Assembly: GCA_945947045.1 (NCBI GenBank)
Contig: CAMEXG010000003.1
Coordinates: 1 to 41,256, forward strand
Direction of reading: 5' to 3'
Length of the DNA stretch: 41,256 nucleotides
Source of the DNA: an uncultured Spirochaetales bacterium
GTDB lineage: Bacteria; Spirochaetota; Spirochaetia; Sphaerochaetales; Sphaerochaetaceae
This document shows, piece by piece, positions 1 to 41,256 of the stretch; position 1 is the first letter of the stretch, and every line of letters begins with the position of its first letter. Under the pieces are notes generated by a model that worked only from the letters and a program-made list of their open reading frames with translations, made no database searches and had not been told where the DNA came from. Both the position numbers and the translations under genes were made by a program.

Positions 1-1912
1 AGATTTTTTGGGATATAGTTATTTATCGGGAATAAAGGTGACGGAGTATGGCACCATCTTCATCAAAGCCAATATTAAAAAAGATAAGACAGGATATGAA
101 AGGAACTACTGGATTATCAAAGATGGAGAGAATCCAAAGCAGCTGACTTTTGATGGAAACGCAGGTTTTTTCACTGTGAAAGACAATAATCTTTATTTTC
201 TTGCTAAGAGAAGCGAAGAAGAAAAGAAAGACGAAGATTCAAGCGTCATCTATGCTCTGCCCCTTGACGGAGGAGAAGCGCACCCTGAGACAAAAATAGA
301 CTCTCAGATCACCTCCTTCGACTTTATTTCCGACGACACTCTCATTGCCACAAAAAGTGTCGACAAAAGGACGGAGAATCTCTCCAAAGAAGAGAGGACG
401 AAGATAGAAAAAGAATTGGAAGGATATGAGGATATTGAAGAGTGCGGTTTCTACCTTAACGGAGAGGGATATACAAACGGTAGGAGAAACAGACTCGTCT
501 ATATTAAAAATAAAAAGTGTGAAAGGGTCTTTGACGATGACTTTTCTCTTCAAAACTTCTCCCTCAGCCCTGACAAATCAAAGATTCTTGCAGTAGGCGA
601 AACAAGAAAAAGCCCGAAAGAGCAGTTCTACTCTGAAATAAGAGAAGTCGACACCTCCGACTGGAGTTGGAAGACTATTCTTCCTTTAGGTCAATTGTCT
701 GTTTACTGTGCATTCCACCTTGGGGAGAAGATCGTAGCCATAGGCAATACTATGGATAAATATGGCTTAAATCAGAATCCTGATTTCTTTACCGTGGAAA
801 ATGAAAAGATACACCTTTTGAAAAAATGGGGGGAGGCGATCGGAAACACTGTAGGAACAGATGTAAGATTTGGCGGAGGACAGAGTGTTGTAAGAGACGG
901 AGAACAACTATACTTTACAACTACCCTCGACTACTCCTCTTATGTCTATAGAATTGATAATAAAGGAAACATTGAGAGTGTAATCGGAGATGAAGGAAGC
1001 GTCGACAGCTTCTCCGTCAAAGACGGAAAACTGATGTTTGTCGGAATGAGGGACCAAAAGCTTCAGGAGATATATAGCCAAGAGGAAGAATGCCTTACAT
1101 CTTTCAATGACAAAATACTTGAAGGCAAATATGTGGCTGTCCCGGAAGAAATCCACTATGAAAACGATGGAGTCCAGTTTACTGGTTGGGTCATCAAGCC
1201 ATATGGATATGAAGAAGGGAAAAAGTATCCTGCTATTTTTGATATCCATGGTGGACCGAAGACTGTATATGGCACTGTATTCATGCATGAAATGCAGTAT
1301 TGGGCTAATGAAGGCTACTTCGTCTATTGGACAAACCCGAGAGGAGCCGATGGAAGAGGAGACGAATTTGCAGATATAAGAGGAAAGTATGGCACCATCG
1401 ATTACAGCGACCTTATGAAATTCACAGATGTTGTTCTGGAAAAGTATCCTGACATAGACAAAGAAAGACTAGGAGAGACAGGAGGAAGCTACGGCGGCTT
1501 CATGTCCAACTGGATTCTTGGACACACTGATAGGTTTAAGGCGATAGCAACACAGCGCTCAATCTATAACTGGATTTCTTTCTGGGGGACAAGTGATATC
1601 GGTCCATACTTTGCAGAAGATCAATGTGCCGCCTCCATCAATAACATTGAGGGACTCTTTCACCGCTCCCCAATGGAAGAGATACTAAAAAATGCAAAGA
1701 CTCCGACTCTTATCATTCACTCGGATAAAGATTATAGATGTCCTGTAAGCGAGGGGTATCAACTATATTCAGCCCTTGTGGAGAGGGGTGTAGAATCAAA
1801 GCTGATGCTCTTCCATAATGAGACCCATGAACTATCAAGAAGCGGAAAGCCTTTAAATAGAATCAAGAGACTGAAAGAAATCACAATTTGGATGGATAAA
1901 CACCTGAAATAG
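1..1912 (+). CDS. S9 family peptidase (acylaminoacyl-peptidase-like), 5' end probably outside the window
   Basis: Long ORF with C-terminal alpha/beta hydrolase motifs: HGGPKTVYG, GGSYGGFMSNW (nucleophile), IHSDKDYRCP, HNETHELSRSGKP. The ORF is open to the window edge. Confidence 0.9.
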   Translation, partial: DFLGYSYLSGIKVTEYGTIFIKANIKKDKTGYERNYWIIKDGENPKQLTFDGNAGFFTVKDNNLYFLAKRSEEEKKDEDSSVIYALPLDGGEAHPETKIDSQITSFDFISDDTLIATKSVDKRTENLSKEERTKIEKELEGYEDIEECGFYLNGEGYTNGRRNRLVYIKNKKCERVFDDDFSLQNFSLSPDKSKILAVGETRKSPKEQFYSEIREVDTSDWSWKTILPLGQLSVYCAFHLGEKIVAIGNTMDKYGLNQNPDFFTVENEKIHLLKKWGEAIGNTVGTDVRFGGGQSVVRDGEQLYFTTTLDYSSYVYRIDNKGNIESVIGDEGSVDSFSVKDGKLMFVGMRDQKLQEIYSQEEECLTSFNDKILEGKYVAVPEEIHYENDGVQFTGWVIKPYGYEEGKKYPAIFDIHGGPKTVYGTVFMHEMQYWANEGYFVYWTNPRGADGRGDEFADIRGKYGTIDYSDLMKFTDVVLEKYPDIDKERLGETGGSYGGFMSNWILGHTDRFKAIATQRSIYNWISFWGTSDIGPYFAEDQCAASINNIEGLFHRSPMEEILKNAKTPTLIIHSDKDYRCPVSEGYQLYSALVERGVESKLMLFHNETHELSRSGKPLNRIKRLKEITIWMDKHLK

Positions 1913-2009
1913 AATATAGACATTTCGGCCCACTGTTGAATCATTTAGGATAATTGTTGATAATAAACTCAACATTGAGCCAATAGCTCTATGTAAAGGA
2001 AGGAAAAGA

Positions 2010-2564
2010 ATGAATAAAAAATCTCCTGTCGTTACAATTGTCGCTATTGGAATCGGGGCAGCACTCTTTTTTGTGCTAGGTAGATTTGTCGCTATCCCAA
2101 GTCCTGTTCCAAACACAAACATTTCAATTCAGTATGGTCTTTTGGCCTTCATGGCTACACTCTTTGGACCAATTGCAGGTCTTTTGATCGCTTTCATCGG
2201 CCACGCACTCATCGACTTCTCCTATGGTTGGGGTATCTGGTGGAGCTGGGTCATTGCAAGTGGCGTAGCAGGTCTTATAATGGGTCTGGGCACAAAGAAA
2301 GTCGATATCGAGAAGAATGGCTTTGAAAAGAAAGACATCGTCGTTTTCAATATCACACAGGTTGTTGCACACCTTATCGCTTGGGGTGTTGTCGCTCCTA
2401 TTTTAGATATCCTCATTTACTCAGAGCCAGCTAACAAAGTATTCTTGCAGGGCTTGGTAGGAGGAATAGCAAACATTGTAACTACAGCCATCGTAGGAAC
2501 TCTTCTTGCCGTCGCTTTTGCTGCAGCAAAGCCAAAGGCTGGTAGCTTGAAGAAAGAAAACTAA
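2010..2564 (+). CDS. UPF0397 family ECF transporter S component
   Basis: 184 aa hydrophobic protein, GIGAALFFVLGRFVAIPSPVPNTNISIQYGLLAFMATLFGPIAGLLIAFIGHALIDF, followed by ECF ATPase and EcfT genes; SD aaggaagg. Confidence 0.85.
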   Translation: MNKKSPVVTIVAIGIGAALFFVLGRFVAIPSPVPNTNISIQYGLLAFMATLFGPIAGLLIAFIGHALIDFSYGWGIWWSWVIASGVAGLIMGLGTKKVDIEKNGFEKKDIVVFNITQVVAHLIAWGVVAPILDILIYSEPANKVFLQGLVGGIANIVTTAIVGTLLAVAFAAAKPKAGSLKKEN

Positions 2565-2580
2565 GTTTTTCTGCTTTAGA

Positions 2581-2613
2581 AAGGGGAATGGATTTTTTCA
2601 TTCCCCTTTTTTT
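2581..2613 (+). terminator. Rho-independent terminator between S component and ATPase genes
   Basis: AAGGGGAATG-gatttttt-CATTCCCCTT followed by a T run. Confidence 0.85.
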
Positions 2614-2639
2614 GTTATCCTTCTTCTGTCGAGGTAATC

Positions 2640-4346
2640 GTGGAAGAAAGTATTATTAGCTTCAAAAACTTTGGTTTTAAGTATACAGCTCAGGCAGAGC
2701 CTACTCTAAAAGGAATCAATTTAGATATTCACAAGGGAGAGAAAGTTCTTATTTGCGGTCCATCCGGCTGTGGTAAGTCTACTCTTTTTAATTGTCTTAA
2801 CGGACTTATTCCTGCTTCCTACTCCGGTGATGCCACAGGGGATCTGATAATCAAAGATAATAGCTTCAGGAATCTAGATATATTCTCTCTTTCCAAGATT
2901 ACTGGGACTGTCCTCCAGGACTCTGACGGTCAGTTTATAGGGCTGACTGTCGGCGAAGATATCGCTTTTGCAATGGAAAACGACATCGTACAACTGGAGG
3001 AAATGAAAGAAAGAGTTGTTGAAGCAGCAAAAAAAGTCGGGATAGAGTCATTCTTAGACCATGCTCCACATGAACTCAGCGGCGGACAGAAACAGAGGGT
3101 GTCCCTGGCTGGCGTCATGGTAGATGACGTAGAGATATTTCTTTTCGATGAACCCCTGGCAAATCTGGATCCTGCCTCAGGAAAGAAAACGATAGAACTG
3201 ATCGATCAGATTCATAAAGATACCGGAGCGACTATTATAATAGTAGAGCACAGAATCGAAGATGTTCTCCACTGCAGTGTAGATAGAGTCGTATTAATGG
3301 GTGAAGGCTCTATTATATTGGACACTACTCCAGATAAGCTTCTTTCTTCCGACTCCCTCATTAAGAATGGTATCAGGGAGCCTCTATATGTTACAGCTCT
3401 CAAATACGCAGGAGTCGAGATAAAAGAAGAAATGAAACCCGGAATGATCGACTCACTTATCCTAAGTAATCAAGACAAGCAGAAAATAAAAGAATGGATG
3501 GAGAGCATCCCCGACAAACCCCAGGTGGACGACAGACCTTTGTTATTGGAGACGAAGGATCTTTCTTTCAGCTACCCTAATGGAAAAAAAGCTCTGAAAG
3601 ATATCAACTTCTCTATAAAAAAAGGAGAGATGATGAGTATAGTCGGCCGTAACGGAGCGGGAAAGAGTACTTTCTGCAAAGTTATATGCGGTTTCGAGAA
3701 AGAGAGCGAGGGGAAAATCTATCTTAGCGGCAGCGACATATCGAATCTATCTATAAAAGAAAGGGCGGAGAAGATTGCCTACGTAATGCAGAACCCCAAT
3801 CAAATGATCACCAAGCCCATGATAAAGGATGAAGTGGCGTTGGGCCTTGTTCTGGATGGAAGATATAGCGAGGAAGAGATAAACAAAAGAGTCGACGAGG
3901 CATTAAAGGTATGCGGTCTCTATCCCTTTAGATCCTGGCCTATCAGCGCCCTATCCTTTGGACAGAAAAAGAGAGTCACAATAGCAAGTATACTTGTTAT
4001 GAGACCTCCTGTAATTATTCTCGACGAACCTACTGCAGGACAGGATTTCAGACACTACACCGCGATCATGGAGTTTTTGAAGAGCCTTAATGAAATGGGT
4101 TATACAATTATTCTCATTACTCACGACATGCATCTAATGATCGAGTACTCTGATAGGGCTGTAGTCTTCACTGAGGGAGAAATGATAGCGGATAGTAAAA
4201 GCGAGATGATTCTTACGGATGACGATCTTCTTGAGAAAGCCAGCCTAAAACGTACCAGTCTGTCTGATCTTGCGAAGCTTGTAGGCGTCGACGAAACCAT
4301 GTTTATTAGAAAGTTCATTAAGTTTGACAGGGAGGTGAGAAAATGA
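2640..4346 (+). CDS. ECF transporter duplicated ATP-binding protein (EcfA-A' fusion), GTG start
   Basis: Two ABC ATPase halves: GPSGCGKST/LSGGQKQRVSLAG and GRNGAGKST/LSFGQKKRVTIAS. Confidence 0.93.
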   Translation: MEESIISFKNFGFKYTAQAEPTLKGINLDIHKGEKVLICGPSGCGKSTLFNCLNGLIPASYSGDATGDLIIKDNSFRNLDIFSLSKITGTVLQDSDGQFIGLTVGEDIAFAMENDIVQLEEMKERVVEAAKKVGIESFLDHAPHELSGGQKQRVSLAGVMVDDVEIFLFDEPLANLDPASGKKTIELIDQIHKDTGATIIIVEHRIEDVLHCSVDRVVLMGEGSIILDTTPDKLLSSDSLIKNGIREPLYVTALKYAGVEIKEEMKPGMIDSLILSNQDKQKIKEWMESIPDKPQVDDRPLLLETKDLSFSYPNGKKALKDINFSIKKGEMMSIVGRNGAGKSTFCKVICGFEKESEGKIYLSGSDISNLSIKERAEKIAYVMQNPNQMITKPMIKDEVALGLVLDGRYSEEEINKRVDEALKVCGLYPFRSWPISALSFGQKKRVTIASILVMRPPVIILDEPTAGQDFRHYTAIMEFLKSLNEMGYTIILITHDMHLMIEYSDRAVVFTEGEMIADSKSEMILTDDDLLEKASLKRTSLSDLAKLVGVDETMFIRKFIKFDREVRK

Positions 4347-5173
4347 GCGGAGTATTTAATTATATTAATCGTAAATCCCCTATCCACACCCTTACAGGAG
4401 CTTCAAAGTTAATCGTTTTGATCCTATGGTCTTTGGCGGCAATGACCACATTCGATACGAGGCTCCTACTTGTTCTTCCTGTCTTTTCATTGATTCTCTT
4501 CAAGATATCAGGAATAAAATATAAAGACGTATCCTTCGTAATAAACTTTACTCTAGTCTTTATGATTCTCAATAATGTCCTGATCTTCCTATTTTCGCCT
4601 GAACATGGCGTATCTATATATGGAACGAGACATGTTGTCTGGAATGGAATCGGAAGATGGACAGTGACGAAGGAACAGCTCTTTTATCAGTTGAACGTAG
4701 TATTAAAGTATATTGCAACCATTCCTATAGTAATACTGTTTGTCTCCACTACAGATCCAAGCGAATTCGCCTCTTCTCTCAACAGAGTGGGAATAAGTTA
4801 TAAAATTGCATACTCCGTATCTCTCGCCCTCAGATATATTCCGGACATACAGAGAGAATACCACGAAATATCTGTTGCACAGCAGGCGAGAGGCTTGGAA
4901 CTGAATAAGGAAAAAGAAGGTCTGATCAAGAGGCTGAAGTGTGCTGCGACACTTCTATTTCCTCTCATCGTATCATCAATGGAGAGGATCGAAGTCATAG
5001 CAAATGCCATGGAGTTGAGAGGCTTCGGGAAGAATAAGAAGCGTACTTGGTACTCTTCCCGCCCATTCAGGAAAGGAGATTATTTAGCCATCATTGCTTC
5101 CAGTGCAATAATGCTCATCTCCATTCTTTTAAATGTTGTAAACGGAGGAAGATACTATAATCCTTTTATTTAA
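4343..5173 (+). CDS. EcfT-type (CbiQ family) transmembrane protein
   Basis: 276 aa membrane protein with the EcfT signature AQQARGLEL and ANAMELRGFG; overlaps the ATPase stop by 4 nt. Confidence 0.9.
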   Translation: MSGVFNYINRKSPIHTLTGASKLIVLILWSLAAMTTFDTRLLLVLPVFSLILFKISGIKYKDVSFVINFTLVFMILNNVLIFLFSPEHGVSIYGTRHVVWNGIGRWTVTKEQLFYQLNVVLKYIATIPIVILFVSTTDPSEFASSLNRVGISYKIAYSVSLALRYIPDIQREYHEISVAQQARGLELNKEKEGLIKRLKCAATLLFPLIVSSMERIEVIANAMELRGFGKNKKRTWYSSRPFRKGDYLAIIASSAIMLISILLNVVNGGRYYNPFI

Positions 5174-5175
5174 GA

Positions 5176-6060
5176 TCAACATCTCTTAAAAGATATTCTC
5201 CATCCTTCCCCTGTCTTTACACCATAAAGGTCTGTAAATGAACCTTGGTTTACTGCAATAGCCACGTCAAGTAAGCTATTAACATAAATCAAGCTTTCAC
5301 CCTTCTCTACTTGAGTGAAGTTCTTACAGAAAGGTAGAACGGCACCGTAGACGGTTCGGTCTCTATACTCGATGTCTACTCTTATTCTATCTCCGTACTT
5401 AAATCCCGCATCGGAGAAAAGTGTATCGGAGATATTCGTCCAAATAGAGCCGTAGCGAGTATCGAGAATATCGATGGAACCTGTAATCTTCCCGTTCTCG
5501 ACTGTAGGATCATTCATCTCCAGCATTACAACCTGGTTATCTAAAAGAGGTCCCACCTCATCGAAGGAGATTATACCAGAGGCAAGCCTGGCTCCTGTAT
5601 AAGCATATACGTCACGGCCATAAAAAGTATAAGACTTCTGACTGTCTTTAAGACGGTTTGTCGTTTCGCTTATTCTTCTCCTCTCCACAATTCCTATGCC
5701 TTTCGACACATGGGAGAGTGTTCCGTTATCCGGGGTGACGATGATATGACCGGTGGAGAGAAGTACGGCGACGCTCTCTCTATCACTGCCTACTCCCGGG
5801 TCGACTACACAGACAAATACCGTGCCTGGTGCCCAATACTCTACAGTCTGGATAAGTCTATAACTGGCTTCCCAGATATTAAACTGGGGTATTTCATGGG
5901 TAAGGTCCTCCAGCTTCAAGGTCCTATCCACTTGGTCGGCAACTCCATGCATTGCGCTTACCGCACCATCGGAATAACCGAAATCAGAGAGAAAAACAAC
6001 TGTCTTACGATCCTTCCAAGGAGCCTTTTCTTTTAGAGCTTCAACCTCTTCCCTTTTCAT
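5176..6060 (-). CDS. SAM hydroxide adenosyltransferase / DUF62 (chlorinase-fluorinase fold) family
   Basis: FLSDFGYSDGAVSAMHGVA, THEIPQFNIWEASYRL, VVDPGVGSDRESVAV, TPDNGTLSHV motifs. Confidence 0.88.
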   Translation of the reverse strand: MKREEVEALKEKAPWKDRKTVVFLSDFGYSDGAVSAMHGVADQVDRTLKLEDLTHEIPQFNIWEASYRLIQTVEYWAPGTVFVCVVDPGVGSDRESVAVLLSTGHIIVTPDNGTLSHVSKGIGIVERRRISETTNRLKDSQKSYTFYGRDVYAYTGARLASGIISFDEVGPLLDNQVVMLEMNDPTVENGKITGSIDILDTRYGSIWTNISDTLFSDAGFKYGDRIRVDIEYRDRTVYGAVLPFCKNFTQVEKGESLIYVNSLLDVAIAVNQGSFTDLYGVKTGEGWRISFKRC

Positions 6061-6626
6061 TTTCTTACTCCCATCGATGCTATGGCTTTTGCAATCTTCT
6101 GTTGATTTTTCTCATCATCTCCTGCAGACCCGAAATCATCTGCATCACGGAAGAGGAAAGAATCCTCCACTTCGAAACCAAGATTCTCCAGAACCCACTG
6201 TGTATGTTTCAAAGCCTCTTCGTAGCCCTTGCTCTTTACATATTGGAACATAATCAGGATTGCTTTTTTACCGCTCTTTTTTGCCTTTTGATCCCCAGGA
6301 TTGCCTTTGATCATCGGATAGCATCTATCTGTAAAGATCTTCATCAAAGAACTCATGTCTTTAAAGAAGACAGGTGAAAGAAATACAACAAAATCACAAT
6401 CGTCAAGAAGCTTGATGATCCATCTCATGTCATCATCCTGAAGGCACTCGTCGTTTCTTCTGCACCAAGCGTCACCCATGCAAGGATGGATGTCCATCTC
6501 ACTTAAGTTTACTCTCGCCACCACGGCATCAGGCCAACGGGAGAGGATCTCCTTATAGATAAAGTTTGCTGCATGGGAAGAGTTTCCGTTTTCCCTTGCA
6601 CTTGCATTTACTATTGCCACTTTCAT
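6057..6626 (-). CDS. Flavodoxin / NADPH-dependent FMN reductase family protein
   Basis: VAIVNASARENGNSSHAANFI and FVVFLSPVFFKDMSSLMKIFTDRCYP motifs. Confidence 0.8.
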   Translation of the reverse strand: MKVAIVNASARENGNSSHAANFIYKEILSRWPDAVVARVNLSEMDIHPCMGDAWCRRNDECLQDDDMRWIIKLLDDCDFVVFLSPVFFKDMSSLMKIFTDRCYPMIKGNPGDQKAKKSGKKAILIMFQYVKSKGYEEALKHTQWVLENLGFEVEDSFLFRDADDFGSAGDDEKNQQKIAKAIASMGVRK

Positions 6627-6629
6627 TTT

Positions 6630-7007
6630 TTATCTCCTTAAATCTGGACGAAGTGCCATTGCACCTTTGAGATATACCATAACCGGCTTTTTATTCATCT
6701 TTTTCTCTACTTCGATCAAAACTCTTATTGTTAGAGGAAGCATATTCTCAACAGTAGCCTCCTGGACACAGAAAAGTGGAGTATGAGTGGAGTATCCCCC
6801 CTTTCTTGCAGCGGCTGCTGCGTTTCTCTTTGTTATATCTTGTGTTTGGGAAAACAATGTGAACACCACATCATCTTCTGTAATATCATTTTCTTTATAA
6901 ATGGCGTCCAGCATCTCTTTGACAGCACTGTCTACATCAACGGCACTGTTACTGTCTGCAGTGACTGCACCGCGGATAGCCCATACTTTTCTATCTTCAG
7001 CTTCCAT
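6630..7007 (-). CDS. aroH: Chorismate mutase, AroH class
   Basis: AIRGAVTADSNSAVDVDSAVKEML...ENDITEDDVVFTLFSQTQDI...YLKGAMALRPDL typical of monofunctional AroH. Confidence 0.85.
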   Translation of the reverse strand: MEAEDRKVWAIRGAVTADSNSAVDVDSAVKEMLDAIYKENDITEDDVVFTLFSQTQDITKRNAAAAARKGGYSTHTPLFCVQEATVENMLPLTIRVLIEVEKKMNKKPVMVYLKGAMALRPDLRR

Positions 7008-7341
7008 AAGAAAAGCCTCCTGTGATCAGAGTGTTTACAGCATCAAGTATTATTGAAATCAGGAAATAAACCAAAAGTCTAATAACCGTCTTTACTATCG
7101 GGCTTATGACCAAGACCTTTGAATAGCAGGAACACAGTATAGCTCCGGATATTACCCAGAGACCTTCCAAGAATATTGTCCACCCCATAACCATCTGCGT
7201 CACAGTAATTACTGACACAAGTCTCTCTTGTACGGGAAAGTAAAGAAAAAGCACAAAAAGAAGGGCAAGGAACATATAAAGAGTCATAAGATAGGTGTGG
7301 ACCCTTGATGAAAACTCAATTATTCTCCGTAATTCCAACAT
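6997..7341 (-). CDS. Small membrane protein of unknown function
   Basis: 114 aa, several hydrophobic segments, overlaps the aroH start. Confidence 0.6.
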   Translation of the reverse strand: MLELRRIIEFSSRVHTYLMTLYMFLALLFVLFLYFPVQERLVSVITVTQMVMGWTIFLEGLWVISGAILCSCYSKVLVISPIVKTVIRLLVYFLISIILDAVNTLITGGFSYGS

Positions 7342-7534
7342 ACCCCGATATTACCACGAGAAGGAAGGAGAAACAACAAGGGGGAAAGAGGTGACTGCAT
7401 TACATTTCATAAATAAAGTGGTCAAATAGTTAGTTTTTCGGAAAATTGAGAATTTTTAAAAATAATTGATGCTTACACAACAAAAACAGTGATAGACTCA
7501 TTTATACCTAATCTTTTTATTTGGAGACTGATAT

Positions 7535-8827
7535 ATGAATGACATTTTTTCCACTCTTGGTTTTAAAGCAGCAGATATACTCCTGCCAAAAAAGGGAATA
7601 GACTGTGAAAAATGGGCTGTCGTAGCCTGTGACCAATATACATCACAACCAGAGTATTGGGAGAGTCTTTCTCAGTTTGTAGGAGACAGCCCAAGTACTC
7701 TCAGACTCATTTATCCTGAAGTATATCTAGATAGAGGAGATAAAGAGGCTATCATCTCTTCTATCAACGAGAACATGAACAAATATCTTGAGGAAGATGT
7801 CTTTACTCTCTACAAAGACTCTTTCATCCTGGTAAAAAGAGATACTGAAAGTGGCACAAGATATGGTTTGATGGTGGCTTTGGATCTTGAAGCATACTCC
7901 TATGCAAAAGACTCAAGGACCCTTATCAGAGCGACAGAGGGTACAATCCTCTCCCGAATTCCACCAAGAAAAGAGATAAGAAAAGATGCCCCAATTGAGC
8001 TGCCCCATATCATGGTTCTTATTTCAGACAAAGAGAGATCTATCATCGAGCCATTGAGAGACAAGAGGGATTCTCTCAGCGTGGTCTATGATACAGACTT
8101 AAATAAAAACGGCGGTCATCTCACAGGATATTTGGTAGACGGCAATGAAGATAAAGATAAAATCGCCAATGCATTCAAGGCCCTATATGACGCCCTTGAT
8201 CCAAAGAATCCACTTCTATTTGCAATGGGTGACGGAAACCACTCTCTTGCTACGGCAAAGTCTTGCTGGGAAGATATAAAGAAAGATCTCTCTGAGGAAG
8301 AGAAAAAGAATCATCCTGCCAGATTTGCACTCGTTGAACTTGAGAACATCTTCGACAGTGGCCTCCAATTCGAACCAATACATAGAGTTTTCTTCAACAT
8401 CGATGACAACTCTTTCGATTCCCTCCTCTCTCTGTATGCAACATTCACCAAAGAAGAAGTCGCTACAAGAGACGAGATGGAAAAGAAAATCAACACACCT
8501 GGCCAACACTTTGGACTAGTTAAAGGCGAAAAGTTCTATGTCTATACTGTAGAAAAAGGCGAAAAAGCCATTGCAGCGGGAACTATTCAGCTTGTAATCG
8601 ACAAGATGTTGGAAGAGAAGAAAGGCGAAGTCGACTACATCCACGGCGTCGATGTAACAATAGAAATCGGAAAGAGAGAAGGAAACTTGGGCATCGTTCT
8701 TCCAGATGTATCAAAAGACAACTTCTTCTCAGACATGCTGAAAGATGGAGCATATCCAAGAAAGACATTCTCCATCGGCCATGCAAACGAAAAGAGATAC
8801 TATATGGAAGCAAGAAGAATTAAATAA
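7535..8827 (+). CDS. DUF1015 family protein
   Basis: 430 aa, LPKKGIDCEKWAVVACDQYTSQPEYWE and AMGDGNHSLATAKSCWE typical of DUF1015; SD ggag upstream. Confidence 0.88.
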   Translation: MNDIFSTLGFKAADILLPKKGIDCEKWAVVACDQYTSQPEYWESLSQFVGDSPSTLRLIYPEVYLDRGDKEAIISSINENMNKYLEEDVFTLYKDSFILVKRDTESGTRYGLMVALDLEAYSYAKDSRTLIRATEGTILSRIPPRKEIRKDAPIELPHIMVLISDKERSIIEPLRDKRDSLSVVYDTDLNKNGGHLTGYLVDGNEDKDKIANAFKALYDALDPKNPLLFAMGDGNHSLATAKSCWEDIKKDLSEEEKKNHPARFALVELENIFDSGLQFEPIHRVFFNIDDNSFDSLLSLYATFTKEEVATRDEMEKKINTPGQHFGLVKGEKFYVYTVEKGEKAIAAGTIQLVIDKMLEEKKGEVDYIHGVDVTIEIGKREGNLGIVLPDVSKDNFFSDMLKDGAYPRKTFSIGHANEKRYYMEARRIK

Positions 8828-9377
8828 TTAGGCTCTCCGGAACCTTATACTTACCCTGTCTAATAATACGGCAGGGTCTTTTTGTTGCATCCAAAAGGGT
8901 GCTACTCTCTCCCTTTACTATGTTTTCCTTCCTTACTATAAAATCCACCTTCTCTGAAAACACAGGGTAAATATCTTCAAAAGTCTCCAAAGAAGGCTTT
9001 CCTGATATATTTACGCTTGTGGAGAACAATGGACCGGTCTCTGACAAGAGAGAAGAGAGATACTTGTCGTCAGGAACCCTTACAGCAAGAGTATCTCCAC
9101 CCTTTGTAGGTAGAATCACAGTAAGGGGCGACGGCCAAAGTGACAATATTTCATCGGGGACGATAAGTCCTAAACTCTCCAGCGAGTTCTTGTCCGACAG
9201 TACAATCAGCTTCTTAGACTGCGGCCTCTCCTTTATTTCATAGATTCTTTCCATTGCTTCTTCCGTCACCAATGAACTGATGCCATAAATCGTATCGGAA
9301 GGAATAATTCCAACCTCCCCATTTCTCAGTCTTTTTATAGTATCTTCTATGTTGTTTACTTCAATTATCGCTGCCAT
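8820..9377 (-). CDS. L-threonylcarbamoyladenylate synthase (Sua5/YciO/YrdC/YwlC)
   Basis: GEVGIIPSDTIYGISSLV, KERPQSKKLIVL, PSPLTVILP, RVPD, TSVNISGKPS motifs. Confidence 0.92.
   Translation of the reverse strand: MAAIIEVNNIEDTIKRLRNGEVGIIPSDTIYGISSLVTEEAMERIYEIKERPQSKKLIVLSDKNSLESLGLIVPDEILSLWPSPLTVILPTKGGDTLAVRVPDDKYLSSLLSETGPLFSTSVNISGKPSLETFEDIYPVFSEKVDFIVRKENIVKGESSTLLDATKRPCRIIRQGKYKVPESLII
8853..8884 (+). terminator. Candidate terminator of the DUF1015 gene, embedded antisense in the 3' end of the sua5-like gene
   Basis: ACCCTGTC-taataatac-GGCAGGGT (8 bp with one G-U) followed by cTTTTT. Confidence 0.65.
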
Positions 9378-9792
9378 AGTCAGTGTTCTCCCTGTTATTT
9401 TTGTTCTTCTTTTTAAAAAAGAGAGGAACTATCGATATGAACATAAAATAAATGAAAGTGGGGACGAGAGCCCAGAGTGCACACTCCCAAAGCTTTAGCC
9501 CTTCATATTCTTTTATAAGAGTTTTAGATTCATATCCATTAATACTCTCATCGTCATCAAAAGAGTAGATTAACTCCAAATCTTTATTATCTCTTTCATT
9601 TCTATATTCATTTCTTTCTCTAAGAAGAGAAAGCTCCATTTCTCTTTCTTTTGCCTCGGCGTCAAGTATACTTAGATTACTTTTCATGGTCTTTCTCTCA
9701 AAATAGCCGTTTTCACCCCAATAAAGTGTCACCAACATGAAAGAAAGAAGAAAAAAGAAAACCATAGTTAATAATTTGAATCTTGTAAACAT
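9361..9792 (-). CDS. DivIC/FtsB-like small membrane coiled-coil protein
   Basis: Track ORF starts at 9897, but MFTRFKLLTMVFFFLLSFMLV (9792) fits better and avoids overlap with the divergent gene. One N-terminal TM then a charged coil. Confidence 0.55.
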   Translation of the reverse strand: MFTRFKLLTMVFFFLLSFMLVTLYWGENGYFERKTMKSNLSILDAEAKEREMELSLLRERNEYRNERDNKDLELIYSFDDDESINGYESKTLIKEYEGLKLWECALWALVPTFIYFMFISIVPLFFKKKNKNNRENTDYGSDN

Positions 9793-9857
9793 ATCACCCC
9801 GAGCATATAATAATATATAACATCTCGACGTGAAACAACACGTCTCTGGAGGGCAAA

Positions 9858-11174
9858 ATGGCAAAAGCCAGAAAGACATGGAAACTTGTGCTGACAAGCA
9901 TAATTCTATCCATCATCATCCTTGCTGCCTTTACTGCAGTCTTCATTACTCTTATTGTTCCTTCTTATGACATTACAAGGGAACAGATATATAACGTGCT
10001 GACAAAAGCACTGCCTATTCTCATAGGCCTTGTGTTTTTGGAAATTGCACTTATTTCATCCCGAAGAGGAGACGACGATTATCGTGACAACATCGATAAA
10101 CTTGCTCCCAATTCCTATGACTCTCCTCTCTACTCAGCTCCTGTGGACGACCCAAACTCTCCTTCTGGCGTCAATGCCGCAGAATTTGATAGACATATGC
10201 AGTACACTCAGGTAAAAGAGATTATCAAAGAGGTTCCTGTCGAAGTCGTCAAAGAAGTAGTAAAAGAAGTTCCAAGAGAAATAATCAGGGAGATCCCTGT
10301 TCCTGTAGATAGAATTGTTGAAAAACCAGTGGAAGTGGTCAAGGAAGTCTTGAAGGAAGTTCCTATCGAAGTCGTCAAGGAAGTCCAGGTTCCTGTAATT
10401 AAAGAGATTCCAGTGGAAAAAATTATTGAGAAACCTGTCGAAGTCATAAAGGAAGTTCCTGTTGAAAAGGTAGTCGAAAAGATTGTGGAAGTACCTGTCG
10501 AGACAGAAAAAGAGGTTCCTGCCGAAGCAGAAATCATTATCAAGCATGACTGTAAGCCGGTTGAAATCAAGGTTCCTGTGGATAGAATTGTCGAGAAGGA
10601 AGTTCCTGTCGACGTAATTAAAGAGACAATCATCGAAAAGGCGACAGGAGAAGGTGAAGTCAAGGAAGTTCCTGTTGAAAAGATCGTAGAAGTTCCAGTT
10701 GAGAAGATTGTTGAAAAGGTAGTCGAAGTTCCGGTTGAGAAGGTTGTTGAGAAGATTGTAGAAGTACCGGTTGAGAAGATTGTTGAAAAGGTCGTCGAAG
10801 CACCAGTTGAGAAGATTGTTGAAAAGATTGTTGAAGTGCCGGTTGAAAAGATTGTCGAGAAGGAAGTCGAAGTACCTGCTCCAGTCGAAGAGGAGCCGGA
10901 ACTAAGCGTTAAGGAAGCAATCGACGAAGAAATCGCAGCTTCAAGAAACGGAAGCTATCCACTTGTTATTGCAGTATTCGGTAATGGAAGCGAAGAAAGA
11001 GTCTCTGAAGTCTTCGATGTTCCTGCTCTTTCAATGGATGGCAGAGTCTACGCTATTCTTCCATATACTAGAGCAAAAGACGTACAGTCCAAGGTCAAGG
11101 AACTTGATGGTAAGTCTCTTGTCGTTACAGCCCGCCATAACGCAGACTCAGTAATCAAAGAACTCTCAAAATAG
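9858..11174 (+). CDS. Membrane-anchored low-complexity (V/A)PVEKIVEK repeat protein with small C-terminal domain
   Basis: SD ggaggg before the ATG; two N-terminal hydrophobic segments; long [10 protein letters not shown]-type repeats; globular C-terminus [26 protein letters not shown]. Confidence 0.85.
10668..10880 (+). repeat. Near-tandem 36-nt (12-aa) repeats encoding [12 protein letters not shown]
   Basis: Successive units [12 protein letters not shown] / [12 protein letters not shown] / [12 protein letters not shown] / [12 protein letters not shown] / [12 protein letters not shown]. Confidence 0.85.
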
Positions 11175-11194
11175 TTTTTGAATTATGATTATTT

Positions 11195-11227
11195 ATGGCC
11201 TCGGAGAAATCTGAGGCCATTATCTTT
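11195..11227 (+). terminator. Candidate terminator of the repeat-protein gene
   Basis: ATGGCCTCGGA-gaaa-TCTGAGGCCAT hairpin, weak T tract (tatcttt). Confidence 0.6.
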
Positions 11228-11271
11228 AGGACATTAAGCGGGAATCCTCGGCAATTCAATTGCCAAGTAAT

Positions 11272-12213
11272 TCACCCTTTTAATGGTATTTCGAAAGTCA
11301 TTCTGTCTTTAGTGAGTACGGTGTTTGGGAAAATACTCTTCGCTTCATTTAACAGGACTTTCAATTCTCTATCAGAATACCTTGGGGAATAGTGCTGAAG
11401 ACATAACAATTCCGATCTGCTGTCTCTTGCTATCATTGCCGCTTCCAAAGCCGTCATATGCTTCTTTTCCCATGCACTCTCCCTCAACTCGTCTTCAAAC
11501 ATTCCTTCACAAAAGAGAATATCAGAGTCATGTACGTAATCTGCAATTTCAGGAAAGTATAAAGTGTCGGTGACATAGCTGAACTTTCTTCCGCTTCTCC
11601 TTTCACCCATCACCATATTGGGAGTTATGGTACTGCCATTATCCAATACTATACTCTCACCTCTCTGTAAACGACCAAACAAAGGTCCCTTAGGTACGCC
11701 TAAAGCAATAGCTTTCTCTGGGTAAAACTCACCTTTTCTATAATCCTCTACAAGAGAGTATCCTACACAAGGCTTTGTGTGATCCAAAGGAAAACAGTTT
11801 ATCGAGAAATCTTCACCTCTATATATCTCTCCTGGCTCTACAGGGAAAAACTTGATCTCATAGTTAATGTACATATCCAGGATTCTTCTTGAAGCCTCAA
11901 TATACTCACCAAGTTTCTGGGGACCATAGATATATAAAGGCTCTTCTCTATCCACTTGGCTAGAGAGCATCAATAAACCAGGAAGCCCGGTAACATGATC
12001 AGCATGCATGTGGCTGATGAATATGGCACTGATCTTCTTCCAGCTAAGATTAAGCATTTTCAATGAAACTTGTGTACCTTCACCACAATCAAATAAAAAC
12101 AACTCTCCTTTTCGACGAAGGAGAACGGAGGTGAGGAATCTACCTGGAAGGGGCATCATTCCACTTGTGCCCAAAGAAAAGACTTCTAAACTCATACTGA
12201 AAAAGGGTATCAC
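11272..12213 (-). CDS. rnz: Ribonuclease Z
   Basis: SHMHADHVTGLPGLL metallo-beta-lactamase motif, FPLDHTKPCVGYSLVE, YVTDTLYFPEIADYV. The start may be 12195 (MSLEVFSLGTSG). Confidence 0.9.
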   Translation of the reverse strand: MIPFFSMSLEVFSLGTSGMMPLPGRFLTSVLLRRKGELFLFDCGEGTQVSLKMLNLSWKKISAIFISHMHADHVTGLPGLLMLSSQVDREEPLYIYGPQKLGEYIEASRRILDMYINYEIKFFPVEPGEIYRGEDFSINCFPLDHTKPCVGYSLVEDYRKGEFYPEKAIALGVPKGPLFGRLQRGESIVLDNGSTITPNMVMGERRSGRKFSYVTDTLYFPEIADYVHDSDILFCEGMFEDELRESAWEKKHMTALEAAMIARDSRSELLCLQHYSPRYSDRELKVLLNEAKSIFPNTVLTKDRMTFEIPLKG

Positions 12214-12245
12214 GCAAAAGAAAAATATTCGAGAGGGAAAGGGAA

Positions 12246-13385
12246 TTATGCCTCATATGTTACTCTAGAGAGCTCTTTTTCTTTTCTGATAGATATAAAC
12301 AGAGTAAGAAGGGACAGTAATGCCATGGCAAGAATCATAAGAATTATCGCAGACCATGGGACCTTCACAGAAAAAGAAGAAATATAATACTCCACAAGCC
12401 CTGGATTAGATATTGCAACAGCTTTTATCAGGAGGGGGGAAAGAGAACCAAGAACCAATCCGATAATTGTTCCCAGAAGAGACGCCGCCATAACACTTCG
12501 TAGTGATAGTATCAAGTAAATCCTTCTGATCCTCTCTTTTGCCATTCCGAGAATAGAAAGGGCGGCTATGTCCCTCCAATCTCTAGATAAATATACATGT
12601 ACTATGTCTGTGGAAAAGAATGCGGCAAGAAGTGCAACGGAAACAAGTATTACATAGAGAATAGTGACGCTCTGCTGGACATTCAGATATAGAGATGAAT
12701 ACTTATCTTTATAAGTTTCGCACCATATGTTCTTCTCCCATAGTTCCTGGGCTCTTTTATCTGTTTCATTGTTGTCTTGAAGAACGACTTCCCACTCTCC
12801 GTCTCCTCCCAGGAGAGAGTAATCTACATAACAAAGGTACCTATCAAGTTGGGCATAACCGGAGTCAAAGATACCTGTCACAGTCACCAACACAGGTCTT
12901 GCTCTATTTTTCTCTTCTTCATAGACCATTAGAGTCATAGTGTCTCCAAAGTCCAACTTCATTCTTTCCGCCAGTGTTTTTGATACTATTATGGGGTTTC
13001 TTGCCGTCGACTCTATTGTACTAAGCTTAAGGGTCTCACCTCTCTCTCCATAAAAATACCCGTCTTCTATACCCTTAATATTCACAAGGCTCTTGCCGTC
13101 ATCGGAAAAGACCACTCCGCTGGATGTATTTACATGATACTTATACGCCCCATCCCAACCTGAAATGTCATAGTCGTCATATAAAACGATGTTTCCAGAT
13201 CCAAGCATTACTATCATTCTGTCTATGGCTGTGGTCATAGAAGAGATGAACACCATTGCAAAAACCAGCAATGCAGTAATAAGAACTATTAAAAGAGCGG
13301 GAACCAGGCTATTTAGTGTCCATTTCACTCCCATGCCCCTTCCCTCTTTTCGTTTTAAATATAGTCCTTCTCCATCATTTCTCAT
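12246..13385 (-). CDS. FtsX-like ABC transporter permease
   Basis: MacB-like periplasmic region plus C-terminal TM block; next to a LolD-like ATPase. Confidence 0.8.
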   Translation of the reverse strand: MRNDGEGLYLKRKEGRGMGVKWTLNSLVPALLIVLITALLVFAMVFISSMTTAIDRMIVMLGSGNIVLYDDYDISGWDGAYKYHVNTSSGVVFSDDGKSLVNIKGIEDGYFYGERGETLKLSTIESTARNPIIVSKTLAERMKLDFGDTMTLMVYEEEKNRARPVLVTVTGIFDSGYAQLDRYLCYVDYSLLGGDGEWEVVLQDNNETDKRAQELWEKNIWCETYKDKYSSLYLNVQQSVTILYVILVSVALLAAFFSTDIVHVYLSRDWRDIAALSILGMAKERIRRIYLILSLRSVMAASLLGTIIGLVLGSLSPLLIKAVAISNPGLVEYYISSFSVKVPWSAIILMILAMALLSLLTLFISIRKEKELSRVTYEA

Positions 13386-14061
13386 TCAACACTCCGCCAG
13401 ACAAAACATATACTTTATCAGCCCTTTCTGCAAATAGAGGGTTATGGGTGACAAGAATCAAACCTCTTTTTGTTTTCTTTACACTCTCTATTAACAACTC
13501 CTCGATTACTCTACTTGTCTTCTCGTCCAAGCTACCTGTAGGCTCATCTGCAAATACTACGCTGGGCTCTGTAATAAGAGCTCTTGCAATGGCACTGCGC
13601 TGTCGCTCGCCTCCGCTGAGTTTATTGGGTCTATGATTCTTTCTTTCTTCAATACCCACCATCTTCAAGTACTCTTCTGCTTTCTCGAAGGCTACCTTTT
13701 TCTTTTCACCCTTAATCATTAAAGGCATCGCAACATTCTCCAATGCGGAGAAGTCTTCCAACAGCATGGAGTTCTGGAATACAAAACCCATTTTCTCATT
13801 TCTTAGCCTAGGGAGATCCTTTTCTTTCAACAAATCGGTATCTATGCCTTCATAGAATATTTTCCCCCCGTCTTTCGGGGAAAGCAATGCAAGAAGAGAT
13901 AATAATGTAGACTTTCCACAACCACTTTTTCCTGTAATGGCGATTGTCTCTCCAGGAGATAAAAGAAGATTAATATCTTCCAGAATCACCAGTTTTCCTT
14001 CTTTCCCTTCACTAGGATAAGACTTGGATAAATTCTCAACCCGCAATAGTTCATTTGACAT
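13375..14061 (-). CDS. LolD/MacB-like ABC transporter ATP-binding protein
   Basis: ITGKSGCGKST, LSGGERQRSAIARALITEPSVVFADEPTGSLD. Confidence 0.92.
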   Translation of the reverse strand: MSNELLRVENLSKSYPSEGKEGKLVILEDINLLLSPGETIAITGKSGCGKSTLLSLLALLSPKDGGKIFYEGIDTDLLKEKDLPRLRNEKMGFVFQNSMLLEDFSALENVAMPLMIKGEKKKVAFEKAEEYLKMVGIEERKNHRPNKLSGGERQRSAIARALITEPSVVFADEPTGSLDEKTSRVIEELLIESVKKTKRGLILVTHNPLFAERADKVYVLSGGVLNEK

Positions 14062-15121
14062 GGATCACCTCCCATAGAGGTCTCTTATTTCTCTTTTTGT
14101 TTTCAAAATAAATCGATAGGCTTGTTACAACAACCAAAAATAGTGAGAAGAAAACCATAGAACCATAACTCATGGACAGGGTCATATCCATTATAGATGG
14201 AGATTTTACGCTTATATACTCCACAAGTATCAGGGAAAGGCGACCAAAAACTAGTCCTATGATTATACCCAGAAGTAACATAAAGAAGAAGGACAACTCC
14301 ATCATCAACAGAATCTTTCTTTTCTTCATACCCAATATTTCAAGCTCAGCACACTCTTTATCGTGGCTGGAAACGAAGATTCTCACTGACTGCCTGATTG
14401 AAACCAATATTATTACAAATAAAAGGGAAAGGACTGTATACATCATCGCCTTTTCCACAAAGAAAGCAGCATAGAGGCTGGACTCCTGATCTTTCCATGT
14501 CTTGTATTCAAAAGAAAGGCTTTTTAATGTTTTCTCGCACTCTTTTATATCTACGTTTTTTATAGCTGTCAGGAAAAATACTGTTTCATCAGCTTCTTCT
14601 ATAGGAAGAAACAAGGTAGTTTGATCAAATTCCGTCCCTACATTGGTCCAGTAGATACCGCTTATCGGGAACTCGAAGTTCTTCATCGTGGTTGCAGCCT
14701 TCCCCTTTTTTAACATTGAAAGACTTACTTTACCGTCAGAGGAGCGAAACAAAGAGTAGGGAACTAAAAGAGAAGAGGTGTCTCCGAAGATAATATTCAG
14801 TCCTCCGTCGTAATCGGAGGAAATATATCTAACATTATAAGCTCCATTACCAGAAAGGGCTTCTCCCTCTCCATATTCAAATATGGTGCTGTCTGGAAAT
14901 AGGGCCTTAAGCTCCTCTTGATGTCTTCCTTCAACAACGATATCGAAGCTTCTTACTTCTCTAATGTCTTCAAATCTTCCATTCTGAAGATAATCCATTA
15001 TGGAGATCACCACATTCACAACTATAAGAGATAAAGCAATCGCCACAACGGCTCTTATTGCTCTGTCTCTTTGTTTGAAGGATGGAGAAAAACTATATCT
15101 GGAGGAAAGAAAGGGAATCAT
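14051..15121 (-). CDS. FtsX-like ABC transporter permease
   Basis: N-terminal TM, periplasmic region, three C-terminal TM segments; overlaps the LolD-like gene. Confidence 0.8.
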   Translation of the reverse strand: MIPFLSSRYSFSPSFKQRDRAIRAVVAIALSLIVVNVVISIMDYLQNGRFEDIREVRSFDIVVEGRHQEELKALFPDSTIFEYGEGEALSGNGAYNVRYISSDYDGGLNIIFGDTSSLLVPYSLFRSSDGKVSLSMLKKGKAATTMKNFEFPISGIYWTNVGTEFDQTTLFLPIEEADETVFFLTAIKNVDIKECEKTLKSLSFEYKTWKDQESSLYAAFFVEKAMMYTVLSLLFVIILVSIRQSVRIFVSSHDKECAELEILGMKKRKILLMMELSFFFMLLLGIIIGLVFGRLSLILVEYISVKSPSIMDMTLSMSYGSMVFFSLFLVVVTSLSIYFENKKRNKRPLWEVIHVK

Positions 15122-16020
15122 AAACCTATTGCCTCCAATATTCTTTCTCCATCTCTATCAAAGTGAAAGATATAACGTGGAACTCCATCAATATACCTAG
15201 TCTCTTCAAAAGTTCCGTCAGGGAGAGGTTTTCTAACACTTTTTATTGCAAGAGAAGAATCATAGGAATAAATAGAAGACACCTTGCCGTCAATATACTC
15301 AGTCTTTATTCTCCCCTCTGTATTCTCTTCTATCGTCTCTTTTAAGGAACCGTCCTCGTCATAGGAGTAAGTAACGACAGATAGTTCTCTCTTTTTTTCA
15401 ATTAATCTTCCGTTACCGTCATAAATAGAAGTAACGATGACTCCGTCCTCTTTTTTTTCCTCGCTGTATCCCCCGTCTTCATTCCATATTTTTTCACTCT
15501 TCTCTTCCTCCTCTTCCATAAGAAAGGTCTCAAGAGTGCCCTCTACCATTTCATATATGGCAGATTCTGAGAAATACATAGGATTTCCATTCTTTTTTAT
15601 AGCCAAAACTACACCGTCAGGAGTTCTGATATACTCATTATTCTCCACAACCACAGAGTCAATCGAACGAGAAAAAGAAGAGAGAAGAGAACCGGTATAA
15701 TAATAGTTATACTCCTCAATTCCACTATCCCTCTTAATAATCTTTCTTATTAATTCCCCATTCTCCCCAAAAAAGTACCTTATACTTTCTTCTCTACCCT
15801 TTTCTTCATATCCGTCAGGATACTCAGTCCTTACATTCTCCACTTCCCCGTTAAAGTATAAAGTGGAGACGCCATCACCATCTACTCTCTCCCACCCTTT
15901 ATTGTCTTGAACTTCTTTTTCAAAAAGCTTCTGTCCAATGGCATTGGAACTCCACACGCTTCCAAATAGAAGTGCAGGAAAAAGTAGAAATAAATGGAGA
16001 GAGAGAAGGAGTTTTCCCAT
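15118..16020 (-). CDS. Exported protein with MORN/YwqK-like repeats
   Basis: Signal peptide MGKLLLSLHLFLLFPALLFGS; repeated Y-x-x-G/D-G-x-x-x-E units (YDGNGRLIEKKRE, YDEDGSLKETIEE). Confidence 0.6.
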   Translation of the reverse strand: MGKLLLSLHLFLLFPALLFGSVWSSNAIGQKLFEKEVQDNKGWERVDGDGVSTLYFNGEVENVRTEYPDGYEEKGREESIRYFFGENGELIRKIIKRDSGIEEYNYYYTGSLLSSFSRSIDSVVVENNEYIRTPDGVVLAIKKNGNPMYFSESAIYEMVEGTLETFLMEEEEEKSEKIWNEDGGYSEEKKEDGVIVTSIYDGNGRLIEKKRELSVVTYSYDEDGSLKETIEENTEGRIKTEYIDGKVSSIYSYDSSLAIKSVRKPLPDGTFEETRYIDGVPRYIFHFDRDGERILEAIGL

Positions 16021-16022
16021 AA

Positions 16023-16901
16023 TTATTTATCCAAGCCGATAAGTGCATCCAGATATTCTTCCTTATCGAAAGGATGAATATCATCATACCCCTCTCCAGT
16101 CCCCACAAATGCAATAGGAAGGCCCAGGTTCTTTCCAATCTGGACAAGAGCCCCGCCCTTTGCGGCAGAGTCATATTTAGTGAGAATTACACCGTCCAGT
16201 TTCACAGCCTGGTTGAACAACAACGCTTGGGAGAGACCATTCTGACCGGTTGTTGCATCTATTACTATGAACTTCTTGTAGTTTTCTTCTTTTACGCCTC
16301 TACCCTTTACGATCTTATCCATCTTCTGGAGTTCTCTCATAAGGTTCTCTTTATTATGCATTCTACCTGCAGTATCTGCCAGAACCAGATCATCTCCTTG
16401 TGCGATTGCGGATGTGACGGCATCATATACCACGGCTCCTGGATCCGAGCCCATCTTCTGCTTCACAATTCTCATACCGAGTCTTTCAGCGTGAATATCC
16501 AACTGATCAACAGCAGCTGCACGGAAAGTATCCGCTGCGGCAAGGAGGACTTTTCCTCCCTTCTTTGTATACCACTTGGCCATCTTCGCTATGCTGGTGG
16601 TCTTTCCCACACCGTTGACGCCAAGAATCATAAAGACATTAAGTCCATCCTTTAATTCCACATCATAAGAGTGGATATATTGGCTCAAAAGCTCCTTCAT
16701 GAGTTTCTGTAAATCTACAGCATCAACTAGATTCTTGGCTTTAGCTTCCTTACGCAATGTCTCTATGATTTCATCTGTGAGTCTTGCTCCCAGATCCCCT
16801 TCAATCAGTGTATCCTCCAATTCTTCAAAGAAAGCCTCATCTATCTTTCTTGAGGAAAACAACTGCTTTATCTTAGCACTGAACTTTGAAAAGAGTCCCA
16901 T
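16023..16901 (-). CDS. ftsY: Signal recognition particle receptor FtsY
   Basis: GVNGVGKTTSIAKMA, AADTFRAAAVDQL, LADTAGRMHNKENLM, TKYDSAAKGGALV. Confidence 0.95.
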   Translation of the reverse strand: MGLFSKFSAKIKQLFSSRKIDEAFFEELEDTLIEGDLGARLTDEIIETLRKEAKAKNLVDAVDLQKLMKELLSQYIHSYDVELKDGLNVFMILGVNGVGKTTSIAKMAKWYTKKGGKVLLAAADTFRAAAVDQLDIHAERLGMRIVKQKMGSDPGAVVYDAVTSAIAQGDDLVLADTAGRMHNKENLMRELQKMDKIVKGRGVKEENYKKFIVIDATTGQNGLSQALLFNQAVKLDGVILTKYDSAAKGGALVQIGKNLGLPIAFVGTGEGYDDIHPFDKEEYLDALIGLDK

Positions 16902-16913
16902 AATAAATATTCC

Positions 16914-18089
16914 TTATATTCCTTGACCTGCACTGCTATAGTAGTCTATGGCAGTACAGACTAGATTAATCAATGATACTATCGAGATACCTTCGAAAAC
17001 AACCTTAAGTGCATTCCGTCCTGTGGAAGCATTAATATTTTCTACGGCACGAATGGCTGTATATCCACCAAACGATAGAAGAGAAGTGAAGATTGAACGG
17101 TAAAAATCGTTTTTCTTCTCCATTATTATATCTTCATCATCCATCCAAAGTGGATTCAATTCTACGTCTACTCTTTCATCCACTCTGTTCGATTGGTATG
17201 TAAGGATAGAAAAACTAGGAGAAGAGAGGGAAATCGTATATGGAGAGTAAATAGACTGGATGTATTTATTGTCTCTAAATTCTCCGTTTATTCTCATATC
17301 CACACTCCAAGGAATCGTAGATATATATAAACTATGAGAATCGAGAGGAGAAAGAGTAAGGTTAATATCTCTCTCTTCGCCGACCTCTATTACCTCTGTC
17401 TTATGAGAGTAACCAGAAGAGGAAAGGGAAAATGTATGGGGGCCATTCTCCAAAACTATCAAATCTGTGGAGTTGGTTTTAACATTGCCGTCAATAGTAA
17501 TCGAAACAGACGGCACATTTACATTTATATGGTGCCAGTTATGATTAGACGACAATAGATGGGTAGTAAAGTAATCGACAAGAGCCTCCTCTTCGTAGTT
17601 ATAGAGGCTATTAGTATAAAAGGCCTTTCTGATTATCTCCCCGTTATAGATTACTTCTATTTCTCTTATGGTACCTTCCCCTTCGCATTTTACATAAATC
17701 AAGGCATCAAGATTATTCTGAGTCAGCAAATACTCATAAGTATCTCTGTCTCCTATCCTCAAAAGAGAAGAATAATCGGAAAAAGAAGTATTCACCTTCT
17801 CTATTTCAAGTCTTTCAGAAAGAGATACAGGAGACTGGGTGAGAGAGGAAATGGACCTATAGTTTTCTTCCTCATAGTATTCAGCTTTTTTCTTCTCCGT
17901 CTTTATCCTTTCGTTTCTTTCCATTCTTTCACTGACGCTTTCTAATATTCTTTCATCATCCACGTAAGGCATAAGAGATATGACACTATCCAAAAGTGCC
18001 ACATAATCATCATTTTCACCTAATATAGAATAACGCCAACTCTCTGCCCCAAGAGGACAGAGAGTCAAGATAAACACCAAGATTATCAA
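16914..18089 (-). CDS. PEGA-domain-like exported/membrane protein
   Basis: PSVSITIDGNVKTNSTDLIVLENGPHTFSLSSSGY resembles PEGA. The track start (18263) overlaps prfB; a TTG near 18089 before IILVFILTLCPLGAE is more plausible. Confidence 0.55.
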   Translation of the reverse strand: MIILVFILTLCPLGAESWRYSILGENDDYVALLDSVISLMPYVDDERILESVSERMERNERIKTEKKKAEYYEEENYRSISSLTQSPVSLSERLEIEKVNTSFSDYSSLLRIGDRDTYEYLLTQNNLDALIYVKCEGEGTIREIEVIYNGEIIRKAFYTNSLYNYEEEALVDYFTTHLLSSNHNWHHINVNVPSVSITIDGNVKTNSTDLIVLENGPHTFSLSSSGYSHKTEVIEVGEERDINLTLSPLDSHSLYISTIPWSVDMRINGEFRDNKYIQSIYSPYTISLSSPSFSILTYQSNRVDERVDVELNPLWMDDEDIIMEKKNDFYRSIFTSLLSFGGYTAIRAVENINASTGRNALKVVFEGISIVSLINLVCTAIDYYSSAGQGI

Positions 18090-18099
18090 AAATCTTCGA

Positions 18100-19204
18100 T
18101 TAAAGATTATTTTCCTTGGCGTAATGGAGATAGCTTTCGATAAAGTCGTCAATTTCACCATCCATGACAGCCTGGATATTTCCTGTGCTGTAGTTTGTTC
18201 TGTTGTCTTTAACCAGTGTATATGGCTGGAATACATAGGAGCGGATCTGGCTACCCCAAGCAATGTCCTGCTTTGCTATGGCATTAGCTTCCTTTTCCTT
18301 TTCCTTCTCCTTCTGATAATACTCATAAAGCTTAGCCCTCAGCATCTTGAAGGCTACATCTTTATTCATGTACTGGCTTCTTTCATTCTGACACTGAACT
18401 ACAATACCGGTGGCATAGTGTGTGATTCTTACAGCAGAGTCTGTCTTGTTGACATGCTGTCCACCTGCACCGCCGGCCCTGTATGTATCGAGTCTATAGT
18501 CTTCCGGCTTGATTTCGATCTCTATATCGTCATCTACCTCGGCTGAAGCGTAGACTGAAGCAAATGATGTGTGTCTTCGCTTTGCAGCATCATATGGGCT
18601 TATTCTTACCAGTCTATGGACGCCGGCTTCTCCCTTAAGATATCCGAAAGCATAGTCGCCTGAGACTTTCATAGTGACACTCTTGATTCCACCTTCGTTT
18701 TCTTCAAGGTCCAGGATTTCACATTTAAAGCCATGGCGTTCCGTCCATCTGGTGTACATTCTCATAAGCATACTTGCCCAGTCGCTGGCTTCGGTACCAC
18801 CTGCCCCAGCATGGATAGAAAGGTAAAGATTGTTTTTATCGAACTTACCGTCGAGGAGAGTCTTTACTTTAAGTGGTCTGAACTTCTCTTCAAGTGCCGT
18901 AATCTGATTCTGAAGCTCCATTCTCAAGTCTTCGTCTTCTTCACTCTTATATAACTCGATAAGTTCCCCCAGATCATCTATCTCTCCAATAATCTCTTTC
19001 CATGGATAATAGCTGTCTTTAAGAGAGTTTAGACGCTGGAATGTCTTTTCAGCATTTTCAGGATTGTTCCAGAAATCTGGAGCTGCAGTTTCTTCTTCGA
19101 TTTTCTTTATTTCGTTTTCAGTCCCCGCCTGTTCAAAGACGCCTCCATACATTGTAGGCTTCTTCTTTTATGTCTTCAAATTGTGCTTTGTTTTCAATGA
19201 ACAT
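18100..19204 (-). CDS. prfB: Peptide chain release factor 2, expressed by programmed +1 frameshift
   Basis: GGAGGQHVNKTDSAVRITH motif. True start ATG at 19204 (SD aggag): MFIENKAQFEDIKEEAYNVWRRL then CTT TGA, then +1 into EQAGTENEIKK... Confidence 0.93.
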
Positions 19205-19223
19205 ATATTATTCTCCTATATTC

Positions 19224-21026
19224 TTATTCTTTTTTCTGTCCTTGTACTCGCATAACCAACCTATAGGTTACCGATTCATACACCTCTGCTTCAAGAGGGA
19301 AAGTAAAAACAATCTTTCTTCCCAGAGAGAATTCTTCTTCTCCGAGGGCAGTCACTTCCTTAGTCTTTATATTTTCCTCAGTAAGATTAAAGGTTGACGT
19401 ACTGGAAAATATAACCTGAAGATCATCCTCCATTTTTGATGAATACTTTACTGTCTTCGCTCTTACAACACCTTTTGTAACCATGTCCATTCGTTGCTCC
19501 GGACCGGAAATTGAAGCGTCATCCATAGAGAGATATATAACCAAAGAATAATTTCCTTCTATTCTCGATACAGAGTTATTGGTCAAAAGAACATCAAGGA
19601 TAAAGGTTGAGGCCCTCATTTTGTATCTTTTGGATAATAAGAAAGGAAGGGAATCATTTTCAATCAAAAACTCTATTTCACTTCTTTTTTTATCAAGAGG
19701 CTCATAAGAGAACATCTCGTCCTGTGTATCCCATTCATTGTCACCTATTTGGATGATATCCGAAAAAGACTTATTCAAAGAACCCACAGGAATATTCCTA
19801 TCCAAAGGAAGTCTGGAATCGAAGATATTTATTTTCTGAGGAATAAAGTCAAATTCAGGGGATGAAGCACCTTTGGGAGAAATAATGGAAAGATAAGAAT
19901 TGTTTGACATTACAATGTCAGGGCGTTGTATATCTTCCCAATCCAACTCCCTGTATGCAGGAGCCTCAGTGTACTCAATAAAGAAACTTTCAGCTCCAAT
20001 TATGCTTTCCCAGAAGGATCGTCTCGTCCTATAGCGCATAGGAGAGAGCTGGACATCATGAATAAACAAAGGCCCTGTAGCCACATTGAAAAGTGCTGTA
20101 GACACATCTTTCTTCAAGAGTCTGTTTGTTCTGGACTGAGTTCCCTCGGCAAGTGTAATGTATCTGTTATAGAGGTAACGATAACTGTCGTTATAGACTA
20201 AGAGCTCATTAAAGGTAGAGAAAGAATACTTGAGGCCGTCACGTCCATACCATCCCTGAGGAAGATATCCTGGAGTCTGGACAGGAATATCAGAAACAAG
20301 GGTTGAAGGGAATGAAGAGAGAATGTCTATGACCAAGTTTCCTGGCTTTTCACCTTCACCTTCCCTTTCTCTCCCCAATACCAGCTGATCCATATTGAGA
20401 AAGACAGTTCTGTCATGGCTTCCTGTAGAGAGACTAGATAACACTCCTTCTTTTAATTCCTGATACTTGATTTCGCCTTTGCCATAGGCCTCGACTAAAA
20501 GGGAGACACTATCATCTATAGGATATATCCTCTCCTTTCTACCCAGCTCGTTCATCCAGAAAGCCTCTGAATACAAAGCGGAGTCTCCACCTTTGTATGT
20601 CGATATCACCACATTATCTATTCCTGCATTTTTTAAATGAGAAATAAATAGAGGCTGCCAAACCTGACCATAGAAAAAAGCGGTGGTAGGAAGAACGCCA
20701 TATTCATGACGAATAAATGAAGTAAGCCTTTCGATTTGGGAGACTCTGTCCTTCGGTGGGAGAAGAGACAGAATAGATTGGGACCAAGAACCCGTCAAAG
20801 GATCTATCTCCCCCCTTTTGCACAATGTAGCCACCAAAGATCGATATTCAGGTCTTTCCCTCTGAATATGCTTCATCATGTTGGAGGATTGATAGAGGGA
20901 AAGAAAGTGCCCTGGGTTATTGTACATATACGATAGTACAGGCTCATAAACAAGGGCCAACGTCTTATCAAATAAAGACGCTGGAGGAGTTTGTAATTGA
21001 GTATATAAACCCAAGGCTAGTTTCAA
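19224..21026 (-). CDS. Glycoside hydrolase family 57-like (alpha-amylase/4-alpha-glucanotransferase-like) protein
   Basis: N-terminal GH57-like fold features (FLSLYQSSNMM, TGSWSQSILSLLPPKDRVSQIERL) and a C-terminal beta-rich domain. Confidence 0.65.
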   Translation of the reverse strand: MKLALGLYTQLQTPPASLFDKTLALVYEPVLSYMYNNPGHFLSLYQSSNMMKHIQRERPEYRSLVATLCKRGEIDPLTGSWSQSILSLLPPKDRVSQIERLTSFIRHEYGVLPTTAFFYGQVWQPLFISHLKNAGIDNVVISTYKGGDSALYSEAFWMNELGRKERIYPIDDSVSLLVEAYGKGEIKYQELKEGVLSSLSTGSHDRTVFLNMDQLVLGREREGEGEKPGNLVIDILSSFPSTLVSDIPVQTPGYLPQGWYGRDGLKYSFSTFNELLVYNDSYRYLYNRYITLAEGTQSRTNRLLKKDVSTALFNVATGPLFIHDVQLSPMRYRTRRSFWESIIGAESFFIEYTEAPAYRELDWEDIQRPDIVMSNNSYLSIISPKGASSPEFDFIPQKINIFDSRLPLDRNIPVGSLNKSFSDIIQIGDNEWDTQDEMFSYEPLDKKRSEIEFLIENDSLPFLLSKRYKMRASTFILDVLLTNNSVSRIEGNYSLVIYLSMDDASISGPEQRMDMVTKGVVRAKTVKYSSKMEDDLQVIFSSTSTFNLTEENIKTKEVTALGEEEFSLGRKIVFTFPLEAEVYESVTYRLVMRVQGQKKE

Positions 21027-21029
21027 ATC

Positions 21030-21821
21030 TTATCTCCTGACAATGGATTTCTGAGGACATTTCTCTGCTGCAAGCGGACAGGTACTCTGATCTTTGGAAT
21101 AATCATTTACAGAGAGGAAGTTTTCCACTGTAAATGAGGAATTCTCAACTTTCAGCACACACATCTTACAGCCAATACATGCCTTTGAGCAATTCTTCTT
21201 TGCTTTTCCGCCTGGTTCATGGTTATTACAAGCGACAATATACTCAGCGCTATATGGAACAAGCTTTATTACTCCATTGGGGCAGACTTTTGTACATGCG
21301 CCACAACCGACACACTTTTCTTTATCTACCTTGACGTTGCCGTCTTCATCATAGCTTATGGCCTTTACAGGACATACAGCCATACAAGATCCCATATGCA
21401 GGCATCCTTCCTTACAACCATTGGGACCCTGGAAAAGTAGAGAAGCTGCGTTACAGTCTTTTATTCCTTGATACTTATAATCTTCCCTTGTTATGTCTTT
21501 TCCCCCCTGACAGAAGACAAAGGCGACTTTTCTCTCTGCTTCTTCAACGCTGACACCCATTATTTCGCCCATCTTTAAAGCAAGATCCTTGCCTCCAGGA
21601 GAACAAAGCCCAGGCTTGGCAGTTCCTTCTGCAACGGCGGAAGCATATGCAGAGCATCCTGCGAAACCGCAGCCACCACAGTTTGCACCGGGCATAATAG
21701 CTTCAAGTTTTTCTAGTTTCTCATCTTTTTTGACTTTTAAAAGCTTATCTGCAACAGCTAGTCCTGCACCAAGGAGAAGGCCCAATACAGATATTACCAA
21801 AAATGCAAATAAAATATTCAT
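21030..21821 (-). CDS. rnfB: Electron transport complex subunit RnfB
   Basis: LPGANCGGCGFAGC-like motif (MPGANCGGCGFAGCSAYA) and 4Fe-4S motifs CVGCGACTKVCP, CIGCKMC. Confidence 0.95.
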   Translation of the reverse strand: MNILFAFLVISVLGLLLGAGLAVADKLLKVKKDEKLEKLEAIMPGANCGGCGFAGCSAYASAVAEGTAKPGLCSPGGKDLALKMGEIMGVSVEEAERKVAFVFCQGGKDITREDYKYQGIKDCNAASLLFQGPNGCKEGCLHMGSCMAVCPVKAISYDEDGNVKVDKEKCVGCGACTKVCPNGVIKLVPYSAEYIVACNNHEPGGKAKKNCSKACIGCKMCVLKVENSSFTVENFLSVNDYSKDQSTCPLAAEKCPQKSIVRR

Positions 21822-21836
21822 GTATTCTCTTCCTCC

Positions 21837-22430
21837 TTATACCAGGCCTAAGTTTGTCAGCAGACTGGAGTCGAAGGCCATAAAAGCCAAGGCCATTATT
21901 CCTGCGCTGATAAATGTAATGGGCACACCCTTAAAAGTCTTTCTGACTGGAGTCAATTCCAACTTTTCCCTGATATTCGACATCAGAATAATAGCCATTG
22001 TAAAACCAAGACCGGCTGCAGCCCCTGCAACAAACGACTCCAAGAGATTATAACCGGAATCAATATTGATGATGGCAATACCGAGGACCGCACAGTTTGT
22101 AGTGATGAGAGGGAGATAAATACCGAGAGCCTTATAGAGGGACGGTGAGAACTTTCTTATTACCATCTCAACAAGCTGAACCATTGCAGCGATGACAAGA
22201 ATAAAAGAGATTGTCCTCAAGTATTCCAAACCGAATGGAGCCAAAAGCCCATAATATACCATCCAGCACACTACGCTTGTAACACTGGTGACGAATGTAA
22301 CTGCAACACCCATGCCTATGGCAGAGGAACTATTTTTACTTACTCCGATGAAAGGGCAGATACCCATGAACTTCACCAGAATAAAATTGTTTACAAATAT
22401 ATATGTGACAAGAATTCCGATATAGCTCAT
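21837..22430 (-). CDS. rnfA: Electron transport complex subunit RnfA
   Basis: NNFILVKFMGICPFIGVSKNSSSAIGMG; PLITTNCAVLG. Confidence 0.95.
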   Translation of the reverse strand: MSYIGILVTYIFVNNFILVKFMGICPFIGVSKNSSSAIGMGVAVTFVTSVTSVVCWMVYYGLLAPFGLEYLRTISFILVIAAMVQLVEMVIRKFSPSLYKALGIYLPLITTNCAVLGIAIINIDSGYNLLESFVAGAAAGLGFTMAIILMSNIREKLELTPVRKTFKGVPITFISAGIMALAFMAFDSSLLTNLGLV

Positions 22431-23062
22431 TTCTCTTCTCCTTTTTTACTATCCTTCCATGTGAAGAAAGCCTTTAAGAGGCCCATGACAAGGAGGGCGC
22501 CGGCACTCATTCCTACGACTCTGATTGGAGTTGACGCAAGTCCTGGTATCCTGATCACTCCATCCCATCCTCCTATAGCAAAGAGTGTTATTGTTCCGCT
22601 TCCCAGTACTTCTCTGATAAGAGCGATGATAGTAAGTCCCAAAGTAAAGCCAAGACCCATTCCTATTCCGTCAAGGGCGGAGTCAAGAATGCTGTTCTTG
22701 TTGGCGAAGGCCTCCGCCCTGCCAAGAATTACACAGTTTACAACAATAAGAGAAAGATAGATTCCAAGAGCATCATACAAACTTGGCATATAAGCATGCA
22801 TCAACATCTCAAGTATTGTTACAAAGGAAGCGATGATGACTATATATGAAGGTATTCTGATGGAATCAGGGATTACTTTCTTTAAAAGAGAGATGAAAAT
22901 GTTGGAAAGTGTCAAAACAAAGACAACTCCAAGTCCCATGCCAAGGGCATTCGACACTTGGGTCGAGACTGCAAGAGTCGGACACATACCAAGCATGATT
23001 ACAAATATAGGGTTCTCTTTCCAGATACCTTTTGTCAGTTCTTTCAAGTGGCTGTTTTTCAT
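22427..23062 (-). CDS. rnfE: Electron transport complex subunit RnfE
   Basis: GIWKENPIFVIMLGMCPTLAVS; LIVVNCVILGRAEAFA. Confidence 0.95.
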   Translation of the reverse strand: MKNSHLKELTKGIWKENPIFVIMLGMCPTLAVSTQVSNALGMGLGVVFVLTLSNIFISLLKKVIPDSIRIPSYIVIIASFVTILEMLMHAYMPSLYDALGIYLSLIVVNCVILGRAEAFANKNSILDSALDGIGMGLGFTLGLTIIALIREVLGSGTITLFAIGGWDGVIRIPGLASTPIRVVGMSAGALLVMGLLKAFFTWKDSKKGEEK

Positions 23063-23610
23063 TTTGCACCCTCCTTGATATAGTCACTTCCGTTCTTCAG
23101 GGCTTTACTTACCCCCTTAAAAGTAACGGTCGCCCCGCTTACCAGAGCAGTTTCATCTGCACTAAGATCTTTAGGAGCGGAAGGGAATGATTTATCAACA
23201 CCCATACCTACAAAAAGATCCATGTACCAGGACTCTTCAGCTTTCTTTCCAAGACCGGCAGTTTCACTGTCGACTGTCATCTTGGCCCCCATCAAAGCAC
23301 CCTTTGTATCATAGGAAGCGATGATGGAGAAGGATCCACCGTATCCGGAACCTGAGAGAAGGAGTGCAGTTCCAACCTTCTTTCCGTCTTTGTAAAGGTC
23401 AGTGGACTCCTTTACCCCTTCATAATTCTCAACAGCAACCGTTTCGCCTATTTCAAGGTCCCCGGCCACGCTCTTCAAAGCCTCTGCATTGGCTATTCTT
23501 ATATTCTCTTCAATACGAGGAGCAGTGACATAGTTGACAGAAGCGCAGAGAACTGCACATACAGCACAGATCAAGAAAAGAACAACACTAGTAACAATTG
23601 TATTCTTCAT
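23059..23610 (-). CDS. rnfG: Electron transport complex subunit RnfG
   Basis: Single N-terminal TM and FMN-attachment-like motif SGATVTFKGV. Confidence 0.92.
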   Translation of the reverse strand: MKNTIVTSVVLFLICAVCAVLCASVNYVTAPRIEENIRIANAEALKSVAGDLEIGETVAVENYEGVKESTDLYKDGKKVGTALLLSGSGYGGSFSIIASYDTKGALMGAKMTVDSETAGLGKKAEESWYMDLFVGMGVDKSFPSAPKDLSADETALVSGATVTFKGVSKALKNGSDYIKEGAK

Positions 23611-24674
23611 GCCTTAGCCCCCTTCTCTTTCTTTGGTGGTTTTACGTAACCGAATTTCTTTGCTTTGCAGAATCTGTCAATGGTAGGAGAAACCATATTC
23701 ATCAACAATATTGCAAGAGAAACCCCTTCCGCCAAGGAGCCGAAGCACCTGATGATAAATGTAAATAAACCACAGCCTACGGCGAATATTATCTCTCCTT
23801 TAGGAGTAGTAGGGGTTGTAACCCAGTCGGTGGCCATAAAGAAGGCTCCAAGCATAAGACCGCCTGAGAGAATAGGAAGAAGGACTTCACCGCTGCAAAG
23901 TCCGTTTCCACCTCTTACTCCACCGAAAACCCACTGTAAAATAGCATAGGAAAGGATATAACAAGTAGGAATTCTCCAAGAGATCACCTTCTTGAAAATC
24001 AAGAAAAGACCGCCTGCGAGCAACAATAGAGCGCTCACTTCCCCGATACAACCACTTGCAAATCCTAAAAATTCGTCGACGACGTAAGGATTTATTCCCA
24101 TTGAAGAGGAAAGAGATGCCGCAATTCCCGACACAGGGACGCCGGAGGCGGAGAGAATAGCTTCCGAACTTAAGCCCGAAGAGATCTCCATTTTGAGAGC
24201 GCTGAGGGGAGTAGCTGAAGAAACAAGTTCTGCAGAACTCTTCAACACCCAAGGGGTGGAAAACTTCGACATCAAGGAAGAGAAAGAGAAGAATACAAAG
24301 ACTCTTCCTGCTATTGCAGGGTTTGCCCAGTTACATCCCAGTCCTCCAAAGGTCCACTTTACAACAAAGATTGCAAAGAGAGACGCCAATACAGGAATCA
24401 AAAGTGGAATTGAAGGAGGCATGTTCATTCCGATCAAAAGCCCTGTGACAAGAGCAGAGTAATCGAGAAGAGTATTCTCCTTATTCATCTTTCCCAAAAG
24501 CCACTCTGTCAAAAGAGATGAAGCGATAGATACCAAAAGGACCAGGACAGCCCTGAAGCCAAACATTACACAACCCCAAAGAGCAGATGGAAGAAGCGCC
24601 ATTACTACATACAGCATCGCCTTATCTGTAGAAATAGAGTCATGGTCGTGTGGACTTGTTCTTACAGTAAGCAT
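23607..24674 (-). CDS. rnfD: Electron transport complex subunit RnfD
   Basis: Multi-TM protein, TDWVTTPTTPKGEIIFAVGCG (FMN-binding threonine motif S/TGATTATP-like), Rnf operon position. Confidence 0.94.
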   Translation of the reverse strand: MLTVRTSPHDHDSISTDKAMLYVVMALLPSALWGCVMFGFRAVLVLLVSIASSLLTEWLLGKMNKENTLLDYSALVTGLLIGMNMPPSIPLLIPVLASLFAIFVVKWTFGGLGCNWANPAIAGRVFVFFSFSSLMSKFSTPWVLKSSAELVSSATPLSALKMEISSGLSSEAILSASGVPVSGIAASLSSSMGINPYVVDEFLGFASGCIGEVSALLLLAGGLFLIFKKVISWRIPTCYILSYAILQWVFGGVRGGNGLCSGEVLLPILSGGLMLGAFFMATDWVTTPTTPKGEIIFAVGCGLFTFIIRCFGSLAEGVSLAILLMNMVSPTIDRFCKAKKFGYVKPPKKEKGAKA

Positions 24675-26002
24675 TATTTTTTCCTCCCCATCTTCTTTCC
24701 AAGTTTAAAGCCCTGGACAAGGTCAATGTGGGATGGACAAGAGAAAGAGCAACATCCGCACTCTTTGCAGTCCATGAGACCCAAGGCCATTGCTTCGGCA
24801 TAGTTGCCGTTCTTAATATTCCTAAACATTCTGTTCGGCATCAATCCCATGGGACAGTGCTGTACGCATTTACCACAGGAGACACAGGGGAAAGTCAGAC
24901 CTTTCTTTTTGTCAGGAAGAGCCAATAGACCGCCACTGCCCTTTACCATAGGAACACTTTCATCGGGGACATCGAATCCCATCATAGGTCCGCCGCTTAC
25001 AAGCTCATAAACTCCGTCTTTCATTCCGCCGCAGTATTCGATGAGGGAAGAGAAGGGAGTTCCGATAGGTGCAAGTATATTCTTAGGCTCGTTGATGCAC
25101 TCGCCGCTGACTGTGATTCTTCTTTCAAAAAGCGGCTTATGATACTTTACAGCCTCAAATATTGCATATGTGGTGGCAGTGTTGCAGACAATACAGCCGA
25201 TATCCAAAGGAAGTTTTCCAGAAGGAATCTCCCTTCCGGTTACAGCCTTCAAAAGCTGTTTCTCGTCTCCTTGGGGATACTTCATCTTCAAGGGCTGGAT
25301 TTCTATAGGGTAACCAAGTTCTTTTGCCCTCTTATCCAGTCTCTCGGCGGCGTCCATCTTGTTCATCTCAATACCGATGACGATTTTTTCCGGCTCGACA
25401 GCCTTCGCCGCAATCATTGCACCTTCCAATAGATCATCTGTATTCTCAAGCATCAAGCGATAGTCACAGGTGATATATGGTTCGCACTCCACGCCGTTTA
25501 TTACAAGGTATTCGACTTTTTTTCCTGTAGGTACAGAAAACTTGACGCTTGTGGGGAATGTAGCTCCACCCATACCGACAATTCCCATTTCCTTTACAAG
25601 TGCCTGAATCTCTTCCTTTGACTGACTTCTCCAATCAAAAGCAGTCTTGAAAGAATCAGGCTGCTCCTGGTCCGGCTTGATGACAAGAGTATCTGCATTG
25701 GCACCCGTAGCCAATCTGACCTTTCTTACATCGACGACACTCCCTGAAACAGGAGAATGCACGTCTGCAGAAATAAAGGATGAAGCCTTTCCGATCACTT
25801 CACCTTTTTCAACCCTGTCCCCTTTTGCCTTTAACGGAGTGGCAGGGGCTCCTAGATGCTGAGACATTGAGACGTATAACTCACCGGGAAGGGGAAGTCT
25901 CTCGACAGCTTTGTCTTTTGTGAGACGCTTCATATCATCCGGATGAACGCCGCCTCTTTTGAAAGTGGCAATATTTAACACAACTGACTCCTTTTTAGTC
26001 AA
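24674..26002 (-). CDS. rnfC: Electron transport complex subunit RnfC
   Basis: FKRGGVHPDDMK, GMGGATFPTSVKF, INGVECEPYITCD, CVSCGKCVQHCPMGLMPN. Confidence 0.95.
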   Translation of the reverse strand: MTKKESVVLNIATFKRGGVHPDDMKRLTKDKAVERLPLPGELYVSMSQHLGAPATPLKAKGDRVEKGEVIGKASSFISADVHSPVSGSVVDVRKVRLATGANADTLVIKPDQEQPDSFKTAFDWRSQSKEEIQALVKEMGIVGMGGATFPTSVKFSVPTGKKVEYLVINGVECEPYITCDYRLMLENTDDLLEGAMIAAKAVEPEKIVIGIEMNKMDAAERLDKRAKELGYPIEIQPLKMKYPQGDEKQLLKAVTGREIPSGKLPLDIGCIVCNTATTYAIFEAVKYHKPLFERRITVSGECINEPKNILAPIGTPFSSLIEYCGGMKDGVYELVSGGPMMGFDVPDESVPMVKGSGGLLALPDKKKGLTFPCVSCGKCVQHCPMGLMPNRMFRNIKNGNYAEAMALGLMDCKECGCCSFSCPSHIDLVQGFKLGKKMGRKK

Positions 26003-26213
26003 CTATCATTTATTGTATGGTAAAATGCAATTCAACGCAAACTAGAAAGTAGTTTACTGATTCTTTTGTATTTATTTGAACAAAAAGGAATTAATTAAAA
26101 AGTTTTATTCGCTAAATCTTTATTTTATTAAAAATCGACAGTACTTTTCATCTTTCCTTGTTTCATTGTCTGTGTTATTCTCAAGTCTGTATAAAAAAGT
26201 AAGGAGAATCGTC

Positions 26214-26273
26214 ATGGACGGAGACCCCGGTAGTACAAAGAAACATATAGTATCCGTCTGGAACATACTCTGA
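26214..26273 (+). CDS. Putative 19-aa leader peptide of mgtE copy 1 (MDGDPGSTKKHIVSVWNIL)
   Basis: SD AAGGAG (26201-26206), 7-nt spacer, ATG GAC GGA GAC CCC...CTC TGA. N-terminus related to the leader ORF before the second mgtE. Confidence 0.75.
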   Translation: MDGDPGSTKKHIVSVWNIL

Positions 26274-26306
26274 CAGTGGACCTGTTCCGACGGATAGGAG
26301 GAACAG
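26251..26306 (+). promoter_or_regulatory. Candidate translational attenuator of mgtE copy 1: mutually exclusive anti-sequestor and SD-sequestor helices
   Basis: Anti-sequestor TATCCGTC(t)GGAACA 26251-26265 with TGTTCCGACGGATA 26283-26296 (14 bp, 1 bulge). Sequestor CTGTTCC 26282-26288 with GGAACAG 26300-26306, covering the last GG of SD AGGAGG (26296-26301) up to the ATG. Confidence 0.7.
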
Positions 26307-27665
26307 ATGACAAAGAAAAAAGAAAAACAGCAGGTAAAACCTGTAGACAAGGTCGTTATCTCTCCATTGGCTTTTAGGAATGAACTTAATAAGCTGTCCA
26401 GAGAGGATTTATTCATTAGAATTTCTAATCTAGATGAAGATGACAGAAAGAAAGCTTGGACTCTTCTAAGCGACGCGAAATGTGCAGAAATAATAGAAGA
26501 CTCAGGATCTCCTGTCGAATGGTTTTTGGAAATGAGTACAAAAAAAGAGAGTGGCGTAATATCTGTAATGGATGAAGAAAAAGCCACGGATCTTCTCTCC
26601 CTATTAGACCAAGAGAAGAGAGTCATGGTGATGGAGATGTCTGGAAAAAGCTTTCAAAAACGCCTGAGATACTCACCAGATGAAGTGGGGTCCATAATGT
26701 CTGAAGACTTCATTCTCTTGGAAAAATCTACAACCGTAAAAGATGCTTTTGAGAAAATCAGGGAAGAAGCAGAAGGGAAAGATAACATAAGGACTATCTT
26801 TCTCACAGATAAGGGAGAAGGGCTCTATGGAGAAGTGGACCTTCTTGATATTCTACGCTCTCCAGGAGACCAGACACTATCTTCTGTAGCCACCACGTCG
26901 TTCCCATATGTCTCGGCAAGTGCAAAGCTTTCAAAGACATTGGAATGGATTAAGGATTACAACCTTTCTTCATTTCCTGTAATCGACGAAGAGGGAAAGA
27001 CAATAGGTGCTGTAACGAGACAGAGTCTTATGGATATTGTCGAGAGGGAGATGGAGGAAGACTACAGAAAGCTCGCTTCTATAGGAGAAGACAAGAATAT
27101 GGGAGTAATATCATCTATGAAGGCTAGACTTCCTTGGCTTTTTATACTGTTGGGCTTAGGAATCATCGTTTCTTCATCCATAGGTTTTCTCTCATCTTTA
27201 GCCATGGGTCTGGCAATGGTTTTCTCTTTCCAGTCTCTTATCCTCGACATGACGGGAAACTCTGGAACTCAGACACTGGCAGTGGCTGTAAGAGCTTTAT
27301 CAGGAAGGGATTTATCCTGGAAGGAGAAGCTGACAATGCTGAAAAAAGAGTCTGCTTCAGGCTTTATTTCAGGTCTAATTCTTGGACTGGGAGCAATATT
27401 GGTACTATTTCCATATATTTTTCTACGTAGTGGTAACGGAGCATTATACTCTTTAGCTCTTTCTGTATGTATCTCTCTTTCCCTAATACTGGCAATGACT
27501 CTTTCAAATACAAGCGGTGCGTTCATTCCTATTGTCATGGAGAAAATCGGTGTGGATCCTGCAGTGGCATCGGGACCACTTATTACTACACTAAGTGACC
27601 TTATAGGAGCCTCTTCATACTACACTCTCGCCTATTTAGTGTTGAAAAAGGTGTTCCACTATTAA
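26307..27665 (+). CDS. mgtE: Magnesium transporter MgtE (copy 1)
   Basis: MgtE N domain, CBS pair, TM domain with LDMTGNSGTQTLAVAVRAL and GVDPAVASGPLITTLSDLIG. Confidence 0.95.
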   Translation: MTKKKEKQQVKPVDKVVISPLAFRNELNKLSREDLFIRISNLDEDDRKKAWTLLSDAKCAEIIEDSGSPVEWFLEMSTKKESGVISVMDEEKATDLLSLLDQEKRVMVMEMSGKSFQKRLRYSPDEVGSIMSEDFILLEKSTTVKDAFEKIREEAEGKDNIRTIFLTDKGEGLYGEVDLLDILRSPGDQTLSSVATTSFPYVSASAKLSKTLEWIKDYNLSSFPVIDEEGKTIGAVTRQSLMDIVEREMEEDYRKLASIGEDKNMGVISSMKARLPWLFILLGLGIIVSSSIGFLSSLAMGLAMVFSFQSLILDMTGNSGTQTLAVAVRALSGRDLSWKEKLTMLKKESASGFISGLILGLGAILVLFPYIFLRSGNGALYSLALSVCISLSLILAMTLSNTSGAFIPIVMEKIGVDPAVASGPLITTLSDLIGASSYYTLAYLVLKKVFHY

Positions 27666-27749
27666 AAATTTAGAAAAAAGTATGGAAAACCTTAGTTGTT
27701 AAGGGTTAATATTTCTTTGGCTCAAGCCAAAAAATTTTAGGAGAAAAGA

Positions 27750-27839
27750 ATGGACGACGGTACTGGAAGTATAGTCAATTTAGGCGGTTCGGACAGCGAA
27801 GTTCCTCTGAGTTTCCGTCGCATTCGACGGCAGAGCTGA
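27750..27839 (+). CDS. Putative 29-aa leader peptide of mgtE copy 2 (MDDGTGSIVNLGGSDSEVPLSFRRIRRQS)
   Basis: SD AGGAG (27739-27743), 6-nt spacer, ATG GAC GAC GGT ACT GGA AGT ATA...AGC TGA. Not in the supplied ORF track because of its length. Confidence 0.75.
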   Translation: MDDGTGSIVNLGGSDSEVPLSFRRIRRQS

Positions 27840-27875
27840 GCAAGATGATCCGCCTCCAAAATCAAATAGGAGGTG
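27782..27875 (+). promoter_or_regulatory. Candidate translational attenuator of mgtE copy 2: multibranch anti-sequestor versus SD-sequestor
   Basis: Anti-sequestor AGGCGG 27782-27787 with CCGCCT 27850-27855, enclosing CTCTG/CAGAG and CCGTCG-catt-CGACGG. Sequestor CGCCTCC 27851-27857 with GGAGGTG 27869-27875, hiding the SD AGGAGGTGA. Confidence 0.7.
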
Positions 27876-27882
27876 ACGAAGA

Positions 27883-29286
27883 ATGGATCCGGAGATTCAG
27901 AGCGGCCAGCATCCTGATTATGTAGGCGAGCTCGTAGAGATAATCAAAAGTAACATCTCACCCATGGCCCTGAAAGAAAAGGTAATGGGTTATCATGAAA
28001 ATGATATTGCAGATGCCATGGACAGGCTTACCCCCGAAGACAGGGGGAAGTTATACCGAATCCTCGACTCTGAAACACTGGCTAATATTTTCGAATACAC
28101 TGAAAACATTTCGACATATCTAAACGAAATCAGTGTAAAGAAAAAAATAGCTGTTCTCAGTGATCTCGAGACAGATAAAGCTACAGAATACCTGAAATCT
28201 CTCCCTAAAGGAGAGAGGACCACTCTCATTGAGTTCATGGATGATGATGCAAGAAAAGACATTGCACTTCTAGCATCCTTCGATGAAGACGAAATCGGCT
28301 CGATCATGAGCACAAACTTCATTGAAATAAAAACCGGAACAAGCATAAAAGAGGCGATGAGGGAGCTTATCGAGCAGGCTGCAGAGAATGATAACATCCA
28401 GACAATTTATGTAGTGGATTCAAACGGCCTTTTTTATGGTGCAATTGATCTAAAAGACCTTATCAGGGCAAGGGAAGGCAACACAATAGATTCTATCGTC
28501 TCTACTTCCTACCCTTATGTGTATGCCCATGAGTTGATTGACGACACCATGAACAAAATCAAGGACTATGCAGAGGACTCTATTCCTGTTCTTGATCAAA
28601 CAAATAAGTTACTTGGTGTAATCACCAGCCAGGATATGGTCGAAGTCATCGACGACTCCATGAAAGACGACTATGCGAAGTTTGCTTCTCTTGGAGATGT
28701 TGAAGACTTAAACGAGACGGTTGGACAGAGTTTGAAAAAACGTCTGCCTTGGCTAACCATCCTGTTGTTCTTGGGTATGCTTGTTTCAACTGTTGTAGGT
28801 CTCTTTGACTTTGTTGCACAGAAGCTCTCGATTCTTATCGCCTTCCAGTCTCTCGTCCTTGGTATGACCGGTAACTCAGGAACCCAGTCCCTTGCCGTTA
28901 CTATCAGAGTCTTGACAGATGAGAACTTGACTACCATGGATAAATTGAAGTTAATGTGGAAAGAAACAAGAATTGGTTTTGGTAATGGCGCCATTCTTGG
29001 CCTTACATCCTTCTTGGTCCTAGGTCTTTACGTATATTTCTTCAAAGACCAAAGTCTTTTGTATTCTTTCAGCGTCTCAGGCTGTACAGCCATCGCTCTT
29101 CTTGTCTCTATGACCATGTCTACTGCAATGGGCACTGTAATTCCTATTTTCTTTAAGAAAATCGGGGTGGATCCCGCAGTGGCATCAGGACCACTTATCA
29201 CCACCGTAAACGACCTTGTGGCTGTCGTTACATACTACGGATTGTCTTATTTGTTACTAATACGGCTAATGGGATTCGGCCTTTAA
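27883..29286 (+). CDS. mgtE: Magnesium transporter MgtE (copy 2)
   Basis: Same domain layout as copy 1; LGMTGNSGTQSLAVTIRVL and GVDPAVASGPLITTVNDLVA. Confidence 0.95.
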   Translation: MDPEIQSGQHPDYVGELVEIIKSNISPMALKEKVMGYHENDIADAMDRLTPEDRGKLYRILDSETLANIFEYTENISTYLNEISVKKKIAVLSDLETDKATEYLKSLPKGERTTLIEFMDDDARKDIALLASFDEDEIGSIMSTNFIEIKTGTSIKEAMRELIEQAAENDNIQTIYVVDSNGLFYGAIDLKDLIRAREGNTIDSIVSTSYPYVYAHELIDDTMNKIKDYAEDSIPVLDQTNKLLGVITSQDMVEVIDDSMKDDYAKFASLGDVEDLNETVGQSLKKRLPWLTILLFLGMLVSTVVGLFDFVAQKLSILIAFQSLVLGMTGNSGTQSLAVTIRVLTDENLTTMDKLKLMWKETRIGFGNGAILGLTSFLVLGLYVYFFKDQSLLYSFSVSGCTAIALLVSMTMSTAMGTVIPIFFKKIGVDPAVASGPLITTVNDLVAVVTYYGLSYLLLIRLMGFGL

Positions 29287-29296
29287 GATCATTAAG

Positions 29297-29330
29297 GAGA
29301 CTCTTGAAATCATTCAGGAGTCTCTTTTTC
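29297..29330 (+). terminator. Rho-independent terminator of the mgtE copy 2 gene
   Basis: GAGACTCTTGAA-atca-TTCAGGAGTCTC followed by TTTTT. Confidence 0.88.
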
Positions 29331-29410
29331 CTTAGTAATTACATGTGATTCGGTTAATAGATATCAAAAAATAGTTGCCACATTTTAGTATTAAGATAGA
29401 AAATTAAAGA

Positions 29411-30265
29411 GTGAACCGCGTTTTCGAGTTTCTATTTTCAAGAATAAAAAAAATAACCGTATATGGACTTGTCGGTCGTTCAGGTACGGGAAAAAGCTAT
29501 CACTCGAAGCAGGTTGCCGCGAAATACAAAATAAGCTTGATTATTGATGACGGTCTCTTGATAAAAGGGGACAGGATTCTTGCGGGCCACTCTGCAAAAC
29601 AAGACCCGAACTTCATGGCGGCGGTAAAGACTGCTGTATTCGACGACCAGGATCATAGAGACCAGATAGTCTCTGCTTTGTTAAAGGAGAAATATAAGAG
29701 GATCCTGATCATCGGAACCAGTGAGAAGATGGTTGTTAAGATTGCCAGTCGACTCGATCTCCCCTCGCCGGCAAAGATTATTCATATTGAAGATGTTGCA
29801 AGCCCCGAAGATATCGAAACTGCAATGCATATTAGATTTACAGAGGGAAAACATGTTATTCCTGTCCCATCCATTGAAATAACACGCTCCGCCCCACAAA
29901 TTGTATTCGACTCCATCAGAGTAAAACTAGGAAGAAAAAAAGGTAGAAAAGCTGCGGTCAGTGAGAAGACTATTGTCAGACCGGAGTTTTCCAGGCCAGA
30001 AAACGATGCTGTATCGGAAGTAGCCCTTACTCAAATGGTGAAGCACGCCATAAGCGAATACGACGGGGTAATGAAGGTAAAGAAAGTCAAAGGAGTAAGG
30101 AACACGGACAGTACTTATTCCATCTCTGTAACAATCCAGCTCCCTATGCGCCACTATATCTCCACGACTATTTCAGATCTTCAGCAATATATATCGGACT
30201 GTCTGGAGAAGTTCGGCTCCATAATGGTAAAGTCAGTATCTATAGAAATAGAGGAATGGGGATGA
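29411..30265 (+). CDS. P-loop nucleotide-binding protein with C-terminal Asp23/Gls24-like domain, GTG start
   Basis: Walker A GLVGRSGTGKSYHSKQ near the N-terminus; C-terminus TQMVKHAISEYDGVMKVKKVKGVRN...SISVTIQLPMRHYISTTISDLQQYISDCLEKFGSIMVKSVSIEIEE resembles Asp23. Confidence 0.65.
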   Translation: MNRVFEFLFSRIKKITVYGLVGRSGTGKSYHSKQVAAKYKISLIIDDGLLIKGDRILAGHSAKQDPNFMAAVKTAVFDDQDHRDQIVSALLKEKYKRILIIGTSEKMVVKIASRLDLPSPAKIIHIEDVASPEDIETAMHIRFTEGKHVIPVPSIEITRSAPQIVFDSIRVKLGRKKGRKAAVSEKTIVRPEFSRPENDAVSEVALTQMVKHAISEYDGVMKVKKVKGVRNTDSTYSISVTIQLPMRHYISTTISDLQQYISDCLEKFGSIMVKSVSIEIEEWG

Positions 30266-30268
30266 GTA

Positions 30269-30294
30269 AAGGCGGAATCACTCCGCCTTCTTTT
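30269..30294. terminator. Hairpin between convergent genes, likely bidirectional terminator
   Basis: AAGGCGGA-atcac-TCCGCCTT followed by cTTTTc. Confidence 0.7.
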
Positions 30295-30309
30295 CAACAC
30301 TCCCAGTCT

Positions 30310-31482
30310 CTATAGTTTCTTTTGGCTTGGCATTACCCGTTTTTTGCGTTTTCTTCTCTTTACTTTCGGATTGACAGCTTTTTCCGTGTCAAAAGAGGCA
30401 TTCTTCTGCGCTTTTTTCTTTTTCTTCGGCTTATTACATCTTATCCCCTTCTCGGAGAGAAGAAGGGTAACAGCCCTCTCAAGCTCGAAGTTCGCCGGTG
30501 TAATAGGGCTTAGCATCACCTTTGCCTGTCTGAATGCGTCTTTCATACACTCATCCCATTCCGGAGAGAGGGAGGAGTCGATGATTATTGCAGAGCGTAT
30601 CATGTAGTAGAACATCTCCGCCTTTCCCGGCTTCTCTAAACCACGCTCCACGGCATTCTTTACTTTTTCATCCAGGATTCTCAAACTCTCACTCATACTT
30701 GGAAGTTCCGAGTGGACGGCATAAGCAGGAAGAAGATATTGAAGCAGCCTATACTGGTACATTGTATGAAATATATCTGCAGAGTGACCGGAAGATAGAA
30801 TCTTAACCACTTCTTCCGTAAGTCTAGAGGCAGGGCAATTCTGTAGCTGGGAAGCATTCCTAAATAGAGCGAGCTTTACATCCCACTTAAGAGAGAATCC
30901 GGTGGTGACCTTATATTTTACGGCACGAATCATTCTGACGGGATCTTCAATGAAAGAGTATTTAAGAGGGATAAGAGACCTGATTATCTTTTTCTCAAAG
31001 TCCTCCATACTGGTACCGAAATCCAATAGCTCACACTTCTGCGGGTTATAATACAGGCTGTTGATCGAGAAGTCTCTTCGTCTTGCGTCCTGTTCTATAG
31101 TACCCCAAACATTATTGTTGCCTTCCCCGAAGTTTTCTTCATCGGAGCGAAAGGTAGTGACTTCAATAATCTTATCACCAAAGAAAAGGTGGACGATTCT
31201 AAATCTTTTGCCGATAATCCTGCTGTTCCAAAACAAACGCTGTACTTGCCTTGGAGAAAGAGAAGTGCCGATGTCGAAATCTTTTGGAGTATTGCCAAGT
31301 AAAATGTCACGGATGGCTCCACCTACAATGTAGGCTTCTCCTCCGGCATTCTGTATTTTCTTTATAGCCCAAAGAGCATCCTTGTCGATCATATTATTTC
31401 TAACAGGATGTTCTTTTGCCGTGTATACTTTGCATACGGGAATGGATTTCCCGTTTTTATCTGTTTTGTATCTTACAAACAC
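30310..31482 (-). CDS. pcnB: Poly(A) polymerase / CCA-adding enzyme family (PcnB-like)
   Basis: AYIVGGAIRDILLGNTPKDFDIGTS, RRDFSINSLYYNP, RSLIPLKYSFIEDPVRMIRAVKY; basic C-terminal tail. Confidence 0.9.
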   Translation of the reverse strand: MFVRYKTDKNGKSIPVCKVYTAKEHPVRNNMIDKDALWAIKKIQNAGGEAYIVGGAIRDILLGNTPKDFDIGTSLSPRQVQRLFWNSRIIGKRFRIVHLFFGDKIIEVTTFRSDEENFGEGNNNVWGTIEQDARRRDFSINSLYYNPQKCELLDFGTSMEDFEKKIIRSLIPLKYSFIEDPVRMIRAVKYKVTTGFSLKWDVKLALFRNASQLQNCPASRLTEEVVKILSSGHSADIFHTMYQYRLLQYLLPAYAVHSELPSMSESLRILDEKVKNAVERGLEKPGKAEMFYYMIRSAIIIDSSLSPEWDECMKDAFRQAKVMLSPITPANFELERAVTLLLSEKGIRCNKPKKKKKAQKNASFDTEKAVNPKVKRRKRKKRVMPSQKKL

Positions 31483-31608
31483 GATAAAACATATTAATGA
31501 TTATAAGAAAGTGAAACAAGAGTAGGATAAATGGCTTCTTTTGATAATTCCCTCTCTTTCACATAAAACGTGAAATAATCTATCATAAGAGTATATTCAG
31601 GAGAAAAT

Positions 31609-32895
31609 ATGATAGATCCAATTATCCTTAAAGGCTTCAGAGACAGTATGCCTAAAGAGGAAATGCCGAAAAGAAAGATTACAGAGACGCTGGAAAAAGG
31701 ATTCCAGTCCTATGGTTTTGTTCCAATTGACACTCCTGTCCTGGAGTATTCCTCCGTTCTTCTTGGAAAAGGTGGCGGAGAAACAGACAAACAGGTCTTC
31801 CATTTTGAAGACAATGGAGGAAGAGAAGTTGCGATGCGCTTCGACCTCACTGTGCCATTTGCCCGTTTCATGGCCGCCCATTCGTCGGAGCTGGCCCTCC
31901 CTTTCAAGCGATATCATATCAATAAAGTATGGAGAGGAGAAAAGCCTCAGAAAGGTAGATACAGGGAGTTTATCCAGTGCGACTTCGACATCGTAGGTGT
32001 AGACAACACCCAGGCAGACTATGAGATCTTGTCTATGATGCACCACTCTTTCCATCTCTTGGGGATTGAAAGATACTCCTTCCACATCTCACACAGAGGC
32101 ATGTTCAATACATTCCTGGAGAAGTTGGGGGTGATGGAGTTCTCAACAGAAATTCTCAGAGCAGTAGACAAACTGATGAAGATCGGAAGAGAAGAAGTAA
32201 AAAAGATTCTTGTAGACATAATCCACGATGAAGGCAAAGCCGAGGAGGTTCTTTCTTATATCACTCCGGATGAAAACGCCGGATTCTTGGAAAGACTGGA
32301 GAAGCTGGAGGCTTTATGCGGCGGAGGGTGTCCAGGTTCAATAAGGTTGAGGGAGATCTACAGCCTATTAAAGGCCACAGAAATCTCCGATGCATTCATC
32401 CTCGATCCTTCCATCACCCGTGGTCTCGATTATTACACTGGAATCGTGTATGAGACATTCCTTACAGACCTCCCTACTCTGGGTTCTGTATGTTCTGGCG
32501 GCAGATATAATAATCTTGCTTCTCTCTATACAAAGGAGAATCTACCTGGAGTTGGATCTTCAATAGGACTTGATCGACTTGTTGCTGGACTTGAGGAGCT
32601 TAAGAGTCCTCTCCTTGCAAATAACTCCAGTGCAGACGTAATGATTATCTATAGACCAGAAGAACTGGAAAAAGCTGAAAAGGCTGCGAGAGTATTTAGA
32701 GACAAGGGTATTAGGACCGACGTATATCTCTCTCCGGAGCATAAGAGTAAGAGAATTTTCGATTATGCAGACAAAAACTCCATCCCTTACTCTCTTTCCT
32801 TTAAAGAAAACGCAGTTTCCTTAAAGTGCCATAAAACAAGAGAGACAAAAGAATACTCCGATGTCTTTGATGCAGTAGAAGGTATTAAAATTTGA
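31609..32895 (+). CDS. hisS: Histidine--tRNA ligase
   Basis: GFRDSMPKEE, RFDLTVPFARF, RYHINKVWRGEKPQKGRYREFIQCDFDIVG, RGLDYYTGIVYE. Confidence 0.96.
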   Translation: MIDPIILKGFRDSMPKEEMPKRKITETLEKGFQSYGFVPIDTPVLEYSSVLLGKGGGETDKQVFHFEDNGGREVAMRFDLTVPFARFMAAHSSELALPFKRYHINKVWRGEKPQKGRYREFIQCDFDIVGVDNTQADYEILSMMHHSFHLLGIERYSFHISHRGMFNTFLEKLGVMEFSTEILRAVDKLMKIGREEVKKILVDIIHDEGKAEEVLSYITPDENAGFLERLEKLEALCGGGCPGSIRLREIYSLLKATEISDAFILDPSITRGLDYYTGIVYETFLTDLPTLGSVCSGGRYNNLASLYTKENLPGVGSSIGLDRLVAGLEELKSPLLANNSSADVMIIYRPEELEKAEKAARVFRDKGIRTDVYLSPEHKSKRIFDYADKNSIPYSLSFKENAVSLKCHKTRETKEYSDVFDAVEGIKI

Positions 32896-35357
32896 CACAA
32901 TATCAAGACCTACCTGTTTACAGACATAGAAATGAGATATTAAAGGCTCTCTCCGACAATCAAGTGATTGTTGTGGAGAGCCCTACCGGAAGTGGTAAGA
33001 CCACTCAGATTCCTCTTATTCTCAAAGATGCAGGATACGCAGAGCTAGGGGTGATAGGCATCACCCAGCCAAGGCGTATCGCCGCAATGAGCGTCTCCGA
33101 ATATATCAAGAAACAGATTGGAGATGAAGGCACTTATTGCGGATATACAATGCGCTTTCATGATACTACGGATAAAAACACAAGAATAAAGATAATGACG
33201 GACGGAATCCTTCTTCAGGAAGTAAAGGCTGATCCTTTTCTTTCCCGTTACAGCGTCATTATGGTGGACGCCGCCCATGAGAGGAGCTTGAATATCGACT
33301 TTATCCTTGGACTATTAAAAGAAATAATCAGGGAAAGAAAAGATTTGAAGATAATAATCTCTTCTGCAACAATAAACACTCAAATCTTTTCCTCTTTCTT
33401 TGACTCGGCCCCCATCGTCTCCATAGACTCCAGGCCTTATCCAGTCTCAGTATTCTATAAGCCTTTGACACTTGATAGAGAACATGAGGAAGAGTACTAC
33501 CTACAGATACAAGCGATCATAAAAAGTGTCCATGAAAGAGAGGACGGCGGAGATGTATTGGTTTTTCTTCCGGGAGAGGCGGAGATCAAGAGTTGCATTC
33601 AATCGCTTTTTGGTTCAGAGCTAATGGATGCCAGGGAGCTTGACATCTATCCTTTATATGGACGCTTAAGTAAAGAAGACCAAGAAAAAGTCTTTACTCC
33701 CACTACCATCGGACATACAAAGGTAGTGGTATCGACCAATATAGCGGAGACAAGCCTTACAATAGACGGCATCAGGTGTGTCATCGACTCAGGATGGTGT
33801 AAGATAAACTATTATAACCAGAGAAACTTTACATCGGCTTTGATTCCTTCTCTGATTTCAAAGGCATCTGCAGACCAACGAAAAGGCAGGGCTGGAAGAA
33901 CAGCTCCCGGAGTATGTTGGAGACTATATAGCGAAGACAACTACAATCGACGAAGAGAGTATAGCGAGGAAGAAATACTACACTCGGATTTGGCTGAAGT
34001 AGTACTTCGAATGTGTGAACTGGGAATATACAACCTTACATCCTTCCCTTTTGTCACACCACCACAAAAGAAGGCGCTTGAATCAGCTATCGATACTCTC
34101 AAATATATCGGAGCGGTAAAAGATAATCTTCATCTTACGAAAATCGGTGAATTGATGATTAGTTTTCCTCTTATTCCAAGACTTTCAAGGGTAATGGTGG
34201 AAGCTATTCTCAACTACCCTTCCTCCATAGAGGATGTATCTATTGCCGTCGCCTTCTTATCTACAAAAACACCTTTTATAATGCCTCCGGGAGAAGAACT
34301 TGAAGCAAGGGATGTACACCACTCTCTTGTAGACAACCCAAACGGCGACTTCGCTTCTTGGCTTAACCTCTATAAGAGATATGAAAGTATAAGGGGTGAG
34401 AAAGCAAGAGATTCTTTCTGCAACAATAGATATCTGGACAAGCAGACTATGGATGAAATATGCCATATCAAGAAACAGCTCTTGGAAATAGTCGAGGGAA
34501 TCGGCCTACCCATAGTCGAAGGTAAGACTAATATCGGGGAATACTTGATTTGTCTCGCTTCAGGCTTAAGGCAATATATCTGCAAGAGGGTGGATAAATT
34601 CTCATATCGCTCTGTAAAAGCAGATGAAATCTTAATCCATCCCGGCTCGTCTTGGTTCTCAAATAAGCCTGAGTACATTCTCGCAGGTGAGATAGTTCAG
34701 ACGACAAAAATGTATGCCAGGTCAGTCTCTCCATTAAAGCCTATGTGGATTAATGCCATAGATCCTTTCCTGCTGAAGGAACTGGATAAGAAAAACGGAG
34801 AAAAGAAGAAAGAAGTCAAGGCAAAAGTCAAAGGACCCAATACCAGCATAGCAACTCTAGAACCTTATAGAGTCGGTTCGTCACATAAAGGAAAAGGAAA
34901 GTTTGTCGTTCCTCTTACCCACTTATCACAGATAAAGACAAGGTCCAGTGTCCAAATCTGGCTTAAGTGCGGCGACTGCATCAGCATAAAGAGTGTAAAG
35001 ACCAGTAAGATCGACAAGGAACTGTCCCTTATACCGATAAAGAAGGATCCTCTCAGAGATAAGCCTAAAAAGGCCATCACACAAGAATCCAACGATGAAG
35101 AGATCTTCTCATTCCTCACTTATCTTTTAAAGCCATATAAAAGTGGAAAGAACAACTTCGTATTCCTCTCATTAAGAGAAAATGAAGGAAAGTACACATT
35201 AATCCCGGAAGCTTCTATTGAAAACGGAGTAAGGGAGACCATATATTCTCTTTCTTCTTTATTGGAGATGATTCCAAAAAGAAGAAACAATGTGAGAAAA
35301 AGAATAAACGATATTCTGACAGCCTACGAAAGAGCGGTGGATTTAGGTGAGGATTAG
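32892..35357 (+). CDS. DEAH-box ATP-dependent helicase, HrpA-like, TTG start
   Basis: VESPTGSGKTTQIPLIL, MVDAAHERSLNIDFILGLLK, SSATINTQIF, STNIAETSLTIDGI, QRKGRAGRTAPGVCWRLY. Motif II reads DAAH rather than DEAH. Confidence 0.92.
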   Translation: MTQYQDLPVYRHRNEILKALSDNQVIVVESPTGSGKTTQIPLILKDAGYAELGVIGITQPRRIAAMSVSEYIKKQIGDEGTYCGYTMRFHDTTDKNTRIKIMTDGILLQEVKADPFLSRYSVIMVDAAHERSLNIDFILGLLKEIIRERKDLKIIISSATINTQIFSSFFDSAPIVSIDSRPYPVSVFYKPLTLDREHEEEYYLQIQAIIKSVHEREDGGDVLVFLPGEAEIKSCIQSLFGSELMDARELDIYPLYGRLSKEDQEKVFTPTTIGHTKVVVSTNIAETSLTIDGIRCVIDSGWCKINYYNQRNFTSALIPSLISKASADQRKGRAGRTAPGVCWRLYSEDNYNRRREYSEEEILHSDLAEVVLRMCELGIYNLTSFPFVTPPQKKALESAIDTLKYIGAVKDNLHLTKIGELMISFPLIPRLSRVMVEAILNYPSSIEDVSIAVAFLSTKTPFIMPPGEELEARDVHHSLVDNPNGDFASWLNLYKRYESIRGEKARDSFCNNRYLDKQTMDEICHIKKQLLEIVEGIGLPIVEGKTNIGEYLICLASGLRQYICKRVDKFSYRSVKADEILIHPGSSWFSNKPEYILAGEIVQTTKMYARSVSPLKPMWINAIDPFLLKELDKKNGEKKKEVKAKVKGPNTSIATLEPYRVGSSHKGKGKFVVPLTHLSQIKTRSSVQIWLKCGDCISIKSVKTSKIDKELSLIPIKKDPLRDKPKKAITQESNDEEIFSFLTYLLKPYKSGKNNFVFLSLRENEGKYTLIPEASIENGVRETIYSLSSLLEMIPKRRNNVRKRINDILTAYERAVDLGED

Positions 35358-35370
35358 ACCTCACCTTTAT
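35345..35370. terminator. Short hairpin overlapping the helicase stop codon, between convergent genes
   Basis: AGGTGAGG-attaga-CCTCACCT then tta. Confidence 0.5.
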
Positions 35371-36410
35371 ACTATCATGGCAGCCACCTGATCGTCTGAA
35401 AGGGGAGACAATACAGGTTCCCCCAAACCTTTGAGGAACACGAACTTCGTAACTCCCCCACTCTTCTTTTTATCTTTCTTTGTGGCTTCAATAAACCTTT
35501 CATAGTCCTTCTTCTGGACTTTATACTCGTCAAGGAAAGGAAACTGTGAGATGAGATCGATACACCAAAGATAGAATTCCGGAGGGGTGATACCCTGCCA
35601 AAGTCCGCTTGTAAGAGCTTTCTTCATTCCCCATACAACTGCTTCACCATGGCTTATGGAGTAATCTGTAATGCTCTCCAAGGCATGGCCGAAAGTGTGA
35701 CCAAGGTTAAGAGCGCTTCTAATACCCTTTTTCTCCATAGGATCCCGCTCAATATAACTCTTTTTCACTCTTAGAGATAAATCCACCATTTTGTCTAAAC
35801 AAAACTCATCCCTCTGCAGAATTTTATCTCTGTTGGCGAAAAGAAACTTATATAAGGAGTCATCATCCGCCAAGAATGCATGTTTCACCACTTCTCCCAT
35901 GCCACACATAAATTCTTTATCGGAAAGAGTAGACAGGACAGGAAAAGAAAGAATAACATCTTCCGCAGGATAGAAGGCCCCTACAGTATTCTTCGTGTTC
36001 TGGAAATCTATGGCAGCCTTGCCCCCCAGAGAGGCATCCACCATCGAAAGAAGAGTTGTAGGGCATAGTACAAGTCTGGCGCCTCTCATAAATAGAGATG
36101 AAGCAAGAGCCGTCATATCACAAACGACACCACCACCTATTGCAACAAAAACTCCATCTCTTGCCATGGAGCGGCTAAGGGCGAATGTGAGAATTTTCTC
36201 TATACCTTCCCAGTTTTTGTTTTCTTCTCCACTCTTTAAAACAACTGTCCGCTCTTTATCAGGGGAGTATTGAAAGGAGTTTTCATCTGTTACAATTACA
36301 TAAGAAGGAGAGAGTGAGAGAATCTTCTCATTCATTTCGTTGTTATCGGTAGTAAACCAAACGTTGGTCTTTATATCATTCTGGAGTGTTACTTCAAATC
36401 TCTTTTCCAT
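35367..36410 (-). CDS. aroB: 3-dehydroquinate synthase
   Basis: VAIGGGVVCDMTALASSLFMRG, PTTLLSMVDASLGGKAAID, LNLGHTFGHALE. Confidence 0.95.
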   Translation of the reverse strand: MEKRFEVTLQNDIKTNVWFTTDNNEMNEKILSLSPSYVIVTDENSFQYSPDKERTVVLKSGEENKNWEGIEKILTFALSRSMARDGVFVAIGGGVVCDMTALASSLFMRGARLVLCPTTLLSMVDASLGGKAAIDFQNTKNTVGAFYPAEDVILSFPVLSTLSDKEFMCGMGEVVKHAFLADDDSLYKFLFANRDKILQRDEFCLDKMVDLSLRVKKSYIERDPMEKKGIRSALNLGHTFGHALESITDYSISHGEAVVWGMKKALTSGLWQGITPPEFYLWCIDLISQFPFLDEYKVQKKDYERFIEATKKDKKKSGGVTKFVFLKGLGEPVLSPLSDDQVAAMIV

Positions 36411-36541
36411 AAAATGAGTCTAAATCTTTTCACTCCTTTCTTCCATATTACTTACTTTCTTTTCTTTCATGGTGATACTTTTTCTATCTATTCACTCTTC
36501 CCTTGTAGACCAAGATAAGAATAAAGAAGAAAATCCATAGT

Positions 36542-37666
36542 ATGGAAATCTACTTTGACAACGCAGCAACCACTCCCCTCTCAACAAGAGCGGCAAAAGC
36601 ATATATAGAAACAGCTACCCTTTTTCCTGGAAATCCTTCTTCAATTCATAGACTTGGCAGAAAGGCGAAAGACGAACTAGAAAGAAGAAGGAGTCATATA
36701 TCCTCCCTTTTGGGTGTAAACGAAAGAAATCTAATATTCACTTCAGGTGCAACAGAATCCATATCACTTTTTTTCTCATCTCTTCTTTGGATGGAGAAGG
36801 GTACCATTGTCGTCTCCCGCATTGAACACGAAGCTGTCACGTCATGGATGACTTATCTAAAAAAAATTGGATGGAATATTGTAAAGATCAAAGCAAAAGG
36901 TGGTCTCGTTTCTCCTGACGAACTCTATTCTTCTCTGACACCTGATACAAAAGTCGTCGCCATTATGGCCGTCAATAATGTTACCGGCGCCATTGAAGAT
37001 ACCAAGAGCCTTGTAGATTGCGTAAGAAGATTTGAAAAAGAGAATGGGAAGAAGATTCTCTTCTTCTCTGACAGCGTCCAGGCTTTGGGAAAGACAGGGC
37101 TTGATCTAAAGGGAAGCGATGTAGACGGAGCATCATTTTCAGCCCACAAAATCAACGGTCCTAGAGGCGTAGGACTTTTATATGCAAAGAATCCGGAGAT
37201 AATACGACCTATAGCTTCCGCAGGTGGACAGGAAGGCGGACACAGGGGAGGAACCGAGAACCTTCCTGGAGTCGCTGCTTTCGACGAAGCCTTGTCAGAA
37301 TGGATGGAGAATAGAGAGGAAGATGAAGAGAGGATCGGGGTATATAATAAAATACTCAGGGAAACTCTATCAAAACTTGGCTTGGAGATTATCTCTCCGG
37401 AAAATGCTTCTCCATATATCCTTTCTGTAATATCACCACTTCCTTCAGAAGTGTTTACAAGGATGCTGATGGACAAGGGGTTCTGCGTATCCTCCGGCTC
37501 TGCCTGCTCCAACAATGCAAAAGGAAAGAGCGAGGGCATACTTGAAGCCATGGGAATAAGAAATGAGAAGGCAAAGAAAGCTATAAGAATCAGCATGGGA
37601 AGAGATACAAAAGAAGAAGATGTAATAAGCCTATGTAAGGCATTTGGAGAATTAATAAATGGATGA
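36542..37666 (+). CDS. Cysteine desulfurase (IscS/NifS family)
   Basis: YFDNAATTPLS, FTSGATES, FSAHKINGPRGVGLLYAKN, GGQEGGHRGGTEN, SSGSACS. Confidence 0.95.
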   Translation: MEIYFDNAATTPLSTRAAKAYIETATLFPGNPSSIHRLGRKAKDELERRRSHISSLLGVNERNLIFTSGATESISLFFSSLLWMEKGTIVVSRIEHEAVTSWMTYLKKIGWNIVKIKAKGGLVSPDELYSSLTPDTKVVAIMAVNNVTGAIEDTKSLVDCVRRFEKENGKKILFFSDSVQALGKTGLDLKGSDVDGASFSAHKINGPRGVGLLYAKNPEIIRPIASAGGQEGGHRGGTENLPGVAAFDEALSEWMENREEDEERIGVYNKILRETLSKLGLEIISPENASPYILSVISPLPSEVFTRMLMDKGFCVSSGSACSNNAKGKSEGILEAMGIRNEKAKKAIRISMGRDTKEEDVISLCKAFGELING

Positions 37667-38885
37667 AAGATTATATTTGGTGAAAGAAGGAGAAATATCT
37701 CTTAAAGGTGGAAATAGAATAATGTTTGAGCGGAAGCTTAGGGCAAATATCCGCTCAAAACTTAAGCCATATGAATCACGTATGGATAAATCAAAGGGAA
37801 GAGTCTATGTCTTTGTTGATGACAAGTGTCCGGAAGAGTTGGCGGAAAAAGCCCTGTCGACAACCTTCGGCATCACCGGTTGGGCTCAAAGCGAAAGATG
37901 CAGTGAAAAATCCATCGAGTCCATAATAGAAAAAACAGAGGAAATTCTTTCCAGGCACCCTTTTGGCGATACAGGCTCCTTTAAAGTAGATGTAAGAAGA
38001 GAAGACAAGTCTTTTCCTATGGATTCCCATATGGTTGCCGTTGCTCTAGCTGATATTGTCGAGAAATACTATCCTAACCTCTCTGTCGACCTTAAGACCC
38101 CTGACTATACTCTGACTGTTGAAATAAGAAACCAGTGCTTTGTTTATACAGATAGCAAGAAAGGTGTAGGAGGACTTCCCGTAGGAACTGCAGGAAGAGG
38201 TATGCTTCTTCTTTCCGGAGGCATCGACAGCCCTGTTGCAGGATATACAATGGCAAAGCGTGGCTTAAAGCTGGATTGCTGTTATTTCCATGCATATCCG
38301 TATACTTCCGAATTGGCTCTCGATAAAGTAAAGAAGCTTGCTTCAATAATTGCTCCATACCTACAGGGAACAAGGCTTTTTGTAGTTCCTTTTACAAAAG
38401 GACAGGAGTACATAAGAGACCATGGCGTCGAAGAGGAGGCTACTCTGATGTTCAGAGCTTCTATGATGAAGACAGCTGAAAAACTGTCAAATAGATACCA
38501 TGACAAAGCTATTGTAACAGGAGAAGCAGTATCTCAAGTCGCCTCTCAGACTTTGGATGCCATGACATTTACAGACAGCATGACGGATCTCTTGGTATTG
38601 AGACCACTCTGCGGTCTTGATAAAGAAGAGATCATCGACAGGGCAAAGGCAATCGGCACATATGAAACATCCATTCTTCCCTATGAAGACTGCTGCGTCG
38701 TGTTCTCACCGAAACACCCTGTAACAAGACCGGACAAAGAAGAGATGAGGGAGCACTTTTCTTCATTGAAAATGGATGCCCTGATCGACGAAGCTGTGGA
38801 GAATACTGTTGTTTATACATTCTCGGATCAAGGGGAAGAGATTCAATCTGAGGAGGTCGGAAGGTCAGAATATGGAGAAGATTAA
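37659..38885 (+). CDS. thiI: tRNA 4-thiouridine synthase ThiI
   Basis: THUMP region, LLLSGGIDSPVAGYTMAKRGLKLDCCYFHAYPYTSE (PP-loop); downstream of a cysteine desulfurase. Confidence 0.94.
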   Translation: MDERLYLVKEGEISLKGGNRIMFERKLRANIRSKLKPYESRMDKSKGRVYVFVDDKCPEELAEKALSTTFGITGWAQSERCSEKSIESIIEKTEEILSRHPFGDTGSFKVDVRREDKSFPMDSHMVAVALADIVEKYYPNLSVDLKTPDYTLTVEIRNQCFVYTDSKKGVGGLPVGTAGRGMLLLSGGIDSPVAGYTMAKRGLKLDCCYFHAYPYTSELALDKVKKLASIIAPYLQGTRLFVVPFTKGQEYIRDHGVEEEATLMFRASMMKTAEKLSNRYHDKAIVTGEAVSQVASQTLDAMTFTDSMTDLLVLRPLCGLDKEEIIDRAKAIGTYETSILPYEDCCVVFSPKHPVTRPDKEEMREHFSSLKMDALIDEAVENTVVYTFSDQGEEIQSEEVGRSEYGED

Positions 38886-40014
38886 ATCTTTCTGTAAAAA
38901 ACAAATTGTATTTGTAGTTGCATTATTTGCTTCACTTTTATCCCTCCTACTCTCCCCTCCCACAGGAGAGAGGTTTATGTCTCTCGACTGGAGAACTCTT
39001 TTTACTCTTTTTATGCTTCTCTTGGTATTGGAGGGATTTAAGAAAGAGAAAATGTTCTATCCCTTTTTTCTCCTTACAGATAGGTTTAATACAATCAAGG
39101 GACTTTCTTACTTTCTCGTCGGTGTAGTATTCTTTCTTGCCCCTTTTATTACTAATGACGTTTCTTTGGTGACATTCGTTCCTCTTACAATCATTATTTT
39201 TAAGGGAATCAATAAGGAAAAATACCTTCTTCCCACAGTAATACTAGAAAATATTGCAGCCATATCAGGAGCATTCTTAACTCCCTTCGGGAACCCCCAG
39301 AATCTATTCATCTATACAAATACAGAGGTGTCTCCTTCTTCCTTCATTCTTCACATGTTGCCGATGTGGAGTATGGGTTTATTGGGACTATTTGTTGCAG
39401 TGAACTTTATATATAGAAAGAATCCAAAAGAGCCGATATACATGAATGAAAGAATCGAACATGATGTTCCAGATTCTCAAAACAGAGGGCTTAGAGTCTT
39501 CTATCTTGCGCTTCTGGTTCTTTTGCTTGTTGAGATTGTTACTAGAGTATTTAACTTTGTAGATATTGTAATAATTGTTTTAGCAGCCCTTCTTTTGTTT
39601 GATAGGAAAGTATATAAAAAGGTCGACTACTATCTTTTGTCTACTTTCTTCTTTTTCTTCCTCTTCTCTTCCTCTATTGCCGAAATTCCATTTGTCAAAG
39701 ATTTCCTCTCTAGAAGTGTCGGCGGCAACGAGTATTGGTGGGGATTGGGAATAAGCCAGATTATTTCAAATGTTCCAGGAACCGCACTCCTCTTAGATTT
39801 CTCCAGTAACTACACGGCACTATTGTACGGAGTAAATGCAGCAGGAATGGGAACTATTGTAGGGTCGTTGGCTTCACTTATTACTTTCTCTATATACAAC
39901 AAAGAGTATCCTGATGGAAAGAAGAACTTCTTCAAGTATTTCCACTCTTTCTCTCTTTGTTTCTTAGTTCTGTATATAGTGACTGCCATTCCAATAAAGA
40001 ATTGGACTTTATAA
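38872..40014 (+). CDS. ArsB/SLC13-like ion transporter family membrane protein
   Basis: Start at MEKIKSFCKK (38872). Multi-TM; FITNDVSLVTFVPLTI and TPFGNPQNLFIYTNTEVSPSSF motifs. Confidence 0.8.
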   Translation: MEKIKSFCKKQIVFVVALFASLLSLLLSPPTGERFMSLDWRTLFTLFMLLLVLEGFKKEKMFYPFFLLTDRFNTIKGLSYFLVGVVFFLAPFITNDVSLVTFVPLTIIIFKGINKEKYLLPTVILENIAAISGAFLTPFGNPQNLFIYTNTEVSPSSFILHMLPMWSMGLLGLFVAVNFIYRKNPKEPIYMNERIEHDVPDSQNRGLRVFYLALLVLLLVEIVTRVFNFVDIVIIVLAALLLFDRKVYKKVDYYLLSTFFFFFLFSSSIAEIPFVKDFLSRSVGGNEYWWGLGISQIISNVPGTALLLDFSSNYTALLYGVNAAGMGTIVGSLASLITFSIYNKEYPDGKKNFFKYFHSFSLCFLVLYIVTAIPIKNWTL

Positions 40015-40053
40015 AAAAAGGTTCGGGGATGAAAAAACCTCGAACCTTTTTTT
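40013..40053. terminator. Strong, probably bidirectional terminator
   Basis: AAAAAAAGGTTCGgggatgaaaaaacctCGAACCTTTTTTT. Confidence 0.88.
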
Positions 40054-40066
40054 CTATAACTATAGC

Positions 40067-40219
40067 TTACTGTTTCATCTCTTTAATTCTCTTTAGAACC
40101 TCTTTCTTTTCTGTTTCGGTTTCTACCAATATTTCAAGAGCCTTTTCATAGGAATATTCTTTGGCCTCAACCAACTTGATGACATTATCAACTAAAGTAC
40201 TAATTCTACCCTCAGCCAT
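40067..40219 (-). CDS. Putative 50-aa intragenic small protein (Rpn C-terminal helical tail, RpnS-like)
   Basis: On the minus strand AAGGAG-caagga-ATG GCT GAG GGT... gives an SD with 6-nt spacing; product MAEGRISTLVDNVIKLVEAKEYSYEKALEILVETETEKKEVLKRIKEMKQ. Confidence 0.55.
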   Translation of the reverse strand: MAEGRISTLVDNVIKLVEAKEYSYEKALEILVETETEKKEVLKRIKEMKQ

Positions 40220-40291
40220 TCCTTGCTCCTTTCCTTGTGCCAATCCTTGTTCCATTCCTTGAGAAATGCCTTGAGCTATTCCTTCAGATAT

Positions 40292-41131
40292 TCATTTAGA
40301 TTTGGCATCAGCAACTGCTTTATCTTTTAAATATTCAAGAACGTCATATATAGTATCTCCTTTCACAGCATCCTCCTTTCCCAATTTTGTATCTTCATAA
40401 AAATCATAACCAGTTACAGCAATTACTGTTTTTTTGGCATTTTCATCCAAGACAGTTTTAACCAAACCATCTAGTTTATTTACATATCTTTCTACTTGAT
40501 CAAGTTCTAATAGTCTACTCATAATTTGAATAGGCATTATAGCTTCTTTCAATGGAAGGGAAAGAATTTCCAAATCCTCTTCCTTTATATCCAAGACATA
40601 TATTACCGGGATTCTCAGTGAGATTTGATACTTCATTATTTCTTCCGGCGTGTCTTCGGGAAACAAGTCACGTATATTTAGTTCCTTATTCTTTTCTATT
40701 TTATCCCACACGATTATAAGCGGAACGACAGGTAATACTTCTCCAGTTTTCTCCATAATAGAAAGGATATGAACCAAAGTGTATAGAGTCATTCTGACTT
40801 GATCCTTAATGTCCAGGTTAGTCTGATTTTCAATACAAAGGTATACTTTTCTCCCATCTGTCTTAATCCAGAGTTTTCTTATATCTCTAACGAACTCCTT
40901 TGACAGCGCTATCTTTCCTCCTTCCACACTTGTCACAGTATCTGTCTCGCTATAATCCCTTAACTCATCAGGGTTTATTATTTCATCCTTAAGAACTAAC
41001 TGAAAAATAGAGGCAAATTCTCTATTATCGCTTAATAGATGCTTCTCAGTATTATTCTTAGGCTTGCCAACAACAGAAATATGTATATTCTGTTTCCTCT
41101 TCTTCCCTTTCCCTGCATTCTTTCTCTTCAT
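40292..41131 (-). CDS. Rpn family / PD-(D/E)XK nuclease transposase-like protein, ending at an in-frame TGA before its usual tail
   Basis: FASIFQLVLKDEIINPDELRD, GRKVYLCIENQTNLD (ExQ), RMTLYTLVHILSIMEKTGEVLPVVPLIIVW. The frame continues past the TGA into ISEGIAQGISQGMEQGLAQGKEQGMAEG. Confidence 0.8.
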   Translation of the reverse strand: MKRKNAGKGKKRKQNIHISVVGKPKNNTEKHLLSDNREFASIFQLVLKDEIINPDELRDYSETDTVTSVEGGKIALSKEFVRDIRKLWIKTDGRKVYLCIENQTNLDIKDQVRMTLYTLVHILSIMEKTGEVLPVVPLIIVWDKIEKNKELNIRDLFPEDTPEEIMKYQISLRIPVIYVLDIKEEDLEILSLPLKEAIMPIQIMSRLLELDQVERYVNKLDGLVKTVLDENAKKTVIAVTGYDFYEDTKLGKEDAVKGDTIYDVLEYLKDKAVADAKSK

Positions 41132-41256
41132 AAATGCTCCTATGGATTAATCCAAAAAGAAAGACTCCCCAAATAGCGAAGATGCACCAAATTGAAATTT
41201 GGCACAATCCAACCTCGCACCCACCGATATCGAGGGTGAAAGGAGGAGCATAGGCA

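Follow-up and report, generated by a model that had tools for sequence, protein, structure and literature searches.

A few enterobacterial leaders, MgtL and mgtQ, are known to sense Mg2+ through the instability of translation in its early phase. In the Salmonella mgtQ-mgtB system, a leader with Asp2 and Glu5 is combined with an RNA in which the pairings 1:2 and 3:4 hide the mgtB Shine-Dalgarno sequence (SD) and the pairing 2:3 frees it (PMC8092293), and E. coli MgtL carries the destabilizing motif EPDP (PMC11282234). Acidic starts destabilize ribosomes, and this intrinsic ribosome destabilization (IRD) is counteracted by high Mg2+ and by a nascent chain that fills the exit tunnel (PMC9718836). 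In B. subtilis, mgtE is controlled by M-box riboswitches (PMC12288461), while a mycobacterial M-box controls a uORF, unlike the arrangement described here (PMC12810186).

We analysed a 41,256-nt stretch of DNA from an uncultured Spirochaetales bacterium (the window), which carries two mgtE genes in tandem, each preceded by a short ORF with its own SD (Table 1). We propose that both copies are probably under translated leader peptides that gauge the passage of ribosomes through their first codons. There is good support for attenuation through translation of the leader; the abort of ribosomes at low Mg2+ would, by analogy with the described systems, be its likely signal. Both mgtE copies and both leaders are also present in four genomes of the same genus (G031, G032, G033 and G058).

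The copy-1 locus resembles mgtQ (PMC8092293) in its short ORF with acidic early codons (Asp2 and Glu5 in mgtQ, Asp2 and Asp4 in leader 1), in the Mg2+ transporter downstream, and in the same wiring of 1:2 + 3:4 versus 2:3 that would control translation initiation, with the end of the copy-1 SD lying in arm 4. It differs in that MgtE is not a P-type ATPase like MgtB, in its phylum and in the lack of recognised sequence similarity; moreover, the first cistron here has its own leader, whereas mgtQ is an intergenic region. The earlier note on this DNA had likened leader 1 to the acidic Mg2+ leader peptides, and the likeness is apt, with mgtQ-mgtB as the closest precedent. With MgtL of E. coli and Salmonella mgtA (PMC11282234) the locus shares an acidic, proline-containing start and an RNA conformation that would follow the progress of the ribosome, and the DPDP found in leaders of spirochaete relatives is close to the EPDP of MgtL. 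However, MgtL uses a Rho-dependent terminator, whereas the window has an SD hairpin and related clostridial leaders have intrinsic terminators. The M-box (ykoK) in front of Bacillus mgtE also controls this gene in cis, through terminator or SD expression platforms, but it is an RNA that binds Mg2+ itself and has no translated sensor ORF, and an Rfam match is absent here. The mgtE motif (SRC-65-1; PMC11109978), a riboswitch candidate found exclusively in Thioalkalivibrio, is likewise a cis element at the start region of mgtE; unlike here, no uORF appears in the accessible part of its description. Common to our leaders and the acidic IRD-type attenuators are an SD-bearing short ORF directly upstream, conserved early acidic residues and alternative folds, one of which would block expression of the transporter gene.

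Table 1. Leader, switch and gene elements at the two mgtE copies (positions in the window; five genomes, the window's and its four same-genus relatives)
Feature	Position	Strand	Sequence, product or pairing	Basis
Leader ORF 1 SD	26201..26206	+	AAGGAG	sequence; unchanged in 5 genomes
Leader ORF 1	26214..26273	+	MDGDPGSTKKHIVSVWNIL; 19 codons, Asp2/Asp4/Pro5	frame, start and stop conserved in G031, G032, G033, G058
AGT codon 7 of leader ORF 1	26232-26234	+	AGT	sequence
Copy-1 arm 1	26216..26222	+	GGACGGA; leader codons 2-4; pairs with 26253-26259	within MFE fold; invariant in 5 genomes
Copy-1 arm 2	26251..26265	+	TATCCGTCTGGAACA; partner is arm 1 or arm 3	2:3 energy; shuffle test
Copy-1 arm 3 (anti-SD arm)	26282..26296	+	core CTGTTCCGACGG; 26283-26296 (TGTTCCGACGGATA) pairs with arm 2, 26282-26288 (CTGTTCC) with arm 4	core invariant in 5 genomes
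Copy-1 arm 4	26300..26306	+	GGAACAG; mgtE SD end and spacer to ATG	invariant in 5 genomes
mgtE copy 1 SD	26296..26301	+	AGGAGG	sequence
mgtE copy 1	26307..27665	+	452 aa; ATG at 26307	Pfam MgtE 6.9e-28, CBS
Leader ORF 2 SD	27739..27743	+	AGGAG	sequence; conserved
Leader ORF 2	27750..27839	+	MDDGTGSIVNLGGSDSEVPLSFRRIRRQS; 29 codons in all five genomes	conservation
AGT codon 7 of leader ORF 2	27768-27770	+	AGT	sequence
Copy-2 arm 1	27755..27760	+	CGACGG; leader codons 2-4; pairs with 27815-27820	-7.1 kcal/mol
Copy-2 arm M (mid-leader)	27782..27787	+	AGGCGG	conserved; one G-U change in G033
Copy-2 arm 2	27815..27820	+	CCGTCG; partner is 27755-27760 or CGACGG 27825-27830	-7.1 vs -8.1 kcal/mol
Copy-2 arm 2'	27825..27830	+	CGACGG; rival partner for arm 2	computed pairing
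Copy-2 anti-SD	27850..27857	+	CCGCCTCC	GATCCGCCTCC invariant in 5 genomes; aSD:SD -11.4 kcal/mol
mgtE copy 2 SD	27868..27875	+	AGGAGGTG	sequence
mgtE copy 2	27883..29286	+	467 aa	Pfam MgtE 2.7e-30, CBS, MgtE_N

The short ORF in front of copy 1 and its SD, first pointed out in the earlier note, are present as described and conserved in the four relatives. Between the window and these genomes, the DNA from the leader SD to the mgtE ATG is 86-91% identical, compared with 64-77% in the 100 nt upstream of leader 1 and 36-51% at the 4-fold sites of copy-1 mgtE; this excess is the decisive evidence for the leader and indicates that it is under selection. The start MDGDPGS is present in all five genomes, and D2 and D4 thus occur in 5/5 copy-1 leaders. 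The comparison of mgtE upstream regions that had been proposed as a check also finds both the short ORF and the pairings kept in the four relatives, although the pairings are too uniform among the five genomes for compensatory changes. A DNA search of 141 genomes of the family found no copy-1 leader DNA beyond these five.

The helix between arms 2 and 3, described in the earlier note as 14 bp with one bulge, was found at exactly the coordinates given there; base by base it consists of 8+6 bp with a bulged T at 26259. A helix of 14 bp with at most one bulge arose in 1/400 dinucleotide shuffles of the leader-1 region, and the fold of the 141-nt region as a whole is only moderately better than that of shuffles (z -1.94). 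The pairing of arms 3 and 4 directly before the ATG was also confirmed base by base, and the claim that the two helices exclude each other holds. The minimum free energy (MFE) fold of the leader-1 region, however, is not the 14-bp helix. It joins codons 2-4 to codons 14-16 (1:2), using an arm 1 that had not been noted before, and the anti-SD arm to the end of the mgtE SD (3:4). The computed energies are -8.6 kcal/mol for 1:2, -10.2 for 3:4, -18.8 for both together and -18.1 for 2:3, and in this model copy 1 is a poised four-arm switch between 1:2 + 3:4 (OFF) and 2:3 (ON). The 3:4 hairpin covers just the second half of the SD. Control at translation, as proposed previously, is supported by the lack of a U-tract. 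The idea of a conditional leader switch thus stands, but ribosome drop-off alone, which had been thought to give the ON state, would be insufficient because the bare RNA folds as 1:2 + 3:4. For the window and G031, a ribosome-scan model predicts an unpaired SD fraction of 0.9 while a ribosome sits on codons 1-6 and of 0.40 once it has moved on; in G032, G033 and G058 the sequestor is still favoured even when arm 1 is occupied, and exposure of the SD is predicted in 2/5 copy-1 orthologues.

The leader of copy 2, which lay outside the earlier note, is also conserved: its first 36 nt are 94-100% identical in the four same-genus genomes, against 41-55% at the 4-fold sites of copy-2 mgtE, the start MDDGTGS is kept, and D2 and D3 occur in 5/5 copy-2 leaders. 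Here arm M can pair with CCGCCT at 27850-27855 (-7.6 kcal/mol), and this pairing can release the copy-2 SD. In the ribosome-scan model the SD hairpin nevertheless always wins at equilibrium, and the ON state is reached in none of the copy-2 leaders. Since this is so, and since three of the five copy-1 models keep the sequestor, kinetics must be invoked.

In a search with one genome per species, the nearest relatives of the copy-2 protein, a same-genus genome aside, were overwhelmingly from Clostridia (Lachnospiraceae, Oscillospiraceae and others, 52-60% identity), and also included Fretibacterium (Synergistota). Within the spirochaete family, most other MgtE proteins share 25-29% identity with it, and only three genomes of genus g2 come closer, at 48-54%. 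Among the 298 genomes of a Spirochaetota sample, the window's genome alone gave a match at E<=1e-80; the subfamily occurs in 1/101 Synergistota genomes. Because the nearest relatives are clostridial and the MgtE proteins of the family are distant, this similarity search suggests that mgtE copy 2 and its leader may have been acquired together by horizontal transfer.

Clostridial leaders of the same kind, likewise additional to the earlier note, were found among the regions upstream of 108 related mgtE genes, most of them clostridial. Of these regions, 70/108 carry a leader ORF whose SD matches over at least 6 nt, while the reverse strand gave 1 and shuffles 9.4; a relaxed SD adds six leaders, and two among the 70 belong to another type. 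About two thirds of the 108 genes have a leader ORF with acidic codons within positions 2-5 and few bulky residues, with typical starts such as MDSCDSHGRS, MANGDSCGSDGR, MTNSDSCG and MDGSSxRS. An acidic residue lies within positions 2-5 in 55/59 non-redundant leaders, Asp is at position 5 in 39/59, and bulky residues account for 4% at positions 2-10 versus 34% after position 16. The synonymous share among differing codon pairs is 25% at codons 5-6 and about 4% at codons 15-18, and the peptide itself is thus under selection; the second half of the leaders is not conserved in sequence. Seven leaders had no match to a Pfam or NCBIfam family (a scan that cannot take a peptide as short as the 19-aa copy-1 leader), and in the open-access literature we found no paper that describes leader peptides of mgtE in these groups. 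Strict pattern searches for such leaders gave 3 matches in 250 genomes, all before mgtE, and 0 in 190, with a pattern too strict to judge other genes.

The RNA pairings of these leaders were examined by a permutation test, which compares the pairing energy of a segment with its own partner at the locus to that with segments of other species. The SD and first codons (region 1) pair better with the second half of their own leader (region 2; own -29.3, cross -22.6 kcal/mol, p<5e-5), whereas the upstream-DNA and 1:3 controls were not significant. An intrinsic terminator follows the leader in 31/60 loci, compared with 4 in the reverse complement and 2.7 in shuffles. A general 2:3 pairing across Clostridia was not supported (p=0.29), and we therefore considered pairing of the mid-leader with the terminator arm: codons ~5-16 pair preferentially with the 5' arm of their own terminator (own -16.9, cross -12.9, p<5e-5). 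In loci where no terminator was found, the partner of these codons is the anti-SD arm (own -22.9, cross -18.6, p<5e-5), a result in which two or three loci weigh heavily. With a masked ribosome, the predicted antiterminator is 0.61-0.70 at codons 1-4 (0.70 at 1-2) and 0.02-0.11 at codons 8-16 (0.03-0.05 at 9-16), and it is favoured again (ON) with the ribosome at codons 22-27.

Leaders also precede another mgtE subfamily (25-29% identical) in the window's own family, among them MEAGSSRLFADPDPVPDLQSSVNKR, MESADPGPSRNAFLRKAF, MDSSDPGPGRQSFLRNAC, MDTDPGSC... and ...DGDDPLSRLF, with the motifs DPDP, DPGS or DDPLS. In 21 non-redundant spirochaete leaders, own partners pair better than those of other species for 1:2 (p=1e-4), for leader:downstream (p=5e-5) and for downstream:SD (p=5e-5); the upstream control was left out of these tests, its energies being invalid. 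What the sequences show is the conservation of the ORFs, the alternative pairings and the co-variation of these pairings across species. Several of the spirochaete leaders (L007, L009, L012, L018, L024, L026 and L028) carry TCCTCC late in the ORF. Because this complements the leader's own SD (GGAGGA), the sequence suggests that the leader SD itself may be masked in these cases.

The leaders also stand out in their codon use. Within codons 1-16 of clostridial leaders, AGT accounts for 70% of Ser codons and CGA for 71% of Arg codons, against 8% and 4%, respectively, in the mgtE genes of these genomes, while the later part has normal codon use. In spirochaete leaders AGT makes up 58% of Ser codons versus 9% (p=1e-18), with no CGA enrichment. 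An in-frame AGT is present in 58/59 clostridial and 20/21 spirochaete leaders, and is codon 7 in both leaders of the window. The AGU bias is not accounted for by IRD alone. We read it as slow codons that may prolong the fragile stage of the short chain, though AGU could also act for itself, as a codon signal or as an RNA signal. As clues, we note the near-invariant in-frame AGT within the first 16 codons across leaders L059-L178, and the restriction of CGA overuse to Clostridia.

From these observations we infer that the ORFs are translated, that ribosomes abort early and that Mg2+ is the signal, as follows. In bare leader RNA, or with a ribosome in the second half of the leader, the mgtE SD would be held in a hairpin (OFF). 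Ribosomes occupying codons 1-6 would cover arm 1 and leave arm 2 free to pull the anti-SD arm off the SD (ON). The start of the leader appears built for early failure, with acidic codons within positions 2-5 and hardly any bulky residues that could brace the chain in the exit tunnel, and rare or slow codons such as AGU would add to this. Low Mg2+ would weaken ribosomes on such starts through IRD, leading to abort and restart. In this proposal mgtE would be made at low Mg2+ because repeated initiation and early abort keep arm 1 occupied. At copy 2 the mid-leader segment would compete for the anti-SD, and the clostridial relatives would follow the same logic, often with a terminator in place of the SD hairpin.

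The same RNA wiring could serve an attenuator of codon supply, in which ribosomes slow at AGU (Ser) or CGA (Arg) when charged tRNA is short and the signal is tRNA charging or the general speed of translation. The overuse of AGT and CGA in clostridial leaders, the AGT excess in spirochaete leaders and the near-universal in-frame AGT fit this reading. We nevertheless consider it unlikely: the downstream gene encodes a Mg2+ transporter rather than a Ser or Arg function, the spirochaetes have no CGA bias, acidic residues and the scarcity of bulky ones are conserved as well, and slow codons could instead assist drop-off. Somewhat less likely still is an arrest peptide, whose nascent chain would stall the ribosome late in the leader, for instance at a VPLS-R motif, and so cover arm 2. 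The scan model does give antitermination at codons 22-27, and VPLS-like motifs occur in window copy 2, in G001/G007 and in the Fretibacterium leader L110; however, the second half of clostridial leaders is unconserved in sequence, unlike that of known arrest peptides, and a late ribosome on copy 1 predicts OFF (window and G031). A VPLS-like motif in the second half of leaders recurs across phyla (GVPLSHRIARP in L110 of Fretibacterium fastidiosum, EVPLSFRRIRR in window leader 2, TVPLSR in L039/L040).

Translated leaders can also keep RNA open, and the leader might be a mere coupling or shielding device that holds mgtE at a constant level without sensing. This is improbable given the terminators and antiterminators (31/60), the unusual conserved N-termini and the codon choice, which point to a conditional switch. 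We give least credence, and very little, to a Mg2+-binding RNA of the M-box kind in which the ORF is incidental. B. subtilis mgtE sets a precedent for it (PMC12288461), and some wobble bases (AGT) are conserved. On the other hand, SD, start, frame and stop are kept, codons 5-6 vary with a raised synonymous share, and the RNA pairings differ in sequence between species. M-box (ykoK) and other known RNA families were rejected, as Rfam covariance models gave no match at or near the window leader or in 20 clostridial loci.

Returning to early ribosome failure as the probable sensor, we put forward more tentatively, as a possibility that we would not yet favour, that these leaders form a large undescribed class of leader-peptide attenuators on mgtE. 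The class would span Bacillota, Spirochaetota and Synergistota and at least two mgtE subfamilies, and would sense Mg2+ by early ribosome failure on an acidic, small-residue start plus a near-invariant AGU Ser codon, the codon itself being part of the sensor. Many gut Clostridia and spirochaetes have similar undescribed leaders in front of mgtE, and these may be a widespread Mg2+ gauge. If so, the enterobacterial principle of MgtL and mgtQ would also govern the unrelated transporter MgtE in these bacteria, with SD hairpins or intrinsic terminators as outputs, and ribosome instability would be a general bacterial Mg2+ gauge beside the M-box riboswitch. With its dozens of natural variants, the leader family also lends itself to the question of which residues and codons cause ribosomes to fall off.

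Some features of the locus lie outside the leaders. The tandem mgtE pair is limited to the window's genome and its four relatives, and most genomes of the genus are without any MgtE match. Upstream of leader 1, facing the divergent rnf genes, a block at 26076-26113 (ATTCGCTAAATCTTTATTTTATTAAAAA) is strongly conserved in the five genomes and may be a promoter or a site for a regulator. A palindrome (TTTGGCTCAAGCCAAA, 27716-27731) lies in the gap from mgtE copy 1 to leader 2 and is present in relatives as TTTGGCCTAGGCCAAA and TTTGGCTTGGGCCAAA; one inner pair is changed there from T-A to C-G with the arms still paired, and the element is a candidate operator, hairpin or copy-1 terminator. Finally, MgtE copy 1 has a degenerate N domain (MgtE_N match of 23.5 bits, against a Pfam cut-off of 25.9), whereas copy 2 matches well, and the Mg2+ gating of copy 1 may differ.

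Follow-up and report, generated by a model that had tools for sequence, protein, structure and literature searches.

Locus and Leader Organization

The window was a contig of 41,256 nucleotides from an incomplete genome of a spirochaete known from metagenome-assembled genomes. It contained two tandem mgtE genes, both on the forward strand and 40% identical to each other: mgtE copy 1 (mgtE1; 26307-27665; 452 aa; Pfam MgtE 6.9e-28, CBS 1.5e-14, and a weak match to MgtE_N under the cut-off) and mgtE copy 2 (mgtE2; 27883-29286; 467 aa; Pfam MgtE 2.7e-30, CBS and MgtE_N). The pair was preceded by a divergent cluster that was taken, from its protein sequences, to be rnf. Orthologues of mgtE1 (77-88% identity) were found in four genomes of the same genus. 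An AT-rich block between rnfC and mgtE1 (ATTCGCTAAATCTTTATTTTATTAAAAA, 26107-26135) was nearly invariant across the five genomes; its conservation exceeded that of the intergenic sequence around it, and it overlapped a weak minus-strand promoter-like match.

Directly upstream of mgtE1, on the same strand, lay a Shine-Dalgarno (SD) sequence (AAGGAG, 26201-26206; invariant in five genomes) and a 19-codon leader ORF (leader 1, 26214-26273; ATG 26214-26216, stop TGA 26271-26273) encoding MDGDPGSTKKHIVSVWNIL, which was retained in all five genomes. Four further forward-strand regions defined the RNA pairings: region a (GGACGGA, 26216-26222) over the leader start codons; region c (UAUCCGUC-U-GGAACA, 26251-26265), formed by the last leader codons; region d (CTGTTCCGACGGATA, 26282-26296); and region f (GGAACAG, 26300-26306), over the spacer and the end of the mgtE1 SD (AGGAGG, 26296-26301). 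Region c was the left arm of an anti-sequestor, a 14-bp helix with region d (26251-26265 with 26283-26296) that had a single bulged U and reached as far as the SD's first A (ON). Alternatively, region d could pair with region f in a 7-bp SD-sequestor (CUGUUCC 26282-26288 with GGAACAG 26300-26306; OFF). Both helices need 26283-26288 and are mutually exclusive. In the predicted minimum-energy fold region a paired with UCCGUC(U) at 26253-26259, and, because region a thus competes for region c, the a:c, c:d and d:f pairings formed a chain of exclusive helices.

The original prediction had described the short ORF with its SD and ATG, the c:d and d:f helices and their exclusivity, and each was confirmed to the base at the coordinates given. 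The a:c pairing, a separate mgtE2 leader and the recurrence of such leaders before corA went beyond it. As had also been predicted, no U-tract followed the hairpin; there was no terminator-like site in 26000-26320, and an intrinsic-terminator (trp-type) attenuator was rejected on this ground. Control acting at translation, not at an intrinsic terminator, fits this arrangement.

The separate mgtE2 leader (leader 2, 27750-27839, forward strand; MDDGTGSIVNLGGSDSEVPLSFRRIRRQS) was conserved in the five genomes. The amino acids of codons 1-20 were almost invariant with synonymous changes present, giving the consensus MDDGTGSIVNLGGSDSEVPLGxRRIRR. Region a of leader 2 (GAAUG..CGACGG, 27748-27760) paired in the window over 11 bp with 27815-27825 (duplex -18.8 kcal/mol), and its region c (CCGTCGCATTC), recognized together with an adjacent CGACGG from sequence and alignment (27815-27830), could fold into a local hairpin in place of a:c. 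An SD-sequestor, CCGCCTCC with AGGAGGTGA (the mgtE2 SD; 27850-27876), was present in all five genomes. A candidate anti-sequestor (AGGCGG, 27782-27787) complemented CCGCCT (27850-27855) and was not favoured in nested folding; the mgtE2 SD stayed closed in every leader state tried by nested-partition folding. Leader 2 might instead work through folding kinetics, a pseudoknot or ribosome-mediated coupling at the leader stop.

Conservation of Leader 1

The mgtE1 upstream regions of the four relatives aligned across the entire leader. Retention of the short ORF and of the alternative pairings in relatives had been anticipated, and the leader and both arms were conserved in all four. Among the five genomes, residues 1-7 (MDGDPGS) were invariant, with codons 5 and 6 changing synonymously; the amino acid varied over the middle codons 8-13; and the 3' codons forming region c were largely kept as nucleotides. 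An N-terminus kept as amino acids followed by a 3' end kept as nucleotides is the pattern predicted for a peptide-sensing attenuator.

Compared with synonymous recodings that left the peptide unchanged, the c:d duplex was stronger in 5/5 genomes. The fraction of recodings that matched it was 0.0365, 0.0025, 0.0075, 0.0115 and 0.0010, placing c:d above 96-99.9% of recodings, depending on the genome. The a:c pairing, taken in mgtE1 alone, was not clearly above the synonymous null (0.05-0.35, five genomes).

Predicted Opening of the mgtE1 SD

Ribosomes were placed at various leader codons and the RNA 3' of each was folded, to compute how much energy it takes to open the mgtE1 SD. The untranslated folded leader hid the mgtE SD at an opening cost of 3.3-8.9 kcal/mol, the window mgtE1 SD standing at 3.3 kcal/mol. 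In the window a ribosome occupying codons 1-8 lowered this cost to 1.4-1.6 kcal/mol, and one placed from codon 11 to the stop raised it to 6.0-8.9 kcal/mol. The early ribosome state cost less than the untranslated state in 5/5 genomes; against the stop state it did so in 4/5, the exception being L040, where the SD opened more cheaply in the stop state. In three of the five genomes (L038, L040 and L041) the SD was predicted to be mostly hidden even in the early state, but less tightly than when untranslated. Where the leader 3' part was replaced by dinucleotide shuffles (25 each), the real leader opened the mgtE1 SD in the early state by a mean of 4.2 kcal/mol more than the shuffles (5/5 genomes).

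These folds bear on the direction of the switch. It had been proposed that plain early drop-off of the ribosome would expose the mgtE SD. In the predicted structures, the vacated leader start (region a) pairs with the left arm (region c) and the SD is hidden; an empty leader would therefore be OFF, and ON would need the leader start to be kept occupied, the logic also described for Salmonella mgtQ-mgtB (PMC8092293).

Acidic Leaders Before corA and mgtE

Leaders of this type were sought upstream of corA and mgtE, two unrelated Mg2+ transporter families. The criterion, fixed after the first examples had been seen, asked for an ORF of 12-45 codons, preceded by an SD, in which two acidic residues and one Pro fall within eight residues. 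Within the same bacterial family 33/40 corA genes and 23/42 mgtE genes had such a leader. Among mgtE genes of other families in the class there were 8 positives of 101, in scattered lineages. The controls, other ORFs in the fetched loci, gave 9/329 positives, four of which were misfiled mgtE or corA genes, leaving about 5/325. Loci fetched for hisS mostly yielded the adjacent helicase gene and did not serve as a hisS control. No such leader was found in about 25 readable corA loci of other spirochaete families, and the corA form therefore looks restricted to the family.

The leaders were about 17-44 codons long, mostly 18-32. Those of mgtE elsewhere in the class or family, each with an SD, included MESADPGSSKELFLPQSF, MDTDPGSCTC..., MTSRFMKADGDDPLSRLFSY, MEAGSSRLFADSDPVPDSRSSVFIR and MRKIDNPDSDPYSSKN...; those of corA, found in nearly every genus examined, included MDDGSYPLPxx, MDEGGSINPLPEK, MSTVDDGGSINPLPRN and MSDDSGSPLPR. 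The PLPR stretch of some spirochaete corA leaders also occurs in MgtL, the leader peptide of enterobacterial mgtA. Among the leaders DD, PLP and DP were spelled with varied synonymous codons, which argues that the peptide is under selection. When the family corA genes were viewed locus by locus (L239-L257, L259-L278), an acidic, mostly Pro-containing leader ORF lay about 95-165 nt upstream of almost every one, accompanied by the a:c, c:d and d:f pairings.

Counting from the first acidic residue, the next Ser was encoded by AGT in 56 of the 67 corA and mgtE leaders; other Ser codons of the same leaders were AGT in 48/233 cases (Fisher p=4e-21, with relatedness ignored). A constant RNA pairing partner for this AGT codon was sought in the leaders and none was found.

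Coevolution of the Pairings

For 34 corA loci, duplex energies were calculated with regions taken from one locus and again with regions exchanged between loci, a comparison that is conservative because close relatives are among the swaps. The three predicted pairings were stronger within loci, with p values that serve as guides, since the sampled genomes are related and independence is overstated: a:c, own -15.4 vs swapped -13.2 (p=2.5e-4); c:d, -19.1 vs -13.1 (p=3e-9); and d:f, -12.3 vs -8.2 (p=6e-7). Over the same 34 loci the non-predicted pairs gave no signal (a:d p=0.76; c:f p=0.34). Examples of these pairings were GGCAUCCU...GAACCG with CGGUUC..AGGAUGCC in L264 and GACCCUCC with GGGAGGGUC in L277. 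Among divergent mgtE leaders, coevolution was weak (c:d p=0.024, d:f p=0.033, a:c p=0.16). The coevolving d:f helix contained or flanked the gene's SD in mgtE1 and corA. The predicted early-state cost of opening the corA SD was likewise lower than with shuffled leaders (n=33, mean 1.9 kcal/mol, p=5e-5).

Proposed Mechanism and Alternatives

Leader 1 is probably a translational attenuator of mgtE1 in which the translating ribosome is the sensor, most likely of cytoplasmic Mg2+. Sequence and statistics show the leader ORF, the three pairings with their exclusivity, the conservation, and the coevolution among corA relatives. Conservation, folding and the coevolution seen in relatives strongly support that part of the original prediction in which an acidic, Pro-containing leader controls access to the mgtE SD by means of alternative pairings. 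Translation of the leader, with pausing or abortion at MDGDPG, is the presumed link. That Mg2+ is the signal, and which way the response runs, is suggested by the occurrence of one leader type before two unrelated families of Mg2+ transporter and by enterobacterial precedent. With no ribosome on the leader, a:c would form, d:f would pair and the hidden SD would keep mgtE1 OFF. When Mg2+ is good, the ribosome would run to the stop and cover region c, d:f would form, and the gene would again be OFF. When Mg2+ is poor, the acidic/Pro block MDGDPG would cause ribosomes to pause at the leader start or to abort there; with initiation occurring again and again, region a would stay covered and region c bare, c:d would form, and the exposed SD would turn mgtE1 ON.

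The same attenuator may answer to another signal, such as Pro or Asp tRNA charging, an EF-P or EttA-type factor, polyamines, or general translation stress. The ligand cannot be named from sequence, the AGT-Ser bias (56/67) hints at a codon-level cue, and for Salmonella, responses to charged tRNA-Pro (mgtP leader of the mgtCBRU operon) and to ATP (mgtM) are reported (PMC8092293). However, Mg2+ is the substrate common to both unrelated transporter families behind these leaders, and the constant part of the leaders is the acidic residues, not Pro alone, making a signal other than Mg2+ unlikely.

A small chance is also given to a leader that governs Rho-dependent transcription termination, with the SD-overlapping hairpins being secondary. 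The enterobacterial mgtA and corA leaders, mgtL and corL, do operate through Rho (PMC11552253). Translational control would instead predict a d:f helix coevolving at the SD, as was found for mgtE1 and corA, and 26000-26320 held no intrinsic terminator. A reading in which the ORF product works as a micro-protein comparable to MgtR or MgtS, the RNA pairings being incidental, is very improbable: the ORF is conserved and has its own SD, but the kept part is the N-terminal acidic/Pro block only, and the 3' part varies in residues and tracks base pairing. A spurious ORF with fortuitous complementarity would agree with the modest z of the whole-region fold (141 nt, z = -1.94), but is countered by the leader conservation, the family and control counts, the coevolution and the synonymous nulls, and is refuted as far as computation allows.

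Comparison With Known Leaders

In Bacillus the M-box (ykoK) riboswitch is known to control mgtE. The translational attenuator proposed for mgtE1 would share with it Mg2+ control of mgtE at the RNA level and differ in that sensing would occur via a translated leader. There was no Rfam match in the window, and specifically no M-box at E<=5 within 26000-27950, at gathering level in the window, or in 20 related loci; an M-box or other Rfam riboswitch was rejected for lack of a covariance-model match.

Leaders 1 and 2 are both conserved, SD-bearing short ORFs directly upstream of an Mg2+ transporter gene, and early acidic and/or Pro residues are present as in the mgtL, mgtQ and corL leaders. The acidic and Pro residues of MgtL and MgtQ hinder translation (PMC8092293; PMC11552253). 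The closest design is Salmonella mgtQ-mgtB, which has stems 1:2, 2:3 and 3:4 with 3:4 over the SD, is OFF when the leader is untranslated, and requires its acidic codons (PMC8092293). By sequence and folding, leader 1 had the same set of exclusive stems with 3:4 over the SD, and the two systems further share a short ORF with a strong SD, early acidic codons, a hidden Mg2+ transporter SD and, as predicted for leader 1, translational control. The mgtQ leader differs in belonging to another phylum, in having 8 codons, and in preceding a P-type ATPase gene, mgtB, that lies inside an operon and is not its first gene. The spirochaete leaders precede mgtE and corA, are longer and carry the AGT-Ser signature; no homology of sequence is claimed.

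The mgtL leader, which acts on enterobacterial mgtA through intrinsic ribosome destabilization, resembles the spirochaete leaders in its early acidic/Pro block and, as presumed for the latter, in an inverse coupling of leader translation efficiency to an Mg2+ transporter. It works by Rho-dependent termination, whereas the spirochaete leaders would sequester the SD itself, and the MDGDPGS start holds less Pro than MgtL. The corL leader of enterobacterial corA responds to Mg2+ and, like the predicted spirochaete switches, combines an upstream ORF, alternative RNA structures and inverse coupling (PMC11552253). It uses Rho and is described as poorer in acidic and Pro residues than mgtL (PMC11552253), whereas the spirochaete corA leaders are rich in both and pair with the SD region.

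In the literature searched, which left subscription papers mostly outside, neither leader-peptide control of mgtE nor such leaders in spirochaetes were found, and ribosome-based Mg2+ sensing by acidic/Pro leaders was documented for enterobacteria only. The same design before two unrelated kinds of Mg2+ transporter suggests that the ribosome has been used as a magnesium gauge independently of enterobacteria. It is tentatively proposed that the family evolved its own nascent-chain Mg2+-sensor regulon before mgtE and corA, with the same a:c/c:d/d:f SD switch and a fixed AGU Ser codon, located in the acidic block, that would contribute to sensing, e.g., as a deliberately slow codon. Were this so, a second lineage with other transporters and an SD-based switch would make ribosome instability at low Mg2+ a general, repeatedly tapped signal. 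The dozens of natural leaders, with D/E, G/S, PLP and DP variants, could be used to find nascent-chain features that destabilize ribosomes.

Distribution of mgtE and corA in the Genus

In the five genomes that carried both mgtE1 and mgtE2 (G000, G012, G022, G031 and G061, some of which are incomplete) the CorA match was weaker or absent. The rest of the genus mostly had a strong CorA match and no mgtE. On this distribution mgtE and CorA seem to substitute for one another, with the leader type retained.

Follow-up and report, generated by a model that had tools for sequence, protein, structure and literature searches.

In the genome of an uncultured gut spirochaete, two short upstream open reading frames (uORFs), each ahead of its own mgtE gene, are probably leader peptides that tie the synthesis of MgtE1 and MgtE2 to intracellular Mg2+ through the translating ribosome, as judged from sequence comparison and predicted folding. 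The family to which they belong is best read, by analogy, as a ribosome-based Mg2+ sensor of the MgtL/CorL/MgtQ kind. The first-pass annotation had proposed an apparently undescribed leader-peptide family; the family does extend beyond this locus, and the literature searched apparently holds no description of it for mgtE or outside Enterobacteria, but its kind is not wholly new, being a variant of the principle known from MgtL, CorL, and MgtQ.

Two conserved leader ORFs at the mgtE genes

The window, that is, the whole 41,256-nucleotide (41-kb) stretch of DNA analysed here, contains only two uORFs that combine a Shine-Dalgarno sequence (SD) with an acidic start, and each of them precedes an mgtE gene (Table 1). 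Both are predicted leader ORFs with their own SD, a conserved reading frame, acidic and proline residues inside the first 30 codons, and an Mg2+ importer downstream, and both are conserved in four congeneric species besides the host. Among these five species, codons 1-7 of leader 1 have undergone silent changes only and codons 1-10 of leader 2 no change at all, which upholds the earlier view of them as real leader peptides constrained at the peptide level. The M-box (ykoK) is the Mg2+-responsive riboswitch of mgtE in Bacillota, and its absence here, surmised earlier by eye, was confirmed by Rfam searches: no family, M-box included, matched the window at the gathering score, and positions 25800-28300 yielded neither an M-box nor anything else of interest at E<=10.

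Table 1. Positions of the leader elements, their candidate pairings, and the two mgtE genes in the window.
Feature	Position	Strand	Description
SD of leader ORF 1	26201..26206	+	AAGGAG, from sequence; unchanged in 5 species
Leader ORF 1	26214..26273	+	19 aa, MDGDPGSTKKHIVSVWNIL; acidic/proline start D2-G-D4-P5, from sequence and species comparison
Leader 1 region 1	26217..26222	+	GACGGA at codons 2-3 of the uORF; region 2 is its partner, pairs invariant in 5 species
Leader 1 region 2	26251..26265	+	Anti-sequestor 5' arm, TATCCGTC-t-GGAACA, in uORF codons 13-18; 14 pairs with region 3
Leader 1 region 3	26283..26296	+	TGTTCCGACGGATA; pairs with region 2 (putative ON) or, plus C26282, with region 4 (putative OFF)
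Leader 1 region 4	26300..26306	+	GGAACAG; overlaps mgtE1 SD GGAGG 26297-26301
Sequestor 1	26282-26306	+	CTGTTCC 26282-26288 / GGAACAG 26300-26306, 11-nt loop GACGGATAGGA
mgtE1	26307..27665	+	MgtE-type divalent cation transporter; PF01769 6.9e-28, CBS, MgtE_N
SD of leader ORF 2	27739..27743	+	AGGAG, from sequence
Leader ORF 2	27750..27839	+	29 aa, MDDGTGSIVNLGGSDSEVPLSFRRIRRQS; acidic/proline residues D2, D3, D15, E17, P19
Leader 2 region 1	27748..27760	+	GAATG-ga-CGACGG, over uORF start; 11 pairs with 27815-27825
Leader 2 region 2b	27782..27787	+	AGGCGG, candidate anti-sequestor arm; 6 pairs with CCGCCT 27850-27855
Leader 2 region 2	27815..27825	+	CCGTCGCATTC, towards the end of the uORF; bound to region 1 or folded into local hairpin CCGTCG/CGACGG
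Leader 2 region 3	27850..27857	+	CCGCCTCC; pairs with region 2b or mgtE2 SD arm
Leader 2 region 4	27869..27875	+	GGAGGTG, mgtE2 SD; P(3:4)=0.94 in free RNA (predicted folding)
Sequestor 2	27851-27875	+	CGCCTCC 27851-27857 / GGAGGTG 27869-27875, 11-nt loop AAAATCAAATA; 1/7 pairs G-U
mgtE2	27883..29286	+	MgtE-type transporter; PF01769 2.7e-30

Alternative pairings in the leader RNAs

The two sequestors are, as previously described, 7-bp stems closing 11-nt loops, with one G-U among the seven pairs of sequestor 2. Each leader ORF had also been credited with an anti-sequestor arm matching its own sequestor; this arm is strong in leader 1 (14 pairs), whereas in leader 2 it comprises just six. Region 1 of leader 1 had been overlooked. 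As modelled, leader 1 has the anatomy of mgtQ, in which helix 1:2 together with helix 3:4 (SD hidden) opposes a 14-bp helix 2:3. In the five-species alignment, 98.6% of cells in helix 2:3 are paired, and folding of the free RNA predicts P(1:2)=0.95. None of 200 shuffles was as stable as the sequestor 1 core (26284-26306; z=-4.0) or as the anti-sequestor 2:3 hairpin (z=-3.0), whereas the whole leaders were no more stable than shuffles (z=-0.7). The five-species alignments contained no double compensatory changes in the window helices.

When a ribosome was placed on leader 1 at codons 1-8, the predicted probability of helix 2:3 was 0.73-0.95, and with the ribosome at codons 9-18 that of helix 3:4 was about 1, results that refer to the leader alone, folded without long flanks. 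A first calculation with long flanks was swamped by pairing with flanking sequence and was set aside. The toggle is clear in two of the five species (G000 and G003), while in G004, G005, and G030 the sequestor of leader 1 is still favoured at equilibrium. In leader 2, the 11-pair helix 1:2 is paired in 96.4% of cells across the five species and differs from the predicted minimum-energy fold in G000, and helix 2b:3 is kept in all five with a single C-G to U-G change. With the ribosome at codons 22-24, leader 2 is predicted to open only in part (0.23-0.62); its switch is, in these models, weaker than that of leader 1. Simulated SD release in 73 leaders, a crude test, gave no trend between early and late ribosome positions (p=0.39 for corA, 0.25 for mgtE). 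The core of the earlier proposal, a sensing peptide coupled to a switch, holds in that the RNA arms are alternative and tied to the leader ORF; it is qualified by the weaker switch of leader 2 and by the lack of a family-wide folding trend.

Related leaders in Spirochaetota and Lachnospiraceae

A search for uORFs ahead of mgtE in spirochaetes and other bacteria, as the first-pass annotation had suggested, recovered them in both groups. In this spirochaete order, a uORF with an acidic second residue or a DP dipeptide lies upstream of 38 of 56 mgtE genes, compared with 1 of 255 control genes under the same rule; roughly one in three of these mgtE genes is without an acidic/proline uORF. The motif MD[GD][DG]xGS, proposed earlier as the signature, proved too narrow: the order-wide common trait is an early acidic residue, usually accompanied by an acidic-proline cluster such as GDPGS, DDPLS, ADPGS, SDSEVPLS, or DSDPVPD. 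A Borrelia-like uORF, MESEKLYY.., also lies upstream of an mgtE gene and was left out of these counts. M-box matches were absent from the 20+20 mgtE loci of relatives, as from the window.

The earlier reading had also missed uORFs upstream of corA. All 45 canonical corA genes examined (20 + 25) have a uORF with at least two acidic residues among the first nine (examples are MDDGSYPLPENK and MSTLDDGGSITPLPR), a rule satisfied by 0 of 255 controls. One more uORF, MDGDSSDD.., lies upstream of a CNNM/CorC gene. Mg2+ is likely the signal shared by the mgtE and corA leaders, since the two importers of this ion, MgtE and CorA, are unrelated; the uORFs upstream of corA constitute the strongest argument for this signal.

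MgtE2 is 53-61% identical to Lachnospiraceae MgtE, and its gene nests among Lachnospiraceae-type mgtE genes. A related serine/acidic leader of the pattern MD..(S/D)S..RS was found before 58 of the 78 such genes collected; counted by a fixed rule, it precedes 44 of 74 versus 3 of 226 neighbouring genes. A covariance model, R1, built on one Lachnospiraceae subgroup, gave a single match per genome in 10 of the 12 genomes given, the two negative genomes having another leader type, and no match in the 41-kb window. In a 200-genome survey it added only one new genome, where the match precedes mgtE; as 17 candidates per genome were scored, absence says little. An ungapped swap test of helix arms showed only a modest difference, and duplex energies were used instead.

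Features of these Lachnospiraceae leaders favour an alternative in which conservation reflects an RNA aptamer (a so far unrecognised riboswitch for Mg2+ or another ligand), the uORF being either incidental or no more than a component of the expression platform: a helix joining the uORF start to the uORF end is conserved and covarying among them, and in one subgroup CGA encodes nearly every Arg and AGT nearly every Ser, with third positions no more variable than the others. We consider this unlikely, given that variation peaks at third codon positions in two of the three subgroups, that SD, start, and stop are present throughout while ATG, GTG, and TTG interchange, that leader 1 changes are silent, that corA and mgtE leaders of unrelated nucleotide sequence encode chemically alike peptides, and that Rfam has no match in the window or at the mgtE loci of relatives.

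Known systems, proposed mechanism, and implications

MgtL, the leader peptide of enterobacterial mgtA, resembles the spirochaete leaders in its acidic/proline start (EPDP in mgtL) and in the Mg2+ importer downstream, and the spirochaete corA leaders likewise alternate acidic residues and prolines early; mgtL acts by Rho-dependent termination. MgtE, the target here, is unrelated to the P-type ATPase MgtB. The EPDP motif of MgtL makes ribosomes drop off when Mg2+ is low, and acidic residues are effective in this way only within the first 30 amino acids (PMC11282234). The 8-codon uORF mgtQ before Salmonella mgtB switches from 1:2/3:4 to 2:3 pairing to free the RBS and requires Asp2 and Glu5 (PMC8092293); the window leaders share with it an intergenic or leader location, the early acidic residues, the downstream Mg2+ importer, and, as predicted for leader 1, the alternative of 1:2 plus 3:4 (RBS hidden) and 2:3, but their uORFs have 19 and 29 codons with region 2 inside, their putative target is MgtE, and their phylum is Spirochaetota. 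The corA-leader uORF of enteric bacteria, corL, whose expression is inversely related to that of corA (PMC11552253), is poor in acidic residues and proline, whereas the uORFs of the spirochaete corA leaders are strongly acidic and proline-containing. The mgtE motif of Thioalkalivibrio, a riboswitch candidate restricted to a single genus and without a described uORF, is likewise a structured leader ahead of mgtE (PMC11109978). MgtL, CorL, and MgtQ of enteric bacteria share one principle (PMC11282234, PMC11552253, PMC8092293). Given the different phylum and transporter families, convergence appears simpler than common descent with them, the peptides being too short to judge homology.

The presence of leaders before many spirochaete mgtE genes, all canonical corA genes examined, and most Lachnospiraceae mgtE genes suggests that the ribosome probably senses low Mg2+. 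We infer that the uORFs are translated, that Mg2+ is the signal, that ribosome destabilisation is the sensing step, and that control runs as follows. At low Mg2+, ribosomes would stall or disintegrate on the acidic/proline stretches, namely D2-G-D4-P5 in leader 1, and D2-D3 and D15-S-E17-V-P19 in leader 2. In untranslated leader 1, helices 1:2 and 3:4 would both form, hiding the mgtE1 SD (OFF). A ribosome that starts, pauses, or aborts translation on codons 1-8 would cover region 1 and leave region 2 free to form the 14-bp helix with region 3, releasing the SD (ON). With enough Mg2+, the ribosome would traverse region 2 to the stop codon, blocking 2:3 and letting 3:4 hide the SD (OFF). Other leaders of the family probably follow the same principle with different output structures. 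Less readily accommodated by this mechanism are the low proline content of many Lachnospiraceae leaders and the near fixation of their CGA codon.

Classical attenuation, with the leader responding to EF-P activity or to the availability of aminoacylated tRNA for Pro, Ser, or Arg instead of to Mg2+, would accommodate the conserved proline and CGA/AGT codons and has a precedent in the proline-dependent control of mgtL (PMC6460261), yet it is improbable, as the common denominator is acidic residues, no single amino acid is enriched in the leaders, and the downstream genes encode Mg2+ importers, not biosynthesis enzymes. Equally improbable is reinitiation without sensing, in which the uORFs would do no more than deliver or recycle ribosomes for the next gene. 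Reinitiation has been proposed for leaders generally (PMC4833913) and would suit the short spacing between uORF stop and mgtE (33-43 nt within the window), but it does not explain why the amino-acid composition is so restricted, why Mg2+ importers are the specific targets, or why leader 1 has mutually exclusive helices.

Extending the Mg2+-sensing leader peptide beyond this locus, we favour, with somewhat less confidence than for the two window leaders, a scenario in which acidic/proline leaders serve as a ribosome-based Mg2+ sensor for MgtE and CorA across Spirochaetota, a related serine/acidic peptide replaces the M-box for Lachnospiraceae mgtE, a retained sensor peptide is combined with varying RNA output structures, and the peptide has moved between phyla with mgtE. 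Sensing of Mg2+ through ribosome stability has, in the literature found, been demonstrated in enteric bacteria only; if the scenario is true for spirochaete mgtE and corA and for the mgtE of gut Lachnospiraceae, it would be a widespread and repeatedly used alternative to Mg2+ riboswitches. Several dozen natural leaders, including a version common in Lachnospiraceae that is proline-poor and has a nearly fixed CGA codon, are available for asking which features of the nascent chain destabilise ribosomes, and Mg2+ control would be predicted for genes of bacteria without a recognised Mg2+ regulator.

Leader ORFs of the paired mgtE genes

The adjacent genes mgtE1 and mgtE2 both encode PF01769 proteins with CBS and MgtE_N domains, and each is preceded by a leader ORF with its own Shine-Dalgarno (SD) site. 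In the 41-kb window, on both strands, these are the only SD-equipped short ORFs with an acidic second residue and a further acidic residue or proline by position 7. The sequestor hairpins match their first-pass description (7 bp, 11-nt loops). Two hairpins, the core of sequestor 1 at z = -4.0 and the anti-sequestor of leader 1 at z = -3.0, were each better than 200 of 200 shuffles; the whole leaders were not unusually stable in shuffle comparison. No Rfam family reached threshold anywhere in the window, and a permissive search around the leaders returned only chance-level matches to unrelated families, which bears out the earlier view that no M-box is recognisable in either leader.

Features of the mgtE leaders and of a Clostridia uORF
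Feature	Position	Strand	Remark
Conserved block ATTCGCTAAATCTTTATTTTATTAAAAA	26107-26134		5′ of leader 1
Conserved block TGTGTTAT	26171-26178		5′ of leader 1
Leader ORF 1, MDGDPGSTKKHIVSVWNIL	26214-26273	+	before mgtE1
Leader 1 region 1	26217-26222		GACGGA
Leader 1 region 2	26251-26265
Sequestor 1	26282-26306
Leader 1 region 3	26283-26296		contains GACGGA
Leader 1 region 4	26300-26306		SD arm
mgtE1	26307-27665	+
Small hairpin	27718-27733		TTTGGC-tcaa-GCCAAA
Leader ORF 2, MDDGTGSIVNLGGSDSEVPLSFRRIRRQS	27750-27839	+	before mgtE2
Sequestor 2	27851-27875
mgtE2	27883-29286	+
Clostridia uORF MDGDSSDDNTCCC..	L065, about 4690-4830	minus	before CNNM/CorC gene 3301-4611

The same gene pair (MgtE2 94-97%, MgtE1 77-89%) and both leaders occur in all four other species of the genus. 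Among these congeners, leader 1 shows only silent changes in codons 1-7 (CCC/CCT, GGT/GGC/GGA) and freely varying residues in codons 8-19, while leader 2 is identical in codons 1-10 and carries four silent changes and one residue change in codons 11-20. A second genus has leaders MEEGSSRRSVQPQNEDTVPLSRTVSLL, MEEGSSRNSVHHKVENTVPLSTVSS, and MEDSSRSTSDKVNLCKTAFSSAVL before three relatives of MgtE2. The two blocks 5′ of leader 1, possibly a promoter or regulator site, are conserved in all five species. The small hairpin, directly 5′ of the leader 2 SD and followed by no T run, is also conserved in other species; in one of them (G004) both arms have changed together (TTAGC/GCTAA).

A predicted ribosome-dependent switch

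Like mgtQ (PMC8092293), leader 1 has four regions. GACGGA occurs in both regions 1 and 3, each able to pair with region 2, and region 3 has region 4 as its alternative partner. Folded alone, leader 1 forms 1:2 (0.95) and 3:4 (0.96). With a simulated ribosome (30-nt footprint, placed by P-site codon) at codons 1-8, 2:3 reaches 0.73-0.95, and at codons 9-18, 3:4 is about 1. These position-dependent values predict that the SD is free only during synthesis of MDGDPGST: a ribosome over those codons would let 2:3 form and release the mgtE1 SD, and one further on would let 3:4 form and hide it. The effect is strong in two species (G000, G003). It is weak in the remaining three, in which a longer sequestor wins at equilibrium; there, co-transcriptional folding could still favour 2:3. 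In leader 2, the hidden-SD state dominates, and the six-pair anti-sequestor forms solely, and then in part (0.23-0.62), with the ribosome at codons 22-24, directly after SDSEVPL, in all five species, or in some of them at codons 5-7. Across 73 leaders of mgtE and corA, a general simulation gave no trend, so a family-wide output step is only a proposal.

Acidic leaders before spirochaete mgtE and corA genes

Distant mgtE genes of the same spirochaete order (sampled as a single family, 22 genera), at ~25-30% identity to MgtE2, also carry such uORFs, ~90-230 nt upstream: MEAGSSRLFADSDPVPD.., MESADPGSSK.., MDSSDPGPGR.., MDTDPLSSL.., MDTDPGSC.., and further ..KADGDDPLSRLF, ..SVSEDPLSSR, and ..ISDDPLSRH. 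A fixed rule, drawn up once the first leaders were already known, required an SD, 15-45 codons, a stop 10-260 nt before the gene, and an acidic residue 2 or Asp-Pro in the first 24. This ORF search before spirochaete mgtE genes, of a kind that the first-pass annotation had proposed, found leaders at 38 of 56 mgtE genes (10 of 16 genera) versus 1 of 255 other genes of the order (Fisher 8e-34, related genomes not being independent; the controls are all genes, 113 of them with 120 nt or more of free sequence upstream). Other spirochaete families have MDDPDGSTDYH.., ..DSDPYSSK.., and ..DPDSDPDSSK... In Borrelia-like genomes, a 35-codon ORF MESEKLYYFTINILNKKEKTLPIPSGRCSMLLDKL, conserved before mgtE in two genera (L213, L214), may be either a leader or the tail of a different gene.

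If the peptides sense Mg2+, they should also precede corA, which encodes an unrelated Mg2+ importer. In most congeners corA is present and mgtE absent. In a first batch 20/20 corA genes, and in a second 25/25 (loci L252-L307), had an SD-equipped uORF whose first nine residues include two or more acidic ones, versus 0/255 controls; thus each of the 45 canonical corA genes examined in the order has an acidic leader, mostly proline-bearing (MDDGSYPLPENK.., MDEGSSVPLPEK.., MSTLDDGGSITPLPR.., MSDDSGSPLPR.., MHTEDTVPLPERT..). The window's own genome has a sole, divergent CorA-like gene, with no such leader in the stretch read.

Lachnospiraceae leaders, probable transfer, and known systems

Lachnospiraceae-type MgtE shares 53-61% identity with MgtE2, and at its loci a uORF starting M-D-x-(S/D)..R-S, often preceded by GAGGTGA, was found in 58 of 78 cases (pick guided by composition). 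Under a fixed rule, 44 of 74 such mgtE genes scored versus 3 of 226 neighbouring genes. Among the three is MDGDSSDD.., from one Clostridia MAG, first counted as a control positive; its downstream gene belongs to CNNM/CorC, another Mg2+-transport family. The uORF start pairs with its own end within the top 5% against foreign partners in 34/58 leaders (control arm, 7/58), and in one subgroup (n = 19) 88.9% of cells are paired; 11 cells differ on both sides, a number that none of 500 shuffles reached. Some leaders show, by eye, a hairpin and T run before mgtE, so the output there may be termination. The conserved Arg codon near the peptide start (L060-L136) is CGA in 51/58 counts, and CGA makes up 6.5% of Arg codons in the mgtE genes; one guess is a slow codon prolonging a pause, another an RNA constraint.

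The tree places MgtE2 and the MgtE of the second genus among Lachnospiraceae proteins, apart from other spirochaete MgtE, with good support for the second genus's nesting and not for the exact MgtE2 position; this nesting makes transfer of mgtE between phyla likely. The likeness of the G053 leader MEDSSRSTSDKV to a Lachnospiraceae leader of the same clade, MEDSSSRSMDKV, suggests that the gene probably carried its leader along. MgtE1, in contrast to MgtE2, has a long branch (2.79 changes per column leading to its three rows), reflecting fast divergence or another origin.

In E. coli MgtL, an EPDP motif makes ribosomes drop off when Mg2+ is low, with acidic residues required within the first 30 and proline strengthening the effect (PMC11282234); MgtQ requires Asp2 and Glu5 (PMC8092293), and CorL shows an inverse relation to corA (PMC11552253). 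The spirochaete peptides share this acidic/proline chemistry and placement before Mg2+ importers, and the chemistry is nearly absent from controls outside such importers; Lachnospiraceae peptides, acidic too, differ in being proline-poor and serine-rich. Searches of the open-access literature turned up no mgtE leader peptide, uORF, or attenuation, including in spirochaetes and Lachnospiraceae, in line with the first-pass view of an apparently undescribed family, and a subscription paper may have escaped. By analogy, the mgtE and corA leaders probably work by ribosome destabilisation, with a predicted mgtQ-like switch in leader 1. This kind of Mg2+ leader peptide is already known; what seems new is that it occurs at mgtE and beyond Enterobacteria, that mgtE and corA share it, and that it was apparently transferred along with the gene.

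Follow-up and report, generated by a model that had tools for sequence, protein, structure and literature searches.

The second gene of a tandem mgtE pair in an uncultured bacterium of the Spirochaetales is preceded by a short leader ORF that, with the RNA pairings around it, likely constitutes a translational attenuator of the Mg2+ transporter gene, sensing Mg2+ via the leader in the manner of Salmonella mgtQ and enteric MgtL. The leader is conserved, recurs before other mgtE genes, before corA and before one mgtA, is accompanied by alternative pairings, and opens and closes the transporter Shine-Dalgarno sequence (SD) statistically in silico. We infer translation of the leader, ribosome drop-off, Mg2+ as the signal and the direction of control; the direction, with drop-off in low Mg2+ switching the transporter on, rests on the mgtQ and MgtL precedents and on the anti-sequestor arms lying beyond the acidic motif. 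The window, meaning the whole stretch of 41,256 nucleotides that was analysed, belongs to an incomplete MAG of 234 contigs.

The two mgtE genes, with leader ORF 2 between them, both encode CBS and MgtE domains, and both copies with both leaders are also found in four other species (Table 1). Neither an intrinsic terminator nor a clear sigma-70 promoter was detected above chance in the leader region. At the curated threshold, Rfam searches of the window and of 40 further mgtE loci matched no riboswitch (the sole hit was one tRNA), and no weak match was credible; the M-box (ykoK) and other Rfam riboswitches were rejected, their covariance models having no match at the loci tested.

Table 1. Leaders, predicted switch elements and transporter genes of the tandem mgtE locus (window coordinates).
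Feature	Position	Strand	Basis or remark
Leader-1 SD, AAGGAG	26201-26206	+	sequence; conserved
Leader ORF 1, MDGDPGSTKKHIVSVWNIL	26214-26273	+	conserved in four other species
Copy-1 anti-sequestor left arm, TCCGTCTGGAAC	26253-26264	+	complementary to 26284-26294
Copy-1 switch strand GTTCCGACGGA, then SD AGGAGG and GGAACAG of mgtE copy 1	26284-26306	+	
mgtE copy 1	26307-27665	+	PF01769, 97.9 bits; TIGR00400, 218 bits, just below the cut-off of 232.75
Hairpin TTTGGC/GCCAAA, between mgtE copy 1 and leader-2 SD	27716-27731	+	conserved in five species
Leader-2 SD, AGGAG	27739-27743	+	sequence; invariant in five species
Leader ORF 2, MDDGTGSIVNLGGSDSEVPLSFRRIRRQS	27750-27839	+	ATG 27750, stop TGA 27837-27839; peptide and codon conservation
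Codon 7 of leader 2, AGT serine	27768-27770	+	near-invariant in leader family
Anti-sequestor left arm AGGCGG, leader codons 11-13	27782-27787	+	pairs with 27850-27855
Inner stem CTCTG/CAGAG	27805-27809/27831-27835	+	located in sequence
Inner hairpin CCGTCG-CATT-CGACGG, inside leader 2	27815-27830	+	CCGTCG 27815-27820, CGACGG 27825-27830
Switch strand CCGCCTCC, common to anti-sequestor and sequestor	27850-27857	+	invariant in five species
Anti-sequestor right arm CCGCCT	27850-27855	+	located in sequence
Sequestor pairing CGCCTCC/GGAGGTG	27851-27857/27869-27875	+	invariant in five species
SD of mgtE copy 2 (AGGAGGTG), sequestor right arm	27868-27875	+	GGAGGTG invariant; buried in MFE fold
mgtE copy 2, MgtE-family Mg2+ transporter	27883-29286	+	TIGR00400, 252 bits, above cut-off; Pfam MgtE_N, CBS, MgtE

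Leader ORF 2 is, judged by its conservation, real and far from a chance ORF. Compared with the window, four related species retain the same amino acid at 19-20 of the first 20 codons. Of the 18-19 leader codons that can be compared, 15-18 are unchanged, whereas in the mgtE gene that follows the figure for identical residues is 49-64%. The last nine codons vary freely among the species, and thus the constraint falls on peptide and RNA in the first two thirds of the leader. Its N-terminus (MDDGTGS) resembles that of the leaders found before other mgtE genes and before corA.

All elements that the preliminary description had listed for copy 2 (SD, ATG, stop, arms and stems) are present as given in Table 1. 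The pairing CGCCTCC/GGAGGTG, which it proposed to bury the SD of mgtE copy 2, is invariant in five species, and the SD is buried in the MFE fold. The AGGCGG/CCGCCT pairing, for which covariation had been suggested as a check, is formed in all five species with one G-U change, but it hardly varies, so that covariation gives it no support. The two inner stems fared differently: CCGTCG-CATT-CGACGG is paired in 90% of cells across the five species, with no covariation, whereas CTCTG/CAGAG is kept in only 72% and its detail is not conserved. Two-sided changes are confined to the small hairpin upstream of the leader-2 SD and one inner pair, among sequences that are few and close. The upstream hairpin carries one compensatory G-C to A-U change and has lost one end pair (five species); the version of one relative is TTAGC/GCTAA. 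The bare fold of the leader-2 region is not unusual (z = -0.77 versus shuffles).

Two fold tests were applied across the leader family: burial of the transporter SD by the leader-transporter gap was compared with shuffled gaps, and opening of the SD upon addition of the leader was compared with shuffled leaders. With P values averaged within clades and 60-100 shuffles per lineage, which makes the combined values approximate, the gap buries the SD for mgtE (P = 0.006, 16 clades) and corA (P = 1e-5, 7 clades), and the leader opens it for mgtE (P = 1e-4, 16 clades) and corA (P = 0.002, 7 clades). At copy 1, the SD is opened by the leader (P = 0.007-0.066 versus shuffled leaders), and the sequestor surpasses all of its 60 shuffles, which puts P at the attainable minimum of 0.016. 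When a ribosome is walked along leader 1, the SD is open with the ribosome at codons 1-5 (1.5-5 kcal/mol to unfold) and closed at codons 9-18 (about 5.5-10 kcal/mol) in five of five species. For corA of two species of the same genus (L146 and L147), the SD is open at codons 1-7 (1-2.6 kcal/mol) and closed at codons 8-21 (mostly 6-12 kcal/mol). The boundary between open and closed lies at or just after the DDG-S or GDPGS motif, as expected if ribosomes lost there spare the anti-sequestor.

Copy 2 is predicted to behave in this way only in nascent transcripts. As long as the transcript ends short of the mgtE SD, AGGCGG/CCGCCT is the dominant fold in all five species. With 3-9 nt of mgtE present, the SD costs approximately 2-5.5 kcal/mol to unfold with the ribosome at codons 1-7 and approximately 6-8.5 kcal/mol at codons 8-17 in four of the five orthologues (the window, G102, G119 and G104); no effect of ribosome position is seen in the fifth (G103). 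With 21 nt of mgtE, the SD of the window's copy 2 stays closed whether the ribosome is at codons 1-15 or absent, and the leader no longer opens it. Once the SD is included, the CGCCTCC/GGAGGTG sequestor is better than the anti-sequestor by 4-7 kcal/mol in every species; thus, a switch at copy 2 would have to be kinetic and decided during transcription. In silico, the choice between alternative folds by the extent of reading is seen for copy 1 and for corA of the same genus, and at copy 2 only for nascent transcripts of four of five species. The preliminary description had proposed that the translated leader decides between the anti-sequestor domain and the SD hairpin, and that the domain, when it stays folded, keeps the SD open: the general logic is well supported by the shuffle tests and by recurrence before mgtE, corA and one mgtA, while at copy 2 itself the second proposal holds only kinetically.

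Most mgtE genes of the window's spirochaete family have a short ORF with a strong SD approximately 90-240 nt upstream. The N-termini of these leaders are acidic and rich in proline or Gly-Ser (DPGS, DDGTGS, DDGGSxxPLP), as in MEAGSSRLFADSDPVPD.., MEEGSSRRSV.., MDNPNGSRSQ.., MKPNDRSSNL.., MESADPGSS.., MDTDPGSC.., MEDPGYPPSR.. and MEAGSSR..DPDPVPD. D, E and P together make up 26-29% of codons 2-16 across the leader family; the copy-2 leader has two Asp and no Pro at its start. A few mgtE genes in other families of the phylum have such leaders (MTDSDGPGSQPP.., MNDSDGPGSSQPP.., MSDSDGGGS.. and MSDSEGDPGP..), and in most other sampled families of the phylum mgtE leaders are absent. A sizeable minority of the family's mgtE genes has no recognisable leader (L007, L010, L014, L078, L079 and L085). 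Other mgtE genes possess the leader, but an SD for mgtE itself is not recognisable ahead of the start codon (L012, L030, L022, L077, L075 and L076); their output may differ from SD sequestration, being coupling or transcription.

One subgroup of corA genes possesses the same type of leader (MDDGSYPLP.., MDEGGSIKPLP.., MSTLDDGGSITPLP.., MSSSDEGGSLRPP.. and MSLSDDGGGSPKP..); some of these genes belong to members of the window's genus that yielded no mgtE (G032, G058 and G044). The window genome's own corA (G000, contig C20) has no leader in front, nor does any of 30 corA genes drawn from other parts of the phylum. Of the two true MgtA-type Mg2+ ATPases, one is preceded by a leader (MDPDGRDS..). 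The locus of this ATPase gene (L222, around 1288-1428) has the leader MDPDGRDSHAWNVLQAHCEQRNDA with a strong SD. For the second true MgtA (L223) no leader is recognisable, and 18 P-type ATPases under the cut-off of the Mg2+ model have no such leader. In a background scan of the sequence retrieved, the motif leader occurred exclusively before mgtE and corA genes and was absent from the 192 remaining genes; the motif was built from the same genes, and the specificity is therefore informative while the exact fraction is not. Matches in a leader-pattern search of the window's own genome were mostly chance occurrences inside genes. The spirochaete leaders were not found in the literature searched and have no Rfam model. 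They probably represent a previously undescribed family of switches located before two, and with mgtA a probable third, unrelated kinds of Mg2+ importer gene.

A serine codon, AGT, is a distinctive feature of the leaders. It occurs in frame within codons 2-16 in 22 of 24 mgtE and 10 of 11 corA leader representatives, with counts by frame of 36:1:4 in mgtE leaders and 14:1:2 in corA leaders; in the corresponding mgtE genes, AGT accounts for 0-31% of Ser codons, mostly 12% or less. The distance from AGT to the start codon varies by whole codons among leaders, and its retention in frame despite this variation supports translation of the leader in that frame. A frameshift at the AGT-AGN motif was rejected on inspection, as several lineages, copy 2 among them, lack the out-of-frame stop.

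According to the proposed mechanism, ribosomes would initiate on leader ORF 2, which has a strong SD for itself. When Mg2+ is low, the acidic start of the peptide, MDDGTGS, would destabilise the ribosome, which would be lost within approximately seven codons; the free AGGCGG of codons 11-13 could then pair with CCGCCT, keeping CCTCC off the mgtE SD and allowing mgtE to be translated. With ample Mg2+, the ribosome would pass codon 8 and melt the anti-sequestor, whereupon CGCCTCC would pair with GGAGGTG and bury the SD. Leader 1 is expected to work in the same way on copy 1 with other arms. By analogy with the enteric systems, importer production is probably raised when ribosomes are unstable in low Mg2+. 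Two acidic residues alone were often insufficient in enteric work (PMC11282234), which counts against MDDGTGS as the destabilising element. A possible refinement, more tentative than the mechanism itself, is that acidic residues do not suffice to set the point of ribosome loss, which would depend on the acidic/Gly-Ser motif in combination with a dedicated AGU serine codon; this would make the leader a spirochaete-specific nascent-chain sensor of Mg2+, placed before the unrelated importers MgtE, CorA and MgtA with RNA switches freshly evolved each time.

The closest known system is mgtQ, a translation-aborting ORF of 8 codons between Salmonella mgtC and mgtB, in which Asp2 and Glu5 destabilise ribosomes and favour a stem that frees the mgtB ribosome-binding site (RBS) (PMC8092293). 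Like mgtQ, the spirochaete leaders are short ORFs with a strong SD and early acidic codons located before Mg2+ transporter genes, and they are predicted to be overlapped by alternative stems, one of which would bury the transporter RBS, with early ribosome loss favouring the open form. Unlike mgtQ, they are found in another phylum before several unrelated transporter genes, MgtE and CorA among them, have a D-P/G-x-S motif with AGT, and are approximately 16-40 codons long. The MgtL peptide of enteric mgtA, in which drop-off at EPDP in low Mg2+ turns mgtA on (PMC11282234), shares with them an ORF with its own SD and an acidic or proline-rich N-terminus before a Mg2+ importer, and some spirochaete leaders contain DPDPVP or MDPD, comparable to EPDP; MgtL acts through Rho-dependent termination, whereas the predicted spirochaete output is access to the SD, and the MDDGTGS of copy 2 lacks proline. 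CorL is a uORF of enteric corA, and its translation and the expression of corA are inversely related (PMC11552253); the spirochaete corA subgroup likewise has a uORF, but CorL has few acidic residues or proline and acts via Rho, whereas the spirochaete corA leaders contain DDGGSxxPLP. The M-box riboswitch also exerts 5'-leader control of Mg2+ transporters and in Mycobacterium is combined with a uORF (PMC12810186), but it is not matched at the spirochaete loci tested. The mgtE motif of Thioalkalivibrio, a riboswitch candidate of one genus without a uORF (PMC11109978), resembles the spirochaete region in being a structured element before mgtE that includes the SD.

Other explanations of the leaders were weighed against attenuation by Mg2+-dependent drop-off. 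A general elongation or codon-specific attenuator, in which ribosomes slow at Pro/Gly or at the AGU serine codon (through EF-P, tRNA-Ser or another stress) without Mg2+ as the direct signal, would account for the near-invariant AGT of the mgtE and corA leaders, which greatly exceeds the codon's share of Ser codons in mgtE genes and which acidic destabilisation leaves unexplained; the enteric leaders mgtM and mgtP read ATP and charged tRNA-Pro (PMC8092293). Such an attenuator is nevertheless unlikely, as the leader is limited, among the genes surveyed, to Mg2+ importer genes of unrelated families, suggesting that Mg2+ is the variable that matters, and the acidic residues are as constant as AGT. 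Control of transcription, with translation of the leader exposing or hiding a Rho-loading site and the SD hairpin secondary, has precedents in MgtL and CorL (PMC11282234, PMC11552253) and would suit several mgtE genes that have a leader but lack a recognisable SD for it to bury (in G020, G037, G026 and G008). We consider it improbable, given the lack of an intrinsic terminator in the region, the SD-burying hairpin that surpasses shuffles over the clades, and leader-mgtE gaps in the window of just 33-43 nt, short for a Rho site.

Direct binding of Mg2+ by the leader RNA, with the ORF incidental, is very improbable: codon-level identity of the leaders is a constraint on RNA too, but the Rfam searches gave no match, AGT stays in frame as its distance from the start shifts, and the peptide motifs are common to mgtE and corA leaders while the RNA arms differ. 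That the ORF is a chance, non-regulatory one or encodes a functional small protein is scarcely credible. The freely varying C-terminal part of the peptide and a whole fold no more stable than shuffles could be cited in its favour, but conservation, gene specificity and recurrence oppose chance, and the variable C-terminus and hydrophilic sequence oppose a small protein.

Ribosome-based sensing of Mg2+ by drop-off leader peptides is known from enteric bacteria. If attenuation by drop-off is correct for the spirochaete leaders, the same logic operates in another phylum and in two or three unrelated transporter families, making it a recurrent way to measure Mg2+, and dozens of natural variants become available for finding the nascent-chain and codon features that destabilise ribosomes. 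Present models of intrinsic ribosome destabilisation do not cover the near-invariant AGU serine codon, which is a specific and testable clue, and the proposed leader switch offers a control mechanism for mgtE loci in which a riboswitch was not found.

Upstream of leader 1, the block ATTCGCTAAATCTTTATTTTATTAAAAA (26107-26135 of the window, approximately 80-110 nt before the leader) is near-identical in five species while its flanks are not, and may serve the mgtE operon as promoter or operator. An RnfC-like gene (24674-26002, minus strand, with Pfam RnfC_N and Complex1_51K domains) lies divergently to the mgtE pair and heads a run of minus-strand ORFs reaching approximately position 21000.
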